From the NCBI RefSeq assembly GCF_003253565.1, contig NZ_QKUF01000002.1, forward strand, positions 124,001 to 188,000: a stretch of 64,000 nucleotides of DNA, in the 5' to 3' direction. The notes beneath the pieces are model-generated. The model did not search any database. It saw only the letters and a program-made list of their open reading frames with translations, and had not been told where the DNA came from. Position numbers and translations under genes: made by a program. Source of the stretch: Thermosporothrix hazakensis. GTDB lineage: Bacteria; Chloroflexota; Ktedonobacteria; Ktedonobacterales; Ktedonobacteraceae. This document shows positions 1 through 64,000 of this stretch, in pieces. Positions within the stretch are counted from its first letter, which is position 1; each line of letters begins with the position of its first letter.

Positions 1-1
1 T

Positions 2-958
2 CAGGAGAACATCGCAGCATTTGGTGGTGATCCCGACAATGTGACCGTGTTTGGCGAGTCGGCTGGCGCGATGAGCATTGGCACCCTGCTCGCGATGCCC
101 GCGGCAAGGGGGCTCTTCCATCAGGCCATACTCCAGAGCGGCGCGTCCCATGCTGTTTCCACAAAGGAGCAGGCAGAACAGCAGGCAGGAGACTTCTGGA
201 AGGCGCTCGGCAAGGAGCAGCCTGACCTGAACGCTCTGGCGGAACTCCCGTTTGAAGAGATCATCCAGGCACAGGTGCGCTCCGCCGAGGGCAAAACACA
301 AATGAGCTACCAGCCCGTAATTGATGGCGTCACGCTTCCACAGGCACCCATCGATGCCGTTGCCTCGGGCTCCGCACGGGAAGTATCGCTCCTCATCGGC
401 ACCAACCGCGATGAATGGAAGCTCTTTGAAGCGATGCAGACGATGAAAGTTCCCTTCAATGAGGAGATCTTTGCAAAAGCCTTTGGCCCGGCGGCTCCAG
501 CGGTGCAAGCAGCCTATACAGCAGATCAACGTGGTGAGACCCCGGCTGAGGTCTGGTCCAGCGTGCAAACGGATCGCATTTTCCGCATACCCGCGATCCG
601 TCTGGCAGAGCGACAGATACAGCACTCCCCGGTCTGGATGTATCGCTTTGACTGGGTATCTCCAGTGCTATACGGTCGCCTGGGAGCCTGTCACGGTCTG
701 GAAATACCTTTTGTCTGGAACACCATTGAGAAGGCCGCCGCCTTGACAGGCAACACATCCGACAGCCATGCTCTGGGGAGGCGCATGCGGGCCGCCTGGA
801 TCGCCTTCGCACATACCGGCTCCCCTGAAGCCGAGGACCTGCCTCACTGGCCGCGCTACGATCTCGAACGCCGTGCAACTATGATCTTCAATACCTCATG
901 TGCCGTGATAGACGATCCCGAACCCCACACGCGCGCCCTCTGGGAACGCTTGATGTAG
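2..958 (+). CDS. Carboxylesterase type B, 3' part (cut by window edge)
   Basis: The reading frame is open from base 2, so the gene begins outside the window; about 318 C-terminal residues are present. The nucleophile elbow GESAG is visible near the start of the fragment, followed by the family-typical MSIGTLLAMP and FHQAILQSG segments. The later CHGLEIPFVWN stretch carries the catalytic His of the alpha/beta-hydrolase fold. Such enzymes hydrolyse carboxylic esters, including p-nitrobenzyl and short-chain esters. No signal peptide can be judged because the N-terminus is missing. The GTG at 41 lies inside the catalytic domain and is not a real start. A hairpin terminator follows directly. Confidence 0.9.
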   Translation, partial: QENIAAFGGDPDNVTVFGESAGAMSIGTLLAMPAARGLFHQAILQSGASHAVSTKEQAEQQAGDFWKALGKEQPDLNALAELPFEEIIQAQVRSAEGKTQMSYQPVIDGVTLPQAPIDAVASGSAREVSLLIGTNRDEWKLFEAMQTMKVPFNEEIFAKAFGPAAPAVQAAYTADQRGETPAEVWSSVQTDRIFRIPAIRLAERQIQHSPVWMYRFDWVSPVLYGRLGACHGLEIPFVWNTIEKAAALTGNTSDSHALGRRMRAAWIAFAHTGSPEAEDLPHWPRYDLERRATMIFNTSCAVIDDPEPHTRALWERLM

Positions 959-966
959 CCACACAA

Positions 967-1013
967 CGGAGAGGGAAGGAGAGACACCGCTTTCTCCTGC
1001 CTCTCCGGTTTTT
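967..1013 (+). terminator. Rho-independent terminator after carboxylesterase
   Basis: CGGAGAGG (967-974) pairs perfectly with CCTCTCCG (1000-1007). An inner GGAGA/TCTCC stem adds to it, and GTTTTTC follows. It lies 9 nt after the esterase stop codon. Confidence 0.7.
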
Positions 1014-1120
1014 CCCGCCCTCCCTCGGCTTTACAATGCCATCATCTTCACGTCTATCTCCTTAGAAAGCAGAATCGATCACTATCAATCGTAAAGAGCG
1101 AGGAACAAAGAACCACATAG

Positions 1121-2654
1121 ATGTCTTCCAGGAAGAGAAGAAAGGATCATCTCCATATGCGTGTCATTCGCCTGCTCATTGCGACCGTCCTGCTCTTGGT
1201 CGGCATTGTAGCGCTCTATTTCCTGGGCCTCACGCCCTTCGGTCACGCCATCTGGATGGCGCTTTTCTTTCGCGGTTTCGGCTTCTGGCTGATCGCTGCC
1301 GGGATCGCGGGCCTGTTTCTGATCCCTGCCGCGATTCTCAAGTTCACGCGCGGGTATTCCCCGGGCTTGCGCTTCTTGCTGACACTGGGGGTTGTTGAGT
1401 TGCTCGCCTTCTTTCTCTTTCTCTTTCTCAACAACCAGTTCTATCACAAGTACCTGGCACAGCAATCGTTTGAAACGATCACCAGTCTCCCGAATACCAC
1501 GCAAATACGCTATCTGCCGAAAGAAGTCAGCAAAACCTTCGGCAGCAACCGCTATCAGGACTCCCAGACAGCCCCGGGCGACTTCCACTCGATTCAGATC
1601 GGGGAGAACATCGAGTGGGTCGCGGCACGGGTGCCCAACGGCTTTATCAATAAGCTATCAAACGCAGGGCATCCTGATCGTACAGTCAGATGGCAGCCTG
1701 AAAAGCGTTGATGCGCCGATGACCTTTGGCGAGGGCATGGCCTTCAACCGCAGCATCGAGTGGCAAACCTATTCACGGCGCTTTAACAGCGATATCGACA
1801 CACCCTATTACATACTCACCTCCACTAACGAGGTGCTGACGCTGGTCCCCTCCATCGGCTATCACTTCCAGTTTCCGGCTATGGTTCCTTTTTGGGAAAG
1901 CACCTATGTGATTCATCCCGATGGCACGATTGAGAATCTGAGCCCCGAACGCATCCAGCAAGATCCCCGCTTCCAGGGGCAACGCCTGTTCCCTGAAGGG
2001 CTTGCCCGCGAGATTGGCAACTCCTGGGGTTATCGGGACGGCATCTGGAACGCGCTCTTCATCCACAGGAATCAGGTAGAGCCCGTTTCCTTTGAGCATG
2101 ACGAAAATCAGATGCCCTATCTGCTTCCCGCCACGGACAGCCCCATCTGGGCGATTGCTTGCAGCCCGGTCAGCCAGGCACACGGCATTAACACCCTGCT
2201 CCTCTGGAACGCGCACAGTGGCAAAATGCAGGTCTACACTGTGCCGAAGACAGCGAGTCTGCTTGGCCCGAACAAGGCAATGGAATATGTACGAGCTGCT
2301 TATCCGCTCTATAACTGGACAAAAGACGAAACGGGCTCCGTGGTGACGCTGGAACCACGCCCGGTGATTCGCGATAGCAAACTGTACTGGATGGTCTCTG
2401 TCACCAACACCAACTATGCAGGCGTCTCGCTACAAACGCTGGTCAACGCCGAGGATGGCAGCGTCCGAGCCTTCCATAGTCCAGACGAGATACAGGCGTT
2501 TCTGCATGGGACGTACGAGGGAGAAAAGCCGCCCACCTCTGCCGATACGCAATCACAGCAGCAAACAGATATCTCAAAAATGAGTGATGATCAACTGTTC
2601 AAGTTGATTGATAATGCGCTTAACGAGCTCAAGAAACGCCGCGAAAAGAAATGA
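1121..2654 (+). pseudogene. Membrane-anchored protein of unknown function, interrupted by one frameshift
   Basis: Two overlapping frames clearly belong to one protein. The first (1121 or the in-frame ATG at 1157) gives three hydrophobic segments within about 120 residues, followed by a soluble region ending in WVAARVPNGFINKLS. The second continues from about 1663 with TQGILIVQSDGSLKSVDAPM and runs to 2654. Removing one A from the AAA at 1660-1662 joins them into about 510 residues with no other break. The C-terminal tail is Gln- and Lys-rich and may be a coiled coil. I do not recognise the family. The break may be a real mutation or a homopolymer sequencing error; I see no slippery site or stimulatory structure that would argue for programmed frameshifting. 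Confidence 0.65.
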
Positions 2655-2880
2655 GGCAGATCCAAATATTGGTGTCTCTCCTGTTCCTCCCCTGCCGTGT
2701 GGCACGCCATTCCCACGCCTGCACACAGCCACGAACAGGACCAGAAAGAAACGGAGCAGCACCGTCAATCGTACTACAGATATGGATAAGCTCGGTGAGC
2801 TATGGTTCACTTTGCTTTTCTCAGCAGAAATGATAACCTGGTAGAAATACCGACATGGGAAGTCAGGAACACTCAAATTC

Positions 2881-5385
2881 ATGACAACAACTTCAAGCAA
2901 TTCATCATCTTCTCAAAAAGCACGGAAACTCAAAAAGCACCCTTCACAGACCTATATCGAGGAGAGTCAAAATATCATACTGTTGCTGAATCGCCAGGGC
3001 CACATTACGTATGCCAGCCCGGCACTCACGCAACTGATGGGCTATGTTCCTGAAGAGCTGCTCGGACGCGCACTTGATTCTCTCGCTCCCCGGGACGAAG
3101 CCCGTATTCTCCGCATCATCCTGAAAGAGGTACAGCCTTCCCCTGGCAGAACCCTGAAAGCCGAGGTAGTGCTTCGTTGTAAGGACAATACCACGCGCCG
3201 CTTTGAGGGAAGTTTGACGAATCTGCTTGAGGTGCCGGGAATCGAAGCCCTTCTCTATACCCTGAGTCCCGTGCGGGAAGGGCGCCTTGCTCCCTCCACT
3301 GGCTGGCATAACATGGGAGCAACAGATCACTTTGTTCAGTTTTATGAGCATGATGACTTTCTTCTGCACTCATTGAGCGGCTATGTGGCAGCCGGGCTCG
3401 CCGCCAATGAAGGCTGTATTGTGATTGCCAGCGCCGAGCATCTTCGCAAGCTGAACGAACTCCTGCAAACGCAGGGATGGGATATTGACGCCGCCAGCAA
3501 AGAGGGAACGTATGTGACCGCTGAGGCTACCGAGGCGCTGTCCTGGTTTGTCAAAGGGGAAAAGCTGGATGAAAAGCGCTTCTCCCGCATCTTTGGCGGC
3601 CTGATTGAAAAAACTGCTATCAATCGACCACATGTGCGCGTCTATGGCGAGATGGTCGCACTCCTGTGGGCGGAGGGCAAGCAGACCACTGCGATTCAGC
3701 TAGAAGACTGCTGGAACAACTTACAGCACTCAATCTGCCCGTTCTCGCTCTTCTGTGCGTATCCTATACGCAGCTTTCAGGGAGATATGCATAGCCCTTC
3801 ATTTGAAACCATCTGCCATCAGCACTCGCAGGTAATCCCCGAGGAAAGCTATACCTCGCTCCAGAGTCCAGACGAGCGACTTCGCGCCATCACGCACTTG
3901 CAGCAACAGGCGCTTTCCCTGTGGGGCGAGATTGCCGAACGCAAGCAAGCAGAAGAAAAGCTTCGCATCTCAGAGGTGCGCTATCGTCGCCTGTTTGAGG
4001 CTTCAAAAGATGGTATCCTGATTCTTCATCCGCGTTCGGGCTCAATTACCGACGCCAACCCGGCTATCGCCCAACTGCTTGGTCGCTCACAGGAGGAGCT
4101 GATAGGACAGGATATACGGCAGGTGCTCCTCTCTCGTGAAAGCACAAAAGCTGAAACATTTCTGGAAGAACTGCAACAGAAGCGCTTTCTCCATTATGAT
4201 TCGCTCTTCCTGCCCCATCCGGATGGCACGCCTCAGTATCTGGAGTGCGTGTGCAACCTCTATAAGGTCGATGAGCACGAGCTCATCCAGTGCAATATAC
4301 GTGATATCACCGAACGGAAGCAGGCTGAAAAGGCGCTCCGTAAGGCGGAAGCGCGTCTACGCTTTCTTGCAGAGTCGATGCCGCAAAAGGTCTTTATTGC
4401 CAGGCCTGACGGCTCCATTGATTACGTCAACCCCCAGTGGTATGACTTTACTGGCCTCCCGGCTGAAGAACTTCTGGGATGGAGCTGGCTGCAATGCCTG
4501 CATCCCGATGATAAGGAAGCGACACTTCAGAGCTGGCTCCATTCCCTCAAGAGTGGAGAGCCGCTTGAAATCGAACATCGCTTCCGGCGCGCCAATGGAG
4601 TCTACTGCTGGCATATCAGCCGAGCCATTCCCATACGCGATGACACGGGCCAGATCACTACATGGATCGGCTCGACAACGGATATTGATGAGCAAAAGCA
4701 GCTTGAAGAGCGTAAGAATGCCTTTATCAGTATGGCAAGTCACGAGCTCAAGACCCCGGTGACGAGCCTCAAGGGCTTCACGCAAATCCTACAGCGTCGT
4801 CTGGGCAAAAATGCCGATAGCCAGACTCTGATGTTCCTCAACAGAATGGATTCGCAGCTCAAGAAGCTCACAGCCCTCATTACTGATCTGCTGGACATCT
4901 CGAAAATCGAAATTGGCAAGCTCTCGTTCCATAAAGAACCGCTCGACCTCGACACGCTGGTTCAGGAAACCGTGCAGAACGTTCAGGAGATCAGCAGCAC
5001 ACATCACATTCAGTTACAGGGCAGCACAAACGCCCGCATCTATGGCGACAGGGATCGATTGGAGCAGGTCCTTATCAATCTGCTGACCAATGCCATGAAA
5101 TATTCTCCCCATGCCGATACAGTCATTATACGACTGGATCGACAGGACAATAAGGCACGCATTGCCGTACAGGATTTTGGTATTGGCATTGCGCCAGAGC
5201 ATCACCACAATATCTTTGACCGCTTCTATCGCGTCATTGATTCGGAGGAACAAACCTATCCAGGCCTCGGTATCGGCCTCTATATTACTCGCACCATTAT
5301 TGAGCGGCATGAAGGCCAGCTCTGGCTGGAAAGCCAAAAAGACAAAGGGAGCACATTCTATGTCACCTTGCCACTCTATGACTAA
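2881..5385 (+). CDS. MEDS/PAS-domain sensor histidine kinase
   Basis: This 834-residue soluble hybrid sensor has no membrane segment. A PAS domain occupies about residues 25-95. A MEDS (DcmR-like) sensory domain starts at FVQFYEHDDFL near 152 and runs to about 320. Two more PAS domains lie at about 370-485 and 490-605. A HisKA domain with the phospho-accepting His621 in ASHELKTP follows, then a HATPase domain (about 722-834) with NLLTNAMKYS and DFGIGI nucleotide-binding boxes. The protein should autophosphorylate and pass phosphate to the response regulator encoded 39 nt downstream. MEDS domains are found in regulators sensing small organic compounds such as dichloromethane; the ligand here is unknown. 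Confidence 0.92.
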   Translation: MTTTSSNSSSSQKARKLKKHPSQTYIEESQNIILLLNRQGHITYASPALTQLMGYVPEELLGRALDSLAPRDEARILRIILKEVQPSPGRTLKAEVVLRCKDNTTRRFEGSLTNLLEVPGIEALLYTLSPVREGRLAPSTGWHNMGATDHFVQFYEHDDFLLHSLSGYVAAGLAANEGCIVIASAEHLRKLNELLQTQGWDIDAASKEGTYVTAEATEALSWFVKGEKLDEKRFSRIFGGLIEKTAINRPHVRVYGEMVALLWAEGKQTTAIQLEDCWNNLQHSICPFSLFCAYPIRSFQGDMHSPSFETICHQHSQVIPEESYTSLQSPDERLRAITHLQQQALSLWGEIAERKQAEEKLRISEVRYRRLFEASKDGILILHPRSGSITDANPAIAQLLGRSQEELIGQDIRQVLLSRESTKAETFLEELQQKRFLHYDSLFLPHPDGTPQYLECVCNLYKVDEHELIQCNIRDITERKQAEKALRKAEARLRFLAESMPQKVFIARPDGSIDYVNPQWYDFTGLPAEELLGWSWLQCLHPDDKEATLQSWLHSLKSGEPLEIEHRFRRANGVYCWHISRAIPIRDDTGQITTWIGSTTDIDEQKQLEERKNAFISMASHELKTPVTSLKGFTQILQRRLGKNADSQTLMFLNRMDSQLKKLTALITDLLDISKIEIGKLSFHKEPLDLDTLVQETVQNVQEISSTHHIQLQGSTNARIYGDRDRLEQVLINLLTNAMKYSPHADTVIIRLDRQDNKARIAVQDFGIGIAPEHHHNIFDRFYRVIDSEEQTYPGLGIGLYITRTIIERHEGQLWLESQKDKGSTFYVTLPLYD

Positions 5386-5424
5386 TCCCCACCCTTCAGA
5401 CTTTGTGAAAGGAGATGGGAGACA

Positions 5425-5802
5425 ATGACATCTACCGGTAAAAAGGTACTGATCGTTGACGATGACCCCGATATCACGCTTGCACTTGCAGCAATGCTGG
5501 AAGATGAGGGGTATGATGTCACAACCATCGACAGAGGTGAATATCTGGAGCAGCTTCCAGAACAGAATATGCCCGATGTCATTCTGCTGGACATGCTGCT
5601 TTCGGGCGTGGATGGTCGCGAGATTGCCAGACGCCTGAAACAGCAACCTGCCACGCGTCATATTCCCATCTTGATGCTCTCAGCGCATCCCAATGCGGCT
5701 CAAGAGGCGGAAAAGGCCGGAGCAGATGACTTTCTGGCCAAGCCCTTTGAGCTTGATGAGCTGCTCAACAAAGTCGCGCTACACCTGCATTCATCCGCCT
5801 GA
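5425..5802 (+). CDS. Single-domain response regulator
   Basis: The 125 residues form one receiver domain and nothing else. The acidic pocket (D12, D13, D14), the phosphoacceptor D56 (VILLDMLLSG), S86 and K106 (LAKPF) are all in place. There is no output domain, so it probably acts by protein contact or in a phosphorelay, like CheY or Spo0F. It has a strong AAAGGAG-type site upstream and follows the kinase gene by 39 nt in the same direction, which supports a cognate pair. A hybrid-type regulator elsewhere in the genome may be the final acceptor. Confidence 0.93.
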   Translation: MTSTGKKVLIVDDDPDITLALAAMLEDEGYDVTTIDRGEYLEQLPEQNMPDVILLDMLLSGVDGREIARRLKQQPATRHIPILMLSAHPNAAQEAEKAGADDFLAKPFELDELLNKVALHLHSSA

Positions 5803-5867
5803 ATATGCTCTTCTATACTCTTTCTTCTCGCTATGCAAACAGAAACGCTTTATGGCGCTCTCATCCG

Positions 5868-6305
5868 TCATAGCTCCGATGCCTCATGCGCTCGTTGTTG
5901 CACGAGTGCTGCCGTCTGCTCCTGAAGGGGGAGCCGGGAGCGCCGATCATATTCCTCACGGGCCCGCTCCACCTCCTCAATGTGCTCCTCCGACCAGTCG
6001 CGAAACGCCCAGATCGGTTCAATGATGGTCTCCCCCAATGGAGTCAGCGAATACTCGACCATTGGCGGTATCACCGGATAGACCACGCGTTTGATCAACC
6101 CGTTGCGCTCCAGATCACGCAGGGTTTGCGTCAGCATCTTCTTTGAGATCCCTTCAATGATAGTCTGAAGCTCGCTGAAGCGTAGCGTTCCTTTATGCAG
6201 CGCACCCAGGACAAGCAACGTCCACTGATTGGAGAGCAGGGACAGGCCGCGTCGCGTGGGACAGAGTACGTCTATTGTTGGTTTTGAATCGTTGAAGGTA
6301 ACCAT
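5868..6305 (-). CDS. HxlR-family transcriptional regulator
   Basis: The 145-residue protein is a winged-helix HxlR regulator. The core runs from LLSNQWTLLVLGALHKGTLRF through the recognition-helix region FSELQTIIEGISKKMLTQTLRDLE to the wing at about residue 85 (PMVEYSLTPLGETI). Family members often sense quinones, aldehydes or reactive electrophiles and control an adjacent oxidoreductase, which fits the divergent quinone reductase. A -10-like TATAGT lies only 6 nt before the ATG and there is no Shine-Dalgarno sequence, so the mRNA may be leaderless. The inverted repeat GTGACTATATCAC overlaps that promoter and may mediate autoregulation. Confidence 0.9.
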   Translation of the reverse strand: MVTFNDSKPTIDVLCPTRRGLSLLSNQWTLLVLGALHKGTLRFSELQTIIEGISKKMLTQTLRDLERNGLIKRVVYPVIPPMVEYSLTPLGETIIEPIWAFRDWSEEHIEEVERAREEYDRRSRLPLQEQTAALVQQRAHEASEL

Positions 6306-6308
6306 GAG

Positions 6309-6364
6309 GTGACTATATCACTTTTTGGTTCCTTCTTACAAGAGCTGCGTCCATCACGTATAAT
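6309..6364. promoter_or_regulatory. Overlapping divergent promoters and HxlR operator candidate
   Basis: On the + strand TTACAA (6336-6341), a 17-nt spacer and TATAAT (6359-6364) face the oxidoreductase. On the - strand TTGTAA (the same six bases), an 18-nt spacer and TATAGT (6312-6317) face hxlR. Both promoters therefore share their -35 hexamer. The inverted repeat GTGA-N5-TCAC at 6309-6321 covers the hxlR -10 element. Confidence 0.55.
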
Positions 6365-6542
6365 CAAGACACATTCAAAAAAACAACGAACTTGAGAAGC
6401 GTGGCAAGATCAAGAGGGAAAGACGACAATATTGCAGCGAATGCACTTTCTGACGTACGTCCGGTCGGCCTGTTGATAGGTTTTACCTGGGCAAAGGCAG
6501 AATCCCTCAAAGTTCTTACCCGGGAGAAAGGAAAGCAACTTA

Positions 6543-7541
6543 ATGAAAGCAATCGCAATCAATGCATTTGGTGGTCCAGAGGTATTGCAGCTTCAGGAGA
6601 TGCCCAAGCCAGTTCCCGGCCCGGGAGAAGTTGCTATTCGCGTCGCGTATGCCGGGGTCAACTTCGCCGAGTCGATGCTGCGCCGGGGAGGCCACCATAC
6701 CGTTCACCTCCCCACCATTCCCGGGCTTGAGGTCTCGGGACACATCGCGGCACTTGGGAAGGGCGTCGAGGGGCTACGCGTCGGACAGCCGGTTGCCGCT
6801 TTCACACGAGAAGGAGGCTACGCGGAAGTTGCCATTGCACAGGCCGCTCTGACCTTTCCTCTCGACACCCTGAGCAAGTCCATTGATCTGGCAACCGCCG
6901 CCGGATTTCCAACGATCGTCCCAACGGCACATGATCTGCTCGTCCGCGTTGCACGACTGCAACAGGGTGAATCGGTGCTGATTCATGCGGCTGCCGGCGG
7001 CGTTGGCACGCTGGCCGGTCAGATAGCACGGTTGTTGGGCGCAGGCCGGGTCATCGGGACCGTCAGTACGCAGGAGAAGGCACGCTATGCGGCACAGTTT
7101 GGCTATGATACTGTGCTTCTGCGCGACAACTTTGTCCAGCAGGTCCAGGAGCTAACGCAGGGGCGTGGTGTAGATATCGTGCTCGACTCCATTGGAGAGC
7201 CTGTTCGTAGCCAGAGCCTCGCAGTTCTTGCACCGCTAGGACGGCTCGTCATCTTTGGCGGAGCCAACGAAGATGTCAAGAAAGCGCTCGACCTTCCGAA
7301 GATGCCAGGCAACATGCTTGCCGAGAACAAGGCTATCATGGGCTATAGCATCGGTATATTGGGCTCCAGTGCGCCCGCGCTCCTTCAGGAGACTGCCGCG
7401 CGCACCCTTGAGTGGCTTGCACAGGAGCGCATTCGGATCGACATTACCGAGATCCTGCCGCTGAAAGAAGTCGCAACAGCTCATGCTCGGCTGGAATCGA
7501 GAGCGTCAACCGGGAAATATATTCTCCGGGTCAACGGCTGA
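6543..7541 (+). CDS. NADPH:quinone oxidoreductase (zinc-independent MDR family)
   Basis: The 332-residue medium-chain dehydrogenase/reductase has the GroES-like N-terminal half (PGPGEVAIRVAYAGVNFAESMLRRG). The NADPH-binding Rossmann half contains AAAGGVGTLAGQIARLLGA. It lacks the Cys/His zinc ligands of alcohol dehydrogenases, as expected for quinone reductases of the Qor type. It should reduce quinones or enones with NADPH in the cytoplasm. It is divergent from hxlR, a common arrangement for electrophile-responsive detoxification. The 5' untranslated region from the predicted promoter is about 170 nt. Confidence 0.9.
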   Translation: MKAIAINAFGGPEVLQLQEMPKPVPGPGEVAIRVAYAGVNFAESMLRRGGHHTVHLPTIPGLEVSGHIAALGKGVEGLRVGQPVAAFTREGGYAEVAIAQAALTFPLDTLSKSIDLATAAGFPTIVPTAHDLLVRVARLQQGESVLIHAAAGGVGTLAGQIARLLGAGRVIGTVSTQEKARYAAQFGYDTVLLRDNFVQQVQELTQGRGVDIVLDSIGEPVRSQSLAVLAPLGRLVIFGGANEDVKKALDLPKMPGNMLAENKAIMGYSIGILGSSAPALLQETAARTLEWLAQERIRIDITEILPLKEVATAHARLESRASTGKYILRVNG

Positions 7542-7552
7542 GTATGAAGAAA

Positions 7553-7587
7553 GGGAAGGGGCAGTACCGCAATACTGCCCTCTTCCC
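7553..7587 (+). terminator. Strong hairpin after oxidoreductase
   Basis: GGGAAG plus GGGCAGTA pair with TACTGCCC plus CTTCCC, with one bulged T and a six-base loop. The hairpin starts 12 nt after the stop codon. It lacks a good T-run. Confidence 0.55.
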
Positions 7588-7669
7588 ATGCTGGTATTTG
7601 CGTTGTTGTTGTGGGATCTATCACAGGAAGTTCTATGTCTCTTATCTCTATTATACCTGCATGGCAATA

Positions 7670-8440
7670 TCACTGTTCCTGCTGCACATACACACTGCGT
7701 ATCTCGTCATAGGAGCTATCCGTTACGGGCGCGAAACAGTGCAGACAGCTCTCCTGCAAGATCCGGGCATGCTCCCTCTCGGTATGCATACTCAGCAGTG
7801 CCTCGCGTAATGCCTCCTTGAGTCCGCGATCCAGGCGGGAAGCCGCGATCACCGGCGGGCTTGTTGCCGGACCAATCGAGGCAATAATACGTATCTGTTG
7901 ACTGAGCTCAGGTCGTGCGACCAACAACAGGTCAAGCACATGCGAATCAAGCGCCGTGGCGTCGGCCATGCCATCGAGCACCATCTGTAGTGAGCGCTCA
8001 TGCGACCCCGAAGCCAGACAGCGCCCAAAATACGCGCAGGTTTCGCCTTGCAAGGAAAGCGCCCGGGCAACCGCTACATAGCCGGAATAGGACACCTGCT
8101 CGTTATACACCCAGGTCGCGCCACGTAAATCGGCAAAACGGGTAAAGCGGCTATCCTGCCGCACCACCACATCCGAGAAGTACACCGGACGCGCACAATA
8201 GCGCATGGCAACCGCGACCGGTGCCGCCAATAACTCAACCGACTCGGGCTGACAGGCCGTGAGCCGCACATAATCCAGTCCGCAGACAAAGCCGAGGTCA
8301 GCGGCTCCTGCGGCAAACGCATCAAATGATGTGCCAACCTCAAGCTCGATGGGCTGCCCTACTCGTCGGGCCAGATACGCCACTATCGCCTGATAGGTTG
8401 GAAAGAAGACCGGGGCAAGAAAGGTTACACAGCGAAGCAT
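7670..8440 (-). CDS. PhnD/SsuA-like periplasmic-binding-fold protein without signal peptide
   Basis: The 256-residue product resembles phosphate/phosphonate-type (PhnD, PF12974-like) solute-binding proteins. It shows FFPTYQAIVAYLARRVGQPIE, then GAADLGFVCG, FADLRGATWVYNEQVSYSGY and DGMADATALDSHVLD. Family members normally start with a signal or lipoprotein peptide, but this one begins almost directly with the fold (MLRCVTFLAPVFFP), so it may be cytoplasmic. I prefer the second ATG of a doublet (8440) because AAAGGAG is one base from the first. It lies 22 nt after an unrecognised gene and shares its long leader. No permease or ATPase gene is adjacent. Confidence 0.7.
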   Translation of the reverse strand: MLRCVTFLAPVFFPTYQAIVAYLARRVGQPIELEVGTSFDAFAAGAADLGFVCGLDYVRLTACQPESVELLAAPVAVAMRYCARPVYFSDVVVRQDSRFTRFADLRGATWVYNEQVSYSGYVAVARALSLQGETCAYFGRCLASGSHERSLQMVLDGMADATALDSHVLDLLLVARPELSQQIRIIASIGPATSPPVIAASRLDRGLKEALREALLSMHTEREHARILQESCLHCFAPVTDSSYDEIRSVYVQQEQ

Positions 8441-8462
8441 CATACTCCTTTCGCTTACACAC

Positions 8463-9155
8463 TCAAAGCTCGACAACAACATGCTCAGGGCGCGGATAGG
8501 AATACTCGTAGATTCTGGCCTGCGCGTTCATATATGTATACGTTCTGGTCAGCGAACCGGAGCGCATTGCTGCCTCCCGACCCTCATCCCCGAAGAGATA
8601 GAACTTCGTCGACACGATGACCAGTTGACCGGGTGTAAAGCCTTCGAGCAATATTCCCCGATGCAAGCGAATCCACTCGTAGTACTGTGGGGCAAGCTGG
8701 TGCGCGGCCAGCATATGCATCTGATGCTGCGTGACCGTCTCTTTTGCTTCTTGCTTCCGAAACACTACCAGATTGCACCAGTTGCCATCATGCAGTTCAA
8801 CGGAAGAATAGCTCAAGATATCCGGAGCCTTTGCCAGTTCCATAATGAGGGTTTTATCCACCTCCGTCAGCGCTTCCACAACCGCCGCCTCCGGGTCCAG
8901 GCGCTTCTTGCCCAGAAAGCCAACAAAAAAGAGCGGGCCCCGCTCAAACGTATCCCTGTTCTGGTACAGTACGATACGATGCGCATAGCTATACTCATCA
9001 CGTGTCTGCGCCAGAAAGGGCAGCGCCCCGGGAGCAAGCGGCCAGCGCAATGCCTCCTGTACATGGGCCGCCAGATGACGCAACATCACCAGATCAAAGG
9101 TGCTGGCATAGACGTCAGCCAGGGTAAAATGCTGTAATTCAGGATAGAGAATCAT
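8463..9155 (-). CDS. Protein of unknown function (230 residues)
   Basis: I do not recognise this family. The start at 9155 is chosen for its AAGGAGAG site; the frame extends further upstream but into the non-coding leader. The protein is soluble with a mixed alpha/beta pattern, no signal peptide and no metal-binding cluster. Features that stand out are AHRIVLYQNRDTFERGPLFFVGFLGKKR, the SSVELHDGNWCNLVVFRKQE strand pair, and a Tyr-rich C-terminus (TRTYTYMNAQARIYEYSYPRPEHVVVEL). It is the first gene of an operon with a PhnD-like protein and lies behind a perfect-consensus promoter with a putative cysteine leader peptide. A link to sulfur or metal status is possible but inferred only from that leader. 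Confidence 0.7.
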   Translation of the reverse strand: MILYPELQHFTLADVYASTFDLVMLRHLAAHVQEALRWPLAPGALPFLAQTRDEYSYAHRIVLYQNRDTFERGPLFFVGFLGKKRLDPEAAVVEALTEVDKTLIMELAKAPDILSYSSVELHDGNWCNLVVFRKQEAKETVTQHQMHMLAAHQLAPQYYEWIRLHRGILLEGFTPGQLVIVSTKFYLFGDEGREAAMRSGSLTRTYTYMNAQARIYEYSYPRPEHVVVEL

Positions 9156-9241
9156 ACTATACTCTCCTTCACAAGAGGATAGGGTAATACAAACACAAAA
9201 AGAGTCAAAGAGAAAAACGGGTGGAGAAAAAAAAGCAGGAG

Positions 9242-9340
9242 TTAACAACAACACATACAGCAGGAGAAGAAACAGGGGACGAAGAGGCGGCCTACAACCG
9301 TAACAGGGAACTCAGATCGCTCGGTTCTGTATCGATACAT
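9242..9340 (-). CDS. Putative Cys-rich leader peptide (32 residues)
   Basis: A short frame begins 39 nt after the predicted transcription start and ends 86 nt before the next gene. It encodes MYRYRTERSEFP... and finishes CFFSCCMCCC before TAA, so six of the last ten residues are Cys. Its start is preceded by a purine-rich stretch (AAAGAGAGAGAAGAA) that could serve as a weak ribosome site. Such terminal Cys runs are known from mycobacterial upstream ORFs that attenuate downstream genes when Cys-tRNA is scarce. The downstream region is pyrimidine-rich, with a T9 tract and CTCC motifs able to pair with the next gene's Shine-Dalgarno sequence. Function as an attenuator is an inference. Confidence 0.5.
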   Translation of the reverse strand: MYRYRTERSEFPVTVVGRLFVPCFFSCCMCCC

Positions 9341-9377
9341 TTCTTCTCTCTCTTTACAATACAATAACGATACTTCC

Positions 9378-9414
9378 TGAGAATCATTATATGGATGAGC
9401 GCAAACAATGTCAA
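9378..9414 (-). promoter_or_regulatory. Perfect consensus sigma-A promoter with Fur-like box
   Basis: Reading the minus strand, TTGACA (9414-9409), a 17-nt spacer and TATAAT (9391-9386) match the consensus at all twelve positions. TGAGAATCATTATAT (9378-9392) overlaps the -10 element and matches the 15-bp Fur/Zur-type TGATAATNATTATCA at about 11 of its 14 defined positions. The start is predicted near 9379, leaving a leader of about 224 nt before the first large gene. Confidence 0.65.
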
Positions 9415-9423
9415 CCACGGAGC

Positions 9424-9455
9424 AGAAAAATGAGAGGCCAGTTTTCTGGCCCCTC
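9424..9455 (-). terminator. Terminator of the beta-glucoside operon
   Basis: On the minus strand a GGCCAG/CTGGCC stem with flanking GAG/CTC (one mismatch) and a four-base loop is followed by ATTTTTC. It lies about 95 nt after the beta-glucosidase stop codon. Confidence 0.7.
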
Positions 9456-9549
9456 ACCAGTACCCCATGTCGTGTACCACACGAGAAGCACCCTGGGGAT
9501 ACTCTCACGCTGACAGTCGAGAAGTGAGTAAATCTCAGAGGAGTTGCAA

Positions 9550-10938
9550 TCAGTCTGTCTGCTCTGTGACTGCCGCGCTCTTCTGTTGTGCCTCGATATA
9601 GTTCGCATACCACAGCCCGCTCTGCTTGATAATCCGCTTCTGAGAGGGATAATCGACATAGACCAGGCCAAAGCGCTTGCTATATCCTTCGGCCCATTCA
9701 TAGTTGTCCATCAGCGACCAGGCAAAATGGCCCTGCACCGGAATGCCCTCGGCGACCGCCGCTTCAATCGAGGCCAGATGGGAGCGCATATACTCGACCC
9801 GCTCGGGATCATGAACCAGATCTCCACCATCCCAGATATCGTTGAAGGCAGCCCCGTTCTCGGTAATGACGATTGCGGGCGGAGCGTAGTCCTGCTGGAC
9901 CTGGCGCAGCGCTTCCAGTAAGCCCTGCGGGTAAATCTCCCACCCCATCACGGTACGTGGTGCGTCCTCGGGAACTGGCAGCGCCTCAAGCGCATTACTC
10001 TCTCGCGAGGTGCGCCAGCGCGAATAGTAGTTGACGCCCAGAAAATCCAGCGGAGCCGCGATGCGCGCCATGTCATCAGGCTGAATATCGGGTGCAACAC
10101 AGCCCAGATCTTCAAACAGCCCGTCAGGATAGCATCCCCGGAAGAGCGGATCAAGGAACCAGCGATTGCGGAAACGGTCCAGTCGCTCCGCCTGTTGTCT
10201 GGCCTCATCGCTCTCATCCATAGCATAAACCGGATAGGGATCGACCGTGAAGCCGATTTTCGCTCCGGGCTGTAAGAGGGCCCGCAGGCGCGGCAGGACC
10301 AGCCCATGCGCCAGAAGCACGTGGTGTCCGGCATTCAACGCGTCCTGCTTGTTTGCCAGACCCGGCGCATGCACTCCCACACCATGCCCGAGATAGGCGA
10401 TACACCACGGCTCATTAAAGGTGATCCACCAGTTTACCCGATCACGCAGACGCCGGGCCACAATCTCGGCGTAATCAGCAAATGCCTGTGCAGTCTCTCG
10501 TCGGAGCCAGCCGCCCCGCTCCTGAAGCGCATAGGGGAGATCCCAGTGATACAGCTTAACAAGCGGTGTAATGCCCTGAGCCAGCAGCTCATCAACCAGC
10601 CGATCATAGAAATCCAGTCCCTTTTCATTGACGGTTCCTGTCCCCTCGGGGATGATGCGCGGCCAGGCAATAGAAAAGCAATAGGCATTAAAATGCAGCT
10701 TTTTCATTAATGCGATATCTTCTTGAAAACGATAATAATGCTCAAGAGCCACATCACCTGTATCACCCTGATAGACCTTGCCTGGTGTCGCCGCGAACCG
10801 ATCCCAGATGGACTCACCGCGCCCGTCTACGCGAGTCGCGCCCTCTATCTGGTAGGCCGATGTAGACGCGCCCCAGAGAAAATGGGAGGGAAAACGATCC
10901 GAATGCACAGCACCCTCCGTCGCCGTTTTCTGGCTCAT
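9550..10938 (-). CDS. bglA: GH1 beta-glucosidase
   Basis: The 462-residue cytoplasmic enzyme is a family 1 glycoside hydrolase of normal length. It starts with the family signature FPSHFLWGASTSAYQIEGA. The acid/base Glu is in TFNEPW (about residue 174) and the nucleophile Glu in ITENGAAF (about residue 358). The C-terminal GHFAWSLMDNYEWAEGYSKRFG motif lines the sugar subsite. It hydrolyses the non-reducing beta-glucosyl end of cellobiose or other beta-glucosides. It is the last gene of the LacI/ABC operon, 7 nt after the second ATPase gene, so imported disaccharides would be cleaved inside the cell. Confidence 0.96.
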   Translation of the reverse strand: MSQKTATEGAVHSDRFPSHFLWGASTSAYQIEGATRVDGRGESIWDRFAATPGKVYQGDTGDVALEHYYRFQEDIALMKKLHFNAYCFSIAWPRIIPEGTGTVNEKGLDFYDRLVDELLAQGITPLVKLYHWDLPYALQERGGWLRRETAQAFADYAEIVARRLRDRVNWWITFNEPWCIAYLGHGVGVHAPGLANKQDALNAGHHVLLAHGLVLPRLRALLQPGAKIGFTVDPYPVYAMDESDEARQQAERLDRFRNRWFLDPLFRGCYPDGLFEDLGCVAPDIQPDDMARIAAPLDFLGVNYYSRWRTSRESNALEALPVPEDAPRTVMGWEIYPQGLLEALRQVQQDYAPPAIVITENGAAFNDIWDGGDLVHDPERVEYMRSHLASIEAAVAEGIPVQGHFAWSLMDNYEWAEGYSKRFGLVYVDYPSQKRIIKQSGLWYANYIEAQQKSAAVTEQTD

Positions 10939-10945
10939 GCGTCAA

Positions 10946-12016
10946 TTACTCCTTAGATGCTATTTCGTTAGAGAGAGAACGTGAACGGCCCATTGGCGTG
11001 GTATCATGCTTCTGTGCCCCATACAGAAAACAGGACGTCCAATGTCCGTGACCGAATTCGGTGCGTTCCGGGAAACGCTCTTTACAGACCGGCATCGCAT
11101 GTGGACAACGAGTATGGAAGCGACACCCTGTCGGAGGCTGGATCAGGCTTGGCACCTCGCCGCGAGCCTCTAGCGGTGTCCTGCGCTGTCCTTTCAGTCT
11201 CATGCGCTCTGGAGCAGGCGTCGCTGAGAGCAAAAGCTGCGTATAGGGATGTTTTGCCTGCTGAATCACCTGCTCACTCGGTCCCCCTTCCACCATCTGA
11301 CCGGCATAGAGGACCAGTGTCTCATCAGCAAAATAGCGAGCGCTTGCCAGATCATGCGTGATAAAGAGAATCGCAATCCGCTCTTCCTCTTTGAGCTGCG
11401 CCAGCAGATTCAGAATATCCAGGCGGATCGAGACATCCAGCATTGACACCGGCTCATCAGCAAGAATCACTTCTGGACGCACAGCCAGCGCCCGGGCAAT
11501 CGCCACACGTTGCCGCTGACCGCCGCTGAGCTGATGCGGATACTTTTCAATAAACTGCTCGGCAGGCGTCAGGCTCACACGCCGCAATAGAGCAAGAATC
11601 TGCTCCGTCTCTTCCTCCGCATTCTTCGCAAAGCCATAGATGCGCAGCGGGCGGCTGAGGTGATAGCGCACATTATGCACCGGGTTAAGCGAAGCAAAGG
11701 GATCCTGAAAGACCATCTGCACGCTGCGGCGATAGGTGGTCAGTGTGGCCGCGTTCGCCTTGCCAAGCGGCTTGCCATGAAAGCGAATCTCGCCACCAGT
11801 CGGGTCATAGAGCCGCGCCAGCAAACGCGCAATCGTTGATTTGCCGCTGCCGCTTTCGCCAACCAGCGCCGTCACCCTGCCCGGATAGAGTGCCAGCGAG
11901 GCCCTTTCCAGCGCGTGGACCGCCTGTTTACCCCCGAATGGATTCCACTGACGCAGCGGAAACTCTTTCTGCAAATTCATGATTTCCAGTATAGCCTGTT
12001 GGCTCATTGCGTTCAT
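10946..12016 (-). CDS. Oligopeptide/oligosaccharide ABC transporter ATPase, DppF/OppF type
   Basis: The 356-residue ABC ATPase has Walker A GESGSGKSTIARLL, the signature LSGGQRQRVAIARALA, Walker B VILADEP, and the C-terminal Opp/Dpp extension with a Cys-containing CRFHTRCPHAMPVCKE segment that binds a [4Fe-4S]-like site in this subfamily. It pairs with the preceding OppD-type ATPase, overlapping its stop codon by 4 nt. In this operon the cargo is probably a beta-glucoside rather than a peptide, because a beta-glucosidase and a LacI regulator share the transcript. Cellobiose importers of Thermotoga and archaea use the same transporter class. Confidence 0.93.
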   Translation of the reverse strand: MNAMSQQAILEIMNLQKEFPLRQWNPFGGKQAVHALERASLALYPGRVTALVGESGSGKSTIARLLARLYDPTGGEIRFHGKPLGKANAATLTTYRRSVQMVFQDPFASLNPVHNVRYHLSRPLRIYGFAKNAEEETEQILALLRRVSLTPAEQFIEKYPHQLSGGQRQRVAIARALAVRPEVILADEPVSMLDVSIRLDILNLLAQLKEEERIAILFITHDLASARYFADETLVLYAGQMVEGGPSEQVIQQAKHPYTQLLLSATPAPERMRLKGQRRTPLEARGEVPSLIQPPTGCRFHTRCPHAMPVCKERFPERTEFGHGHWTSCFLYGAQKHDTTPMGRSRSLSNEIASKE

Positions 12017-13110
12017 CTGCGTCGTTTCCTTTCTGCAAGCTCCGAGTAGCTACGCGCAATCTGAGCGGTCGAGGGCGGCTGATTCAAGAAGCGCGGATTA
12101 TACAAATGGCAGGCAACCAGTTGCTCGGTCGGTCCGCTCGGCTCAAGCGGAGGAACCACCCCACGACACGCCTCAAAAGCCATCGGGCAGCGCGGATGGA
12201 AGGCGCAACCGGTCGGCATCGCCCGCAGATCAGGAGGCGAGCCAGGAATACCGATCATCTGCAAACGTGGTCCATGCAGCGTCGGGAAAGCGTTCAACAG
12301 GCCATAGCTATAGGGATGGCGCGGCTGCCGATAGAGCTGCTCGCTAGTAGCCTGCTCGACAATATTGCCCGCATACATAATCGCGATCCGGTCCGAGAGT
12401 TCCAGCAACAGCGAGAGATCGTGCGTGATAAAGATCAGCGCCGTATTAAACTCACGGCACAGCCCGGCGATCAGATCCAGAATCTCGCGTTGCACCACCA
12501 CATCCAGTGCCGTCGTTGGCTCATCCATAATAATCAGTTCGGGACGCAGCGCAAGGGCGATCGCGATCGCCACACGTTGCCGCATGCCGCCGCTCAACTC
12601 ATGCGGGTAGCTTCTCAGACGATCAGCGGCAATACCGACCAGATCCAGCAACTCAACCGCTCGCTTGTGATAATAGTCCTTCCCCTTGCCGGGCCAGTGC
12701 GTATGCAACACATCAATAATCTGATCGCCGATGCTCAGCACGGGATTCAACGCGTTCATCGCACTTTGAAAAACAACCGCCAGCTCTTTCCAGCGAAACG
12801 AACGCAGTTGCGCCATTGACAGCTTCATAATATCAATGCCGTTGTTCGCGTCCAGTCGATCCAGCAGCGCGGGCGGGGTCTCCTTCTCTGGATCGGGATA
12901 ATAGATCACCTGTCCACTGGTAATCATTGCCGGAGGGCGGAGCAGGCGAGCAATCGCAAAAGCCAGCGTTGATTTACCGCACCCGCTCTCGCCAGCGAGG
13001 CCCAGGACTTCGCCGCGATGCAGCGTCAGGTCGACGCTCTTCACCGCGTGGACTGCCCCATCCATCGCCTCATAATCAACGCTGAGCGATTTCACTTCGA
13101 GTAATGCGTC
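12013..13110 (-). CDS. Oligopeptide/oligosaccharide ABC transporter ATPase, DppD/OppD type
   Basis: The 365-residue ATPase has Walker A GESGCGKSTLAFAI, the signature LSGGMRQRVAIAIALA, Walker B LIIMDEP and the C-terminal GCAFHPRCPMAFEACRG motif. The ATG at 13110 (MDALLEVKSLSVDY) is chosen because it aligns with family N-termini and sits 4 nt after the permease stop. The longer frame to 13185 lies inside the permease gene. With the DppF partner it forms the heterodimeric motor of the importer. Confidence 0.93.
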   Translation of the reverse strand, partial: DALLEVKSLSVDYEAMDGAVHAVKSVDLTLHRGEVLGLAGESGCGKSTLAFAIARLLRPPAMITSGQVIYYPDPEKETPPALLDRLDANNGIDIMKLSMAQLRSFRWKELAVVFQSAMNALNPVLSIGDQIIDVLHTHWPGKGKDYYHKRAVELLDLVGIAADRLRSYPHELSGGMRQRVAIAIALALRPELIIMDEPTTALDVVVQREILDLIAGLCREFNTALIFITHDLSLLLELSDRIAIMYAGNIVEQATSEQLYRQPRHPYSYGLLNAFPTLHGPRLQMIGIPGSPPDLRAMPTGCAFHPRCPMAFEACRGVVPPLEPSGPTEQLVACHLYNPRFLNQPPSTAQIARSYSELAERKRRR

Positions 13111-13114
13111 CATC

Positions 13115-14104
13115 TTACGCCACTTTCTTCTTTCTTCGGGCAAGCCGCCGCTCGTTGCGCAGCGTCGGGTTTGCCAGCTCATCAATGCCGAAGTTGATAA
13201 AGGTCAGACCGGCACAGAGCAGCGCCACACAGAGGCCTGGCGGGACAAACTGCCACCATCCACCTGTCATCAGTGCACCATCCGTCTGCGCCCAGTACAG
13301 GATCACGCCCCAGGATGGCTCAGAAACATCACCCAGTCCCAGGAATTCCAGGGCCACTTCAGAGAGCGCCGCGAAGATAAACGTCCCGACAAAGCTTGAG
13401 GCCACAATTGCGATCTCATTTGGCAGAATCTCAAAGAGAATAATACGCCAGGGCTTTTCACCAAGCGTGCGAGCAGCGGTGACAAACTCGCGCTGCCGCA
13501 TCGAGAGCGTCTGCGCGCGCAACACACGCGCACCCCAGGGCCAGCTTGTAAACAAGAGCACCAGAATAATCGTCCAGGCTCCCTTCACGGCAAACGACGC
13601 GACTACGATTGCCAGCGGCATGCCGGGCAGCACCAGGAAGATATTCGTGATAAACGACAGCACATCGTCGACCCAACCGCCACTGTAGCCCGCGAGCAGG
13701 CCGATCAGCACCGAGAGCAGCGTTGAGCCAGCCGCAGCCGTAAAGCTGATTAACAGCGAGACACGAGTTCCGTAGACCAGACGCGCAAAGATATCCTCAC
13801 CCTTCTGCGTGGTCCCGAGCCAGTGCGTCGCCGATGGTGCCTGAAACAGATCGTTCGTCAGGGTATGCGGATCATATCGCGCAAACAGCGGGCCGACCAG
13901 CCCTACCAGGATAAAGAACAGCAGTATCCCGATCCCGATCATCATACGCGTGTTTGAGGTAATCTGGGAAAGCTGTGCCTTCCACTGGCTCTGCACCTTG
14001 CCTGTTGTTCCCGCGACGTTCCCCGGCAGGACCACAGGCGCAACCTGCGCAGGGGACGACGCTTCTTGCACGTTCGGAGTGCTATTATTGGTCTCTTGCT
14101 GCAT
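13115..14104 (-). CDS. ABC transporter permease, DppC/OppC type
   Basis: The 329-residue permease carries a Pro/Ala/Asn-rich cytoplasmic N-terminus, an OppC-type linker (ARYDPHTLTNDLFQAPSATHWLGTTQKGEDIFARLVYGTRVSL), about six membrane spans and the EAA loop region RAQTLSMRQREFVTAARTLGEKPWRI. The ATG at 14104 has AAAGGGG upstream and starts just after the preceding stop. The TTG at 14107 is less likely. It forms a heterodimer with the DppB-type permease encoded immediately before it. Confidence 0.93.
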   Translation of the reverse strand: MQQETNNSTPNVQEASSPAQVAPVVLPGNVAGTTGKVQSQWKAQLSQITSNTRMMIGIGILLFFILVGLVGPLFARYDPHTLTNDLFQAPSATHWLGTTQKGEDIFARLVYGTRVSLLISFTAAAGSTLLSVLIGLLAGYSGGWVDDVLSFITNIFLVLPGMPLAIVVASFAVKGAWTIILVLLFTSWPWGARVLRAQTLSMRQREFVTAARTLGEKPWRIILFEILPNEIAIVASSFVGTFIFAALSEVALEFLGLGDVSEPSWGVILYWAQTDGALMTGGWWQFVPPGLCVALLCAGLTFINFGIDELANPTLRNERRLARRKKKVA

Positions 14105-14107
14105 CAA

Positions 14108-15103
14108 TTATCCCCTTTCGTGTCGCACCCGTGGATCAAGGAGCGCATAGACGATATCCGACAGAAAGTTCGCAGTCAGCATCGCGATCGCGATCATCAG
14201 GAAGATTCCCTGAATCAGGCTGTAGTCGAAGCCGCGAATAGCCGTCAGCAGGTCAAAACCGATGCCCGGATACGAGAAGACCATCTCTGTCAGCAGCGCA
14301 CCACCAACCACAAAGCCAAGCGACATCCCCAGACCGGTGATGTTGGGCAGAATGGCGTTTCGAGCGGCATAGGTAAACATCACGCGCCGCTCGGGCAGGC
14401 CTTTTGCTCGCGCCAGCAACACATAGTCTTCCGAAAGCGTTGTGACCATTGCATTACGCATGCCAAGCACCCACCCGGAGATAGAGCTGATCACCACTGT
14501 CAACGCGGGCAGGATCGCATGCAAGAGCACACTCAGAATAAAGTCCAGGTTCCAGCCGGGGTAGATATCGCTCAAGGCATCATAGCCACCACCGAGCGGG
14601 AAAATCCCCATATTAAAGGAAAAGATATACAACAATCCCAGGGCCAGCCAGAAATAGGGAATCGCCGAGAAGAAGGTCAACAGCGGTGTGACCACGGTAT
14701 CAACCCATGAATTGCGCTTCCAGGACACCACCACACCAAGCAGCGTACCGAGCAAGAAGCTGATAATAGACGCCACTCCCACCAGGCCAATCGTCCAGGG
14801 CAGGTCAGTCGCGATGACCTGAACCACCGGCGTTGGAAAATGCGAGGTAGCAATACCAAGCTCACCACGCAGCAGATTCCCCAGGTAGTGAAAGTACTGT
14901 ATCCACAGCGGATCGTTGCTCACGCCTAATTGCAATCGAATCGCGTCGAGCGTTGCCTGCGTAATTGTGCCCTGTCCACGCAAGCGGTTCACATACGCCT
15001 GCACAGGATCACCAGGCATCAGACGCGGAAGAATGAAGTTAATGGTGACCGAGGCCCACAGGGCCGCCAGATAAAACGCGATACGGCGGAGTAGATGACG
15101 CAT
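14108..15103 (-). CDS. ABC transporter permease, DppB/OppB type
   Basis: The 331-residue permease shows the classic N-terminal span and loop (INFILPRLMPGDPVQAYVNR), six predicted membrane helices and the EAA motif MVTTLSEDYVLLARAKGLPERRV. The C-terminal GALLTEMVFSYPGIGFDLLTAI is diagnostic for OppB/DppB proteins. The start has an AAAGGAG site. It follows the binding-protein gene by about 80 nt within the same operon. Confidence 0.94.
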   Translation of the reverse strand: MRHLLRRIAFYLAALWASVTINFILPRLMPGDPVQAYVNRLRGQGTITQATLDAIRLQLGVSNDPLWIQYFHYLGNLLRGELGIATSHFPTPVVQVIATDLPWTIGLVGVASIISFLLGTLLGVVVSWKRNSWVDTVVTPLLTFFSAIPYFWLALGLLYIFSFNMGIFPLGGGYDALSDIYPGWNLDFILSVLLHAILPALTVVISSISGWVLGMRNAMVTTLSEDYVLLARAKGLPERRVMFTYAARNAILPNITGLGMSLGFVVGGALLTEMVFSYPGIGFDLLTAIRGFDYSLIQGIFLMIAIAMLTANFLSDIVYALLDPRVRHERG

Positions 15104-15184
15104 CCTTCTTTCTTTTCTCCTTTCAGCTTGGGTTCGCGCAAGAGGCAGGGATAAGAACGGGCCTTATCCCTGCCCGCCACCCGC

Positions 15185-16897
15185 TTATGCAGCAGGTTTC
15201 AAGCGGAGAACGATTTGCGTGCAGTCGGGAGCGTCAAACGGTGATCCATAGGCGTACGGGTTGTCCTTGTCAGGCCAGCCGGTCGCGTTCTTGGTGCTGT
15301 ACTCAAACCAGCTCACATTGTAGTACAGAGGAATCGAAGGCAATTTCTCGACGACGATCTTCTGAATACCATAGAGCGCCTTTTTCTGAGCTTCCTTATC
15401 GGAGGTTGTGCGATACTGGTGCAACAGGTTGTCCGTCTCGGAGTCTTTCCAGTGCTGCCAGTTGGTTGCACCACCATTGGCGGCCTTGCCCTGATCCCAG
15501 GTATTGGAGCTCAGCAGCCAGTCGTTCAGGAAGAAGAACGGCGAAGGCCCTTTGTTCGTCCAGGAGATAGCCGTGTCATAGTTGCCGGTGTTCAACGCAT
15601 TCGAGTAGATTTCGGGCGAAGCCATCGCGTTCGGTTTGGCCTCAATACCCGCAGCCTTCAGGTTGTCAGAGATAACGGCAAGCGCACTCTGCCAGTCAGC
15701 CCAACCATTGGGTACGTTCATATTGAAGGAAAGCCTCTTGCCGTCCTTCTGGTAAATACCATCGCTGCCTTTGGTGAAGCCAGCCTTCTCCAGAAGCTGA
15801 GTCGCCTTTGCAGTATCATGGGTGAACGAAGCATTCTGATACTCCGGTGCGATCCAATCTTTATGGGCTGGCAGCAAACCAGTCGGATTGGCAGGAACGC
15901 CGTAGGGAGCCGCCTTCTGCTTGATCTCTTCGCGGTTGATCGCGGTGCTGATCGCCTGACGCACCTCAGGGATGTCGAAGGGGAACTTGGTCAGGTTCAG
16001 ATACAGCATCACAGTGTTATTGCTCTCGAACCAGTGATGATAGTTCTTCGGGTCCTTGTTGACGAAATTGGCATCAAACTTCGGATCCCAGCCAACACCG
16101 GCCCAGTCGATTTCACCACGAGAGAGACGCAACATCGCCGCGGTGTTATCGTTGGTCGCGATATAGCGAAGCTGTGCGATCTCCGGCTTACCAGACTCCC
16201 AGTAGTTGGGGTTCTTCACCAGTGTATAAGCCGAAGGGGAGAACTCTTTGAGGGTGTAGGGTCCGGTACCAACCGGCTTCTCGTTCTTGTCGGTTGCCGG
16301 GTTGGACTTCGCTTCCCAGATATGCTTCGGCACAATATAGGTCTGACTGAAAAGCCAGGTTGCCGTTGCATCGGCATTCTTGAAGTTCACCTTGATGGTA
16401 TTGGCATCGGGCTGTGCGTAATCCTGGATCAGGGTTGTCCACAGACCGGAGGTGTCAGTTGCAGGATATTTCTTCAGCATATCCAGCGTGAACTTCACGT
16501 CATCGGCGCTGAAGGGCTGTCCATCGCTCCACTTCACGCCCTGTCTGATGGTAAAGGTGATACTCTTTACATCATCAGAAAGCTTGTAATCGGAGGCCAG
16601 GATAGGCTTGATCTCACCGTTGTAGCGGTTCACATAGATCAGGGTCTCATAGATCATGCCCTGTGCACCGTACATGCCACCAGCATTCGGGCTGATGTAC
16701 GGGTTAAAGTTCGCGGAGGAGAAATTTCCCGCGGGCGATGCCAGGATATTGAGCGTCGTCTGTTTGTTCTGTTGCTGAGGATTTTGCCCCTGCGACCCGC
16801 CACTTTGACAGGCCGACAGAACAACCAGAAGAGCCAGCAGTGAAAGCAGTGTTAACTGTACTTTCCCCTTGACTCTGGAGAACGGTCGTAGAGCCAT
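15185..16897 (-). CDS. Family 5 extracellular solute-binding lipoprotein
   Basis: The 570-residue SBP_bac_5 protein has a lipoprotein signal with lipobox LSAC, lipidated at C30, and a Gln/Gly-rich linker. The fold shows the family hallmarks: DDVKSITFTIRQGVKWSDGQPFSADDVKFTLDM and a C-terminal VEKLPSIPLYYNVSWFEYS. It captures substrate outside the membrane for the Dpp-type permeases. Neighbouring GH1 beta-glucosidase and LacI genes point to cellobiose or another beta-linked oligosaccharide. The start is supported by AGGAGG 9 nt upstream. Confidence 0.94.
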   Translation of the reverse strand: MALRPFSRVKGKVQLTLLSLLALLVVLSACQSGGSQGQNPQQQNKQTTLNILASPAGNFSSANFNPYISPNAGGMYGAQGMIYETLIYVNRYNGEIKPILASDYKLSDDVKSITFTIRQGVKWSDGQPFSADDVKFTLDMLKKYPATDTSGLWTTLIQDYAQPDANTIKVNFKNADATATWLFSQTYIVPKHIWEAKSNPATDKNEKPVGTGPYTLKEFSPSAYTLVKNPNYWESGKPEIAQLRYIATNDNTAAMLRLSRGEIDWAGVGWDPKFDANFVNKDPKNYHHWFESNNTVMLYLNLTKFPFDIPEVRQAISTAINREEIKQKAAPYGVPANPTGLLPAHKDWIAPEYQNASFTHDTAKATQLLEKAGFTKGSDGIYQKDGKRLSFNMNVPNGWADWQSALAVISDNLKAAGIEAKPNAMASPEIYSNALNTGNYDTAISWTNKGPSPFFFLNDWLLSSNTWDQGKAANGGATNWQHWKDSETDNLLHQYRTTSDKEAQKKALYGIQKIVVEKLPSIPLYYNVSWFEYSTKNATGWPDKDNPYAYGSPFDAPDCTQIVLRLKPAA

Positions 16898-16965
16898 TGA
16901 AAAAACCTCCTGACGACAAACGAAAAATCACACGTTGATTCCCATGCACTCATTGCATGTAACAG

Positions 16966-18048
16966 CTACTTCGATAAAGAGAGAGGGGTACAGAGTTGCT
17001 TACATGATGCTCTTACAACAACATGCGTCTTATGTGTGATAAATACCGATCTGGAAAGGTTCCGTTCAGATACCGACCACTTCCACTCATAGGGCAACGA
17101 AGGCGTCTCGATCATGCGCAGCAACAGCTCGATAGCACTTCTCCCCATCTCATCCAGCGGCTGCCGGACCGTGGTCAGGGGAGGCTGCATCAGCGAGGCG
17201 AACAGCACATCATCAAAGCCAACCACCGTCACCTCTTCAGGAACCCGCAAACCAAGCGATTGCGCCGCAAAATAGACACCCTGCGCCATCAGATCGTTCG
17301 CGGCAAATATAGCGGTCGGGCGCTGATCCAGCGTCAAAAGACGTTCGGCGCAGAGCTGACCACTGCTCAGGGTGAAATCACCGGTCTCGATCAGTTGAGG
17401 CTCAACCATGATCTGAGCCTCGGCGAGCGCGTCGCAATATCCCCGAAAGCGATCGTGCGACACCTGATATTCAAGCGGCCCACGAATATGTGCGATCCGC
17501 CTGTGTCCGAGACGCACCAGATACCGCGTCGCTTCATATGCACCGTTGCGCTGATCGGCGGACACCCAGGGAATGCGCTCAGAAGGGGTTGCTTGATCGT
17601 CAAGGATCACCACAGGAAACCCCTGACGTTGCAGCTTCTCCAGATACTCGGTCGATTGCCCTGGATAGATTGCCAGCAAGCCAGCAACAAGCTTACGCTC
17701 CAGGATACGTTCAAGAATCTCGCTGCGGTCCTTCTGATGATTGCGATCATTGACGCTATACAGCACAAGCTCATAGTCGGTCTGCGCAATCACCTCAGCC
17801 ACGCCATGCATAATCTCCGGGATAAGAGGCCAGGTCAGTTCCGGAATGAGAGCGCCAATCAAACGACTCCTTCCGGCAAGCGTCGAAGCTGCGACACTGG
17901 GAACAAACCCGTGCTCTTCCACCACCTTCATCACCCGCTCCCGGGTCTCTGCGTCTACATCTGGTCGATTATTGAGCACACGAGAAACGGTCGTTTTGCT
18001 CACACCCGCCAGTGCGGCAATGTCCCGTATCGTCATCCTCTTTGCCAT
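16966..18048 (-). CDS. LacI-family regulator of the beta-glucoside operon
   Basis: The 360-residue repressor has the LacI HTH (MTIRDIAALAGVSKTTVSRVLNNRPDVDAETRERV) and hinge helix (PSVAASTLAGRSRLIGALI), followed by a sugar-binding core with the typical AIFAANDLMAQGVYFAAQSLGLRVPEEVTVVGFDD. It is the first gene of the operon and reads into the transporter genes 69 nt downstream. Palindromic sites lie 38-81 bp upstream of its start, consistent with autoregulation of the whole transcript. The effector is probably the imported beta-glucoside or its product. Confidence 0.93.
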   Translation of the reverse strand: MAKRMTIRDIAALAGVSKTTVSRVLNNRPDVDAETRERVMKVVEEHGFVPSVAASTLAGRSRLIGALIPELTWPLIPEIMHGVAEVIAQTDYELVLYSVNDRNHQKDRSEILERILERKLVAGLLAIYPGQSTEYLEKLQRQGFPVVILDDQATPSERIPWVSADQRNGAYEATRYLVRLGHRRIAHIRGPLEYQVSHDRFRGYCDALAEAQIMVEPQLIETGDFTLSSGQLCAERLLTLDQRPTAIFAANDLMAQGVYFAAQSLGLRVPEEVTVVGFDDVLFASLMQPPLTTVRQPLDEMGRSAIELLLRMIETPSLPYEWKWSVSERNLSRSVFITHKTHVVVRASCKQLCTPLSLSK

Positions 18049-18403
18049 GCGGTTTTGTCCTCTTCACAATCAAATAGGTGCGGGCCCGTTTCCGGGAACG
18101 GTTGCGGGAACGGTACAGGAACCGCTTCCAGGAGTTAGTGTACGCGGGATTGAAACAAAAAACAGGTAGCAAAAGTGGTATTTTCGGGGTTTATTTTTGA
18201 TACCAGCGAGCAAGCAGGGGCACGATATAGGTACCAACCAGCTACATAGGTCTGATCTATGGTCCCGGAATACTTGACTATTTCTGGCGTTTTGAGGTAT
18301 CTTGGTAGAAAACAAGCTGCGCAATAAGCTGGTTCCCGAGAAAACAAACAGAGAAACCGCAGACACAATGTAGTGGCATAAGGGCTTATAGAAACAGGAA
18401 GCA
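18049..18403. other. 355-bp divergent intergenic region
   Basis: The region separates the LacI operon (leftward) and the LuxR/STAND gene (rightward). The left third holds GC-rich operator-like repeats. The middle is AT-richer, with no small ORF I would trust. No convincing consensus promoter stands out on either strand. Confidence 0.5.
18086..18129. promoter_or_regulatory. LacI operator cluster
   Basis: CCGTTTCCGGGAACGG (18086-18101) is a 16-bp palindrome with one mismatched pair. It is followed by a second GGGAACGG (18106-18113) and an inverted GGAACCG (18118-18124), so four half-site-like units occur in 44 bp. The sites lie just upstream of the lacI-type gene and suit the CG-centred operators of this family. 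Confidence 0.6.
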
Positions 18404-21400
18404 ATGACACGCTCACATCCTACGGTCCACGGACAGACCTTAGTGTATCGACTCGACGACCGGGAAATTCAAGTGCAGGTTGATTCCCCCGAATGGTTCG
18501 AGTGGCTGACAGAGGCAATGACGTTTGCTTTCCACTCTGCGGAAGGCTCCTTTACCGCGCGTAAGGAGCGTACCAGCAATGGTCGTGGCGGCTGGTACTG
18601 GAAAGCCTATCAGCGCCGTAAAGGGAAACTCTATCACGCGTACCTCGGCAAAACCGAAACCCTGACACTGCAACGCCTGCTGAGCATCGCCGGACAGCTT
18701 TCCCGAGATGGAGCACAACAACCTGAGGAACCAATTGACCAGGAACCGTTTTTCCTGCACATCGGGCCCCTGATTGGCCGCGAGCAGGAAATAGCCACGG
18801 CGCTGGAACTGCTAAAGCGCCCGGATATCCGCCTGCTGACCATTACCGGACCGGCAGGGGTCGGCAAAACACGTCTCGGTGTCCAGCTCACGCAGATGCT
18901 TTCCGCTGAGTTTGCCGATGGCTCGCAGAGCGTTTCGCTGGCAACAGTACGTGATGCCTCGCTGGTGCTGCCTACGATCGCCTACCGGCTAGGCTTTGTT
19001 GAGGCAGGCGAGGAGTCACTGCTACAACGTGTAAAGACCTATCTTGCCCACAAACAGATGTTGCTGCTGCTTGATAACTTCGAGCAGATCGTCATCGCTG
19101 CACCTCTGCTTGCTGAACTGCTCTCGGCCTGCCCGCAGATCAAGTTCCTGGTCACCAGCCGCGAGGCTCTCCATATCCGCTCAGAGTATGAGCTGAACAT
19201 TGCGCCGCTCCCGCTTCCTGACCTGCGCCGCCTTCCCGATCTCAATGAACTGGCCCAGAATGCTGCGGTCTCGCTCTTTGTCCAGCGGGCCGCCTCGGTG
19301 AAGGTTGGCTTTCGATTGACCGCCAATAACGCCCGCCCGATTGCCGAGATTTGTACGCAGCTTGACGGGCTCCCGCTCGCGATCGAGCTGGCAGCCGCCC
19401 GGGTGAAGTTCTTCCCACCCCAGATGCTACTTGCACGTCTGGGAAGCCGCCTTCAGATCCTCACGGGAGGAGCGCGGGATCTGCCCCCACGTCAGCAAAC
19501 ATTGCGCGATACGCTCCATTGGAGCTACGAGCTGCTGACCGAACAAGAACAACGGCTGTTCCGTCGTCTGGCCGTCTTTGTCAATGGCTGCATGATTGAC
19601 GCGGTTGATCCGGTCTGTGGCACGGCCGATGAGAGCGATACGCTAGAACTCATCACCTCATTGATCGATAAGAATCTTGTACAGAGTATCGAGCAGGCAG
19701 ACGACCAGATTCGCCTGATGATGCTGGAGACGGTGCGCGAGTATGGGCTTGAGTGCCTGCAAGAATATGATGAGATCGAAACGGTACGTCAGGCGCACGC
19801 TGCCTACTATCTTGAACTGGCGCTAGAGGCCGAAGCGCACCTGAAGGGAGCCGATCAGGTCGCATGGCTGAACCGACTTGAGCAGGAATACGACAATCTG
19901 CGCACTGCCTGTCACTGGCTCCTTGAGCGTCAGCAATATGAGGCCACGCTTCAGCTCTGTAGTAGCCTCTGGTGCTTCTTTCTGATTAGAAGCCACCAGA
20001 GCGAGGCGCTCCACTGGCTGGAACAGGCGTTAACCTATCATCACACGACAATCTCTCCATCCTTACGCGCAAAAGGCTACTATACCGCCGGACTGCTCGC
20101 GGGAAGTCAGGGCCTCCATCCGCAAAGCCTGCTCTATCTTGAAAAGAGTCTGGAACTCTCGACCGATAAGCACAACAACGCAGCAGCCCTGAATCAGCTC
20201 GGGCATATTCGCGCCCGGTCATCACCTTTGGAGGCACACAAGCTCTATCAGCAAAGCTTTGAGCTGGCGAAAGAGGTACAGGACTCGCACTGCATGGCCG
20301 ATGCCCTGATCTCGCTGGCAGATGAGGCGCTGGCGTTGGGTGATCTGCCTCGATCACGTACCCTCTTCACGGAGAGCCTGCGCATCTCTGAGGAGCTACA
20401 TGACAAGCGAAACATCGCCTGTAGCCTGGGCGGACTGGGTCAGGTCTACGCGCAGGAAGGGCGCTTCTCCGAGGCCCAATCATTCCTGCTGCGCAGCCTC
20501 AGCATTTTCCGCGAGATCGGCGATCGTACCAACCTGGCTTATATGCTGATCCCGCTTGGCATGGTGACCCTCTATCTGGGCGACTATCCAACCGCGCAGG
20601 CGCTCTTTCAGGAAAGCCTGACCGTGTCGCGTAGCCTGGGCAATCAGAACCATATCGCGAACTATCTGGGCATTCTGGGAGAAGTTGCCCTGCACAAGAA
20701 AGGCGAGGAAACTGCGGCCCGCATCTTGCTTGAAGAGAGTCTCTCTATCTTTCGCGAGACAGACAACGAGGAGGGCATTGCTTCACGCCTGCTTGTGCTT
20801 GGCAATCTGGAACTGGCGCAGGGACATTTGCAGACAGCAGAGCCACTGCTACAGGAAAGTCTGCTGATCTTCCGCAAGCTTGCAAACCGAGCCATGACTG
20901 CGACCGCGCTCTATATGCTCTCTCATACCGCGGCCCATCTGGGGAACTATAGCGCCGCACGCGCCTACATGGCTGAGAGCCTGACGATCACTCGCGAGAT
21001 CGGTGACAAATGGCAGATGCCCTCGCGTTTGAGCCACCTCGGATTGATCGCGCTCAATCAGGGAGAGCTTGAGGTGGCACGTCCGCTCATTGAGGAAAGC
21101 ATTGTGCTTGCACGCCAGTCGGGGGATCTGCGCTATCTCTCCGATGCGCTTGGAATCATGGGCCTGCTCTTGATGAACGAGGGCAATTATGCAGGTGCAC
21201 AAACCCAGTTACAGGAGAGCCTGAGCATCTCGCAACAGATCAAGGACTCCATAGCCAGTGCCTATCGTCTGGCCGATCTCGGCACGCTGGCCTTCTATCA
21301 AAAAGACTACGCACATGCTCGCCCCCTGATCGAGGAAAGCCTGATGATCTGTCTGGACGCGGGCAACCGCTGGTTTATCGCGTCATGTCTGGAACGCCTG

Positions 21401-21889
21401 GGAGAAATCGCGATTGAGGAGCAGCAGACGGTTCGTGCCGTACAACTCTGGGGAGCCGCCGCCACGATTCGGGAAACTATTCAGGCCCCGATTCCGCCCA
21501 TTGAGCTCAAGCCCTATCAGGAGGCCGTCGCAAAGGCCCGACAGCAGCTCGGTGATGAGCAGTTTGAAAGTATCTGGGCTTCGGGACAGAAGAAGACGCC
21601 CGCCGAGCTCCTCTCACTCACCCATACCGAGCCGCTTGAGGAGAAAAGCGTTCTGTCCACTCCGGGCACCGGACTGACGACCCGCGAGCGTGAGGTTCTG
21701 GAACTGGTCACACAAGGGCTGACCAACGCGCAAATTGCCGAGCGGCTGATTATCAGCCCGCGCACCGTGCAGACACACCTGACCTCGATCTACAGCAAAA
21801 TCGGCGTCACCTCGCGGAGCGCCGCCACACGCTACGCTATTGAGCAAAAGCTGATTGAGAGCTCCGCAGAATGGCGTAATCTCGCGTAA
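18404..21889 (+). CDS. STAND/NB-ARC ATPase with TPR repeats and LuxR-type HTH
   Basis: This giant 1161-residue regulator starts with a roughly 80-residue domain (about 25-105; WFEWL, FTARKE, WYWKAY, YLGK) shared with two other regulators in the window. An NB-ARC ATPase follows, with Walker [12 protein letters not shown] near residue 148, Walker [10 protein letters not shown], sensor LVTSREALH and a [19 protein letters not shown] motif. About a dozen TPR-like repeats fill 540-1010, and a LuxR/GerE HTH ([25 protein letters not shown]) ends the protein. Such proteins are signal-gated transcription activators. No acyl-homoserine lactone domain or LuxI is present. Its position divergent from the beta-glucoside operon may be incidental. 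Confidence 0.92.
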
Positions 21890-22020
21890 TCTCTCCATTC
21901 CAGCATGTTTCCCACCAGAAATACGCACTCTTGCCGATGTGGATACCCACGCTATAGGGCTATGCTTGAAGGAAAGGACGAAGAAGCAATGAAGCATACT
22001 ACAAAGAGAGAAGGCACCCT

Positions 22021-24690
22021 ATGGCACGAACCACTCTACCGCACGTCATTGATGACTGCCTGCACTTGCAGGAAACACCCCCTTCTACCATCACTATAGG
22101 TTCAGCGGGCTGGTTTCGCTGGCTCGAAGAGAACACCTCATTTTCTTTCCGGCATCCGCTGGGCACGTTCACCGGGCGTCGTGAGCTGCATCAGCAGAAG
22201 CCGTACTGGTATGCCTATCACAAACGCGAGGGCAAAACGTTGAAAGCATATCTTGGCAAAGCAGAGGACCTCACAGCAGAGCGCCTTCTTGCAGTTGCCA
22301 CCCTGTTATTTACCAGAACGACACTGCGTCAGCCAGCTTCAGAGGCCACATCAAGCCATATAGTAGCGCGTCCCTATCTCTTTCAACACTGCCTGCGCTC
22401 GTTGCACAAAAAGCTGATCCTGCTCTCTGCACCCGCCGGTTGGGGCAAGAGCACGATACTCCAGGAGTGGCAGCGTCTGCTTCAACAACAGAAAGTGCAA
22501 ACTCTTGTCCTGACGCCGCACGAGGCCGGCTTTCAGGCCTCGCTCAATGCCGCCCTGACAGAGCATGCTGAGATAGCCATTCACTCACACGAGCAGGCGC
22601 TAGAAACGCTGCGTCGCCTGCAACGCGTGGTGCTGTTCCTCGATCAGAATGAGATCACCTGCGCTGACGAGATTATACACTTTCTGCAACAGGCCCCGGC
22701 AGGCTGTCACCTTATCCTGGCGACGCGTCACCCGTCAACGCTGGCGCGGCTCTCCGTTCAGAACCTCATAAGCGAACTGTCTCTTGAACAGCTTGCGTTT
22801 CGTCCGGAGGATATCCGCACGCTTGTGCAGCAGCTTACTGGCACAGAGCCCACAGAGGAAACCGTCAACCAGCTTGCAGAGCTTACCGGGGGCTGGCCCC
22901 TGGGAATTCGCTGGCTCCTGACACACTGTCCCTTCCCGATCACCAATGATGAGCTTGCAACCGTGCTGGAACACGATCGCTCGCTACAGCACTTTGTAGA
23001 CGAGGAGATCCTGCAACCACTCCCAAAGCCCTGGCGGGACTTCCTCCTTCAGATCTCCATTCTGGATGAGCTCGACGAGCAGCGCTGCAATGCCGTGCGC
23101 GAGCGCACCGACAGCCATACACTGCTTGCCTCGCTGGCACAGGCACACCTTTTCCTCCAATCGACCGAGCATGGAACCCTTCGGCTGATCCCGCTTCTTG
23201 CCCGGGTGCTCCGCCAGCAGACCGATACAGCACCGCTTCACGCTCGTGCGAGCCGCTGGTACAGACAGCGCGGGCAATTGCAACAGGCCCTGTTCCATGC
23301 CCATCAAAGTGCTGATGAGCAACTGGTCCAGCGCCTGCAGCTTCACTCGGCCCTGCTCCATCTGTTCAAGGGACAGGACGTACCGGCACATACCTCACCC
23401 CTGCTTGCGGCCCTCGCTGTGCAGCGCTTTGACGAGGCAGAGCGCCAGCTTGCCACCCTTGAAGATACCGACCTGATCAGTCTGGTACAGCTCTATCTGG
23501 CAGGGCAGACCGGGAAACGCTATCCCATCGAATACGTATCCGAGCAGCCAGACGTCCGGGCCTGGTGCGCTACGCTTGCCCCGATCATGACCGGCGATGT
23601 TGCAGAATATCCTGTTCGGGAACTTCTGGCATCCAATGGGCACCAAACATCGCTTGCGCTCGGAGCGCTGGCCTTTCTCTTGCTTCAGCAGGGAAAGCTT
23701 CAACAGGCAGCCTCGACACTCGAACAGCTCAGGGAGCGGCTTGAGGCTGAAACAGATTCGCTGCTCTATGCCCTGGGAATGAGTGAACTCGCGCTGGAAC
23801 GCCATGACCTCCCCACGGCGGCGCACTTCCTGCTACAAGGCCAGCAGCTTTTGCACGCCACACACTACTGTCATGCCGCACTCTCATTGCGCCATACCAT
23901 TGCGTATACGCGGTTCTATCTGGCCCAAAGCCAGTATACGCGGGCGCTTCAGCTCGCCAGCACGATCGAGGAGCAGGCAACATGGCCACAGCTTGCCCAT
24001 CAGCTTGCAGCCGCACAGCGGGCCTGGGTTTTCCTGTCACAGGAGCAATTCGACAAGGCGGAATACTGGCTGACCATCTGCAAAAACAATAGCGTGGCGC
24101 TCCCTGAGCTGCTTCAGACATGGATCGCACAGCTTGAAATTCGGCTCCACCCCCAGAGCGCATATCGGCATCTGCCCTTGCTCAAGCAGGCCGCCCAGGC
24201 ACATCAGCGCTGGACCGATCTGCTGACGTACGAGCTCTTTCAGGCGCACCTGTTCTATACTACTGGAGCTCAGGCAGCGGCACAGGCCACGCTCGAACGG
24301 GCAGTGCTGCGAGCGCGTCCCGAACAGCATATTCGTCCGTTCCTTGAAGGGGGACAAACCATCTATCGGCTCTTGAGGCTTCTCCAACGGGGCGCGGTTG
24401 CTCCGGCCTTTGTGCGTACACTTATCACGCATTTTCATAAGGTTGAGCCCCGCCAGAGCAGCGCCCTTTCTCGGGAGGCGTCCACACTGACCCGACGAGA
24501 GCATGATGTGCTGCAATTACTGGTTAAAGGAGCCTCCAACCGCACCATTGCCCGTGAGCTGGTCATCAGCGAGGGAACCGTCAAAAAGCATGTCTTTAAC
24601 ATCTGCTCCAAGCTCAACGCCCAAAATCGAGCCCAGGTTATCGCACAGATTCTACAGGAGCAGCAATTCAGATACACGGAAGCGTCGTAA
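22021..24690 (+). CDS. MalT-like STAND ATPase with LuxR-type HTH
   Basis: The 889-residue protein begins with the same N-terminal domain as the upstream regulator (about 28-105; WFRWLEEN, FTGRRE, YWYAY, AYLGKAEDL). The ATPase has Walker A SAPAGWGKSTIL (about 137-148), Walker B VVLFLDQNE and the MalT-like AELTGGWPLGIRWLL. A helical-repeat arm follows, and the C-terminal HTH is LTRREHDVLQLLVKGASNRTIAREL. It lies 131 nt after the first giant regulator in the same direction. MalT-type proteins activate transcription when an inducer binds the arm; no target is evident. The gene ends in a perfect intrinsic terminator. Confidence 0.92.
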   Translation: MARTTLPHVIDDCLHLQETPPSTITIGSAGWFRWLEENTSFSFRHPLGTFTGRRELHQQKPYWYAYHKREGKTLKAYLGKAEDLTAERLLAVATLLFTRTTLRQPASEATSSHIVARPYLFQHCLRSLHKKLILLSAPAGWGKSTILQEWQRLLQQQKVQTLVLTPHEAGFQASLNAALTEHAEIAIHSHEQALETLRRLQRVVLFLDQNEITCADEIIHFLQQAPAGCHLILATRHPSTLARLSVQNLISELSLEQLAFRPEDIRTLVQQLTGTEPTEETVNQLAELTGGWPLGIRWLLTHCPFPITNDELATVLEHDRSLQHFVDEEILQPLPKPWRDFLLQISILDELDEQRCNAVRERTDSHTLLASLAQAHLFLQSTEHGTLRLIPLLARVLRQQTDTAPLHARASRWYRQRGQLQQALFHAHQSADEQLVQRLQLHSALLHLFKGQDVPAHTSPLLAALAVQRFDEAERQLATLEDTDLISLVQLYLAGQTGKRYPIEYVSEQPDVRAWCATLAPIMTGDVAEYPVRELLASNGHQTSLALGALAFLLLQQGKLQQAASTLEQLRERLEAETDSLLYALGMSELALERHDLPTAAHFLLQGQQLLHATHYCHAALSLRHTIAYTRFYLAQSQYTRALQLASTIEEQATWPQLAHQLAAAQRAWVFLSQEQFDKAEYWLTICKNNSVALPELLQTWIAQLEIRLHPQSAYRHLPLLKQAAQAHQRWTDLLTYELFQAHLFYTTGAQAAAQATLERAVLRARPEQHIRPFLEGGQTIYRLLRLLQRGAVAPAFVRTLITHFHKVEPRQSSALSREASTLTRREHDVLQLLVKGASNRTIARELVISEGTVKKHVFNICSKLNAQNRAQVIAQILQEQQFRYTEAS

Positions 24691-24698
24691 AGGGACCG

Positions 24699-24734
24699 AG
24701 CGGGGACAGGCAGTGTTTCCTGTCCCCGCTTTTT
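24699..24734 (+). terminator. Perfect Rho-independent terminator
   Basis: AGCGGGGACAGG (24699-24710) and CCTGTCCCCGCT (24719-24730) form a perfect 12-bp stem with an 8-nt loop, followed by TTTTC. It sits between the convergent LuxR and GrpB genes. Confidence 0.9.
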
Positions 24735-25312
24735 CATGCGGTCGCTCGCCGCAAAATCTGCTCCACAACGCCAGTCTTGGCATCTGCATAGTTCTGCACA
24801 TATTTCCAGTTTCGGGCCGCAAGCGTGCGCTTGGTCTCTTCATAGAGCTCGCGATCCTCCGGATGCGTGCGCAGCCAATCGCGGAAACGCAGCATCCGAG
24901 CAACTTCCGGGCACCCGGGCGAGAAGACATGCAGGTTGCACATCGGCTCGGTTCTCTTGAGCACCCGATGCTCATACCACTCTGGCTCACGAATCCGCAG
25001 GGTGTAACCAGCGGCTTCCAGCGCTGGCACATAGGACGCCTCATCCGCCGCATCTGGCACAACAAGCACGATATCGATAATCGGCTTGGCGGCCAGACCC
25101 GGAACCGAGGTTGAACCCACATGCTCTAGCTGGCATACTTGACCATTCAGGGCAGCCCGAATGTGCTCCGCCTGACGCTCAAAAAGATGAGGCCATTGTG
25201 GATCATAGTCAACGAACTCAATCGGTTTATGTAGCGGAACAAGCTCTCCAATTGTGACGGCTTGAAGCTGTTCCTCCGTTGTTTCTCTGATCTGTTCTTC
25301 ATGCTCAGACAC
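24734..25312 (-). CDS. GrpB family protein (UPF0157)
   Basis: The 192-residue protein shows the full GrpB signature: VDYDPQWPHLFERQAEHI, the nucleotidyltransferase-like EHVGSTSVPGLAAKPIIDIVLVV, NLHVFSPGCPEVARMLRFRDWLR and the C-terminal Tyr/Lys region (LAARNWKYVQNYADAKTGVVEQIL). The fold is related to nucleotidyltransferases of the MNT/CCA type and the family is sometimes fused to CoaE. Its physiological role is not established. It is monocistronic and convergent with the LuxR gene. Confidence 0.92.
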   Translation of the reverse strand: MSEHEEQIRETTEEQLQAVTIGELVPLHKPIEFVDYDPQWPHLFERQAEHIRAALNGQVCQLEHVGSTSVPGLAAKPIIDIVLVVPDAADEASYVPALEAAGYTLRIREPEWYEHRVLKRTEPMCNLHVFSPGCPEVARMLRFRDWLRTHPEDRELYEETKRTLAARNWKYVQNYADAKTGVVEQILRRATA

Positions 25313-25385
25313 AGAACACCTCTTTTGTCAGAATCCAAAACACACCAATCTATCTATCATAGCATAGGAAGCGCTCTGTGAGAAC

Positions 25386-26252
25386 TTAGCCTTTCAGGCC
25401 GCTCTGCTTGTATCCCTCCACGATATAGCGCTGAAGCAAGAAGAACAGCACCATCAGCGGCAGAATCGCGACCGCGGCGCCGATAAAGAGTTCGTGTAAA
25501 TTCAACACCTGAGCGTTGAGGAAATTGGATAGCACCACCTGCACCGTCCAGGCCGTCCGATCCTGCCCGACCACAAACGGCCACAGGAAGGCGTTCCAGC
25601 TCTGGATAAAGGTAATCACGCTCAACGCGGCAATGATACCATACGAGTTCGGAACCACAATCCGCCAGAACGTGCCCCAGTAGCCCAGACCGTCCACACG
25701 CCCCGCCTCTTCCAGCTCACGCGGGAAACTCAGGAAGAACTGCCGAAACAGAAACGTGGTGAAGCCGCTGAAGATACCCGGCACAACCAGCCCCTGTAGC
25801 GTGCTAAGCCAGCCCAGATAGGAGACGACCACATAGGTTGGCACATAGATCACCGCCGAGGGAATCATCAGCGTGAGCAGGATCGTATAGAATACCTGGT
25901 TGGCATAGCGATACGGCACCCGCGCCAGACCATAGCCCGCCAGCAACGAAATAAGGATCTGCCCCACCGTCTGCAAGAAGGCGATCAAAGCCGAGTTCAC
26001 CATTCCATCCGAAAAAGGAACCTCCGAATCCGAGAAGAGTTCGCCAATATTTTCAAAGTGCAGCGCAGAGGGGAAGAAGGTCCAGTTCGGTGAGGTGATT
26101 TCCTGTTCCGTAGCAAGCCCGTTACGCACGATCAGATAAAATGGTAAGAGAAAGAGCAGCGCCAGTACAATCAACACACCATAATGCAGCGTGTTCAGGA
26201 GCGCCTTCTTCAGCGTGACACGCGGCGCTGGTCGCACAACAGAAGTTGACAT
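25386..26252 (-). CDS. Sugar ABC transporter permease, MalG type
   Basis: The 288-residue carbohydrate permease has six predicted membrane spans and the CUT1 EAA loop ELEEAGRVDGLGYWGTFWRIVVPNS. It ends with the usual short tail RYIVEGYKQSGLKG. The start at 26252 (MSTSVVRPAPRVTLKK) is chosen for its AAGGGAGA site; upstream codons overlap the preceding spacer. It pairs with the MalF-type permease encoded before it. No ATPase gene is linked, so a shared MsmX-like ATPase elsewhere must energise the system. Confidence 0.94.
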   Translation of the reverse strand: MSTSVVRPAPRVTLKKALLNTLHYGVLIVLALLFLLPFYLIVRNGLATEQEITSPNWTFFPSALHFENIGELFSDSEVPFSDGMVNSALIAFLQTVGQILISLLAGYGLARVPYRYANQVFYTILLTLMIPSAVIYVPTYVVVSYLGWLSTLQGLVVPGIFSGFTTFLFRQFFLSFPRELEEAGRVDGLGYWGTFWRIVVPNSYGIIAALSVITFIQSWNAFLWPFVVGQDRTAWTVQVVLSNFLNAQVLNLHELFIGAAVAILPLMVLFFLLQRYIVEGYKQSGLKG

Positions 26253-26277
26253 ACATTCTCCCTTTGCATACTGTATC

Positions 26278-27240
26278 TTAATTGGAGCGCCCGAAGCCAA
26301 GCAAACGGCCCTGTAGCAAGGTAAAGAAGATGATAATGATGGTAAGAATCATCGCTCCGGCACTTCCGAGCCCATAATCCTGGCTACCAAGCGCGACATT
26401 GTACAGATACATCAGTGGCGTGCGCAGCAGACTTTGATTGCCGCCCGACATGATATTCCAGAACTCGTCAAATGCCTGATAGGCCGCGATAATGTTCAGC
26501 AACAGGATCGCAATAGAGGTATTGCGTAGTTGTGGCACGGTGATATACCAGAACGTCTGCCAGCCTCGTTTTGCGCCATCAACCAGCGCGGCCTCATACA
26601 GCTCACGCGGGATCTCCTGAAGCCCGGCAATAAAGATGATCATATACATGCCAAGCTGGAGCCAGAGGCGCACCGTTACCAGTACCAGCCAGTACCAGGG
26701 AGGATTAGGCGAGGAGATCCACTGCACCGGGTCCAGGTTGAACAGATGGAGAATCGCATTTGCCAGCCCATAGCGCGTCCCGTTGAAGATACTCATTTTC
26801 CAGACAATCGAGGCCAGCACATATGAGCAGGCTGTTGGCAGAAAGAAAACCGAGCGAAAGAACCCCTGTGCGAACTTCGCGCTGTTGACCAGCAGGGCCA
26901 GCCCGAGCGCACAGAGAAACGTGGTCGGTACAATAAAAAAGGCAAAGATCGTAAAGGTCAGCAGGGATGAGGTAAACTGCTGATCCTGAAGGAGATCACG
27001 ATAGTTCCGCAAGCCCGCAAAGCCTGTCGGGAGAATCACCGCCCGAGCCTCCGAAAAGCTCAAGACAATGCTCCAGATAATCGGAACAAAGAAAAACAGG
27101 ATCAGGCCAAGCATTAAGGGAGCCACAAAAGACCAGAAGATCAGCGTCGTCTTGATGGAACTGCGTCGCACGCGCCGCGCGCTCTCTCGCTCGCCAATAG
27201 ACGGCATCAGCGCCGCAGCCGGGGTCTCTGGAGAGCTCAT
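26278..27240 (-). CDS. Sugar ABC transporter permease, MalF type
   Basis: The 320-residue CUT1 permease has a basic cytoplasmic N-terminus, about six membrane spans (starting TLIFWSFVAPLMLGLILFFFVP) and the EAA loop IPRELYEAALVDGAKRGWQTFWYITVPQL. It starts behind AAGGAGGG and is followed 25 nt later by the MalG-type partner. Substrate specificity cannot be read from the sequence; the adjacent binding protein resembles those for disaccharides or oligosaccharides. Confidence 0.94.
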   Translation of the reverse strand: MSSPETPAAALMPSIGERESARRVRRSSIKTTLIFWSFVAPLMLGLILFFFVPIIWSIVLSFSEARAVILPTGFAGLRNYRDLLQDQQFTSSLLTFTIFAFFIVPTTFLCALGLALLVNSAKFAQGFFRSVFFLPTACSYVLASIVWKMSIFNGTRYGLANAILHLFNLDPVQWISSPNPPWYWLVLVTVRLWLQLGMYMIIFIAGLQEIPRELYEAALVDGAKRGWQTFWYITVPQLRNTSIAILLLNIIAAYQAFDEFWNIMSGGNQSLLRTPLMYLYNVALGSQDYGLGSAGAMILTIIIIFFTLLQGRLLGFGRSN

Positions 27241-27312
27241 CCGATTTTCCCTCCTTGCGTTGAACTACAAACGGTATGGAGGAAGAAAGCGCTCCATACC
27301 GTTCAACATGGC

Positions 27313-28593
27313 CTAGCTCAAGAGCTTCTGCAACTCTTTATCGCACTTGTCCGCGGCCTTCTTCAGCTCGGACATTGCGTCAGCATTGTGCTTGACAATG
27401 TTGCTGACGGCATCGGTCAGCGCGAGTTGCATGGCGTTATCCCAGTACGGCGTATTGGAATGTCCATACGCATTCAGGAACTCCACTGCCTTCGCGGCAA
27501 GACCTTTCGTCAGCTTGTCCGTTTTCGCGGCGATGCTCTTGCGAGGAGGAACATGGAAGCCATAACCGACATTCCAGTCAATCTGTATGTCGGTGTTATC
27601 GATCCAGAGCCACTTGACATACTCCTTCGCGGCATCGATATGCTTGCTCTTCGCCGAGATCATCTCAGCCCAACCACCAAAGCCAACCGCAGGCTTGCTC
27701 TGCGCATCCAGCGCCGGGAAGGGGAACACGCCGAAATCGTCACCAAGCGCCGCCTGAATCTCCGGCATGGCCCAGAGTCCACACCACTGCATGGCACACA
27801 TACCCTGCTTGAACGGCTCGGAACTCCACCAGAAGACAGGCGCATCAGGCAGCAATCCCCCGGATGCATTCAGCTCACGCAGCTTCTCATAGGCACCCGC
27901 CACGCGCTCGTTCACAAACGTAATCTTGTTATCCTCGGTAAGAAACTCGGAGCCAGCCGCCCACCCCAGAATATAGAGAAGAGCATCAATACCGCCGTCA
28001 GAGCCGATATAGAGCCCCTTCATATCCTTATTCGAGAGTTTCTTTGCCGCTGAAATAAGCTCGTCTATGGTCTGAGGCTCTTTCTCAATGCCTGCCTTCT
28101 GGAACAGGCCCTTGCGATAGTAGACCATCGACATGTCATTCAACATTTTGATCGCGTAGATTTTGCCGTTGATCCGGAGGGGTTTCAGGGCGTTCTCGTT
28201 GAAGTCGTTAAGGACCGGGGAAATAATATCATCGAGCGGCACAACCAGACCGGCTTTCACCTGATCAACAGTCGGGTTGGGAAGCTCAAAGACATCGGGA
28301 GGATTGGAACCAAGCAGAGAGGTACGTACTTTATCGGGATACTCATTTCCGGTGCCCGGCACCCAGTTAACTGTGACTTTCGCCTTTGTGTACTGTTTGG
28401 CGTAGCGTTGTACCGCCTCATGGGTGCCTTTTTCGCCATACTGATGATACCAGTGCGTCAATGCAGGCAGATCTGAATTGCTTCCTCCTCCGCCACCGGT
28501 ACCCGCACAGGCTGCCAGTAATCCCCCACTGAGAGCCAGCGAAGCAGAATAGCGCAAGAAATGCCGTCGAGACTGAGTCGATCCGTGAGCCAT
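27313..28593 (-). CDS. Family 1 sugar-binding lipoprotein
   Basis: The 426-residue protein has a twin-arginine-like motif (R9R10HFLR) and a lipobox LAAC lipidated at C29, then a Gly/Ser linker. The mature part is a typical SBP_bac_1 fold: LTHWYHQYGEKGTHEAVQRYAKQY, VNWVPGTGNEYPDKVRTSLLG, PDVFELPNP and MSMVYYRKGLFQKAGI. It delivers a sugar to the following two permeases. AGGAGG lies 8 nt before the ATG. A consensus-like promoter lies about 290 nt upstream, leaving a long leader. Confidence 0.94.
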   Translation of the reverse strand: MAHGSTQSRRHFLRYSASLALSGGLLAACAGTGGGGGSNSDLPALTHWYHQYGEKGTHEAVQRYAKQYTKAKVTVNWVPGTGNEYPDKVRTSLLGSNPPDVFELPNPTVDQVKAGLVVPLDDIISPVLNDFNENALKPLRINGKIYAIKMLNDMSMVYYRKGLFQKAGIEKEPQTIDELISAAKKLSNKDMKGLYIGSDGGIDALLYILGWAAGSEFLTEDNKITFVNERVAGAYEKLRELNASGGLLPDAPVFWWSSEPFKQGMCAMQWCGLWAMPEIQAALGDDFGVFPFPALDAQSKPAVGFGGWAEMISAKSKHIDAAKEYVKWLWIDNTDIQIDWNVGYGFHVPPRKSIAAKTDKLTKGLAAKAVEFLNAYGHSNTPYWDNAMQLALTDAVSNIVKHNADAMSELKKAADKCDKELQKLLS

Positions 28594-28758
28594 ATACCAA
28601 GCCTCCTACATGGTAATAAAACCGCACAACAATTGGTCATAGGAATTCTTACGGCCCATCGCTCTTTCTCCACCCCACATGAAATGAGAATCCGCATAAG
28701 CCAGCGATATGCGAATTCACGGGTGCACGCTTTCTATCGGTTTTGCCTGCCCTCTTCC

Positions 28759-28773
28759 TTGAAGAGCTTTCAA
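28759..28773. promoter_or_regulatory. Palindrome, possible regulator site
   Basis: TTGAAGAGCTTTCAA has perfect 5-bp arms around AGAGC/GCTTT. It lies inside the leader of the sugar importer, about 110 nt after the predicted start site, where a LacI-type roadblock could act. Confidence 0.35.
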
Positions 28774-28885
28774 CCGATCATCGGGGTTGCCACAAACGTT
28801 CTAGAAGAAGAAACGCTGTTTCCTTGCTGGGATACTGGAATCGGATTTTTCCTCATGGTCTCTTTGTTAAACTAATGTTATAAAA

Positions 28886-28914
28886 ATCATACCATTCACA
28901 TTTTTCTTTGTCAA
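28886..28914 (-). promoter_or_regulatory. Sigma-A promoter of sugar importer operon
   Basis: On the minus strand TTGACA (28914-28909), a 17-nt spacer and TATGAT (28891-28886) match 11 of 12 consensus positions. Confidence 0.65.
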
Positions 28915-29012
28915 TGATACAAGCGAGCAAGATATTTCAGTTACACGATAGAAGAAGAAATCCTCGCCCTCCCTTCGCTCCTCTACTCTATAAATAGTCT
29001 TTTCAGGTAGAG

Positions 29013-29045
29013 CCTCTGTTACCAGGAAAGGACCGGTAACAGAGG
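29013..29045 (-). terminator. Hairpin after lipoprotein hydrolase
   Basis: CCTCTGTTACC (29013-29023) and GGTAACAGAGG (29035-29045) pair perfectly over 11 bp. The hairpin begins 7 nt past the hydrolase stop codon; no T-run follows on either strand. Confidence 0.5.
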
Positions 29046-29052
29046 GAGTACA

Positions 29053-29802
29053 TCAATTGGCATAGGTGTGGACAAAGGTCAGAATACGCTTCAATAGATC
29101 CTGCCAGTGCTCTTCATAGAAGAGGTCGGTGCCGTGGGCGGACCCACTATAGATGTGCATTTCCTTCGGAGCATTCGCCACCTGATAGAGCTTCTCCGTA
29201 TCCTCGTGATAGGTGTCATCCTCACTGTTGATGATCAACTGTGGAGCAGTTATCTTCCTGACCGTCTGCTCATCCACCCAGCTAATAAAGGGAGCCGAGA
29301 GGGTAATCACCCCTGCCACCTTCGTCTGCGCGGCAGTCAGCAGCGATGTCGTGCCGCCAATACTGGCCCCGATCAACACGATCTTATTCGCCCCCTGCTG
29401 CTGCATAAAGGTAATCGCGCCAAGCAGATCAAGCTCATACTTGCTGGTATTATCATCACCCTCCGAATCGCCATTGCCCCGATAGTCGTATGCCAGCACC
29501 CGAAGCCCCTGCTGAGCCAGCCAGGGAGCCAGCATCTCCCATTCCTGCTTGGAGCCTCGGCGCATATGGGAGCAAATAACAGCCGTCTGCCCCGAGGCGC
29601 CATACAACCACCCGGTCAGCTTGATTCCATCGCGCGAGGAGAACTGCACCGTTCGCTTCGGGACCGCCGGTGGCGTCGGTGAAGGAGTGGGAGCCGGAGG
29701 TGTTGGCGTTGGTGATGCTGTACCCTCTTGAGGGGACGACGCACAGGCCGTCAGCAGCAACAACAGGCACAAAATCACGAGTTGACGAACAGACTGTCTC
29801 AT
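29053..29802 (-). CDS. Alpha/beta-hydrolase lipoprotein
   Basis: The 249-residue protein starts at 29802 (MRQSVRQLV, with AAGGAGAG upstream). It has a lipobox LTAC lipidated at C20, then a Pro/Thr-rich spacer made of repeated TPTPPAP-like units. The hydrolase domain shows GASIGG (nucleophile Ser), SEDDTYH (acidic residue) and SAHGTDLFY (His). It resembles BAAT/acyl-CoA-thioesterase-like or dienelactone-type hydrolases displayed on the cell surface. The substrate is unknown. It is a single gene, divergent from murB. Confidence 0.85.
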   Translation of the reverse strand: MRQSVRQLVILCLLLLLTACASSPQEGTASPTPTPPAPTPSPTPPAVPKRTVQFSSRDGIKLTGWLYGASGQTAVICSHMRRGSKQEWEMLAPWLAQQGLRVLAYDYRGNGDSEGDDNTSKYELDLLGAITFMQQQGANKIVLIGASIGGTTSLLTAAQTKVAGVITLSAPFISWVDEQTVRKITAPQLIINSEDDTYHEDTEKLYQVANAPKEMHIYSGSAHGTDLFYEEHWQDLLKRILTFVHTYAN

Positions 29803-30037
29803 CCTTCTCTCCTTGTAAAATCTCATACATCGATATGTCACACAATACATACGTCAGTGGAGACATACTTTTTCTCATTCCTGGCTCAGCCGTACGCGGT
29901 GTAACGTGACGAGGCTGTGATATCGTCTTATCTATACGTGAGGGGGCTGTGAGGTCACTGCGATATACTACACACAGAACGAAGAAGAGATATCCGCTTC
30001 CCCCCGAAGCCGAGGCGGCAACAAAGGAGAGATTGTT

Positions 30038-31132
30038 ATGGCTTTCCAGAAAGATGCCCTCTACGCTCGCTTGCAGCCACACTTTCACGAGCGAATTCGC
30101 CGTGATGAGCCGCTGTCGGAGCATTGCGCCTTTGGGATTGGAGGTCCCGCAGATCTCTGGCTTGATCTGGTATCAAAAGAAGAACTCTTCAGGCTGGTGC
30201 AGCTCTGTGGAGAGCACCGTGTCCCGCTCTTGTTGATCGGAAATGGAACGAACATTCTGTTTGCCGACCAGGGTGTGCGCGGCATCGTTGCCCATCTTCA
30301 CGAGAAAGAGTTCGAGGTGGAGAATGAGGGAGATTCTGCACTGCTCCTTGCCGATGCCGGGTTAAGCTGGCCTTCTCTCGTCAACCAACTGGCCTCGATG
30401 GGATGGAGCGGGCTTCAATTCACAGCCGGGATTCCCGGTACCCTGGGTGGCGGGGTCATGAGCAACGCCGGCGCCCACAATAAGCATTTGGGACAGGTGC
30501 TTGAGTGGATTGAGGTGCTTGACGCACGCGGGGTGAATGCGGGGGAGCCTGGTGCGATAGCAGTACCACAGATACGCCGCTATTCCCGTGATGAACTGGA
30601 TCTTCGGTATCATCACAGCCGCTTGCGCGAACAGCGATATGTCCGTTGGAGCGAAGATGGGTCGTTGCTTCCGGCTCCACATGCCTTGATCGAGCCGCCA
30701 GAAATGGTGTTACGACTCGCCCTGCGGCTCTATCCTGACCAACCGGAGCACATACGCGAGGAAATCGGTGCGTATGAGGCAATTCGACGCGCTGAGCTTC
30801 CGCGGGAAAAACGATCGGGCCCGGTCTTTCTTGATCCTGAGGGACAGCGGGCAGGCGAGCTCATCAAGCGGGCGGGACTGCGCGGTCGGGTCTTTGGCAA
30901 TCTACAAGTCTCACCACGCAATGCGAACTATCTCATTAACCGTGGAGGTGCCAGCGCAAATGATGTCGTTGCGCTGATCTCATATATTCGTGGCGAGGTA
31001 CTTGCTCGTTGTGGCGTTGATCTGGCAGTTGACCTCGAATTACAGGGCGAGTGGCAACCCGTCAAGACGCATACAATGATCTCTGCCTATGCGCGAAGAG
31101 AAGCGTATGCACGCAAGGAAAGGAGGCGATAA
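30038..31132 (+). CDS. murB: UDP-N-acetylenolpyruvoylglucosamine reductase MurB
   Basis: The 364-residue flavoenzyme reduces UDP-GlcNAc-enolpyruvate to UDP-MurNAc in peptidoglycan synthesis. Family motifs are in order: FGIGGPADLWL, GNGTNILFAD, GIPGTLGGGVMSNAGAHN for FAD binding, YHHSRLRE with the proton-donor Ser, and the C-terminal AGELIKRAGLRG with LINRGGASANDVV. The final Glu is in VDLELQGEW. The usual FKNP is replaced by FLDP, a mild variant. It is isolated from other cell-wall genes and has AAAGGAG upstream. Confidence 0.95.
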   Translation: MAFQKDALYARLQPHFHERIRRDEPLSEHCAFGIGGPADLWLDLVSKEELFRLVQLCGEHRVPLLLIGNGTNILFADQGVRGIVAHLHEKEFEVENEGDSALLLADAGLSWPSLVNQLASMGWSGLQFTAGIPGTLGGGVMSNAGAHNKHLGQVLEWIEVLDARGVNAGEPGAIAVPQIRRYSRDELDLRYHHSRLREQRYVRWSEDGSLLPAPHALIEPPEMVLRLALRLYPDQPEHIREEIGAYEAIRRAELPREKRSGPVFLDPEGQRAGELIKRAGLRGRVFGNLQVSPRNANYLINRGGASANDVVALISYIRGEVLARCGVDLAVDLELQGEWQPVKTHTMISAYARREAYARKERRR

Positions 31133-31481
31133 GATCTGTTCAAGCCGGTATAGGACTCCTCCTATACCTGACCTTCCCGATACACAACCATCCTGAAAAG
31201 AGTGAGTTGATTGAGCTTTCCACAATGCCGTTAAGCTCAAGCCTTCTCAAAAATACTGTAGTAAGATCGTGCCTTTCAATAACGTCGTCGTGCTGCCCGG
31301 GATCAGCTCCGGGCGGCATTTTTTGCCCCCTGAAGGACACAGCACACCACCCACAGAGAACGCATCCTCGTGCTTCCATGCGGCTGAGACACCTTCTCTC
31401 GCCTCTCAACGTGTCTCTTACAGTTGCGCCTGCTCGCCGGCAGGCAACACAAGCTATTGTAGCAGAAAGGGCCTCACAACC
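31133..31481 (+). other. 349-bp structured intergenic region after murB
   Basis: Three inverted repeats follow one another: a perfect 9-bp stem with a 4-nt loop (31147-31168), TTGAGCTT/AAGCTCAA (31211-31240), and a terminator at 31291-31326. The first is probably the murB 3' end. The rest could be a small RNA or an attenuator leader of the esterase. No credible ORF is seen. Confidence 0.45.
31291..31326 (+). terminator. Intrinsic terminator between murB and esterase
   Basis: TGCTGCCCGG and CCGGGCGGCA form a 10-bp stem with one T-G wobble and an 8-nt loop, followed by six T residues. Confidence 0.75.
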
Positions 31482-32189
31482 ATGCAACAAGAACAGGAAA
31501 AGACCCGGGGACATCTAGCTGCACGACCGAAACCGACCGGGGAATCTTCAGCTCCCGTCGGCCTGCACCCGCTGGAGCTGGACATACAGCGCGATGGCTT
31601 CCTGTATGTACCTCAGGGCTATCAGCCCACACACCCGATGCCGCTTGTGCTGATGTTGCATGGCGCAGGCGGGACCGCTCATGGCACGCTTAGCTACTTT
31701 CTTCCAAGCATCGAGCAGATCGATTTTCTCCTGCTCGTTCCCCAATCGCGTCAGCAGACGTGGGACGCGATTGAACATGGCACAGGTGTCTATAATGCCG
31801 ATGTTTCCTTTATTGAGCGTGCACTGGAACAAACCTTCAGCCGCTACGCTGTCGATGCGTCACTGCTCGCGATAGGCGGCTTTTCCGATGGCGCTTCCTA
31901 CGCGCTCTCGCTCGGTCTGATGAATGGAGACTTGTTCAATCATATCATCGCGTTCTCGCCGGGTTTCCTCTCGCCCCTTTATACTGAGGGCAAGCCACGC
32001 ATCTTTATCTCACACGGCAGGCAGGACCCTGTACTCCCGATTGATCGATGCAGCCGCAAAATTGTACCACTGCTTCAGCACAACAACTACGATATCCACT
32101 ATCATGAGTTCGATGGGATGCACGCGGTCCCGCTCGACATCATTCACGAAGCCTGGCGCTGGTTCCTGGATGGCTATATACCGATTTGA
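31482..32189 (+). CDS. Phospholipase/carboxylesterase family hydrolase
   Basis: The 235-residue alpha/beta-hydrolase has LMLHGAGGTAHGTLSYFLP (oxyanion region), the nucleophile motif GGFSDGASYALSLGL, FISHGRQDPVLPI with the acidic residue, and FDGMHAVPLDIIHEAWRWF with the His. It resembles the YpfH/EstB-like esterases that act on short or medium acyl esters. There is no signal peptide. The start at 31482 (MQQEQEKTRG) is chosen because coding character begins there; the frame upstream crosses a terminator hairpin. The ribosome site is weak. Confidence 0.85.
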   Translation: MQQEQEKTRGHLAARPKPTGESSAPVGLHPLELDIQRDGFLYVPQGYQPTHPMPLVLMLHGAGGTAHGTLSYFLPSIEQIDFLLLVPQSRQQTWDAIEHGTGVYNADVSFIERALEQTFSRYAVDASLLAIGGFSDGASYALSLGLMNGDLFNHIIAFSPGFLSPLYTEGKPRIFISHGRQDPVLPIDRCSRKIVPLLQHNNYDIHYHEFDGMHAVPLDIIHEAWRWFLDGYIPI

Positions 32190-32264
32190 TTCCGCGTCAC
32201 TTTCCCCGTCTATCAGAGTAGAGACGCATGTTCGTAGACTTTCTTTTATCAGGAGAATCATACT

Positions 32265-32636
32265 TTGGTAGACTTCCAACAGGGCTTCATTAAACTCTCG
32301 CCAATCCCACCACAGCAAGTGATGTCGCTTGTTGGGCCTATGCTGGTCGCAGATGAGCAGATCATAGCAGCGTTCAAATCAATTCGCGACTCCGTGGTTT
32401 TTACCAATAAGCGGATTCTGGCAATCAACGTGCAGGGCATTACAGGGAAGAAGATCGATTATACCTCATTGCCCTATAGCAAGGTCCAGGCTTTTTCAAT
32501 CGAGACCGCAGGCGTGCTCGACCGTGATTGTGAGCTGGAACTGTACTACAGTGCGGTCGGGAAAGTCAAATTTGAGATCAGAGGAAGCTTTGATATTGTC
32601 GGCTTCAACAGAATACTGAGTCAATACGTGCTCTAG
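32265..32636 (+). CDS. PH-domain protein (bacterial bPH type)
   Basis: The 123-residue protein matches the small stand-alone bacterial pleckstrin-homology family (PF08000-like): EQIIAAFKSIRDSVVFTNKRILAINVQGITGKKIDYTSLPYSKVQAFSIETAG, then a C-terminal helix FNRILSQYVL. Such proteins form ring-like oligomers and may sense envelope stress. The start is TTG at 32265 with AGGAGA 8 nt upstream. No membrane segment is present. Confidence 0.85.
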   Translation: MVDFQQGFIKLSPIPPQQVMSLVGPMLVADEQIIAAFKSIRDSVVFTNKRILAINVQGITGKKIDYTSLPYSKVQAFSIETAGVLDRDCELELYYSAVGKVKFEIRGSFDIVGFNRILSQYVL

Positions 32637-32684
32637 TGAGGAAGAGAAGAAGGGCAGATGTTCTCTTTCTGCCCTTTAAATAGC

Positions 32685-33083
32685 TTATGCCTCAAACTCA
32701 TAATCCAGATGGAACAAGGCCGCCTGCTCGGTATGCTCAAATGAACAGCGCCCCTTCAAGCCACGCAGTTCATCGGTTCCCGAGCCCGGCACTATATAGC
32801 CGAAGGTCTCAACGAGCTTATCACCCTCCATCGCGCCTCCATGCTGCACTACAAAACTCCCGAAGCGCTCTCCCAACCGTCCCGTTATTCGTTCCGTCGC
32901 GACATAGCCCTTGCCATCCTCACTCTCGCAACTCAGCATGCAGACCGTGCTCTCTGCCTCAAGCTCTCCGGAAAAGACCTTTTTCAGATCGGTCCGATAC
33001 AGAGTCGCCCCCTTCTCTGGCTCATCATAGGGCTGTGGCTCCCAGGAGATTACCTTGAAATTCGATGTACAACGCTTACCCAT
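32685..33083 (-). CDS. DUF3224 family protein
   Basis: The 132-residue protein shows the DUF3224 pattern: a first strand FKVISWEPQPYDEP, a middle GSFVVQHGG, and the C-terminal PGSGTDELRGLKGRC. The family has a small beta-barrel fold related to allene-oxide-cyclase-like proteins. Its function is unknown, and it often accompanies antibiotic or stress genes. It is transcribed leftward, away from the lanthipeptide cluster. Confidence 0.88.
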   Translation of the reverse strand: MGKRCTSNFKVISWEPQPYDEPEKGATLYRTDLKKVFSGELEAESTVCMLSCESEDGKGYVATERITGRLGERFGSFVVQHGGAMEGDKLVETFGYIVPGSGTDELRGLKGRCSFEHTEQAALFHLDYEFEA

Positions 33084-33649
33084 ATGTAAACTGTCCTTTC
33101 TGTTTCATGCTGATCTCAGTGTACGTCCTATTCCGGACAGAATCGTTCCTGATCTCAGACATAGAAATAGTGCAACCGACAGCAGCGACGGAACATCCTG
33201 CTCACATCCAGGGGACAGCAGCAGACGAGCAGAGGACACCTCGCCCTCCCGAGCGGGGTACGGAAGGCCACAAAGCCGGTCAGAAGAAGCGTTTGCAACC
33301 ACTATAAACAAATTTTCTATCATAAATAGTATTTTCTTGTCGATGCAAAATTGCATATTCAGTTTTGTAATGCATATATACTGAAAATAGAGTGTAGTGG
33401 AACCGGTCAGAGTGACGAGGCCGCTGACCGCTTCGCGTTCACTCACTGTTTGGTGGGGATGAGTGCAGAGCTGAACAGGGTTCTGAGCTTTTCCTGCACT
33501 ACAGAGCTCAAGAAGAGAAAGGGAACAAAGCACGCGGTCTGATGGTTTGCTTCGAGCTGTAGTTTGTATGATTTGTTCTGCTCCTCTGTTTGGCTCTCAC
33601 TCGGTAGGCGCTCACCGTGTTGACAGCATCAGATGAAAGGAGACTGATA
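33084..33649. other. 566-bp AT-richer region upstream of lanthipeptide cluster
   Basis: The spacer is clearly richer in A/T between 33300 and 33400 than the genes around it. It holds a candidate promoter (TTGCAT 33351-33356, TATATA 33375-33380), then CGGTCAG/CTGACCG arms at 33404-33430. About 270 nt of leader would remain before the first cluster gene. No regulator gene or trustworthy small ORF is present. Confidence 0.5.
33351..33382 (+). promoter_or_regulatory. Candidate promoter of lanthipeptide cluster
   Basis: TTGCAT, an 18-nt spacer and TATATA (or TATACT two bases further on) resemble a sigma-A promoter pointing at the cluster. It is the best match in the intergenic region. Confidence 0.4.
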
Positions 33650-34042
33650 ATGGACAAACCCATGTCGACTACCAATGTCATGTATGATGGTGATGAGATC
33701 CGTCAGATCCAAATGCTGCTTGTCCTGCTCTCGCACCTGCCACCAGACAGTATGCTACGCGAGATCTTTGAACATGCTATGGCGCTTCCCCATGATCCCT
33801 GGGCAGCGCGCGTCACCCCCGTTACTGATACCAGTTTCTACGGCCTCAAAACCTGGCTGGAATCCCTCTGGGCCCGCGACGGCCTGAGTGCTGATGAACA
33901 GCGGCTGGTCGACTGGCAGCGATCGGGCAAGAATATCGAGATCGCTGTGCGCGAACTCAAGGCAATCCAGCAACTGACAGGCTTTAAATTCGGCATCGTA
34001 GCACTGAACCCCGGACAGCAATCGCCAATGGTCTCCCAGTAG
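33650..34042 (+). CDS. DurN/Cinorf7-like lysinoalanine-forming protein (proposed)
   Basis: The 130-residue soluble, mostly helical protein starts at the ATG with GAAAGGAG upstream. I assign it by position and size: the lysinoalanine synthase of cinnamycin (Cinorf7) and duramycin (DurN) is a protein of about 120 residues encoded immediately before the precursor gene, as here. Recognisable stretches are IRQIQMLLVLLSHLPPDSML, YGLKTWLESLWARDGLSADEQ and the C-terminal AIQQLTGFKFGIVALNPG. DurN joins Lys19 to dehydroalanine 6 of the core. Its stop codon overlaps the ribosome site of the precursor gene (11 nt between stop and ATG), so the two are probably co-translated. I have not aligned it to DurN. 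Confidence 0.72.
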   Translation: MDKPMSTTNVMYDGDEIRQIQMLLVLLSHLPPDSMLREIFEHAMALPHDPWAARVTPVTDTSFYGLKTWLESLWARDGLSADEQRLVDWQRSGKNIEIAVRELKAIQQLTGFKFGIVALNPGQQSPMVSQ

Positions 34043-34053
34043 GAGGTTTCCCC

Positions 34054-34314
34054 ATGCCTGCACTACCATGCGCAGATGAACAGTTGCTCTATCAAGCCGC
34101 CGTTGATCACACATTTCGCAGCGCTCTGATGGAGCAGCCGACCGCGTTTGGCATCGACCGCAACGCCGTGCGGATCCCCGATGCAGTCGAACCACAGGAT
34201 CAGGCGACGCTCAACTTCTGGCGCGAAGCCATTGCCGCCATTGAGGTCTATGGTTGTGTACAGTCCTGTAGCTTCGGACCAATCACAGCCATCTGCGACG
34301 GAAACACCAAATAG
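34054..34314 (+). CDS. lanA: Cinnamycin/duramycin-like lanthipeptide precursor
   Basis: The 86-residue precursor has a 67-residue leader and a 19-residue C-terminal core, CVQSCSFGPITAICDGNTK (codons 34255-34311). From memory cinnamycin is CRQSCSFGPFTFVCDGNTK, and ancovenin also starts CVQSCSFGP. All modification residues are kept: Cys1, Ser4, Cys5, Ser6, Thr11, Cys14, Asp15, Thr18 and Lys19. The leader also resembles that of CinA (FRSALMEQPTAFG and VEPQDQATLNFW are close to FRAALLENPAAFG and VEAQDQASLDFW). Cinnamycin leaders end in an AXA signal-peptidase site, but this one ends EVYG. Mature product should bind phosphatidylethanolamine if the pocket is intact. AGGAGG lies 7 nt upstream of the ATG. 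Confidence 0.95.
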   Translation: MPALPCADEQLLYQAAVDHTFRSALMEQPTAFGIDRNAVRIPDAVEPQDQATLNFWREAIAAIEVYGCVQSCSFGPITAICDGNTK

Positions 34315-34530
34315 CCTGATGCTCGCATCCTCAATGACGCGGATGTAGTGGCCCGACTGTTCGGGCGCTCAGGCAACATCCTCACGGTGGGGGATCAGCG
34401 CTCTTCAGCCTGACCTGCTCTGGATCATATCGGGATCACTCCTGATCGGGGGCTGTTTGCCCACACACCTGGCATGTTCGAGCGAGGATACCACCCGCCG
34501 CCGAGGATATCCTGAATCTTTACAGACTGA
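34315..34530 (+). other. 216-nt spacer between precursor and LanM, with hairpin
   Basis: A GCCCGA-ctgt-TCGGGC hairpin (34351-34366) lies 36 nt after the precursor stop. It has no T-run. It may stabilise the precursor mRNA or partly stop transcription, so that substrate is made in excess over enzyme. No ORF with a ribosome site is seen. Confidence 0.5.
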
Positions 34531-37500
34531 TTGCAAGGAGAGTGCGCGATGTTTCCTCTGGATATTGCCTGTCGCGCCAGCAACCTGACAGAACGCGAGC
34601 AGCTTGTTACAGCGTTGACCGCCAGGTATGCCACGCCGACATGCACCCTCAGCGCCTTTGATCGCTGGAAAATCGACTCGCTGGCCGAAAAGCTCGCCGG
34701 ATACATGGAGCCACAGCGCAAGGCCGAGCTCGTCGCCCTCCTCTCGACATACAAACGTTTTGAACTGGGGCTACCCGCTCTGGAAGAGCCTGCACACGCC
34801 CTCTTTGTCGAAACACACCGGGCGTGGCTTCCCACCTATCAGCAGGCCCTTGAGATTTATGATCACGCCTCGGTGCAGCAACGCGACCCCGATATTGCCT
34901 ATGGACGCTTCGCCAGGGCATGCGAACCCTTCCTGCACTACCTTCACCGTGAGCTGGCGTCAGCACGTCATCGAGCGAACACCCTCAGCGGCTGCGAGTT
35001 CTTCTCTTCCCAACTGCTCGACGACCTGCAACTTCACCTGCTTGGTCGCTTTGAACTTCCGCTTGCCTGGGCCATCGAGACAGATGCAAAGGTCTATTGC
35101 GCCCGCTCTGGCATCAACCGCACCAGCACCACCGCCGACGACTATATCAGCTACCTGAATGTCACCTTCTCGGATCGGGACGCCTACCACCGCTTCTATC
35201 TTCGCTTTCCAACCCTCGGGCGCTGGCTGGCACAGATCACACGCTTTGTGCTCGATAACGGCTGCATGCTCATCGAGCGCCTCACTCGTGATCGGGAAGC
35301 ACTCTCGGCCTGCTTCTCAGGCACACCGATTCGCCGTATCCTGAGCGTTCAGCCGGGCAAGTCCGATTACCATAACGGTGGGCAGAGCGTCACCACTGTT
35401 CACGTTGAACTGGAAGATGGAACCCCGGGAACCCTGCTTTACAAGCCGCGTTGTGTCCGCTCCGAGGTCGCGCTTGCGGAGCTTCAGCAGCATCTGGCAA
35501 CACGTGGCGTGATCCCGTTCGCGACCTACCTGACCATCGCCCGAGACGGGTACGGATTCGCCGCCATGATCCCGCCCCATCGCAACCATGTTACCTCACT
35601 GGAACAGGCCGCGCAGATCTATGAGGAAACTGGCGGCTATCTGGGGCTCTTCCATATTCTGGGAGGCAGTGATATTCATCTGGAAAACCTGCTTGTGGCC
35701 GATGGCCATGCCTTTATCTGCGATGGTGAAACAATCCTGGGCGTGCTTCCCTGCGGGCAGGAGCAACCGGCTGGCAGTCTGCTCGACTCGGTGTATAAAA
35801 CGGGGCTGCTCGAATGGCCTCGCACCGATAGTACGGATATGAAACTCAGCGGTGTCGCGGGTGGCAAGCCCTTTCAACTGCCCTACGCGCAACCTCGTAT
35901 CAGCACACAACGCCTCTCGCTGGCGCTCTCCGTGAGCAGTGAAGTCGGGCTACATGTCGATCCAACCGCCGCAAATCGAGTGTATTTCGAGGGGCAGCTT
36001 GTCGAGCCCGAAGCCTTTCAGGAGAGCATCCTGCGCGGCTTTGATCGCGTCCATACCTGGTTTCAGCAGCATCCTGAGGAGGCAACCCGTGTCCTCACGC
36101 GCCTCTTCGCTGATGCCTCGGTGCGCTTCATAAGCTGGAGTACGCAGATCTATATGCAATTATTGCTCGCCGCCTCTCATCCCTCCTGCCTGATGGAACC
36201 TCTGGAAGTGGATCTGATCTTCGCAAGCCTGCGGTACCACCCGCGCAAATGGGATCATGGCGGCGCTATGGCTGACCGCGAACAGGCATCACTCTGGCGG
36301 CTGGATATCCCCATCTTTACTGTCAGGGCGCAGGAGCGCACGCTTGTACATGATCAGCAAACGCCTCTGCCACAGCCGCTTGAGCTCTCGCCGCTTGAAT
36401 ATGCCACGCAGCGCATCAAACACCTGACCCCGGAAAACCGGCTCCGCCAGCGCCACTATATTCGAGCGAGCCTCTCCACGGCAGAGGTTCAGAATCCATC
36501 TTTTGTGGCTTCGGCGCTCGACTACGCCCGGCAGATCGGCGAGCAGCTCTGCATGCATCTGCGCCCACCCACGGCCTCCGCCCCGTGGACATCGTACCGG
36601 CTGACTCGCGAGGGCCTGGCCGAGGTTGACATCAGCACCGAGCTCTACAATGGCTCCGCTGGCATCGCGCTATTCCTGGCCTATCTCGATGCGATCGAGC
36701 CTCGGCCCGCCTTTCGTGCAGCAGCAGAACGGGCACTCGATCACGCGATCACCCGGCGCGACCCGTCACAACCTGGCGCATTCCAGGGAATCGGTGGTCT
36801 GATCTATCTCCTCACGCATCTGGCACATCTCTGGCAGCGCCCGGACCTCCTGGTGCTGGCGACCAGACTCAGCCGAGAGCTGGCCACCTTGATCGAGCAG
36901 GATCGAGCATTTGATGTGCTTGGCGGTACCGCAGGCCTGATTCCCGTCCTGATCGGGCTGGCACAGGCAACCACCGACGAGCCGCTGAAACTGGTTCAGC
37001 ACTGCGTGCGTCATCTGCTTCAACATGCTGAACACCAGGGCGACACGCTGAGCTGGCCTTCACCGCATCCCGAAGAGGCAAAGGCAAATCTGACCGGCTT
37101 TGCCCACGGAGCCAGCGGCATCGGTTGGGCACTGATTCTCGCGGGCTGTGCTATCGGGCAGCCTGAGGCAATCGAGGCCGGACGGCAGGCCTTCGCGTAT
37201 GAGGCGCTGCACTTCGACCCCGAAGAACAGGACTGGTACGACCTGCGTACCCGCGGCATCACGCCAAACAAGAAGGGTCTGCATTTCGCCAATGCCTGGT
37301 GTAACGGAGCGGCGGGCATCGGCCTGAGCCGTATTGCCTGCTGGTCGCTGCTCGGCGATGACCACCTGCTCCATGAGGCTTCGCTTGCGCTGGCGGCCAC
37401 ATTGCGCAATTTTCATAAGCTCAGCAATGACACGCTCTGTCATGGGCGATCGGGCAATGCTGAACTCTTCCTCCGCTTCGCCTGTCTGAAGCAGGAGCCC

Positions 37501-37713
37501 GCCTTCAGGGTAGAGGCCAACGTCCAGGCACAGAGTCAATGGCGCTCCTTTGAGAAGGCGCGAAGCTGGCTCTTCGGCGGCGCAAATGTCGATGTCTTCC
37601 CTGGCCTGATGCTCGGGCTGGCAGGCTTCGGCATGCACTTCCTGCGGCTGGCCTATCCCGAGCGTGTTCCTTCACCGTTACTTCTGGATTCTCCGCAGTT
37701 AGAAAGGAAATAA
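34531..37713 (+). CDS. lanM: Class II lanthipeptide synthetase LanM
   Basis: The 1060-residue bifunctional enzyme dehydrates Ser/Thr and forms thioether rings. The N-terminal dehydratase (DUF4135) shows QSVTTVHVELEDGTPGTLLYKPR and the kinase-like GGSDIHLENLLVADGHAFICDGETIL. The C-terminal LanC-like cyclase begins about residue 700 (YNGSAGIALFLAYLD). Its zinc ligands are C924 (WCNG) and C970-H971 (CHG), and GFAHGASGIGWA is also present. Length matches CinM/DurM-type enzymes. In the cluster it should install the three rings of the cinnamycin fold: Cys1-Thr18, Ser4-Cys14 and Cys5-Thr11. It has AAGGAG upstream and is followed 6 nt later by the hydroxylase gene. Confidence 0.96.
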   Translation: MQGECAMFPLDIACRASNLTEREQLVTALTARYATPTCTLSAFDRWKIDSLAEKLAGYMEPQRKAELVALLSTYKRFELGLPALEEPAHALFVETHRAWLPTYQQALEIYDHASVQQRDPDIAYGRFARACEPFLHYLHRELASARHRANTLSGCEFFSSQLLDDLQLHLLGRFELPLAWAIETDAKVYCARSGINRTSTTADDYISYLNVTFSDRDAYHRFYLRFPTLGRWLAQITRFVLDNGCMLIERLTRDREALSACFSGTPIRRILSVQPGKSDYHNGGQSVTTVHVELEDGTPGTLLYKPRCVRSEVALAELQQHLATRGVIPFATYLTIARDGYGFAAMIPPHRNHVTSLEQAAQIYEETGGYLGLFHILGGSDIHLENLLVADGHAFICDGETILGVLPCGQEQPAGSLLDSVYKTGLLEWPRTDSTDMKLSGVAGGKPFQLPYAQPRISTQRLSLALSVSSEVGLHVDPTAANRVYFEGQLVEPEAFQESILRGFDRVHTWFQQHPEEATRVLTRLFADASVRFISWSTQIYMQLLLAASHPSCLMEPLEVDLIFASLRYHPRKWDHGGAMADREQASLWRLDIPIFTVRAQERTLVHDQQTPLPQPLELSPLEYATQRIKHLTPENRLRQRHYIRASLSTAEVQNPSFVASALDYARQIGEQLCMHLRPPTASAPWTSYRLTREGLAEVDISTELYNGSAGIALFLAYLDAIEPRPAFRAAAERALDHAITRRDPSQPGAFQGIGGLIYLLTHLAHLWQRPDLLVLATRLSRELATLIEQDRAFDVLGGTAGLIPVLIGLAQATTDEPLKLVQHCVRHLLQHAEHQGDTLSWPSPHPEEAKANLTGFAHGASGIGWALILAGCAIGQPEAIEAGRQAFAYEALHFDPEEQDWYDLRTRGITPNKKGLHFANAWCNGAAGIGLSRIACWSLLGDDHLLHEASLALAATLRNFHKLSNDTLCHGRSGNAELFLRFACLKQEPAFRVEANVQAQSQWRSFEKARSWLFGGANVDVFPGLMLGLAGFGMHFLRLAYPERVPSPLLLDSPQLERK

Positions 37714-37719
37714 GCAGCT

Positions 37720-38625
37720 ATGTCTATCCAAACCTGCACCACTTTTCTTCACGAGATCCTCTCTTCAACTGAGCTCAGGCAGCAAATGAAGGCAGTAACG
37801 GATACCAGAGAAATTATTGAGCTCGGGCGCAAATATGGCTACATCTTCGATATGCAGGACCTGATCGCCGCCTCATCCTCATTCAACCAGGAAAGCGCTC
37901 CACACCAGCCGCCACCCACCGAGCAGAAGCCCGCCTTCTATCACTATGAATATGATATGGAACAGATTCGGGGCTTCGAGGAGATCGTCAAAGAGCTGGA
38001 GAACCTGAAAATCAAGCCACCCACTGTTGATATGGAGCGCTACGAGCAGAGTTTCCGCACGGATGACTTTCAGTTTCTCTCCCTGTCGCCTGCGGACCCC
38101 GCTTTCGAGGGACGGTACAAAGAGATCATGCAAGCGCACTGGGAGCCTTCCGCCGAAGCGCACGAGTTTTCGCGCCGCGACTTCCATCTTGTCAATCTCG
38201 ATCAGCACATCAACCACCCGGGGTATGAAGCCTACCTGGAAGCCAAAACGCGCATGATCTCCCTGCTGGAAGCATTCTTCGGCTGCGAGATCCGCTTTTC
38301 GGGCAGTATGTGGTATCCGCCCTTTGCCTACCGCCTCTGGCATACGAACGAATCCCAGGCGGGTTGGCGCATGTACCTGATCGACTTTGACACGCCTTCC
38401 GGTGGCGGGCGTTCCTTCTTCCGCTACATGAATCCGGAAAACAAGGAGATTGTCACGCTGGAAGAGCGCCCGAAGATAGCCCGCTTCTTCAAAATTGAGC
38501 AGGCAAAGGAAAAGCTCTTCTGGCACTGTATTGCCAATGCCAGCATGCGAAACCGCTGGAGCTTTGGCTTCATCGTTCCTGATAACTGGCTTGAGCGCTT
38601 CCCACAGCAAGACAACCCGATCTGA
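37720..38625 (+). CDS. CinX/DurX-like aspartate hydroxylase with Nif11-like N-terminus
   Basis: The 301-residue protein is assigned as the 2-oxoglutarate/Fe(II) enzyme that hydroxylates Asp15 of the core, by its position directly after lanM and its candidate iron ligands H208 and E211 (LWHTNE) and H269 (FWHCIAN). R279 near the end (RNRWSFGF) could bind 2-oxoglutarate. The first 60 residues look like a Nif11 leader-peptide domain (STELRQQMKAVTDTREIIELGRKYGYIFDMQDLIAAS), followed by a Pro/Gln linker. This domain usually marks precursor leaders; here it may help dock the enzyme on substrate or LanM. I cannot tell whether characterised CinX proteins carry the same extension. Confidence 0.82.
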   Translation: MSIQTCTTFLHEILSSTELRQQMKAVTDTREIIELGRKYGYIFDMQDLIAASSSFNQESAPHQPPPTEQKPAFYHYEYDMEQIRGFEEIVKELENLKIKPPTVDMERYEQSFRTDDFQFLSLSPADPAFEGRYKEIMQAHWEPSAEAHEFSRRDFHLVNLDQHINHPGYEAYLEAKTRMISLLEAFFGCEIRFSGSMWYPPFAYRLWHTNESQAGWRMYLIDFDTPSGGGRSFFRYMNPENKEIVTLEERPKIARFFKIEQAKEKLFWHCIANASMRNRWSFGFIVPDNWLERFPQQDNPI

Positions 38626-38659
38626 TTCCTCTACCCGTTATCCAACCGCTTCCAACACG

Positions 38660-38696
38660 AAGGCAACATGGTTTCCTCAACCATGTTGCCTTTTAT
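38660..38696 (+). terminator. Bidirectional terminator between hydroxylase and lutC
   Basis: AAGGCAACATGGTT (38660-38673) and AACCATGTTGCCTT (38679-38692) form a perfect 14-bp stem with a 5-nt loop, followed by TTAT. It ends the lanthipeptide operon and overlaps the 3' end of the convergent lutC. Confidence 0.9.
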
Positions 38697-39333
38697 CATG
38701 CTGACTCACCACACAAACGATCAGGGTCCGCGGACCATGCACCCCTTCAACGCGGCAGAACTCAATATCACTGGTGGCAGAGGGGCCGGAAATAAAGGTG
38801 ATAGGCCGCATGGCATGCTCGGCCAACTTCGCGATGGCTTCGGGGACCAGCCCAACCACCTGACGCTCGAAGACCACACAGCAATGCAGGTCGGGAATCA
38901 GCGAGAGAGCCCGCCGCCCCTGTGTCTCGCCGGCATTCAGCACGATTGTGCCCGTTTGGGCAATCGCCAGCGCACAGCCTGTCATCACATTGGAGAACTC
39001 GTTCAGTTCGCGGGTGCTCAAAGGGGGCACATCTCGACGCACCTCCACGCCATCAGGCAGCCAGGAGCGCGGGAGATCTGCCGGTATCACCAGCCGTTTC
39101 ACATGAAAGCGTTGACAAACAGCCGTGACCTCCTGCGACAGATTATCCTCGGAGGTACGAATAACATGCGCCTTATAGTCGCGCAGACACGCTACGAACT
39201 CATTCAGGATGGTTTCGCGATCACGCTCGTCACGCTGCCGGTACGAGCGCTCGACTTCGGGCGGCTCCTCAATTGTGGCATTCGCCCACCAGATCCGGGT
39301 GAGCATTTTGTACTTCGCATTCTGCAAGGTCAT
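38677..39333 (-). CDS. lutC: Lactate utilisation protein LutC (LUD domain)
   Basis: The 218-residue LUD-domain protein is the third component of the LutABC L-lactate oxidising complex. The fold shows VKRLVIPADLPRSWLPDGVEVRRDVPP, then GCALAIAQTGTIVLNAGETQGRRALSLIPDLHCCVV, and ends ISGPSATSDIEFCRVEGVHGPRTLIVCVV, all typical of YkgG/LutC. Its ATG overlaps the lutB stop codon by 4 nt, indicating translational coupling. The stop codon lies in the loop of the shared terminator. Confidence 0.94.
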   Translation of the reverse strand: MTLQNAKYKMLTRIWWANATIEEPPEVERSYRQRDERDRETILNEFVACLRDYKAHVIRTSEDNLSQEVTAVCQRFHVKRLVIPADLPRSWLPDGVEVRRDVPPLSTRELNEFSNVMTGCALAIAQTGTIVLNAGETQGRRALSLIPDLHCCVVFERQVVGLVPEAIAKLAEHAMRPITFISGPSATSDIEFCRVEGVHGPRTLIVCVVSQHDKRQHG

Positions 39334-40748
39334 CGCTTCGCTCCTTTTTGGCGCTCACGCCACCACTCACGAAAGCTCTGGTTGGGGACGGGGTGCAGAT
39401 CGCGAGCTGCCGTCCAGCCTGCCAGCATGCCCGGCAAAGAGGTAATGGTCCCCTGATGGATAAAAGGAATCTGCCCCTGTCGCGCTAGCCGTTGCGCCTG
39501 CTCGTAGCGCCAGGGATCCGCGAAGATCTGGCCCATCACCCGCATCGCGGCCACCTCAGGATTGAGCAGCGATTCCTGACGCGTGACCTTGCTCCGCAGA
39601 TGAAGCAGCACTTCAGGGATATTGATGCGAACCGGACAGACTTCATAGCAGGCTCCGCACAGGCTCGACGCATAGGGAAGCGTCGCCGCGTGCTTCTCGC
39701 CCACCAGTTGCGGCGTGAGAATTGCCCCGATGGGCCCGGGATAGACCGACCCGTAGGCATGGCCACCAGTGCGCGCGTAGACGGGACAGAAGTTGAGGCA
39801 GGCGCTACAACGAATGCAGTGCAATGCCTGTCGCCCGATCGCGTCGGCAAGCACACGCGTGCGCCCGTTGTCGAGCAGCACCAGATGAAACGCCTGTGGT
39901 CCATCTCCCGGGGTGACACCCGTCCACATGCTGGTGTAAGGGTTCATTCTTTCGCCGGTCGCGCTACGCGGCAAGAGCTGGAGAAAGACCCCCAGATCCT
40001 CAAAGGTGGGAATAATCTTTTCAATACCCATCACCGTAATCAGCGTCTCAGGCAGCGTCAGGCACATGCGCCCGTTGCCCTCGCTCTCGACCACGCCGAT
40101 GGTTCCAGTCTCGGCAATGGCGAAATTCGCCCCGCTGATCGCCACGCGCACTGTAAGGAACAGTTCACGCAGATAGTGCCGGGACGCCTCCGCAAGCTGG
40201 CGGGGGTCATCCGAGAGTTCCTGCCCACGAGCAATGGTGTTCATGAACAGCTCCCGAATCTCCTGGCGGTTCTTGTGAATGGCAGGCACCACGATATGCG
40301 AGGGTGTGTCATGCGAGAGCTGGATAATAAGCTCGGCCAGATCGGTTTCAATCGCGTGAATGCCCGCCGCTGCGAGCGCCTTATTTAACTGGATCTCTTC
40401 GGTGGTCAGCGACTTGACCTTGAGCACCTGACTGACGCCGGTCTGCTCTACAAGCCGGGTCACAATACGGTTCGCTTCATCGGCATCGTGTGCCCAATGG
40501 ACGTGACCGCCCGCCCTCTGCACAGCCTCTTCAAGCTGCAACACATAGTCATCCAGGTGACGCATCACTCGTGCCTTGAGCGCCGCACCAGCCGCACGGA
40601 GTTCTTCCCAGTCGGGCAACTCGGAGACCACCGCATTGCGCTTCGCTCGAATCGTGGTCGTGGCATGCTCCAGATTGTGGCGAAGCTGGCTGTTGCTCAG
40701 CTCTTTGCGAGCCGCTTTCGGAAACATCGGCAGGGTCCGTGTCTTCAT
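39330..40748 (-). CDS. lutB: Lactate utilisation iron-sulfur protein LutB
   Basis: The 472-residue protein combines an N-terminal LUD domain (FAIAETGTIGVVESEGNGRMCLTLPETLITVMGIEKIIPTFEDL) with two [4Fe-4S] motifs, CIRCSACLNFCPV and CGACYEVCPV. It passes electrons from lactate oxidation toward the membrane chain. The start at 40748 overlaps the lutA stop by 4 nt; the longer frame to 40868 lies within lutA. The MKTRTLPMFPKAARKEL N-terminus matches the family. Confidence 0.95.
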   Translation of the reverse strand: MKTRTLPMFPKAARKELSNSQLRHNLEHATTTIRAKRNAVVSELPDWEELRAAGAALKARVMRHLDDYVLQLEEAVQRAGGHVHWAHDADEANRIVTRLVEQTGVSQVLKVKSLTTEEIQLNKALAAAGIHAIETDLAELIIQLSHDTPSHIVVPAIHKNRQEIRELFMNTIARGQELSDDPRQLAEASRHYLRELFLTVRVAISGANFAIAETGTIGVVESEGNGRMCLTLPETLITVMGIEKIIPTFEDLGVFLQLLPRSATGERMNPYTSMWTGVTPGDGPQAFHLVLLDNGRTRVLADAIGRQALHCIRCSACLNFCPVYARTGGHAYGSVYPGPIGAILTPQLVGEKHAATLPYASSLCGACYEVCPVRINIPEVLLHLRSKVTRQESLLNPEVAAMRVMGQIFADPWRYEQAQRLARQGQIPFIHQGTITSLPGMLAGWTAARDLHPVPNQSFREWWRERQKGAKR

Positions 40749-41488
40749 GATCGGGCCTCGCTTTCCGTCTGGACCAGTATCTCGGCAAGATGCATTGTCT
40801 TCACGCCTGCCCGGAGCCGGTGCAAACCGCCACCAATATGCATCAGACAGGAGGTGTCGCCAGCACAAAGCACCTCGGCTTCCGTGTCGAGCACATGTCG
40901 CATCTTATCGCCAAGCATCGCCATTGAGGTATCAGCATTCTTGATGGCAAAGGTGCCACCAAAGCCACAGCACTCATGTGAGTCGGGCAGCTCAACCAGA
41001 TTGATTCCCTTGACCGCCCGCAACAACTGCAATGGCGCGTCACCAACATGCAGGATGCGCAGGCTATGACAGGTGGGATGATAGGTCACGCGATGGGGAA
41101 AATACGCGCCGACATCCCGCACACCAAGCCGCTTGACCAGAAATTCCGAGAGCTCATACACGCGGGGTCGAAGCTCCTCGACAGCTTCACAGAGCCGTCC
41201 ATCACCAGATTTTCGGGCAACAACGGGATAATATTCGCGCACCATACCAACGCAGGAGGCGGAAGGGGCAACCACAATCTCCGCATCCCCGAACACCTGA
41301 ACAAAGCGACGAACCAGCGGGAGCGTCTCCCGTTGATAGCCTGTGTTGAAATGCATCTGACCGCAGCAGGTCTGCGCCTCTGAGAACTCGACAGTATGAC
41401 CGAGACGCTCAAGCAGACGCGTGGTAGCAATACCCACGTGAGGAAATAACGTATCATTAAAGCAGGTAATAAAGAGGGCAACTCGCAT
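40745..41488 (-). CDS. lutA: Lactate utilisation protein LutA (CCG domains)
   Basis: The 247-residue protein has the two Cys-rich CCG domains of heterodisulfide-reductase-like proteins: SEAQTCCGQMHFNTGY and LPDSHECCGFGGTFAIKNA, with single Cys residues before each. It begins MRVALFITCFNDTLFPHVGIATTRLLERLGHTVEF as expected. It is the first gene of lutABC and probably carries the catalytic Fe-S centre. No lactate permease or LutR regulator is adjacent. Confidence 0.95.
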   Translation of the reverse strand: MRVALFITCFNDTLFPHVGIATTRLLERLGHTVEFSEAQTCCGQMHFNTGYQRETLPLVRRFVQVFGDAEIVVAPSASCVGMVREYYPVVARKSGDGRLCEAVEELRPRVYELSEFLVKRLGVRDVGAYFPHRVTYHPTCHSLRILHVGDAPLQLLRAVKGINLVELPDSHECCGFGGTFAIKNADTSMAMLGDKMRHVLDTEAEVLCAGDTSCLMHIGGGLHRLRAGVKTMHLAEILVQTESEARS

Positions 41489-41588
41489 AAAGCATCCATC
41501 CTCTCACAGGCGGCGTTCTGATTTCCGATTTCTCTTTCTACTATACCGATTACAGAGAAATGCCCGGCCATCCTGTGGAGGTGGAAGA

Positions 41589-41612
41589 GAGAGCAGGGGC
41601 AGCCCTGCACTC
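41589..41612 (-). terminator. Candidate terminator after NDH-2
   Basis: GAG-GCAGGG and CCCTGC-CTC pair with one A-A mismatch and a 4-nt loop. On the minus strand a pyrimidine-rich TCTCTTCC follows. It is located 12 nt beyond the NDH-2 stop. Confidence 0.5.
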
Positions 41613-41623
41613 TTTTCAAGGTC

Positions 41624-43042
41624 TCAGGTCGTCTGCAACTCCAGCATCTTCTGATGGAGCGGTGTACCCGTCTGCAACCGAATCTGACCGGTTTCACGGC
41701 CCAGAATGGCGGAAAGCACCCAGTTCAGCGTGAGTTGCAGGCGCTTGGTCATCGAGGGAATCCGAAGCAAGTACACGAGGTGCCAGACAACCCAGGCGGG
41801 CAGTCCGGTCAGCGTCACATCGCCAATCCTTGCCACGCCAGTTTGACGACCGAGCAGCACCAGATGACCAAGCATCTTGAACTCATATGGCTCTGGCTGC
41901 CCGCCACGAATCACCGTCGCAATCGCCTTGCCAAGATAGTTCCCCTGATGCAGGGCAGCCTGTGCGGTTGCCGGAATCGGGTTTCCTGTGGCCGAGTCAT
42001 ACGCCCAGGCCGAATCTCCCAACACATAGACGTCTGGATGCGTGGGAATGCGCAGGTATTGATCGACAAAGACCGCGCCATTGTGCGCATGATGCACGGG
42101 CAATTCTTTCACCACGTGCGGGGCTGTCGTTCCGGCGGCCCAGAAGAGCGTATGTGATGGAATCGTGCCGTGAGACGTCTCGACCGTAGTCGCGGTCACT
42201 GCCTTGACCGATGTCCCGGTGTGGATCTCAATGCCCTCGCTCTCAAGCACCTGCCGCGTCTTCTGCGCGATCCCGGGGTTACTTGTGGGCAGAATCCGAT
42301 CCGCACGACCAGCCACAATCACCCGTACCGGATGATTCACCAGCCACGGATATTCTCTCGCGAGTCCACTGGTCACATAATCATGGATAATAGCTGCAAG
42401 CTCAACACCGGTATCACCCGCCCCACCAACCACAAACGTCAGGAAAGCCTGCTTCTCCTCTGGATCAGAGGTGCGATGTGCAGCCTCAATGCAGTCTATC
42501 AGCCGGTTGCGCAATTCCAGCGCATCGGCAGGGGTATGGAACGGGAATGCATATTCTTCCAGGCCCGGCAAATGCGGCATCGTGGTATGACTGCCCAGCG
42601 CGATGACCAGGATGTCATAGGAGCGCATGCCAGCCGAGGTGTGCACCCGCTTGTTCTCAAGATCAATCCCGACGACCTCAGCATGCAACACGTGGAAGTG
42701 CCGTCCTCGCTGGAAGGCCCGAATAGGGATCAGAATGTTGTCTGGATCTGCTCGCCCGCTGGCAACCGTCCAGAGAAGCGGCGTAAACAACATATCATTG
42801 TTTCGATCCACCACCAGGATGCTGACATTATCCGATGGTCCAAATTGCTGGTCGAGCTTCAAAGCGGTAGAGAGACCTCCGAAGCCAGCCCCCAGGATCA
42901 GGATACGCGTTCCTGACTGGTGATACGATTCCTCCGACTGGCTGACATGCGCCTCTTCTTCCCGCCTGTGCTGCCACCATTTTCGTCCGAGAAGCACGCC
43001 CCCTGCGGCGGCCAATCCCAACAACGCCATTCGTTTTCGCAT
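41624..43042 (-). CDS. Type II NADH dehydrogenase-like flavoprotein
   Basis: The 472-residue protein begins at 43042, where GGAAAGGAGG precedes the ATG. A short hydrophobic N-terminal helix (MALLGLAAAGGVLL) is followed by charged residues. The FAD motif is ILILGAGFGGLSTALKL, the NADH motif FVVGGAGDTGVELAAII, and the second flavin motif DVYVLGDSAWAYD. An amphipathic C-terminus (WHLVYLLRIPSMTKRLQLTLNWVL) suits membrane attachment. It should oxidise NADH and reduce quinone without pumping protons. The lactate genes lie just downstream but in a separate transcript. Confidence 0.92.
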   Translation of the reverse strand: MRKRMALLGLAAAGGVLLGRKWWQHRREEEAHVSQSEESYHQSGTRILILGAGFGGLSTALKLDQQFGPSDNVSILVVDRNNDMLFTPLLWTVASGRADPDNILIPIRAFQRGRHFHVLHAEVVGIDLENKRVHTSAGMRSYDILVIALGSHTTMPHLPGLEEYAFPFHTPADALELRNRLIDCIEAAHRTSDPEEKQAFLTFVVGGAGDTGVELAAIIHDYVTSGLAREYPWLVNHPVRVIVAGRADRILPTSNPGIAQKTRQVLESEGIEIHTGTSVKAVTATTVETSHGTIPSHTLFWAAGTTAPHVVKELPVHHAHNGAVFVDQYLRIPTHPDVYVLGDSAWAYDSATGNPIPATAQAALHQGNYLGKAIATVIRGGQPEPYEFKMLGHLVLLGRQTGVARIGDVTLTGLPAWVVWHLVYLLRIPSMTKRLQLTLNWVLSAILGRETGQIRLQTGTPLHQKMLELQTT

Positions 43043-43224
43043 GCGCTTCTCCTCCTTTCCCTGATTGCAAAACAGAGCAGAACCGGTCTGCCTTCTGGGT
43101 ATACACGATAGAAAGCCAACCCGGTGTAACAGCAAAGCCTGGCTTCTCTCGCCTACCTCACCCATATTGACAGCACATGCTACGCTGGATAACACATCCA
43201 TTTGCTGAAGGAGATCCTTTATCT

Positions 43225-43866
43225 ATGCGTCTTTTCCTTTCCTCGTTCCGGCTTGGCAGGCAACCAGAGCAACTGGCCCATCTGGTCAAAGAGAACAGGC
43301 GAGCGGCAATCATCCTGAACGCCTGTGACACGCTCACAGAAACAGACCGGCAGCTACGCCTGCAACAGGAGATGACAGCGCTTACCGAGCTTGGTCTGAC
43401 ACCGGTTGAGCTCGACCTGCGCCACTACTTCAACAAAACCGAGGAGCTTGCGGCCCTGCTTCCTGCTTTCGGTTTGATCTGGGTACGGGGAGGCAACTCG
43501 TTCGTATTGCGCCGAGCCATGCGTACCAGCGGCTTTGATACGCTCCTGCCCGATCTGCTACGACATGATGCACTTGCCTACGGGGGCTATAGCGCGGGTG
43601 CTGTTGTGCTGACCCCATCATTGCGGGGCGTGGAACTGGTTGATGATGTAGAAGCATGCCCCGCTGGCTACGCTCCTGAGCCGGTCTGGGAGGGGTTGAA
43701 CCTTGTTCCCTATGCGCTGGCTCCGCATTATCGCTCTGAGCATCCTGAGTCAGCAGCGGTCGAGCAACTGGTTCAATACTATATTGACCATCATATCTCT
43801 TTTAAAGCATTGCGGGACGGGGAGGTCATCCTGATAGATGGCGAGCAGGAAACGGTGCTCTCCTGA
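43225..43866 (+). CDS. Peptidase S51 family (dipeptidase E-like)
   Basis: The 213-residue cytoplasmic protein is a member of the S51 family (PepE/cyanophycinase clan). It shows AIILNACDT, IWVRGGNSFVLRRAM and the nucleophile motif YGGYSAGAVVLTPSL, then APHYRSEHPES with the His. PepE enzymes release N-terminal Asp from dipeptides. The start at 43225 has AAGGAG 12-13 nt upstream, slightly far; an alternative at 43177 adds 16 residues without family similarity. It is divergent from NDH-2. Confidence 0.88.
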   Translation: MRLFLSSFRLGRQPEQLAHLVKENRRAAIILNACDTLTETDRQLRLQQEMTALTELGLTPVELDLRHYFNKTEELAALLPAFGLIWVRGGNSFVLRRAMRTSGFDTLLPDLLRHDALAYGGYSAGAVVLTPSLRGVELVDDVEACPAGYAPEPVWEGLNLVPYALAPHYRSEHPESAAVEQLVQYYIDHHISFKALRDGEVILIDGEQETVLS

Positions 43867-43903
43867 GATTCGGGAGGCGGCCCTTGCACCAGGCCGCCAA
43901 TCC

Positions 43904-44305
43904 CTAGCCGCCAATCTGCTGGAGCATGGAGGGAAGATCTATCAGGCCACGATGCGAGACAATCTTTCCCGCCCGAAGCTTGAAGAAACGATAGCCCCCG
44001 ATCGCAAACGTCTTACCTGTCGCAGGAATGCCACGAAACGGCTCCCCCGTATGTGTGCCTTTCAGCGTCAGGCAGACGGCGACAGTATCCCCTTGCCCGA
44101 CGATCTCTTCAATAATGGTTTCATGATCAGGATAGGCCGCCTGCATCAGCGCAAGCGCACGTTCATGCCCCTCGCGGTTGCGCGGCTCATACGTGAAATC
44201 GTAATACGCGGGATCAAGAAAGTCGTCAAGCGCATCTGTCCGCTTGTTGTTCCAGACCTCGGTAAGAAAGCGCGTCACCACGGCACAGTTATCTGAAACG
44301 GTCAT
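43904..44305 (-). CDS. SnoaL-like ester cyclase / NTF2-fold protein
   Basis: The 133-residue protein has the SnoaL/NTF2-like cone fold pattern: VVTRFLTEVWNNKRTDALDDFLDPAYYDF, PDHETIIEEIVGQGDTVAVCLTLKGTHTGEPFRGIPATGKTFAIGGYRFFKLRAGKIVSHRGLIDLPSMLQQIG. Such proteins include polyketide cyclases and many enzymes of unknown substrate. It is divergent from a MarR regulator, and two 20-bp repeats lie between them, so it is probably that regulator's target. Confidence 0.88.
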   Translation of the reverse strand: MTVSDNCAVVTRFLTEVWNNKRTDALDDFLDPAYYDFTYEPRNREGHERALALMQAAYPDHETIIEEIVGQGDTVAVCLTLKGTHTGEPFRGIPATGKTFAIGGYRFFKLRAGKIVSHRGLIDLPSMLQQIGG

Positions 44306-44362
44306 CCGGTATCCTCCATCGTGTTCAAATCGTTCTTTCTCTATGAAAGCGTTTTCGCTCTC

Positions 44363-44431
44363 AAATAGTCAAGCAACCTGACTACCTCAAGGAGTATACT
44401 CTATACAGAGAAAATAGTCAAGCAACCTGAC
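44363..44431. repeat. Two identical 20-bp operator repeats (MarR sites)
   Basis: AAATAGTCAAGCAACCTGAC occurs at 44363-44382 and 44412-44431, 49 bp apart. The first is part of a 19-bp imperfect palindrome with TAGTCA/TGACTA arms; the second has one changed arm base. They lie between divergent snoaL-like and marR genes. Confidence 0.75.
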
Positions 44432-44459
44432 CATTACATGAGAAAAAGGAACGGAATTG

Positions 44460-44927
44460 ATGGAACCGACACCTACCTATGACCTGACCATCCTGCTCGG
44501 GCTCGGCTTCCGCAGCATCATTGACGCGCTGCACGAGCATCTGACAGCCCGGGGCTATGGTGACGTGCGCCCGGCGCATGGCTTTGCCTTTACCCGCCTG
44601 GCTCCGGCTGGCGCGACCGGAAACGAGCTCGCCGAATTCCTGGATATCACCAAGCAGGCAGCCAGCGAAATGATCGACTACCTTGAGCGGAGAGGCTATG
44701 TGGCACGGCAGCCGCACCCCCAGGACAGGCGCGGCAAGCTTGTCACCCTGACAGAACGAGGCTGGAGCTGCATTCGCGAGACTGAAGCATTTCTCTCGCA
44801 CCTGGAAAGGCAACTAACAGCAGAGCTTGGAGCCGAGCGGATGCACACCCTGCGCACAGATCTGCGTCACCTGGTCATGCTGGTCAATGGGGGCACGCTG
44901 CCCCAGAAGTTCCGCCCGACCTGGTAA
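44460..44927 (+). CDS. MarR-family transcriptional regulator
   Basis: The 155-residue winged-helix protein has the MarR pattern: HGFAFTRLAPAGATGNELAEFLDITKQAASEMIDYLERRGYVARQPHPQDRRGKLVTLTERGW, with the wing residues D-R-R-G-K, flanked by dimerisation helices. The ATG at 44460 is one base after a possible TTG and is preferred. Duplicate operators upstream suggest autorepression together with the SnoaL-like gene. Confidence 0.92.
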   Translation: MEPTPTYDLTILLGLGFRSIIDALHEHLTARGYGDVRPAHGFAFTRLAPAGATGNELAEFLDITKQAASEMIDYLERRGYVARQPHPQDRRGKLVTLTERGWSCIRETEAFLSHLERQLTAELGAERMHTLRTDLRHLVMLVNGGTLPQKFRPTW

Positions 44928-45073
44928 ATGAGCACCGTCGCGTCCGGATGCATCAGCACCCCTCCAGGGACGCCAGAAGTGCAGGAACTTGCATCCTCTC
45001 CCTTCAGGGGTTATACTCTTCTCATACATGTTGGGGAACAGTCGTTCATTTTTTTCAGGAATTTAGGAGACGA

Positions 45074-48000
45074 ATGGCAAAGGCAACGCTTGTCTGGTCG
45101 CAGGATGCACAGCGCTATCTCTGGCGCGACACACAGGAGAGCGGTATTGTAGAGCCGGAAACATGGAAACAGCGGCTCTCAGCATATACCTCATTCTCAT
45201 TTCAGGGCAGAGAAGGACAGCTCACGCTGCTCAAAGAGATGCGCCCACGCGGCAACGACGGCTACTGGTATGCCTATCGTCGGCGGGGCAAGCGAACAGT
45301 CAAGCGCTACGTCGGGCGCACAGGAGACCTGGACTTCGATCGCCTTGAACAGATCGCGCGAACCCTCATGGAGCAGCCCGCCCCCTCCAAACCAGACGAG
45401 CGACCTGTTGACCTGCTGCTCTCGAAAACACGGCTCCCCAGGCTACATTCTGCGCTGCTCGTCCGAGATCACTTGCTGCGTCAGCTTGATCGAAGCCTGG
45501 AACAGAAGCTCACCCTGATTTCCGCGCCCGCCGGTTCAGGAAAAACCACTCTGGTGCGGCAGTGGATCGCCGCACGACAGGAGTCCATGCCGCCGGTTGC
45601 CTGGGTCTCACTGGATGCCGACGACAACGATGCAAGCCGTTTCTGGCGCTATGTGATGACCGCCTGCCTGCATTTCCAGAGCGGGATACAGGACGCCCTG
45701 ACGCTCCTTCAAACGAAGGCGCAACCACCCTTCGAGCCATCAATCATCGAGACAGCACTGACTCTGTTCCTGAACGAGCTGGCGCAATCCAGGCATGGGG
45801 GTGTGCTGGTGCTGGATGATTACCACGTTATTACCTCCAAGCGTATCCAGGAAAACATGACATTCTTCCTCGACTACCTCCCCGAGGACATGCACGTCAT
45901 CATCACGACACGAAGTGATCCGGCATTCCCGCTGGCTCGCCTGCGTGCCCGGAACGAGCTCTATGAGATCCAGTCCGCGGCGCTGCGCTTTACGCAAGCG
46001 GAAACCCGGCGCCTGCTCCAACAGGAAACGGGAGCGTCCGTTCTCCCTGAGGTCGCACAACAGATCACGACGCACTTCGAAGGATGGGCCGCCGGGCTGC
46101 GTCTGCTCCTGTACACATTGCAAGCACACGCAGCCTTCCCGGAAATGAACACCATCCTGCACACCTTCGCGAGCCGTCAGGACTCGTTGCAGGACTATTT
46201 TGTCACGGAGGTGCTGAACACACAGCCTGAGCCCATGCAACGGTTTCTGTTGCAGACAAGCGTGCTCGGTCGCCTGAACGCTTCCCTCTGTGATGCACTG
46301 ACCGGCAGCCATGACAGTCAGCACATCCTTGCTGAGCTGGCCCGGCTGAACCTATTCCTTGAGCCGCTCGGCGCGGGTGAATGGTACCGCTATCATGGAC
46401 TCTTTGCCGAGGCTATGCAGCAGGAAGCCCGGCAGCGGTTGGGAGCAGAGACGCTCTCAGCTCTCTCTTCACAGGCAAGTCTCTGGTATGAACAGCACGG
46501 CTTCTACACGGAAGCAATCGAGGCGGCGCTGCACGCCCGCAACTATCCGCGTGCCATTGTTTTGATTGAACGCTTGCTTGCGCTCTCGCCACACGAAAAC
46601 CAGCAACGCGACTACCACGCCCTGTATCACTGGTTAAGCCAGCTTCCCACCGAGCAGCTCACACAGCACCCGGCGCTTTGCCTGGCATACGCGATCGCCC
46701 GGTTGTTTACCGTCGTCACCTGGCAGCCCTCCGGGGAACATCTGGAAAGCATCGAAGGGTTCCTGCGTATCGCGGAGGAGCACTTTCAGGCCGAGAACAA
46801 TCATCCGCGCCTGGGTGAAATCTACGCATTTCGCGCCCTGCTTGCCTGGCGGCAGGATGACTCCGAGCTGGCCGGGAAATATGCCCGACACGCCCTGACC
46901 TTGCTCTCGCCCGAACAACTCTCCTGGCGCTGCCTGAGCCTGAGCATGGCAGGAAAAGCTGCATTACTGCATCTGGGAGAGGTCACGACCTCGCGTCAGC
47001 TCCTCGAAGAGGCCTACGCGCTCTGTCAGGAGGTCGATAATCACTACTTCAAACGGACGACCGCGAACATGCTGGCCCGCACCTATACGGAGCAGGGCGA
47101 ACTGCATCGCGCCGCCGACTACTATCAGCGCGCGCTGGACGAGGCGAGGGCCCATATCTATAGCAATGATATCGCGCACGCCCTGCTCGGCCTTGCACAC
47201 ATCTCGTATGAGTGGAACGAGCTCGCTACCGCCCAACAGCAGATACAGGAAGCGCTGGCCATCAATGAGCAGCTTGGCTACACGCTTCATCAGGTACAGG
47301 GAACCTTGCAGCTTGCTCGCATCAGTCACGCCCGAGGAGAAAGTCAGCAGGCCATTCACCGGCTGCACATGCTGGCAAACAGCATGAAAGGCCTTTCTGG
47401 CTCCCTTCCTGTGACGCTCATTCGTGAGATACAGGCGCTACAGGCACAGCAAGCACTGGCAGCGGGAGATCTGGCAACCGTACAGCGCTGGATCCATAGC
47501 ACGCGTGATGAGGCGGTACAGCCCTTCACTGCCGAACGTGAGGCGCTGGTACTTGCTCGCTGGCTTCACAGACAGCACCGCGATGACGAGGCACTCGACC
47601 TCTTGCAACGCCTGCGGTGCGAGGCTGAGGCATCGGGCCATATGCGCAGTGTCTATGAGATACAGGCCCTGCTCGCCCTGCTCTATGCCGCACAGAAGCA
47701 GTACGCCCGCGCACAACAGACGCTTCGTTCCCTGCTTGAACAGACCTATGTCGAGGGCTATATGCGCCTGTTTCTGGATGAGGGCAAAGCAATGATGGAC
47801 CTGCTACACTCCCTGCTTCCATCGCGGACGTCCTCTCTGGCTGGCTACATCCAGCGCCTGCTACATGCCTCACCGGAAGAGCCCCAACCTGCACCTGCCC
47901 TGCTGGAGCCACTCAGTCCACAAGAGCAACGTGTGCTCTATCAGCTTTCACTCGGTCGCTCCAATGCCGACATCGCACAACAGTTGATTGTCTCTGTCAA

Positions 48001-48151
48001 CACGGTGCGCACGCAGGTGCAGAGCATCTATCGCAAGCTGAACGTGCATAACCGCGCCTCCGCCATCAAGGTCGCGCATCGTCTGGGTCTTCTCAATCCC
48101 GTTCCCCAACAGGCGAACGAGTATCATACACCCTATCGTCATTCGGGATGA
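45074..48151 (+). CDS. MalT-like STAND ATPase with LuxR-type HTH
   Basis: The 1025-residue regulator starts at 45074 (MAKATLVWSQD) behind TAGGAGA. Residues about 30-105 form the third copy of the N-terminal domain seen in the 18.4- and 22.0-kb regulators (FSFQGREGQ, GYWYAYRRRGKRTVKRYVGR). The MalT-type ATPase has Walker A SAPAGSGKTTLVRQW near 150, GVLVLDDYHVI as Walker B, ITTRSDPAFPLARLRARNEL and FEGWAAGLRLLLYTL. A TPR-like helical arm and a C-terminal LuxR HTH (LSPQEQRVLYQLSLGRSNADIAQQL) complete it. It precedes an MFS exporter by 73 nt and may control it. Confidence 0.92.
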   Translation: MAKATLVWSQDAQRYLWRDTQESGIVEPETWKQRLSAYTSFSFQGREGQLTLLKEMRPRGNDGYWYAYRRRGKRTVKRYVGRTGDLDFDRLEQIARTLMEQPAPSKPDERPVDLLLSKTRLPRLHSALLVRDHLLRQLDRSLEQKLTLISAPAGSGKTTLVRQWIAARQESMPPVAWVSLDADDNDASRFWRYVMTACLHFQSGIQDALTLLQTKAQPPFEPSIIETALTLFLNELAQSRHGGVLVLDDYHVITSKRIQENMTFFLDYLPEDMHVIITTRSDPAFPLARLRARNELYEIQSAALRFTQAETRRLLQQETGASVLPEVAQQITTHFEGWAAGLRLLLYTLQAHAAFPEMNTILHTFASRQDSLQDYFVTEVLNTQPEPMQRFLLQTSVLGRLNASLCDALTGSHDSQHILAELARLNLFLEPLGAGEWYRYHGLFAEAMQQEARQRLGAETLSALSSQASLWYEQHGFYTEAIEAALHARNYPRAIVLIERLLALSPHENQQRDYHALYHWLSQLPTEQLTQHPALCLAYAIARLFTVVTWQPSGEHLESIEGFLRIAEEHFQAENNHPRLGEIYAFRALLAWRQDDSELAGKYARHALTLLSPEQLSWRCLSLSMAGKAALLHLGEVTTSRQLLEEAYALCQEVDNHYFKRTTANMLARTYTEQGELHRAADYYQRALDEARAHIYSNDIAHALLGLAHISYEWNELATAQQQIQEALAINEQLGYTLHQVQGTLQLARISHARGESQQAIHRLHMLANSMKGLSGSLPVTLIREIQALQAQQALAAGDLATVQRWIHSTRDEAVQPFTAEREALVLARWLHRQHRDDEALDLLQRLRCEAEASGHMRSVYEIQALLALLYAAQKQYARAQQTLRSLLEQTYVEGYMRLFLDEGKAMMDLLHSLLPSRTSSLAGYIQRLLHASPEEPQPAPALLEPLSPQEQRVLYQLSLGRSNADIAQQLIVSVNTVRTQVQSIYRKLNVHNRASAIKVAHRLGLLNPVPQQANEYHTPYRHSG

Positions 48152-48224
48152 TGTGCGCCACTCTCCCCGAATGCTACCCTATCGACGTACTCACACACAC
48201 TGATCTATGATGGAGGAAAAAAAC

Positions 48225-49460
48225 ATGCGTCGATGGGGCGTTGTTCTCGCGGTCGGACTCTCAATCATCATGTTCTCTGTTGATATGAATGTGGTTGCGC
48301 TGGCACTCCCGGTGATGGGGCGTGCCTTTCACCAGACAGACGCAGCTATGTCCGCCGTGATGATGGTATATTCTGTCCCCTTAACCCTGCTGATGCTGCC
48401 CGCCGGGCTCCTTATCACCCGCTGGTCACCACTTACCACCTTTCTTGTCGGCGTGCTTGGCTTCGGTATAGCCAGCATGATCTGCGCTTTTGCGCCCTCA
48501 TTCTCTGTGCTGCTGATCGGACGTGCGGTACAGGGCGCATTTGGAGCACTGATCGGCTCACAGGGAATGGCGATTGCCACTGCCGCGATTGAGCCACACG
48601 AGCGCGGGCGAGCAATGGGAATTCTCGGTTCAATGGGACCATTAGGAGCCATTGCCGGGCCAGCGCTTGGGGGGCTCATACTCTCCGTATGGGAATGGCC
48701 CGCCGTGTTCCTGGTCAATATCCCGGTTGTGCTGATCGCGACAGTGCTGGCGCTGCTCTGCTTGCCCGGCGTCACGTTTGGTACTGTCACCCGGAGCGGT
48801 TTCGGGCAGATGGGCTACCTGCTGCGTCAGCCCCGCTTTCTCGGTTCGCTGGTTATCCTGCTTGCCTTTAGTTCAGCCAGTGGAGCGCTCTCGTACCTGA
48901 TGCCATTCGTGCTGCAAGACGTGCATCATCTCGATCTGGCGGCCTCCGGCTTTATCCTGCTGATTCCATCACTCAGCATGCTGATTATAGGTCCTCCCGG
49001 AGGCTTCCTGACCGACCGCCTGGGCGTGCGGCTGATGATGCCTCTCGGCTGGACGATCTCACTGATCGGGCTACTGATGCTCCTTCTGACCATCGCCACC
49101 CCGACCAGCGCCCTTGATCTGGACTGGCGTCTCTTGCTCTTTGGCCTGGGCAATGGCCTCGCTTACGGCCCGCTTCTCACCTTTATGATGAGCATCGGCC
49201 CACGTGAAACGCTCGGAGCCGCAAGCGCGCTTTCCAACACCGCGCGACAGTTTGGCTTTCTCTGCGGTCCGGCACTGGTCAGTCTGCTCTGGTCCTGGCA
49301 AGCAACCGCCAGTATGGCAACCCGCGCGACCAGCAGCGTGCTTGTCATGCTCGGGCTCGGGATCATCGCACTGATCTGTACGTTCCTCTCGGTGCGCGGT
49401 CTGCCCCGCACGCTGACCGAGGAGCCACAAGAAACAGTCCTGGAACCGGTTCATGAGTAG
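48225..49460 (+). CDS. MFS transporter, DHA2-like
   Basis: The 411-residue transporter starts at 48225 (MRRWGVVLAVGLS) with GGAGG 8 nt upstream. Drug:H+ antiporter motifs are clear: SVDMNVVALALPVMGRAFH (motif D1), RAVQGAFGALIGSQGMAIATAAIEPHERGRAMGILGSMGPLGAIAGPALGGLI (motifs B and C). The length suits 12 to 14 membrane spans. The cargo is unknown. It follows the giant LuxR regulator and ends in a GC-rich terminator. Confidence 0.9.
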   Translation: MRRWGVVLAVGLSIIMFSVDMNVVALALPVMGRAFHQTDAAMSAVMMVYSVPLTLLMLPAGLLITRWSPLTTFLVGVLGFGIASMICAFAPSFSVLLIGRAVQGAFGALIGSQGMAIATAAIEPHERGRAMGILGSMGPLGAIAGPALGGLILSVWEWPAVFLVNIPVVLIATVLALLCLPGVTFGTVTRSGFGQMGYLLRQPRFLGSLVILLAFSSASGALSYLMPFVLQDVHHLDLAASGFILLIPSLSMLIIGPPGGFLTDRLGVRLMMPLGWTISLIGLLMLLLTIATPTSALDLDWRLLLFGLGNGLAYGPLLTFMMSIGPRETLGAASALSNTARQFGFLCGPALVSLLWSWQATASMATRATSSVLVMLGLGIIALICTFLSVRGLPRTLTEEPQETVLEPVHE

Positions 49461-49469
49461 ACCTTTAAT

Positions 49470-49495
49470 GAGGCCCGGCAACGATCGGGCCTCTT
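49470..49495 (+). terminator. Terminator after MFS gene
   Basis: GAGGCCCG (49470-49477) and CGGGCCTC (49486-49493) pair perfectly with an 8-nt loop. Only two T residues follow, and the next promoter's TTGACA begins at once. Confidence 0.6.
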
Positions 49496-49535
49496 GACAA
49501 GTCCTGCCTTTATCGGGTAAAGTCATACGTATGAC
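49494..49535 (+). promoter_or_regulatory. Promoter and palindromic operator of LacI-type gene
   Basis: TTGACA (49494-49499), an 18-nt spacer and TAAAGT (49518-49523) precede the gene. GTCATACGTATGAC (49522-49535) is a perfect 14-bp palindrome covering the start region, as expected for autorepression. Confidence 0.7.
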
Positions 49536-49553
49536 GTACCCGGAGAGGAATGT

Positions 49554-50567
49554 ATGCAGGAGAAACAGCCACGCCCAACCAGTTTCGATGTAGCGCGTCG
49601 CGCCGGGGTCTCGCAATCAGCCGTGTCACTTGTCTTTGGCGGAAAAGCGGAGGGCCGCGTAGGGAAGCGCACACAGGAAGCCATCCTTCAAGCCGCGCGT
49701 GAACTTGGCTACCACCCGAACAGAGCCGCACGCACGCTTCGTTCTGGACGCTCCCGAATTGTTGCACTCGTCGTTCCCGATGTCAGTAACCCCTACTTTG
49801 CCGCCGTGCTTCAGGGTGCTGAAGAAGCCGCACGCACATCGGGCTACTCTGTACTGCTTGCTCAATTGCACGAGGAACAGGACTGGCAACACGTTGTTCT
49901 GGACGCACTGACCTCTCGCGCCGTGGACGGTTTCCTGTTCTGCACCCTGCAACCGCCCAGCGAGAGCATAGCGCAGGTCTTGCAGGGGAAAGCGATCATT
50001 GTCGATGAAACCTATCAGGGCCTCCCATCACTTCAACTGGACGTGGAGACAGGCATGCAGGCAGCAATGGAACATCTCATTCACCTGGGGCACAGGCGCA
50101 TTGCTCATCTGGGTGCCGCTGTCGATGCCACCTCGTTCCATCAGCGACATCATGCCTATCAGGCAGCGCTACATCAGGCCGGGCTCTCATTTCCAGCAGA
50201 CTATCTGGCGCGTGCCGCTTTTACCAGTGCCGATGCATCGCGAGCTGCCCATCAGCTTCTGACCTGCCCTGAGCCGCCATCAGCGATTGTCTGTGATAGC
50301 GATGTGCTGGCGGTTGGGGTCTACAAAGCAGCTCGGGCGCTGCACCGCTCAATTCCGCGTGATCTCTCGGTTGTCAGCTTCGATGACAGCATTATCGCCA
50401 GCATGCTTGACCCCGAGTTGACCACCGTTGCCATTCCAGCTCGCACGATTGGTGCGCAGGCGCTTGCGTTGCTCTTGCAGGCGCTTGAAGAAGGGACAGC
50501 CCCCGCGTCACTGACCATCCCTCTCACATTGATGATTCGGGCCTCGACGGCGCAACCGGCAGGCTAG
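49554..50567 (+). CDS. LacI-family transcriptional regulator
   Basis: The 337-residue regulator has the HTH SFDVARRAGVSQSAVSLVFGG, the hinge NRAARTLRSGRSRIVALVVPD, and the periplasmic-binding-like core (SNPYFAAVLQGAEEAARTSGYSVLLAQ, AIVCDSDVLAVGVYKAARALHRSIPRDLSVVSFDDS). The normal VSRVLN of the HTH is VSLVFG here. It lies upstream of HAD and MazG-like genes in the same direction (21 nt to the next), so it may regulate nucleotide- or sugar-phosphate housekeeping. No transporter is adjacent. Confidence 0.92.
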   Translation: MQEKQPRPTSFDVARRAGVSQSAVSLVFGGKAEGRVGKRTQEAILQAARELGYHPNRAARTLRSGRSRIVALVVPDVSNPYFAAVLQGAEEAARTSGYSVLLAQLHEEQDWQHVVLDALTSRAVDGFLFCTLQPPSESIAQVLQGKAIIVDETYQGLPSLQLDVETGMQAAMEHLIHLGHRRIAHLGAAVDATSFHQRHHAYQAALHQAGLSFPADYLARAAFTSADASRAAHQLLTCPEPPSAIVCDSDVLAVGVYKAARALHRSIPRDLSVVSFDDSIIASMLDPELTTVAIPARTIGAQALALLLQALEEGTAPASLTIPLTLMIRASTAQPAG

Positions 50568-50588
50568 GCAGTCAAGAAAGGATTCAGC

Positions 50589-51263
50589 ATGCGCTATCAT
50601 CTCATTTTTGATGCAGATGACACACTCTGGCAAAATAACATATACTTCGAGCAGGCCATTCACAATTTTATCACCTTCCTCAACCACTCACAATTGAGCG
50701 CCGAAGAGGTACGGGCTACGCTTGACGAGGTCGAGCGCCTGATGGGCTATGGAACCGTGAACTTCACCCGAAGCCTGGTCGAGACCTATTGCCGTCTGGC
50801 CGAGAAAGATCCACAGGAAGAGGAACTTCAGCAGGTGCGTAGCTTTGGCGAACAGATTCGCATGCAGCCGCTGGAGCTGCTTGATGGCGTTCAAGATACG
50901 CTGGAGTATCTCTATCCTCGACATGATCTCTTCCTGTTGACAAAAGGAGATCTTGAGGAGCAAAAACTGAAGATCGAGCGCTCAAATATCGAGCACTACT
51001 TTCAGAAGGCGCTTATCGTGCATGAAAAAGATGTCCCGACCTATCACCGGATCGTTGAGGAGCTGCATCTTGACCCGCGCCATACCTGGATGATTGGCAA
51101 CTCTCCCCGGTCTGATATCAATCCCGCGCTTGCGGCCGGGCTGAACGCGGTCTTTCTTCCGCATCCGCACACGTGGCGTTTGGAGCATGAAGATGTAGTG
51201 CATCAGGGAGAAGGGCAGCTCCTCACGCTCTCCGCTTTTCACGAACTTCGCTCTCATTTTTAA
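50589..51263 (+). CDS. HAD-superfamily hydrolase
   Basis: The 224-residue phosphatase shows motif I FDADDTLW, motif II LFLLTKGD and motif III plus IV in MIGNSPRSDINPALAAGLNAVFLPH. A helical cap domain lies between residues 17 and 85. Members of this subgroup dephosphorylate small phosphate esters. It is encoded between a LacI regulator and a MazG-like protein, and the close spacing indicates one transcript. Confidence 0.9.
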   Translation: MRYHLIFDADDTLWQNNIYFEQAIHNFITFLNHSQLSAEEVRATLDEVERLMGYGTVNFTRSLVETYCRLAEKDPQEEELQQVRSFGEQIRMQPLELLDGVQDTLEYLYPRHDLFLLTKGDLEEQKLKIERSNIEHYFQKALIVHEKDVPTYHRIVEELHLDPRHTWMIGNSPRSDINPALAAGLNAVFLPHPHTWRLEHEDVVHQGEGQLLTLSAFHELRSHF

Positions 51264-51283
51264 GTAGAAAGAAGAGGTATCCT

Positions 51284-51604
51284 ATGGCACAGCTACCCGC
51301 ACATCCAACCCTGCCCGACCTTCAGCGCTATATGGATGAGATCTGTAAGGAACGCGGCTGGACAAAAGATAGTTACGCCGAAAAGTTCCTGCTCTTCACC
51401 GAAGAGATCGGTGAACTGGCAAAGGCAATTCGGAACGCTCAGGGACTCTATCAGGAGCAGGCAAAACAGAAGCGGTGGGAGCTAGAGGAAGAGTTCGCCG
51501 ATGTGTTCAGCTACCTGCTCGATCTGGCAAATGCCTTTCAGGTCGATCTGGAAACCGCGTTCCGCAAAAAGGAGGAGATCAACGCGGGCCGAACCTGGAA
51601 TTAA
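51284..51604 (+). CDS. MazG-like nucleotide pyrophosphohydrolase
   Basis: The 106-residue protein matches the single-domain MazG-like family: YAEKFLLFTEEIGELAKAIRN with the E-E-x-x-E metal site, and LEEEFADVFSYLLDLANAF with E-x-x-D. Such enzymes hydrolyse non-canonical or damaged NTPs to NMP and pyrophosphate. It follows the HAD gene by 20 nt, and its stop codon lies in a terminator stem. Confidence 0.92.
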   Translation: MAQLPAHPTLPDLQRYMDEICKERGWTKDSYAEKFLLFTEEIGELAKAIRNAQGLYQEQAKQKRWELEEEFADVFSYLLDLANAFQVDLETAFRKKEEINAGRTWN

Positions 51605-51629
51605 GGAGGGCAGCTTTCCCCTCCTTTTT
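51603..51629 (+). terminator. Terminator after MazG-like gene
   Basis: AAGGAGGG (51603-51610) pairs with CCCTCCTT (51619-51626) with an 8-nt loop, then TTT. It overlaps the last base pair of the stop codon. Confidence 0.85.
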
Positions 51630-51754
51630 AAGGGGATACAACCCAATCCCCCGGCACCGGAAGCCGTCTGACGACTTGCCATGTGCGACATGGGCGTTCA
51701 TCTCACAATGAGAGAGGCTGATAGCAAGGAGCGCCACCAGTCTCTTCTGTTGGC

Positions 51755-52878
51755 TTACAGGATCTTCTTCGCTCCGGGGATGGCCCGCAGCGCCCCCGCA
51801 AGCAGAAAACATACCGGGACCATGAGCAGCGCGGCTACCACGAACTTTACCAGCGGGTAGAGCGGCACCCAATGCAGGAGAAACGCACCCGCGACGATGA
51901 CCATTGGATGAATGATAGAGACTGTGTACGACTGCGCTGCCATCCCCTTCAGCACGCTTCCCTGGCGGTTCAAACGCTGCCGAAACAACAACAACCCGAT
52001 ACAGACATGCGTGCACATGATCGCTTCCCAGAGCGCATAGGTAGCGGCCTGCCAATGCAGCCCCCACGAACGCACCATCAAATCCAACCAGCACCGAAAG
52101 CGGAAAGAGGATGGCCGATGCAGCCGCTACACCCCACAGCGCTTTTCTCCCAAGAGATATCGGGAGCTGCTGGAACCTGTTGCAGCGATAGGCGATCAGG
52201 CCCACAATAAACATACAGATGTACTGTGGAAAGCTACCAGGCTGAAACCCGACCCAGGGAATGAACAGCCCCAGAGGAAACACCAGCCGCACCAGAAACG
52301 TCATCGCCGCGATCAGCAGCGTGAATAGCAGGGCCATGCGATAGGTCGGCACGTTCGGCAGGCGAGAAAGATCCAACTCCGGCCCCCAGCGACGATACAG
52401 CGCGTAGCCCGCAGTAAACAGCAGCAGCGCCGCTACAAACCAGAGCACGCCGGCCCGATCTGCTCCCAGTATGACCCCCTGGCACCGGTCACATAGCTGA
52501 GCAGCGGATTGAGCAGAAAGGAGACAACCAGTAACGGCACTCCAAGCCTCAGCAGACGCTCTTTCCAGAAACGGGCTCCACCCTTGCGGTCATATGCTCC
52601 CGGCACAAAATAGGCTGATATCAGAAAAAGAAGCTCATAAAGTAGGACTGATTTATAAACACAAAGGCTGCAAGCACAAGTACAGTAACTATATCGAGCT
52701 GAGAACTCGTGTCATAATAATATCAGAGCGCCAGCATAGCATACGTAACAGCAAGATGAACCAGCACAACCGGAATAGTAAGCAGGATACGAATATTGTC
52801 AATAAAGTGCAGACGCGTTGGTGCTACCCCCGGGACCGGCTCCGTCGCAGGATTTCCCTTTTTTTCTCGTAATAACAT
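51755..52878 (-). pseudogene. Acyltransferase family 3 (OafA/OpgC-like), multiply disrupted
   Basis: The remains of one membrane acyltransferase can be followed leftward from an ATG at 52878 with AAAGGAG upstream. The N-terminal HFIDNIRILLTIPVVLVHLAVTY ends at a TGA (52723-52725) exactly where the family has Trp (before YYYD). The frame then continues VLAAFVFINQSYFMSFFF, shifts by one base near 52625 to LISAYFVPGAYDRKG and ARFWKERLLRLGVPLLV, shifts again near 52455, and again near 52090. It ends LRAIPGAKKIL at 51755. One nonsense codon and three frameshifts make a working protein very unlikely. Confidence 0.85.
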
Positions 52879-53121
52879 AGAATGTATCTCCTTTAGCAGT
52901 AGTTACTCTATCCAGAACGATCTTCTGCTAAAAGGATACCAGCCACACGAGGCAACCACACCACCCACCCGGGTAGTGCTGGTTATCGAGTCCGTTCAGG
53001 TATGCGTGGATAGAAAGGGGACCCAGGGAGAAGCACGTTTATGGGAATCTGAAGGTATGGAGGTTAGGGAATAAAACGCGGGAGAAGGAGAGCATGACAC
53101 CACCCTCCTTCTCGAGGAACA

Positions 53122-54366
53122 CTACCAGGTGACAGGGAGATGGGCCGGACCGTATGTCAGCGTCTCATCTGGCCTCCAGGGCACTTCCTCGGGAGGCACA
53201 GCCAGGCGAATCGTCGGCAGGCGCTTCAAAAGCGTGCTCCAGAGCGTCTGAAGTTCCATCCGCGCAATCTGCTGACCGAGGCAGGCATGAATGCCCCGAC
53301 CAAAGCTCATCACCGGGCCACCCGTGCGGTCAAAGTCGACCTTCTCCGGGTCCGGGAAACGCTCCTCATCATAGTTGGCCGAGAGCGTGGACAGGAAAAT
53401 GACTTCTCCGCTCGGGATCGTCTTGTCACCGAACGCCACTGCGTCGCGGGTAATTCTTGGACGACCATTGCCAACAGGCGTGATACGCAGAATCTCTTCC
53501 ACAGCCGAGGCCATGCGTTCAGGGTCGTCGACTCGCTCCTTAAGCTGTTCCAGGAGGTCAGGACGCTGGAGCAAGATGAAAGCAGAGTTGGTAAAGGTCG
53601 TGCTGACTGTCTCAAACCCGGCGACAATCAACCCGAGTGCGAACGAGTACATCTCTCCCTCGGTGAGGACCTCGTCGCCGCCCTCGTCATGTGCCTTCAC
53701 CAGCACGCTGATGATTGTATTGCGCGGGTTTTGCCTCTCCTGCTCAATAATATCTTTCAGGTACAGCGCAACCTTCTGCCACTGTGCCTGCCGCTGTTCA
53801 ACGCTCACCGTCTTGGAAATAGCAGTGCGGCCCCACTCGCGCCAGAGCTTTTCATCCTTGCGCGGAATGCCAAGCAGCTCACAGAGCACGGTCATCGGTG
53901 TCTGAATCGCGTAATCCTCAAACAGGTCCGCCGGTGGCCCAGAGCGCTCCATTGCATCGATCAGCTCGTTGGTAACTTCGACTACACGTGCGCGAAGCGT
54001 GTTCGCATGCTGGACGGTAAACAGTTGTGTTACCAGACGACGGATCTTGTTATGTCGCTTGTCCGAGACGCTGAAGAGCGATTCATTGGAGGAGCTGGCC
54101 CCTACAACGTCGCCCGCCTCAATACGCGGCACATCGCCATCCGAACGCTGAATCATGCCACAACGAGGGTCCTGAAATGCCTTCGCGACATCTGCATAGC
54201 GCGTCAACAGGTAAGCATCGCCACCATACGGCATATGGACGCGGGCAACCGGGCATTCCTGCCGTAAGCGCTTGTACTCGGCAGGGCACTGAAGGCGATT
54301 CTCAGTAGGAAACGGGTAATTGAGTATTTCGTCCGCTGTTTGTACGTGCTGTTCTTCACTCATCAT
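53122..54366 (-). CDS. Cytochrome P450
   Basis: The 414-residue soluble bacterial P450 has the I-helix motif VAGFETVSTTF, the ExxR pair in VEEILRITP, and the heme ligand Cys in MSFGRGIHACLGQQIARMEL. Length and the MPYGGDAYLLTRYADVAKAFQDPR N-terminal region resemble CYP105/107-like enzymes acting on secondary metabolites. An ATG doublet leaves the start at 54366 or 54363. A ferredoxin is encoded 105 nt upstream in the same direction and probably supplies electrons. The substrate is unknown. Confidence 0.94.
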   Translation of the reverse strand: MMSEEQHVQTADEILNYPFPTENRLQCPAEYKRLRQECPVARVHMPYGGDAYLLTRYADVAKAFQDPRCGMIQRSDGDVPRIEAGDVVGASSSNESLFSVSDKRHNKIRRLVTQLFTVQHANTLRARVVEVTNELIDAMERSGPPADLFEDYAIQTPMTVLCELLGIPRKDEKLWREWGRTAISKTVSVEQRQAQWQKVALYLKDIIEQERQNPRNTIISVLVKAHDEGGDEVLTEGEMYSFALGLIVAGFETVSTTFTNSAFILLQRPDLLEQLKERVDDPERMASAVEEILRITPVGNGRPRITRDAVAFGDKTIPSGEVIFLSTLSANYDEERFPDPEKVDFDRTGGPVMSFGRGIHACLGQQIARMELQTLWSTLLKRLPTIRLAVPPEEVPWRPDETLTYGPAHLPVTW

Positions 54367-54471
54367 TTCACTCTCCTGAGAGACTCTATAGATACACTAC
54401 ACCATACCTGCTAGAGCGAAAACCAACTGCCTCTACAAAAAAACGATAGCAAAACAACGTGACCCCACAAT

Positions 54472-54717
54472 CTACGCCTGTTCGCTATCGTCCTCTACAA
54501 CAATCAGTTCCGACGTGTTCTCTTCATCCTCAACGGTAAACACCTGAGCCGGGCAGGCAAAAGCGGCATTTTTCACCTTCTCCAACAATTCCAGTGGAGG
54601 GCGCTCCTGCAAGACACGAACCACGCCATCTGTTTCCCGCTGATCGAAGACCTGCGGGCAGGCCAGCACGCAGGAACCGCTGGCAATACATCTGTCCGTA
54701 AAAGCTGTGACTTTCAT
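54472..54717 (-). CDS. Ferredoxin, [3Fe-4S]-type P450 partner
   Basis: The 81-residue acidic ferredoxin has C10-x5-C16 (CIASGSC) and C54-Pro (FACPAQVF), the pattern of P450-associated [3Fe-4S] ferredoxins. An additional Cys sits one position after the usual Ala (CVLACP), which could alter the cluster or be a spectator. The C-terminal tail is strongly acidic (EDEENTSELIVVEDDSEQ). It lies directly before the P450 gene and divergent from a TetR regulator. Confidence 0.9.
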   Translation of the reverse strand: MKVTAFTDRCIASGSCVLACPQVFDQRETDGVVRVLQERPPLELLEKVKNAAFACPAQVFTVEDEENTSELIVVEDDSEQA

Positions 54718-54791
54718 TGATGCTGTTCCTTTCTACCTATCAACCGGAACCCTCAATTTGAGCAAGTGACTGGACAAAACAGCGTATACTG

Positions 54792-54837
54792 ATGACATGC
54801 ATCATCACTATCAAATATAATGTCAGTGAGTGACATT
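54792..54837 (+). promoter_or_regulatory. tetR promoter with TetR-type operator
   Basis: ATGACA (54792-54797), an 18-nt spacer and TATAAT (54816-54821) form a good promoter. AATGTCA-gtgag-TGACATT (54819-54837) is a perfect inverted repeat overlapping the -10 element. It lies between tetR and the divergent ferredoxin/P450 operon, where one site could control both. Confidence 0.7.
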
Positions 54838-54863
54838 TGTCAACCTCGGAAAAAGGGCAGAGA

Positions 54864-55499
54864 ATGACCATATCGAAGGAGCAAAAGGGCATGAAGAGAG
54901 AACTGAACCTCAGGGAGCGCAAGAAAATGATGGCTCGTATTGCCATCGAAGAAGCCGCACTGCGCCTCTTCCTCGAAAAGGGGTACGAGAACACATCGAT
55001 CGAAGATATTACCAATGCCGTTGTCCTGTCCCCTCGCACCTTCTTCCGCTATTTCGCCTCAAAGGAAGATGTTGTTTTTGCGAGCTGGCGCGACTTCCAC
55101 GACACTGCCAGAAGCGCCTTCGAGCAGCAGCCGGCCGGGATCACGCTGTACGACGCGCTTGAGGATATCTTTACACAACTGGGAGAGCTCCATCAGCGCC
55201 GACGCGACCATTTTTATCTGCTCTCTCGCGTCATCCTCACCACGCCAGAACTGCAACCGGGCTACCTGTATCGCATGGTCAGCATTGAGCCACTTCTGCG
55301 CGAGTTCATCAGCAAGCACTGGGGCGAACAGTACGACCCGCTACAGATCCGCTTTATTGCCGCGACTACTCTGACCGCGTTTCGCGTCGCGCTGCAATGC
55401 TGGCTGGAAGAGGAAACACACACCGACCTTCCCGCTATCATTCAGGCGTACATGGCACAACTCAAGAAGGGACTCTTCCTGGAGCAAACATCATCCTGA
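54864..55499 (+). CDS. TetR-family transcriptional regulator
   Basis: The 211-residue protein has a TetR HTH: ARIAIEEAALRLFLEKGYENTSIEDITNAVVLSPRTFFRYFASKEDVVF. The all-helical ligand domain ends ALQCWLEEETHTDLPAIIQAYMAQLKKGLF, like other SCO-type TetR regulators. The start at 54864 is chosen because GGGCAGAG precedes it; a TTG at 54837 lies in the operator. It is divergent from the ferredoxin/P450 pair and may respond to that enzyme's substrate. Confidence 0.9.
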   Translation: MTISKEQKGMKRELNLRERKKMMARIAIEEAALRLFLEKGYENTSIEDITNAVVLSPRTFFRYFASKEDVVFASWRDFHDTARSAFEQQPAGITLYDALEDIFTQLGELHQRRRDHFYLLSRVILTTPELQPGYLYRMVSIEPLLREFISKHWGEQYDPLQIRFIAATTLTAFRVALQCWLEEETHTDLPAIIQAYMAQLKKGLFLEQTSS

Positions 55500-55523
55500 C
55501 GACAGAAAAGAGAGAGGACCGTT

Positions 55524-56402
55524 ATGCACCAGTACCTGGACGCCTGGTCAATCAGACCTGTGCATATTTCACCGCTGACAAGCGGAACTAACAATACAAG
55601 CTGGCTCGTTCAGACCGAGGAGGGAGAAGAGTATGTCTTGCGCATCACCCCGGGAAGACATAACGTATCTCGTATCCTCTACGAGATCCAATTGCTCATT
55701 AAACTTGCAAAGCAGCAACTCTCGTTCTCACTTCCAGTACCGTTATCGACGCATACAGGAGAACATCTACTCCATGATGGCACGGCGCTTGTCGCGCTCA
55801 TGCGTCGCCTGCCGGGCAAGGGGAGCGGAGCACCAACCGAACGGCATCATCTCCCGCTGGTTCGTGCAGCCGGGGTCGCACTCGCACAGCTTGACAGCGC
55901 CCTCGCGACGCTTGATCTCCCTGCACCTGAGCAGACAGCCTTTGGTGACTTCGCGCACGCCTATCCATTGGTCCCCGATCCACTCGCTGCACTCAAGCGC
56001 CTGCCGCTAGAGCCTGAACAGAGCAACCGGCTCCGCGCCTTGCTTACGGATATTATGGAACGGACGCCGGGCCTCTATCAGCGACTCCCGCAACAATTGC
56101 TCCATCGCGACTATGACCCGGCGAACATTCTGGTACAGGGCAATCAGGTCACAGCCGTGCTTGATTTCGAGTTCGCCGGAACGGATCTGCGGGTGCTGGA
56201 CCTCTGCGTTGCGTTAAGCTGGTGGCCGGTGTACCTGATGGGCAGCGAGCAGGAGTGGGAGGTTATCGATGCATTTGGACGTGCATATACCGCCCATCTT
56301 CCCCTGCACAAAGATGAGCTGCTCGTGCCGCCCGATGTCTTGCGTTTGCGAGATGCGGCCTCGCTCATTCACCGAATCGGGCGCTATCTTGCCGGGCTGT
56401 GA
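55524..56402 (+). CDS. Aminoglycoside phosphotransferase-family kinase (3' frameshift)
   Basis: The 292-residue product belongs to the APH/choline-kinase-like fold: LTSGTNNTSWLVQTEEGEEYVLRITPG for the nucleotide, the catalytic loop LLHRDYDPANILVQG and the metal site VLDFEFAGTDLRVLDLCVALSWW. It is closer to homoserine kinase type II and phosphotransferases of small alcohols than to true resistance enzymes, so no resistance is claimed. It follows tetR by 24 nt. The ORF stops early: a family-like C-terminus continues in another frame, and dropping one G at 56394-56396 restores it. Confidence 0.85.
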   Translation: MHQYLDAWSIRPVHISPLTSGTNNTSWLVQTEEGEEYVLRITPGRHNVSRILYEIQLLIKLAKQQLSFSLPVPLSTHTGEHLLHDGTALVALMRRLPGKGSGAPTERHHLPLVRAAGVALAQLDSALATLDLPAPEQTAFGDFAHAYPLVPDPLAALKRLPLEPEQSNRLRALLTDIMERTPGLYQRLPQQLLHRDYDPANILVQGNQVTAVLDFEFAGTDLRVLDLCVALSWWPVYLMGSEQEWEVIDAFGRAYTAHLPLHKDELLVPPDVLRLRDAASLIHRIGRYLAGL

Positions 56403-56523
56403 TGCCCGCATGCAGAATCGGGTCCAGCATACCTTCTGGAGCGAGGAATGGCTGATCCACAATCGGAAGAAGCTGCTTCAGCACGTGTTGGCCTGGCAGG
56501 CTGCCCCGGAGCTCTCAGCCTGA
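56394..56523 (+). other. Displaced C-terminus of the phosphotransferase
   Basis: Starting from the GGG at 56394-56396 the +1 frame reads CDARMQNRVQHTFWSEEWLIH and NRKKLLQHVLAWQ, ending at 56523. It directly continues the kinase's last helix (HRIGRYLAG). Without the extra G the protein would have about 332 residues. Confidence 0.65.
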
Positions 56524-56532
56524 CCGAGCAAA

Positions 56533-56560
56533 GAGGCCGCATCACCTCGAACGCGGCCTC
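56533..56560 (-). terminator. Terminator of nadE
   Basis: GAGGCCGC (56533-56540) and GCGGCCTC (56553-56560) pair perfectly. On the minus strand TTTGCTC follows, 9 nt past the nadE stop. Confidence 0.65.
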
Positions 56561-56568
56561 AAGAAGCG

Positions 56569-58536
56569 CTACCCTTCCTCAATGCTTTGTTGTAGCTCGT
56601 CTAGCTCCTGAAGCCAGAGCGCTGCGCTTGCATCACTGGGCATACGCCAATCCCCGCGCGGTGACAGGGCAACCGAACCGACCTTCGGCCCATCGGGCAT
56701 CGCTGACCGCTTGAATTGTGCATGGAAGAAACGCTGATAGAAGACGCGCAGCCAGCGCACCAGTTCCGCAGGCGTATGATGCGCCGCGAAGACCTGACGG
56801 GCCAGCCGGAAAATCTTGTCCGGTGTAAAAGCATGCCGCACCACATAGTACAGAAAGAAATCATGCAATACATAGGGCCCTATAGTCGCCTCCGTCTCCT
56901 GAACCAGCTTGCCCTGCGCATCGGGCGGCAAGAGTTCCGGGCTGATTGGCGTCGCATTGATATCGCGTAGCACCTCGCTGGTTTCGCCGGTATAGACGCT
57001 CTCAGCGCACCACTCGATCAAGTAGCGCACCAGGGTCTTCGGCACCCCGGCATTCACATGATACATGGACATATGATCGGCGTTATAGGTGCACCAGCCA
57101 AGCGCCAGCTCCGAGAGGTCTCCAGTACCGACCATCATTCCGCCGATCTGGTTCGCCACATCCATCAAAATCTGAGTCCGCTCGCGAGCCTGTGCATTCT
57201 CATACGTGATGTCATGCGTATTGGGATCATGGTCAATATCGCGGAAATGCTGCAACACCGCGTCACGAATCGGGATCTGTCGAAGCGTGATCCCGAGCGA
57301 TTTTGCCAGCCTTTCGGCATTGGTAAGCGTGCGGCTTGTGGTGCCAAACCCGGGCATGGTAATCGCGACAATGCCATCACTGCTCAACGAGAGCTTCTGA
57401 AACGCCTGCTGCACGACCAGCAAGGCCAGAGTCGAATCAAGCCCGCCCGAGAGCCCGAGTGTCACCCGCTTCATGCCTGTGTGCTTGAGCCGCTTCGCCA
57501 GCCCGATCGCCTGAAGCTGAAAGATCTCCCGACAGTGCTGCGCCCGCAGTGCAGGGTTCGCCGGCACAAACGGCGTCGGTGTCAGGTCAGGCCGGATCAG
57601 GGTTTCGCGCTCCACAAGACCAGCAGGGATGGTCACTTCGATCTTCCTGAACGCCTGCTGAGGCAGAGCTGACGAGAAGCTGCTATTGCGCAGGCGCTCA
57701 TGGTTGAGTCGTTGCACATCCACATCCGCAACTGCTATCTGTGTCGAGAACTGAAAGCGCTCCGTTTCAGCCAGAATCAGACCATTCTCACAGATGACCG
57801 AGTGTCCATCGAAGACCACATCCGTGGTCGATTCGCCAGGTCCGGCAGCGGCATAGATATAGGCCGCCAGACAGCGGGCCGCCTGCTGCTGAATCAGCGC
57901 CCTGCGATACCCATCTTTCCCCAGGATCTCATCACTGGCTGAGGGATTCAACAGGACAGTCGCTCCGGCCAACGCCATACGCCCGCTTGGCGGCTCGACA
58001 GCCCATAGATCCTCACAGATCTCGATTCCGAGCACACAGCCCGGGAAGTTCGTCGCTGTAAAGAGCAGATCGGTACCAAAAGGAATCGCTTTCCCGGCAA
58101 GCTGAATCGTATCAACAGGACAATCTCTGGAAGAACTGAACCATCGCTCCTCATAGTATTCGTTGGTATTGGGCAAATAGGTCTTAGGAACGATGCCCAG
58201 AACGCCCTGTCCACTGACCAGAGCAGCACAGTTATACAGCTTTCCCTCTACCTCCATCGGCAAACCGACCAGCGCCACAAGCTGATAGTCTGCCGCCGCC
58301 TGCGCAATCTCCTGTAGTGCCTCACTTGCTCGCTGCAACAACAGTTGCTGATAGAAGAGATCGGCACAGGTATACCCTGTAATGCATAGTTCCGGAAAAA
58401 GCGCCACCTGACACCCCTGAGCCGCCGCCTGGCGCAAGGCTTCAATAATCGCCTGTGTGTTGTAGTGCACATCCGCAACGCGCAACTCAGGTGTAATGGC
58501 CGCAACACGGAGAAAATCCGGTGAGAATTGCTTCAC
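56569..58536 (-). CDS. nadE: Glutamine-dependent NAD+ synthetase
   Basis: The 655-residue enzyme makes NAD+ from deamido-NAD+, ATP and glutamine. The N-terminal nitrilase-type amidase (about 1-300) has [17 protein letters not shown] with its Glu, then [16 protein letters not shown] with Lys, and GIEICEDLW with Cys. The synthetase half carries the pyrophosphatase motif [16 protein letters not shown] and [26 protein letters not shown]. The start is GTG at 58536 behind GGGAG. It stands alone, divergent from the BadF-type kinase. Confidence 0.96.
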
Positions 58537-58600
58537 GTTCTCCCTCGCTCCCTTCTCAAGTCTTCCTGATTATAGCATATGTATCAGGCGGGCAGAAATG

Positions 58601-58630
58601 TTGACAGCGCCTCGAAACCGATGCTATGTT
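58601..58630 (+). promoter_or_regulatory. Promoter of BadF-type kinase
   Basis: TTGACA (58601-58606), an 18-nt spacer and TATGTT (58625-58630) lie 36 nt before the start codon. Confidence 0.6.
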
Positions 58631-58665
58631 CATAACCATTACTGACAAGAAAGGTACTTCTTTTT

Positions 58666-59598
58666 ATGGAGAACTATTTCCTCGGGCTTGACTGTGGTGG
58701 GAGCAAAACCTACGCGGTGATTGTTGACGCAACAGGGCAGGAGGTCGGGCGCGGGCAGGGAGGCTCTGCCAACTTCACACAGGTGGGGCTGGAAGCAGCC
58801 ATTCAACAGATGCAGAGTGCAATTGAGGATGCCGCTCGAAACGCGGGATGCTCGTTGCCGCTTCAGAAGGGCTGGCTTGGCATCGCCGGGATCGCCCGTC
58901 AGGAGGATATTGACGCTATCCTTCCCTCACTCTCGAAATACGCTGCTATCCTCCATATTACCAACGATGCAGAGCTTGGCCTGTGTGCGCTTGAACAGCG
59001 AGTCGGTGTGACCATCATCGCAGGAACCGGCTCAATCGCGCTCGGACGCAACGCACAGGGACAAAAGGCCCGCGCTGGCGGTTGGGGTTATCTGCTTGGC
59101 AACGAGGGAAGCGGCTATACAATCGGTCAGAATGCGCTGGTAGCCGCACTACAGTACGCAGATGGACGCGGCGCAGAAACCGTGCTTCTTGATCGAATCA
59201 TGCAGGAATGGCAGCTCCGCCGCGTTGAAGAGGTGATCGGGCAGGTCTACGCACCAACTGGTCGCGCTATTGTCGCCCGCCTCTCGCGCCTTGTCTTTGA
59301 GGCTGCTCGCTCGGGTGATGTTATCGCTCAGGAGATCGTGGAGCGCAACGCCTACGAGCTGGCTCGCACCTGTACCGCGCTGGCCAATCGCCTTCACTTC
59401 CCGCGCGAGGGCTTCCCTCTGGCATTGGTCGGCGGCTTGCTGGTCCATGAGGCAGACTACCGTGAGCGTGTCCTGTCCCATATTCGCGAAACATATTCGA
59501 TTGGACAACTTGAAATCGTTGCTCACCCGGCTCTGAGTGCGGCACGAGCGGCTCATACTCTGCCGCTGGAAGAACGACTTGCTGACGCCGGAAACTGA
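58666..59598 (+). CDS. BadF/BadG/BcrA/BcrD-type kinase (N-acetylglucosamine kinase-like)
   Basis: The 310-residue ASKHA-fold kinase shows the phosphate-1 loop FLGLDCGGSKTYAVIVDATG, the ITNDAELGL and GTGSIALGRN motifs, and GGWGYLLGNEGSGYTIG. The size and motifs match GlcNAc or glucosamine kinases rather than benzoyl-CoA reductase activators, because no Fe-S Cys pair is seen. It probably phosphorylates recovered amino sugars. No sugar transporter or NagA lies beside it. Confidence 0.9.
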   Translation: MENYFLGLDCGGSKTYAVIVDATGQEVGRGQGGSANFTQVGLEAAIQQMQSAIEDAARNAGCSLPLQKGWLGIAGIARQEDIDAILPSLSKYAAILHITNDAELGLCALEQRVGVTIIAGTGSIALGRNAQGQKARAGGWGYLLGNEGSGYTIGQNALVAALQYADGRGAETVLLDRIMQEWQLRRVEEVIGQVYAPTGRAIVARLSRLVFEAARSGDVIAQEIVERNAYELARTCTALANRLHFPREGFPLALVGGLLVHEADYRERVLSHIRETYSIGQLEIVAHPALSAARAAHTLPLEERLADAGN

Positions 59599-59636
59599 AT
59601 TTTTCCCTTCTGAAAATAAGTTGATCTAAACAGGGC

Positions 59637-59667
59637 TTGAGGGTGACGTTACGTCATCCTGTATGCT
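59637..59667 (+). promoter_or_regulatory. MerR-type promoter (19-bp spacer with palindrome)
   Basis: TTGAGG (59637-59642) and TATGCT (59662-59667) are separated by 19 nt, as in MerR-activated promoters. The spacer contains TGACGTTACGTCA (59644-59656), a perfect palindrome around a central T. With flanking pairs the symmetry extends to 59640-59660. Confidence 0.7.
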
Positions 59668-59715
59668 TCTTTCAGCGACTCTATCAGATGAAGCACAGAA
59701 AGGAAGAAGCAACCA

Positions 59716-60144
59716 ATGAATACGCCAAACGATTGGGTAAACAACTACCTGACCCCGGAAGAGCAGCAAAAGATGGCCGAGCTGTCGCGTCAATCCTACA
59801 GCTCGGCAGCCGCACAAAAAATCGCACAATGGGGCCAGAACTGGACAGAGGAAGATCAGCAGCGGGTCAGTCAACAATGGAACGCCGTTTTTGCTGAGTT
59901 AAAGCGGCTGGCCGTCGAGGGGAAAGATCCCGCCAGCCCCGAGGTACAAGCACTCGCCAGACAGCACCAGGAGCTTGTTCAGCAGTTCACCCGGGGTGAT
60001 GCCGAAGTCGAGGCAGGCCTGAACCAGTGGTGGCAGAATTACAGCCAGCTCCCGGAGAACGAGAAGCCCATTCCTCAGTACAGTACCAGCCCGGAAGAAG
60101 CCGCATTCTTGAATCAGGCACTCAAGCACTATCATCAGGGCTAA
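59716..60144 (+). CDS. TipAS-like antibiotic-recognition protein, stand-alone
   Basis: The 142-residue helical protein resembles the TipAS ligand-binding domain (PF07739): LTPEEQQKMAELS, AQWGQNWTEEDQQRVSQQWNAVFAELKRLAVEGKDPASPEVQALARQHQELVQQFTRG and AFLNQALKHYHQ. In Streptomyces, TipAL joins this domain to a MerR DNA-binding part and TipAS is made from an internal start. Here no HTH is encoded upstream, so the gene specifies only the ligand binder, which might sequester thiopeptide-like antibiotics. A MerR-type promoter precedes it. Confidence 0.85.
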   Translation: MNTPNDWVNNYLTPEEQQKMAELSRQSYSSAAAQKIAQWGQNWTEEDQQRVSQQWNAVFAELKRLAVEGKDPASPEVQALARQHQELVQQFTRGDAEVEAGLNQWWQNYSQLPENEKPIPQYSTSPEEAAFLNQALKHYHQG

Positions 60145-60154
60145 AAGCGCACAG

Positions 60155-60188
60155 GCAGGGAGGGGGGAATCTCTCCCTTTCCCCCTGC
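60155..60188. terminator. Candidate terminator between TipAS and reductase genes
   Basis: GCAGGG and CCCTGC flank a G-run and C-run that can form a long imperfect stem between the convergent genes. The T-run is weak. Confidence 0.4.
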
Positions 60189-60589
60189 TAGCGATGCAGG
60201 ATCACAACCGGAATCTGTCGGGTCGTCTTCCGCTGATACTCAGCGAATCCGGGGTAGACTTGCAGCATCTTCGCCCAGAGGCGCTCTCGTTCCGCTCCAG
60301 TCGCGACCGTAGCCGTCATCTTCACTGTCTCGGTTCCTGTCTCCACCTGCACCTCGGGATGGGCCAGCAAGTTGTGATACCAGGCAGGATTATGCGGTGC
60401 TCCCGCATAAGAGGCGATCACAATGAATCGATCATCATCAGCGATACAGGCCAGTGGTGTGGTGTGCTGTTTGCCGGTTTTCGCCCCGGTGGTCGTGAGA
60501 AGCAACATTCCCTGACCTTCAGTCTGTCCCTCGATTTTGCCACCATTCGCCCGAAACTGCTCAATAATCTGTCTATTCCAATCTTGCAT
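60188..60589 (-). CDS. Deazaflavin (F420)-dependent nitroreductase-family protein
   Basis: The 133-residue protein belongs to the Ddn-like family: NRQIIEQFRANGGKIEGQTEGQGMLLLTTTGAKTGKQHTTPLACIADDDRFIVIASYAGAPHNPAWYHNLLAHPEVQVETG. The TTGAKTGKQHTTPL segment is the F420-binding core. The start at 60589 (MQDWNRQ) is chosen because GGGAGAG lies just upstream; a further ATG at 60601 adds four residues. Such proteins reduce quinones or nitro compounds with F420H2, or bind related flavins. No F420 biosynthesis gene is seen here. Confidence 0.9.
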   Translation of the reverse strand: MQDWNRQIIEQFRANGGKIEGQTEGQGMLLLTTTGAKTGKQHTTPLACIADDDRFIVIASYAGAPHNPAWYHNLLAHPEVQVETGTETVKMTATVATGAERERLWAKMLQVYPGFAEYQRKTTRQIPVVILHR

Positions 60590-60892
60590 TGTCTCTCCCA
60601 TTCTTTCACATAATCATTCAAAAAGATAGCTTCATAAAGAATAGCACGTTTCTCCATCGCATGTCAAAAAGCTCCAGAGTCAGTGGAAATCACGCATCTG
60701 AAATCGAGCGAGAGGGACATTTTCATGAAAAAGACGTTGCATCTGAAGCCGCTCGGCACAATACTCGCATATTCCCTCTCTTCCTGAAACATGATCGCTA
60801 TATAAAACGTAACCCGTATAGTATAGAGAGAATCAGACCGGCAGGGAAGGCATCTCTTTTCGATATATGATCGAGGTGAAGGAGCGTATACA
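60590..60892. other. 303-bp divergent intergenic region
   Basis: This spacer separates the reductase gene from the ferredoxin/P450 operon. TATAGT at 60817-60822 could be a -10 element of the operon, but no good -35 lies at the right distance. No repeat or ORF of note. Confidence 0.4.
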
Positions 60893-61147
60893 ATGAGAAT
60901 TGTTGTTGATCTGAACCGTTGCCAGAGCTATGGACAATGCGTCTTCGCGGCATCGGGCGTCTTCCATATGCATGGTGAAGAAGCCCTTGAGTTCGACTAT
61001 GCACCTGATGATTCCATGCGCTTGCAGGTTGAACGGGCCGCCGCAGCCTGTCCGGTACGCGCTATCAGTATCGAGCGGACAAGCGAGCCAATCCCGGTGA
61101 CGAAGCAGCCACGAGCCCGAACGCAGAAAAAGGACGGTGCATCATGA
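60893..61147 (+). CDS. Ferredoxin, [3Fe-4S]-type
   Basis: The 84-residue ferredoxin has CQSYGQCVFAASGVF (C-x5-C with the normal Ala instead of the fourth Cys) and ACPVRAI, the classic [3Fe-4S] pattern of P450 redox partners. The C-terminus is basic (TKQPRARTQKKDGAS), unlike the acidic tail of the other ferredoxin at 54.5 kb. AAGGAG precedes the ATG. Its stop overlaps the ferredoxin reductase start by 4 nt, so the two are translationally coupled. Confidence 0.93.
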   Translation: MRIVVDLNRCQSYGQCVFAASGVFHMHGEEALEFDYAPDDSMRLQVERAAAACPVRAISIERTSEPIPVTKQPRARTQKKDGAS

Positions 61148-62547
61148 CGCAACGTCAGGTAGATGGACATATCGTTATTGTTGGCGCTTCCCTGGCGGGC
61201 CTGCGAGCAGCGGAAACGCTCCGCGACGAGGGGTTCAACGGGCAACTGACGATCATCGGCGATGAGCCCTACGCGCCATATGACCGCCCTCCGCTGTCAA
61301 AAACCGTGCTGACAGGCTGGCTCCCGGTCGAGCATACAACACTTCCACGCCTGCGCGACATTCAGGCGGACTGGCTGCTTGGTGTGCCAGCAGTGCGACT
61401 GGACCCACGCAAGAAGCAGGTCACGATTGAGGGCGGACAGCAGGTCGATTTCGATCGCCTGCTGATCACGACCGGCACCCGCGCTCGTCCCTGGCCCGAT
61501 CAGCAGCAAGCGGACCTTGACGGCGTCTATACCATTCGCACGCTCGACGACGCCGCCGGACTCCATGCTCGCCTGGCAAGCAGACCAAAGCGTGTCCTGA
61601 TTATTGGAGCCGGTTTCATTGGCTCAGAGGTTGCCTCTGTCTGCCGGGAGCTGGACCTTCCCGTCACCGTCGTTGAGCGCGGCCCGACGCCGCTGGCCGG
61701 GGCGCTCGGTCAGGCCGCCGGTTCGGTTGCCGCCCGCTTGCAGCGCCGCTGTGGTGTCGATCTGCGCTGCAACACCACTGTCATGGAGCTGATCGGAGAC
61801 GAGCAGGGACATCTTCGACAGGCCAGACTCTCCGACGGCGACACGCTTGATATCGATGTAGCGGTCGTCGCGCTTGGCTCGATTCGCAATACGGAATGGC
61901 TTGAGGGATCGGGGCTGGCCGCTGATAGACGAGGCATCGCGTGTGATTCCTCCTGCCGCGTCTTCAGCGAGGATGGCATGGTGCTGGATGATATCTTTGT
62001 AGCCGGTGATGTCGCGCGCTGGCCGCATCCGGTCTATAGCGGCGAATTGATCGCGGTTGAGCACTGGGGCAATGCCGTCGACCAGGCCCAGATTGCGGCC
62101 CATAATATGATCTGCCCACCCTCCGAGCGCCGCCCGCATAAAGCGCTGCCCGCGTTCTGGTCCAACCAATTCAACGTCAACCTCAAACTGGTCGGGCTTC
62201 CCTCTATTGCAGATGAGGTTGTGGTCACGCAGGGTAGTGTCGCGGATCTCCACTTTGTTGCCGCCTACGGTCAGAAGGGTCGCATTGTCGCAGCGGTCGC
62301 CATTAATCAGCCGCGCTGGCTTCCTGCCTATGAAGCAATGATTGAGCAGCGCGCGCCATTCCCGCCAATGCTGCACGCCGCGGACGGGCCCCCGGAGCTG
62401 CACCCGGTGCCTGCCGGAGTGCCACTTGAAGACCTGCCTACCCATAGTGCTGATGCCACTGCCACCGGTCCCTGGCCCGGCCCCGCGGAGATCTCGGCCT
62501 CAGCCATGCGTGATCCACGCATTCCACCCGGAACGCCGTTATTGTAG
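61144..62547 (+). CDS. FAD-dependent ferredoxin reductase
   Basis: The 467-residue class similar to putidaredoxin and rhodocoxin reductases shows IVIVGASLAGLRAAETLRDEGFNG (FAD), ITTGTRARPWP, ALRRVLIIGAGFIGSEVASVCRELDLPVTVVE-type NADH motif, and FVAGDVARWPHPVY (second FAD motif). A C-terminal extension of about 60 residues rich in Pro follows the standard fold. It moves electrons from NAD(P)H to the preceding ferredoxin and so to the P450 encoded next. It could also serve the other P450/ferredoxin pair. Confidence 0.94.
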   Translation: MTQRQVDGHIVIVGASLAGLRAAETLRDEGFNGQLTIIGDEPYAPYDRPPLSKTVLTGWLPVEHTTLPRLRDIQADWLLGVPAVRLDPRKKQVTIEGGQQVDFDRLLITTGTRARPWPDQQQADLDGVYTIRTLDDAAGLHARLASRPKRVLIIGAGFIGSEVASVCRELDLPVTVVERGPTPLAGALGQAAGSVAARLQRRCGVDLRCNTTVMELIGDEQGHLRQARLSDGDTLDIDVAVVALGSIRNTEWLEGSGLAADRRGIACDSSCRVFSEDGMVLDDIFVAGDVARWPHPVYSGELIAVEHWGNAVDQAQIAAHNMICPPSERRPHKALPAFWSNQFNVNLKLVGLPSIADEVVVTQGSVADLHFVAAYGQKGRIVAAVAINQPRWLPAYEAMIEQRAPFPPMLHAADGPPELHPVPAGVPLEDLPTHSADATATGPWPGPAEISASAMRDPRIPPGTPLL

Positions 62548-62564
62548 TCGAGATGGAGAAAGCC

Positions 62565-63803
62565 ATGACACAAACCATCAACAAGGCAAAACTCTATGCA
62601 CAGATACTCAATCCGGCCAGCCGGGCCAATCCATACCCGCTCTATGCGCAGTTGCGAGAAACCCCGGTGTCGCGTCAGGAAGACGGGACCTACGTTGTCA
62701 GCACCTACAAAGAGATCTCCGCACTGCTGCATGACCCGCGTATCAGTTCCGATGAGCGCAAAAGCACGCATGGAGCCGGCTCATTGGTCGCTTCAGCAAA
62801 GCTTGCGCCGGAGGGACAGGAAAGCCATCCACCGTTCATTTTCCTCGATCCACCAGAGCATGACCGGCTTCGTCGGTTGGTCATGCATCAGTTTACGCCC
62901 GAGCGCATTGAAGGGATGCGTCCGCAGGTCGTGCAACTGGTAAATCGCCTGCTTGAGGAACAGAGCGACAGGGCACAGCTCGATATCGTCGATCACCTCG
63001 CCTACCCGCTCCCTGTGACTGTGATCTGTCACCTGCTCGGCGTCCCTCGCGAAGATGAACCACGCTTCCACGCCTGGGCAACAATTCTCGCTCGGGGCCT
63101 CGATCCAGCACAGAGTATGACCGAGGAAGAGATTCAGCAGGCCGGGCAGGCTGTAGCTCAACTGGGTGAATATATGGATGGCCTGATAGCGGAACGTCGT
63201 GAGCACCCGCGAGACGATTTACTCTCCGGTCTGGCTGTCGGAAGCGACCCGGCAGGCCAGATGAGTGAACGCGATCTGGTCGTCACCATGATGCTGCTTT
63301 TGATCGCCGGTCATGAAACCACCGTGAACCTGATTACGAATGGCATGCTGACGCTGCTTCGCTACCCGGAGCACCTTGCACGCCTTCGCGAACAGCCCGA
63401 ATATGTGATCGACGTGATTGAGGAGCTGCTTCGCTTCGAGCCGCCGGTTCACTTCCGTACGCGGACCACGCTGACCGACATCGATATTGCGGGCGTGACC
63501 ATCCCGAAAGGGGCCACAGTCGCGTTGATGCTGGCCTCGGGGAGCCGCGACCCGGCTCGCTTCGATCATCCTGATATCTTTGACCCTATACGCCCGGACA
63601 ACGAGCATTTCGGCTTCGGTGGAGGAATTCATTTCTGCGTTGGCGCTCCCCTCGCCCGAGTTGAGGCCCAGGAAGCTCTGCGGATCATGGCACGACGCCT
63701 GAAGAACCCGCGCCTGGTTACCGATCCGCCACCCTATCGTGAGAATGCTTCCCTGCGCGGACCGAAGCACTTGCTTGTCGCCTTCGATGCACTTGAGCCA
63801 TAA
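62565..63803 (+). CDS. Cytochrome P450
   Basis: The 412-residue P450 has LLLIAGHETTVNLI in the I-helix, ExxR in IEELLRFEPPVHFRTRT, and the Cys heme ligand in FGFGGGIHFCVGAPLARVEAQ. It starts at 62565 with GGAG 8 nt upstream; an ATG at 62553 is less well placed. With the ferredoxin and reductase before it, this is a complete three-component monooxygenase operon. CYP107/CYP120-like substrates (macrolides, terpenes, fatty acids) are possible; the target is unknown. Confidence 0.94.
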   Translation: MTQTINKAKLYAQILNPASRANPYPLYAQLRETPVSRQEDGTYVVSTYKEISALLHDPRISSDERKSTHGAGSLVASAKLAPEGQESHPPFIFLDPPEHDRLRRLVMHQFTPERIEGMRPQVVQLVNRLLEEQSDRAQLDIVDHLAYPLPVTVICHLLGVPREDEPRFHAWATILARGLDPAQSMTEEEIQQAGQAVAQLGEYMDGLIAERREHPRDDLLSGLAVGSDPAGQMSERDLVVTMMLLLIAGHETTVNLITNGMLTLLRYPEHLARLREQPEYVIDVIEELLRFEPPVHFRTRTTLTDIDIAGVTIPKGATVALMLASGSRDPARFDHPDIFDPIRPDNEHFGFGGGIHFCVGAPLARVEAQEALRIMARRLKNPRLVTDPPPYRENASLRGPKHLLVAFDALEP

Positions 63804-63810
63804 AGAGAAC

Positions 63811-63850
63811 GGGGATAGTATTTTGCCGAGGAAAGATACTATCCCCCTTT
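63811..63850 (+). terminator. Terminator of the P450 operon
   Basis: GGGGATAGTAT (63811-63821) and ATACTATCCCC (63836-63846) form a perfect 11-bp stem with a 14-nt loop, then CCTTTC. The remaining 150 bp of the window contain nothing I can support. Confidence 0.8.
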
Positions 63851-64000
63851 CTACCTCAAAAGAGGAGAACGAAGCCAATTACCGATCTAATATGTTCTGG
63901 TGTTCGTTACTGTCTCCCCCTTTTTTTCTAAGTTATGCGAAAGGCGCTCCTTCTTCTGATTGTTACGATCCATAACCGGCAATAAATAAAAGACTACGAT

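Follow-up and report, generated by a model that had tools for sequence, protein, structure and literature searches.

Cysteine-responsive upstream open reading frames (uORFs) have been described in mycobacteria (Canestrari et al. 2020, as relayed in PMC9094748 and PMC13236596). In Actinobacteria, leader peptides with Cys runs and without terminators precede cys operons, and a Rho-dependent step has been proposed for mycobacteria (Seliverstov et al. 2005, PMC1262725). RAPP-like (RQH) arrest peptides are found mostly upstream of sec/yidC genes (PMC10987492, PMC12992588). CruR and CutF are copper-responsive uORFs (DUF2946; PMC9426467, PMC9973294), with a Rho-dependent step reported for CruR.

Here we describe a Cys-rich uORF from Thermosporothrix hazakensis, a soil-dwelling member of the Ktedonobacteraceae (Chloroflexota), located in a 64,000-nt stretch of DNA that we call the window. 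As far as mycobacterial polycysteine uORFs are portrayed in the two relaying accounts, the window uORF is like them a short upstream ORF with terminal Cys codons before an operon, here a putatively sulfur-linked one, and with an inferred cysteine response. Unlike them, it belongs to Chloroflexota, is led by a Shine–Dalgarno sequence and begins about 39 nt past the transcription start instead of being leaderless, and precedes two genes that we call c0 and c1, not cys genes; moreover, non-Cys residues are conserved here and some lineages have no Cys run. The likeness to mycobacterial uORFs drawn in a preliminary description of this DNA thus holds for the terminal run of Cys codons (CFFSCCMCCC before the stop) ahead of an operon, and fails for the leaderless start, which is absent. 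Links of the downstream genes to sulfur metabolism are provided by relatives, through partner genes and a shared operator, and not by the window.

The actinobacterial leaders of PMC1262725 share with this one the Cys runs near the stop, the lack of a conserved terminator and the poly-pyrimidine spacer, but they stand before cys/cbs operons in Mycobacterium, P. acnes and B. longum and have no operon in common with it. The sequence HAPG in three relatives fits the core of the RAPP-like peptides, as does the combination of a long variable N terminus with a conserved C terminus; by contrast, the window peptide has no arrest core, RAPP occurs in none of the uORF peptides, and a stall here is putative. 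As with CruR and CutF, a Cys motif in a leader peptide would control a downstream operon, and a long gap is also found in CruR, but we obtained no DUF2946 match (Pfam and NCBIfam, E ≤ 1) and saw no copper genes. Nor did the uORFs match any other known small-protein family in these two collections at that threshold. By sequence, the leader peptides appear to be a new family of the Cys-leader kind already known, which would work like the mycobacterial polycysteine uORFs. Most likely, the uORF senses the supply of cysteine or sulfur and switches the operon accordingly.

A Cys-rich leader ORF precedes the c0–c1 operon

All features of the leader lie on the minus strand of the window, in the order beta-glucosidase gene, hairpin, promoter, uORF, 86-nt gap, c0 and c1. 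The terminator-like hairpin of the beta-glucosidase gene (positions 9429–9458; a stem of 13 pairs with a 4-nt loop and a T-rich tail) lies upstream of the promoter, and the leader is therefore a separate transcription unit. The sigma-70-type promoter TTGACA-N17-TATAAT (9386–9414) matches the consensus at 12 of 12 positions, and the uORF ATG lies 45 nt 3′ of the −10 element, about 39–40 nt from the predicted transcription start, in agreement with the perfect promoter and 39-nt distance reported earlier. Behind a Shine–Dalgarno-like GAGAGAG (9346–9352), at a place where most relatives' uORFs carry GGAG or GAGG, the uORF runs from 9340 to 9242; translation confirmed a 32-codon frame that reads MYRYRTERSEFPVTVVGRLFVPCFFSCCMCCC before the stop and has positional homologues in relatives. 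Six of its last ten codons encode Cys, and this C-terminal cluster (CFFSCCMCCC, 9245–9274), which is echoed by Cys enrichment across the family, is the presumed stalling or sensing segment. The gap (T 0.49, C 0.23, G 0.15) contains a pyrimidine-rich, weakly structured spacer (9171–9241), which may serve as a Rho loading region, and the Shine–Dalgarno sequence GAAGGAGAG of c0 (9162–9170). A T9 tract had been reported after the uORF; the longest T run is T8. With its strong promoter, leader with terminal Cys codons and long gap free of a terminator, the anatomy is of the leader-peptide attenuator type.

The density of Cys codons, noted early on as striking, proved exceptional. Among 2,407 intergenic ATG-started short ORFs drawn from 1.12 of the 7.28 Mb of the T. 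hazakensis genome, only the window uORF carried at least four Cys among the ten codons before its stop; in 300 dinucleotide shuffles of the window leader, a count of six was never attained. In four Dictyobacter genomes, the DNA pattern for MCCPHC occurred once per genome, exclusively before the c0–c1 operon.

The leader layout is shared across genera

The layout of near-consensus promoter, Shine–Dalgarno-led uORF, gap and operon recurred in Dictyobacter, Ktedonobacter, Tengunoibacter and uncultured relatives. Of 15 leaders scanned, 14 (including those of 13 of 14 relatives) had a promoter with 10–12 of 12 consensus matches at the corresponding position; the distance from its −10 end to the uORF ATG was 45–90 nt, and the gap from uORF to operon spanned 81–302 nt across genera. 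All uORFs comprised at least 32 codons. Conservation of the Cys codons in relatives, a check set beforehand, was borne out: 9 of 14 leaders of orthologous operons ended in a Cys cluster (at least three Cys in the last ten uORF codons), compared with 1.1 expected from shuffles. Before the stop codon, the uORFs read MSMSMCCPHC[RC] or close variants in Dictyobacter and CCSSMRRLCCCPR in Ktedonobacter and Ktedonospora, with TYCICPCCR, CSSTHAPGRSHCMCHC and SYMCC as further endings. In three relatives the Cys run was absent and an FCSS(T/S)HAP motif stood instead, namely in Ktedonosporobacter (PLFCSSTHAP), the S106 metagenome-assembled genome (MAG; PFFCSSTHAP) and the second G005 locus (PLFCSSSHAP). 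No Cys-type uORF was found at the c0 loci L022, L025 (where the operon opens with a sulfite-dehydrogenase-like gene) and L036, or at the Thermogemmatispora copies.

We also considered whether poly-Cys uORFs might be a general cysteine-regulon device in Ktedonobacteraceae. In an intergenic scan of control loci, Cys-rich uORFs were scattered at the family's cysKM loci (5 of 30, none sharing a sequence) and absent from its PAPS-reductase-like and SsuA loci, and this idea was set aside for want of a consistent pattern; these negatives are only indicative, as the scan missed the uORF of the window, where the c0 frame stays open upstream of its true start, and several other known uORFs.

Selection acts on the C-terminal residues

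Cys makes up 21% and Met 12% of the 15 C-terminal residues of the family's peptides, compared with 2% and 1% of the remainder. A comparison of K. formicarum with K. racemifer gave 7 synonymous and 1 nonsynonymous changes in the 17 C-terminal codons, and 0 synonymous and 15 nonsynonymous changes in the N-terminal part (Fisher P = 3e-5). Similarly, when MAG97 was compared with Ktedonosporobacter, the PLFCSSTHAP core showed 8 synonymous and no nonsynonymous changes, leaving this motif identical between two genera, whereas the 20 codons before it showed 1 and 18, respectively (P = 4e-6). Conserved residues other than Cys are also found elsewhere, for example, in MSMCCPHC and CCSSMRRLCCCPR. Judged by these substitution patterns, the uORF C termini are under purifying selection at the amino-acid level and the N-terminal two thirds are unconstrained. 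Because changes in the C termini are almost only synonymous, the uORFs are very probably translated, and their C termini very probably matter as peptides. A pure counter of Cys-tRNA would not need selection on non-Cys residues.

The operon encodes an ABM-like protein and an AioX-like binding protein

The first operon gene, c0 (P0001; 8463–9155, minus strand), overlaps the second, c1 (P0002; 7670–8482, minus strand). c0 is specific to Ktedonobacteraceae: of 29 genomes of the family, 20 encode a homologue (among them Ktedonobacter, Ktedonospora, Dictyobacter, Tengunoibacter, Ktedonosporobacter and Thermogemmatispora), and a search of 32 other genomes from the phylum returned none. Its AlphaFold2 model (pLDDT 79.6), for which Foldseek returned ABM-like proteins such as SnoaB (E = 6e-4), predicts a tandem dimeric alpha/beta barrel resembling ABM monooxygenase-type proteins. 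A Pfam match of P0001 to DUF2105 (E = 0.007; score 16.5 bits, cut-off 32) was dismissed as chance.

The c1 product has a PF12974 binding-protein fold (Pfam, 5.9e-41), and its closest solved structures in the PDB are the arsenic-oxyanion sensors ArrX and AioX. PMC5908839 names seven pocket residues of AioX; six of them, among which is the AioX-specific Cys106, correspond to c1 residues that are invariant in 13 relatives (C67, Y101, S131, S133, H161 and D179). Inspection by eye of the N termini of c1 in relatives revealed no evident signal peptide, and c1 is probably a cytosolic binding protein. Its AioX-like pocket is a lead on a candidate ligand, which may be arsenite, sulfite or another oxyanion. 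The leader offers a regulatory clue for an otherwise uncharacterised operon.

Sulfur links of the operon in relatives

Among the operon partners of c0 and c1 in relatives are genes for a SorA-like sulfite dehydrogenase, for a homocysteine S-methyltransferase-like protein accompanied by a DAO oxidase, for an LLM oxidoreductase and for an ICMT/MddA-like methyltransferase; these enzyme names are approximate, with all matches below the NCBIfam equivalog cut-offs. The palindrome GTAAC-N4-GTTAC was present at 10 exact sites in 8 of 22 c0 loci, compared with 0.23 expected, and lay about 5 nt 3′ of the −10 element in Dictyobacter and Tengunoibacter. The longer form TGTAACN4GTTACA also preceded an SsuA operon close to a LysR gene, TauE/SafE genes, APS kinase, flavin reductase, the operon of sulfite dehydrogenase, c0 and c1, and several MgtE-like genes. 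Palindrome sites at promoters (locus:position) were L055:5495, L058:5499, L061:5480, L062:5476, L039:7657, L060:5349 and 5580, L049:4763, L022:6885 and 7001, and L237:758 and 896, in addition to position 1501 of L251, L252, L257 and L264. The window itself contains no GTAAC-N4-GTTAC; its genome has no exact TGTAACN4GTTACA and no match to the PAPS-reductase family.

Since the palindrome also precedes sulfur-assimilation genes, the c0–c1 operon appears tied, through this site and its partner genes, to sulfur assimilation in relatives; the window itself is without these links. The palindrome is a candidate sulfur-regulon operator of Ktedonobacteraceae, located beside a LysR gene in some loci, and the leader thereby serves as a pointer to it. 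Separately, TGTAACN4GTTACA occurred near a PRC-barrel/MgtE-like transporter gene in five genomes (L254, L255, L259, L260 and L261).

The output step lacks a terminator

Folding of the 86-nt gap (MFE −10.5) gave no terminator-like hairpin in the window, and among relatives there were weak ones in four and no conserved terminator, leading us to reject an intrinsic terminator or classical attenuator. It had also been proposed that pyrimidine tracts mask the next Shine–Dalgarno sequence. When we folded 16 leaders with ribosome-blocked positions on the Cys codons, the mean unpaired probability of the Shine–Dalgarno sequence was 0.38 in the free state and 0.35–0.39 in the stalled state, and predicted accessibility was unchanged in the window too, so this proposal was abandoned. 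Known riboswitches or RNA families are likewise set aside: Rfam matched nothing in the leaders, and its matches elsewhere in the loci were a tRNA and a group II intron. Because there is neither a terminator nor a predicted unmasking of the Shine–Dalgarno sequence, the output step probably depends on Rho or on coupling to translation. By analogy with the proposal for mycobacteria (PMC1262725) and with CruR, a Rho-dependent step would be most compatible.

Two local structures were seen in relatives. In Ktedonobacter and Ktedonospora (L056 and L063–L065), a hairpin of the form GTCATGC..GCATGAC or ATCATGC..GCATGAT, with compensatory changes, lies about 30–60 nt before c0. In K. robiniae and SOSP1-85, a weak terminator-like hairpin adjoins the Shine–Dalgarno sequence.

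Cys-tRNA supply and other candidate inputs

Our best reading of the sequence data is a sulfur- or cysteine-responsive leader peptide that would act through ribosome stalling. In its simplest form, to which we give about an even chance, this is the leader peptide of a sulfur-linked c0–c1 operon with Cys-tRNA supply as its input. The strong promoter would yield a leader RNA with a translated uORF; when charged Cys-tRNA is short, the ribosome would pause at the Cys codons beside the stop and expression of c0–c1 would proceed, and when cysteine is plentiful, the ribosome would finish and leave, and expression would be reduced. We infer all three elements of this scheme, namely Cys-tRNA as the signal, stalling as the on state and the output step. 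The Cys-codon statistics, the 9 of 14 leaders ending in a Cys cluster, the shared layout, the almost purely synonymous C-terminal changes, the sulfur links in relatives and the actinobacterial and mycobacterial precedents argue for Cys-tRNA; the three FCSS(T/S)HAP relatives without a Cys run, the conservation of non-Cys residues, the lack of a general cysteine-regulon pattern and the lack of a conserved terminator or Shine–Dalgarno-masking structure argue against it. The original proposal of a cysteine-responsive leader is therefore upheld by its Cys clusters and by the sulfur links of relatives, but Cys-tRNA supply is not settled as the signal, because non-Cys residues are conserved and three lineages manage without the run.

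For the same reason, and because HAPG fits the (R/Q/H)-(A/G/D)-(P/G/S)-(P/G) arrest consensus of PMC10987492, the main rival is a nascent-peptide sensor, which we regard as possible, if doubtful. Here the C-terminal Cys, Met, His and HAP core would stall the ribosome through the tunnel, the stall being modulated by a sulfur metabolite, a thiol-reactive oxyanion or a soft metal, and the Cys codons would count as residues, not as tRNA demand. Purifying selection that extends to the non-Cys residues of PLFCSSTHAP, a uORF length sufficient in every case to fill the exit tunnel, the AioX-like pocket of c1 with its Cys, and the precedents of CruR and CutF, in which copper is sensed through Cys motifs, are in keeping with such a sensor. 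However, the HAP[GP] core is missing from the window, Ktedonobacter and most Dictyobacter peptides, arrest is putative, no uORF matches a known family, and neither the operon nor the neighbours examined yielded a metal gene; a copper sensor was rejected as such, no copper gene being seen, and survives only within this rival. A more specific proposal, which we consider unlikely, is that the nascent chain (PLFCSSTHAP and/or the Cys/Met/His-rich tail), not tRNA supply, would sense a sulfur-derived or thiol-reactive ligand and stall the ribosome; Cys-cluster and HAP-type cores would have replaced one another in evolution ahead of a single operon, with an arsenite-binding-like pocket in the second product of that operon. 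It is improbable that the conserved C-terminal stretch serves chiefly as an RNA element (a pyrimidine-rich anti-Shine–Dalgarno or Rho site), with the peptide incidental and translation merely clearing the RNA: the last 60 nt of the uORFs are 63–75% pyrimidine, nine codons (MRRLCCCPR) are identical in DNA between K. formicarum and K. racemifer, and the Ktedonobacter hairpin shows compensatory changes, but amino acids are kept despite third-position changes, and neither the folding averages nor Rfam point to such an element in the leaders. The CC, CxC and CxxC motifs with Met and His do resemble soft-metal ligands, as a small functional Cys-rich protein made in trans (for example, a metal-binding one) might have them instead of a cis regulator; with the N-terminal two thirds unconstrained, a C-terminal motif that differs by genus, no family matches and a conserved place just before one operon, we consider this very unlikely. 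Hardly credible, and already largely refuted, is a chance ORF in low-complexity GT/CT-rich DNA, as TGTTGTTGT, a simple sequence, might suggest, given the uniqueness of the frame in 1.12 Mb, the shuffles and the positional homologues in several genera.

Should Cys-tRNA control by this leader hold true, cysteine-type leader-peptide control, recorded for Actinobacteria, would extend to another phylum. Leaders with a Cys run, with a HAP motif or with both form a natural series that can separate tRNA-supply sensing from nascent-peptide sensing. In the Tengunoibacter leader (L060, about 5580–5860), the same frame continues past the stop after MCC and reaches a second stop via LLLFCSHAPKS, placing Cys-type and HAP-type ends in tandem in a single frame.

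What the first reader, a model, noticed from the sequence alone, without database searches (positions are those of the whole stretch)
37720..38625. Nif11-like domain fused to a CinX-type aspartate hydroxylase
The first 60 residues match the Nif11 leader-peptide pattern, a domain normally found on RiPP precursors rather than on tailoring enzymes. A Pro/Gln linker separates it from the putative Fe(II) enzyme. It might mimic a leader to bind LanM or act as a built-in recognition element.
Basis: partly seen in the sequence, partly recalled or inferred. Interest (0 to 1): 0.6.

Follow-up and report, generated by a model that had tools for sequence, protein, structure and literature searches.

The report
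Nif11 domain on cinnamycin-type aspartate hydroxylase
The enzyme that adds a hydroxyl group to a cinnamycin-like antibiotic peptide carries at its front end a small domain better known from peptide leaders; this is real, but it is a standing feature of this enzyme family and not an oddity of this genome, and what it does has not been tested.

Summary
Residues 1-48 of the 301-aa protein match Pfam Nif11 above its cut-off (37.0 vs 23.8 bits). TIGR03798, the leader model, matches below its cut-off. A Pro-rich low-confidence linker and a PHD2/P4H-like 2-oxoglutarate oxygenase fold follow. The gene is the last of a four-gene cinnamycin-type cassette DurN-precursor-LanM-CinX.

The surprise shrinks on comparison. 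All 28 intact CinX genes read here (window, 26 from one Actinomadura-containing family, one more from a class draw) carry the Nif11 domain.

What is striking: in 26 of 27 genomes with CinX searched, Nif11 was found only on CinX (27 places), and the genome with a decayed CinX had none. The cognate precursor leader is not Nif11 but DurB-like, and profile comparison of the two is not significant. So 'mimic of the cognate leader' has no support. I favour a built-in docking or recognition module of CinX; partner unknown. Side finding: the metal motif is HTN, not HxD, in 27 of 28.

The parts
33650..34042 (+). DurN/Cinorf7 homologue (lysinoalanine-forming protein); open frame begins at 33617, likely ATG at 33650
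   Evidence: PF19375 E 2.7e-47; start read
34054..34314 (+). precursor peptide, 86 aa; core CVQSCSFGPITAICDGNTK at 34255-34311
   Evidence: PF19398 E 2e-38; NF033431 cinnamycin family 95.4 bits vs cut-off 35
34315..34530 (+). precursor-LanM gap that folds strongly (z -3.2); its place corresponds to the attenuator described between cinA and cinM
   Evidence: 34310-34540 folded; attenuator described in PMC5408092 (passages)
34549..37713 (+). class II lanthionine synthetase LanM; open frame begins at 34531 (TTG), likely ATG at 34549
   Evidence: TIGR03897 533.9 bits vs cut-off 304
37720..37863 (+). Nif11 domain of CinX, residues 1-48
   Evidence: PF07862 E 4.2e-9; four helices, block pLDDT 91-96
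37876..37941 (+). linker, residues 53-74, Pro/Gln rich, variable in length and sequence among relatives (mean identity 0.25)
37942..38595 (+). 2-oxoglutarate oxygenase-fold catalytic domain, residues 75-292; H208-T209-N210 (38341-38349), H269 (38524-38526), R279 (38554-38556)
   Evidence: PHD2 and P4H matches, Z about 10; conservation

Best explanation
The gene is a CinX-type aspartate beta-hydroxylase of a cinnamycin-like lanthipeptide cassette. Its C-terminal oxygenase domain hydroxylates the Asp of the core's C-D-G motif (shown for CinX/DurX in print; inferred here). Its N-terminal Nif11 domain is a standard, separately folded part of CinX, tethered by a variable linker. It most likely serves as a docking or substrate-recognition module that brings the oxygenase to the precursor (leader or partly modified peptide) or to the LanM/DurN machinery. 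That it folds and is conserved is supported by the calls; that it docks, and to what, is inferred.
For: Nif11 in 27 of 27 aligned CinX and in L060, although the linker beside it is unconstrained (mean identity Nif11 0.54, linker 0.25, catalytic 0.67; 22 taxa). Invariant residues M1 S2 F9 T27 E31 G40 F43 L48. High-confidence helical domain plus low-confidence linker. Nif11 appears in these genomes only on CinX: 27 places in 26 of 27 genomes, none in the decayed one. In 80 CinX-negative genomes of the same family draw there was one marginal match, inside a long frame that reads as a secreted peptidase. N-A-M-X order in 21 of 22 CinX loci read around and in the window.
Against: No partner signal: distances of the Nif11 part correlate with LanM, DurN, leader and core alike after removing the catalytic part (partial r 0.17-0.62). 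pLDDT of the domain is higher in the full protein (91-96) than alone (about 80-87), which could mean that it packs on the catalytic domain and merely stabilises it. The orphan CinX of G882 keeps the domain with no DurN, precursor or LanM on its 16.5-kb contig. No complex could be modelled.
Confidence: 0.45

Rival explanations
1. Structural accessory: the Nif11 domain packs against the oxygenase domain and stabilises or caps it, with no partner outside CinX.
For: pTM 0.87 for the whole model and higher pLDDT of the domain in context than alone; kept in the orphan CinX of G882.
Against: The linker between the two parts is low in confidence and ranges widely in length, which suits a mobile module better; pLDDT is no measure of contact.
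Confidence: 0.27
2. Leader mimic: the domain imitates a RiPP leader and docks CinX onto the leader site of LanM, so that hydroxylation is coupled to lanthionine formation.
For: The family is that of RiPP leaders; helix 1 of the domain and of the cognate leader run in the same register (FLRxAxxDxxxR against xLRxAxADxxFR).
Against: hhalign probability 1.2, P 0.042, against 0.084 for DurN as control; the cognate leader belongs to another family; no Nif11 leader found in 27 genomes.
Confidence: 0.15
3. Relic: the domain is left over from an old fusion with a Nif11 gene and has no present role.
For: Other Nif11 fusions exist (TIGR03890, a Nif11/cupin family, listed).
Against: Kept in 28 of 28 intact genes with eight positions invariant in 27 of 27 while the adjoining linker drifts.
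Confidence: 0.08
4. Chance or over-sensitive profile match of an ordinary helical N-terminus.
For: TIGR03798 score of the window protein is below its cut-off.
Against: Pfam score 13 bits over its cut-off over the whole model, 27 of 27 relatives, match to the solved Nif11 protein 9zn4.
Confidence: 0.03

Closest known systems
CinX / DurX / KyaX (Asp15 hydroxylases of cinnamycin, duramycin, kyamicin)
   Same: Same place in a N-A-M-X gene order and similar length (KyaX 302 aa, CinX 325, DurX 327; PMC6974636 Table 1, passages)
   Different: Their sequences were not in hand, so that they carry Nif11 is inferred from length and from the 28 relatives read here
CinX homologue of the coerumycin organism Actinomadura coerulea
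   Same: CinX of G940 is in alignment A1 and has the domain; its contig length 8,190,213 equals the DSM 43675 genome length in PMC12837462 Table 1
   Different: Actinomycete cluster; the identity of G940 rests on that length alone
Nif11 leader peptides (TIGR03798, e.g. prochlorosin precursors)
   Same: Same small helical domain at the N-terminus
   Different: No double-Gly cleavage site or core follows; an oxygenase does; score below the family cut-off
Nif11/cupin family TIGR03890
   Same: Nif11 in front of another (cupin) domain, by its name
   Different: Only a hit of E 0.14 in the Nif11 part; other family behind it
HIF prolyl hydroxylase PHD2 and Pseudomonas P4H
   Same: Fold of residues 70-289 (Z about 10, rmsd about 4, 8-12% identity)
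   Different: PHD2 has HxD (recalled); CinX has HTN

Membership tests
Nif11 domain (PF07862) | Score over the Pfam gathering cut-off | tested here: met
   37.0 vs 23.8 bits
Nif11 leader peptide family (TIGR03798) | Score over the NCBIfam cut-off | tested here: not met
   26.0 vs 32.3 bits
Nif11 leader peptide family (TIGR03798) | Leader followed by a Gly-Gly type cleavage site and a short core | tested here: not met
   Linker and a 230-aa oxygenase domain follow
CinX-type aspartate hydroxylase | Encoded behind DurN, cinnamycin-type precursor and LanM | tested here: met
   same order in 21 of 22 other loci
CinX-type aspartate hydroxylase | Homology along the whole length to CinX-like proteins of other cinnamycin-type clusters | tested here: met
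   46-53% identity to the 26 others in A1
CinX-type aspartate hydroxylase | Hydroxylates Asp15 of the core | not testable with these tools
   Core keeps the C-D-G site; activity reported for CinX and DurX
Fe(II)/2-oxoglutarate oxygenase fold | Double-stranded beta-helix fold | tested here: met
   PHD2, P4H, Tpa1, FTO at Z 9-10
Fe(II)/2-oxoglutarate oxygenase with 2-His-1-carboxylate triad | HxD/E motif | tested here: not met
   HTN in 26 of 27 of A1, HTS in one, HTN in L060; the role of neighbouring E211 was not tested

The most novel reading that the evidence does not exclude
CinX carries its own leader-type domain: a RiPP leader fold turned into an enzyme's docking arm, which seats the hydroxylase on LanM or on the precursor so that hydroxylation is timed against ring formation. 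It would be a natural case of an enzyme-borne leader, beside the known RRE.
Probability: 0.2. Interest if true: 0.7.

Novelty: new member of a known kind. Interest (0 to 1): 0.4.

Why it matters
CinX/DurX is one of the enzymes that people want to reuse to hydroxylate designed peptides; a family-wide extra domain is an unexamined handle on its substrate choice. If it docks, a leader-type fold would have been turned into an enzyme part. The clean profile (Nif11 only on CinX in these genomes) makes the question testable by one truncation. The HTN metal motif is a second, independent question about the same enzyme.

Tried and rejected
Leader homology: hhalign of the CinX Nif11 profile with the precursor profile, DurN as control; not significant. 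Partner search by partial Mantel test on 22 taxa; all partners correlate, none stands out. Fold search with the Nif11 model alone: 7 matches, best E 6.3, nothing usable; the profile search found 9zn4 instead. Sampling outside the Actinomadura family: 0 of 394 genomes of the family of G025 (taken for Streptomycetaceae because G025 has many chaplins), but no known positive was in that draw, so this shows nothing; 5 of 394 of the class draw, of which one was new; 1 of 301 in the window's own phylum, the window's genome itself; plasmids, none. The G105 divamide-like locus has DurN, precursor and LanM but no CinX match in the 11.4 kb read. Papers: no held text found that links Nif11 with CinX; the key experimental papers (Okesli 2011, Huo 2017) and An 2018 are not held, so prior mention there cannot be excluded.

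Rows dropped before counts: L013 and L032 (same genes as L001 and L002) and L034 (decayed) were left out of A1.

Full report
WHAT IS THERE. The window holds a compact cinnamycin-type cassette on the plus strand: a DurN/Cinorf7 homologue, an 86-aa precursor with the core CVQSCSFGPITAICDGNTK, a class II LanM, and the 301-aa protein of the finding. The gene starts 6 bases behind the LanM stop. Upstream neighbours with Pfam names are an esterase, a bacterial PH domain protein and a DUF3224 protein; downstream on the other strand are three lactate-utilisation (LutABC-like) genes. I saw no transporter, SARP regulator or lipid methyltransferase beside the cassette, by reading the open frames and the proteins; not every frame was scanned.

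THE NIF11 DOMAIN IS REAL. PF07862 matches residues 1-48 over the full model with 37.0 bits against a cut-off of 23.8. The RiPP leader model TIGR03798 matches with 26.0 bits, under its cut-off of 32.3. The AlphaFold model, built on 27 sequences, gives four helices with block pLDDT 91-96, a weak linker, and an oxygenase domain. A profile of the domain picks out one solved protein named Nif11 domain-containing protein, 9zn4 (E 1.2e-4).

IT IS A FAMILY FEATURE. CinX relatives were found in two named Actinomadura genomes and in 26 of 298 genomes of their family. After dropping two duplicates and one decayed gene, 26 genes plus the window gave alignment A1. Pfam Nif11 matches 27 of 27, TIGR03798 27 of 27 at E 0.01 or better. 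A class-wide draw searched with the catalytic part alone, so that a CinX without the domain could be found, gave 5 of 394 genomes; the one new gene, L060, also has the domain. So 28 of 28 intact genes. In the window's own phylum only its own genome has CinX, 1 of 301. KyaX, CinX and DurX have 302, 325 and 327 residues, which fits, but their sequences were not read.

NIF11 IS OTHERWISE ABSENT. In 27 genomes (the window's and the 26 above) PF07862 was found at 27 places in 26 genomes; comparing coordinates, each is the start of a CinX gene (G882 has two); the genome with the decayed gene, G863, has none. In 80 CinX-negative genomes of the same family draw there was one marginal match, E 8e-4, inside a long frame that reads as a secreted peptidase (my reading). 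The domain thus travels with CinX, and these hosts have no Nif11 precursors that the search could see.

IS IT A LEADER MIMIC? The cognate leader is DurB-like (PF19398) and of the cinnamycin family NF033431, with a faint NHLP match of 16.7 bits under a cut-off of 50.9. The profile comparison of domain and precursor aligned 18 columns in a suggestive register (helix 1), but with probability 1.2 and P 0.042, against 0.084 for the DurN control. That is no evidence of homology. Haft and others noted likeness of NHLP and Nif11 leaders in one motif (PMC2887384, passages).

HOW IT MAY WORK. The oxygenase part has the PHD2/P4H fold (Z about 10). Deletion of cinX gives inactive deoxycinnamycin (PMC5408092, passages), and DurX needs the Gly next to the Asp (PMC10373908, passages). 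The conserved domain on a free-looking linker suggests docking or recognition; an NHLP leader, which is folded, contacts its cyclodehydratase through helix 1, whereas the brominase SrpI does not touch the folded part (PMC12455567, passages), so fold-to-fold contact is plausible but not the rule. The counter-evidence is set out under the explanations: no partner stands out, the domain is better predicted in context than alone, and an orphan CinX keeps it.

SECOND FEATURE. The expected HxD metal motif reads H-T-N in 26 of 27 of A1 and in L060; the exception, H-T-S, is L035, the orphan CinX of G882. E211 behind it is E in 25 of 27, R or K in two. H269 and R279 are invariant. The decayed copy in L034 reads HTD. 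Whether E211, water or something else replaces the carboxylate cannot be told from sequence. Human AspH, also an aspartate hydroxylase, is recalled to lack this carboxylate too; this comes from memory, not from a call.

VERDICT. A sound observation with an over-reading: an ordinary member of the CinX family with its ordinary, if little discussed, Nif11 domain, sitting in a host phylum where it was otherwise not met in the draw. No held paper found here mentions the domain on CinX, but the main biochemical papers could not be read.

Noticed in passing
38341-38349: Metal motif HTN in place of HxD in a 2-oxoglutarate oxygenase; conserved in 27 of 28 intact CinX, HTS only in an orphan copy.
   Followed up: partly
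34315-34530: Gap between precursor and LanM folds strongly as RNA (z -3.2, 1 of 200 shuffles as good), where cinA-cinM has an attenuator.
   Followed up: partly
33617-38625: Cinnamycin-type cassette in the window's genome, the only one of 301 genomes drawn from its phylum with CinX; no transporter or immunity gene seen beside it.
   Followed up: partly
L006 1188-1833, L007: G105 carries a divamide-like precursor with DurN, LanM and an ABC transporter but no CinX match in the stretch read.
   Followed up: partly
L034: Decayed cluster in G863: LanM start joined to the end of CinX in another frame, Nif11 part gone.
   Followed up: partly
L075 7703-8642: Orphan second CinX of G882 with Nif11 but no DurN, precursor or LanM on a 16.5-kb contig; a SARP-type regulator lies upstream.
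   Followed up: partly
L060 2352-3023: Gene behind CinX in G1625 matches VWA7_N and weakly Het-C.
   Followed up: no
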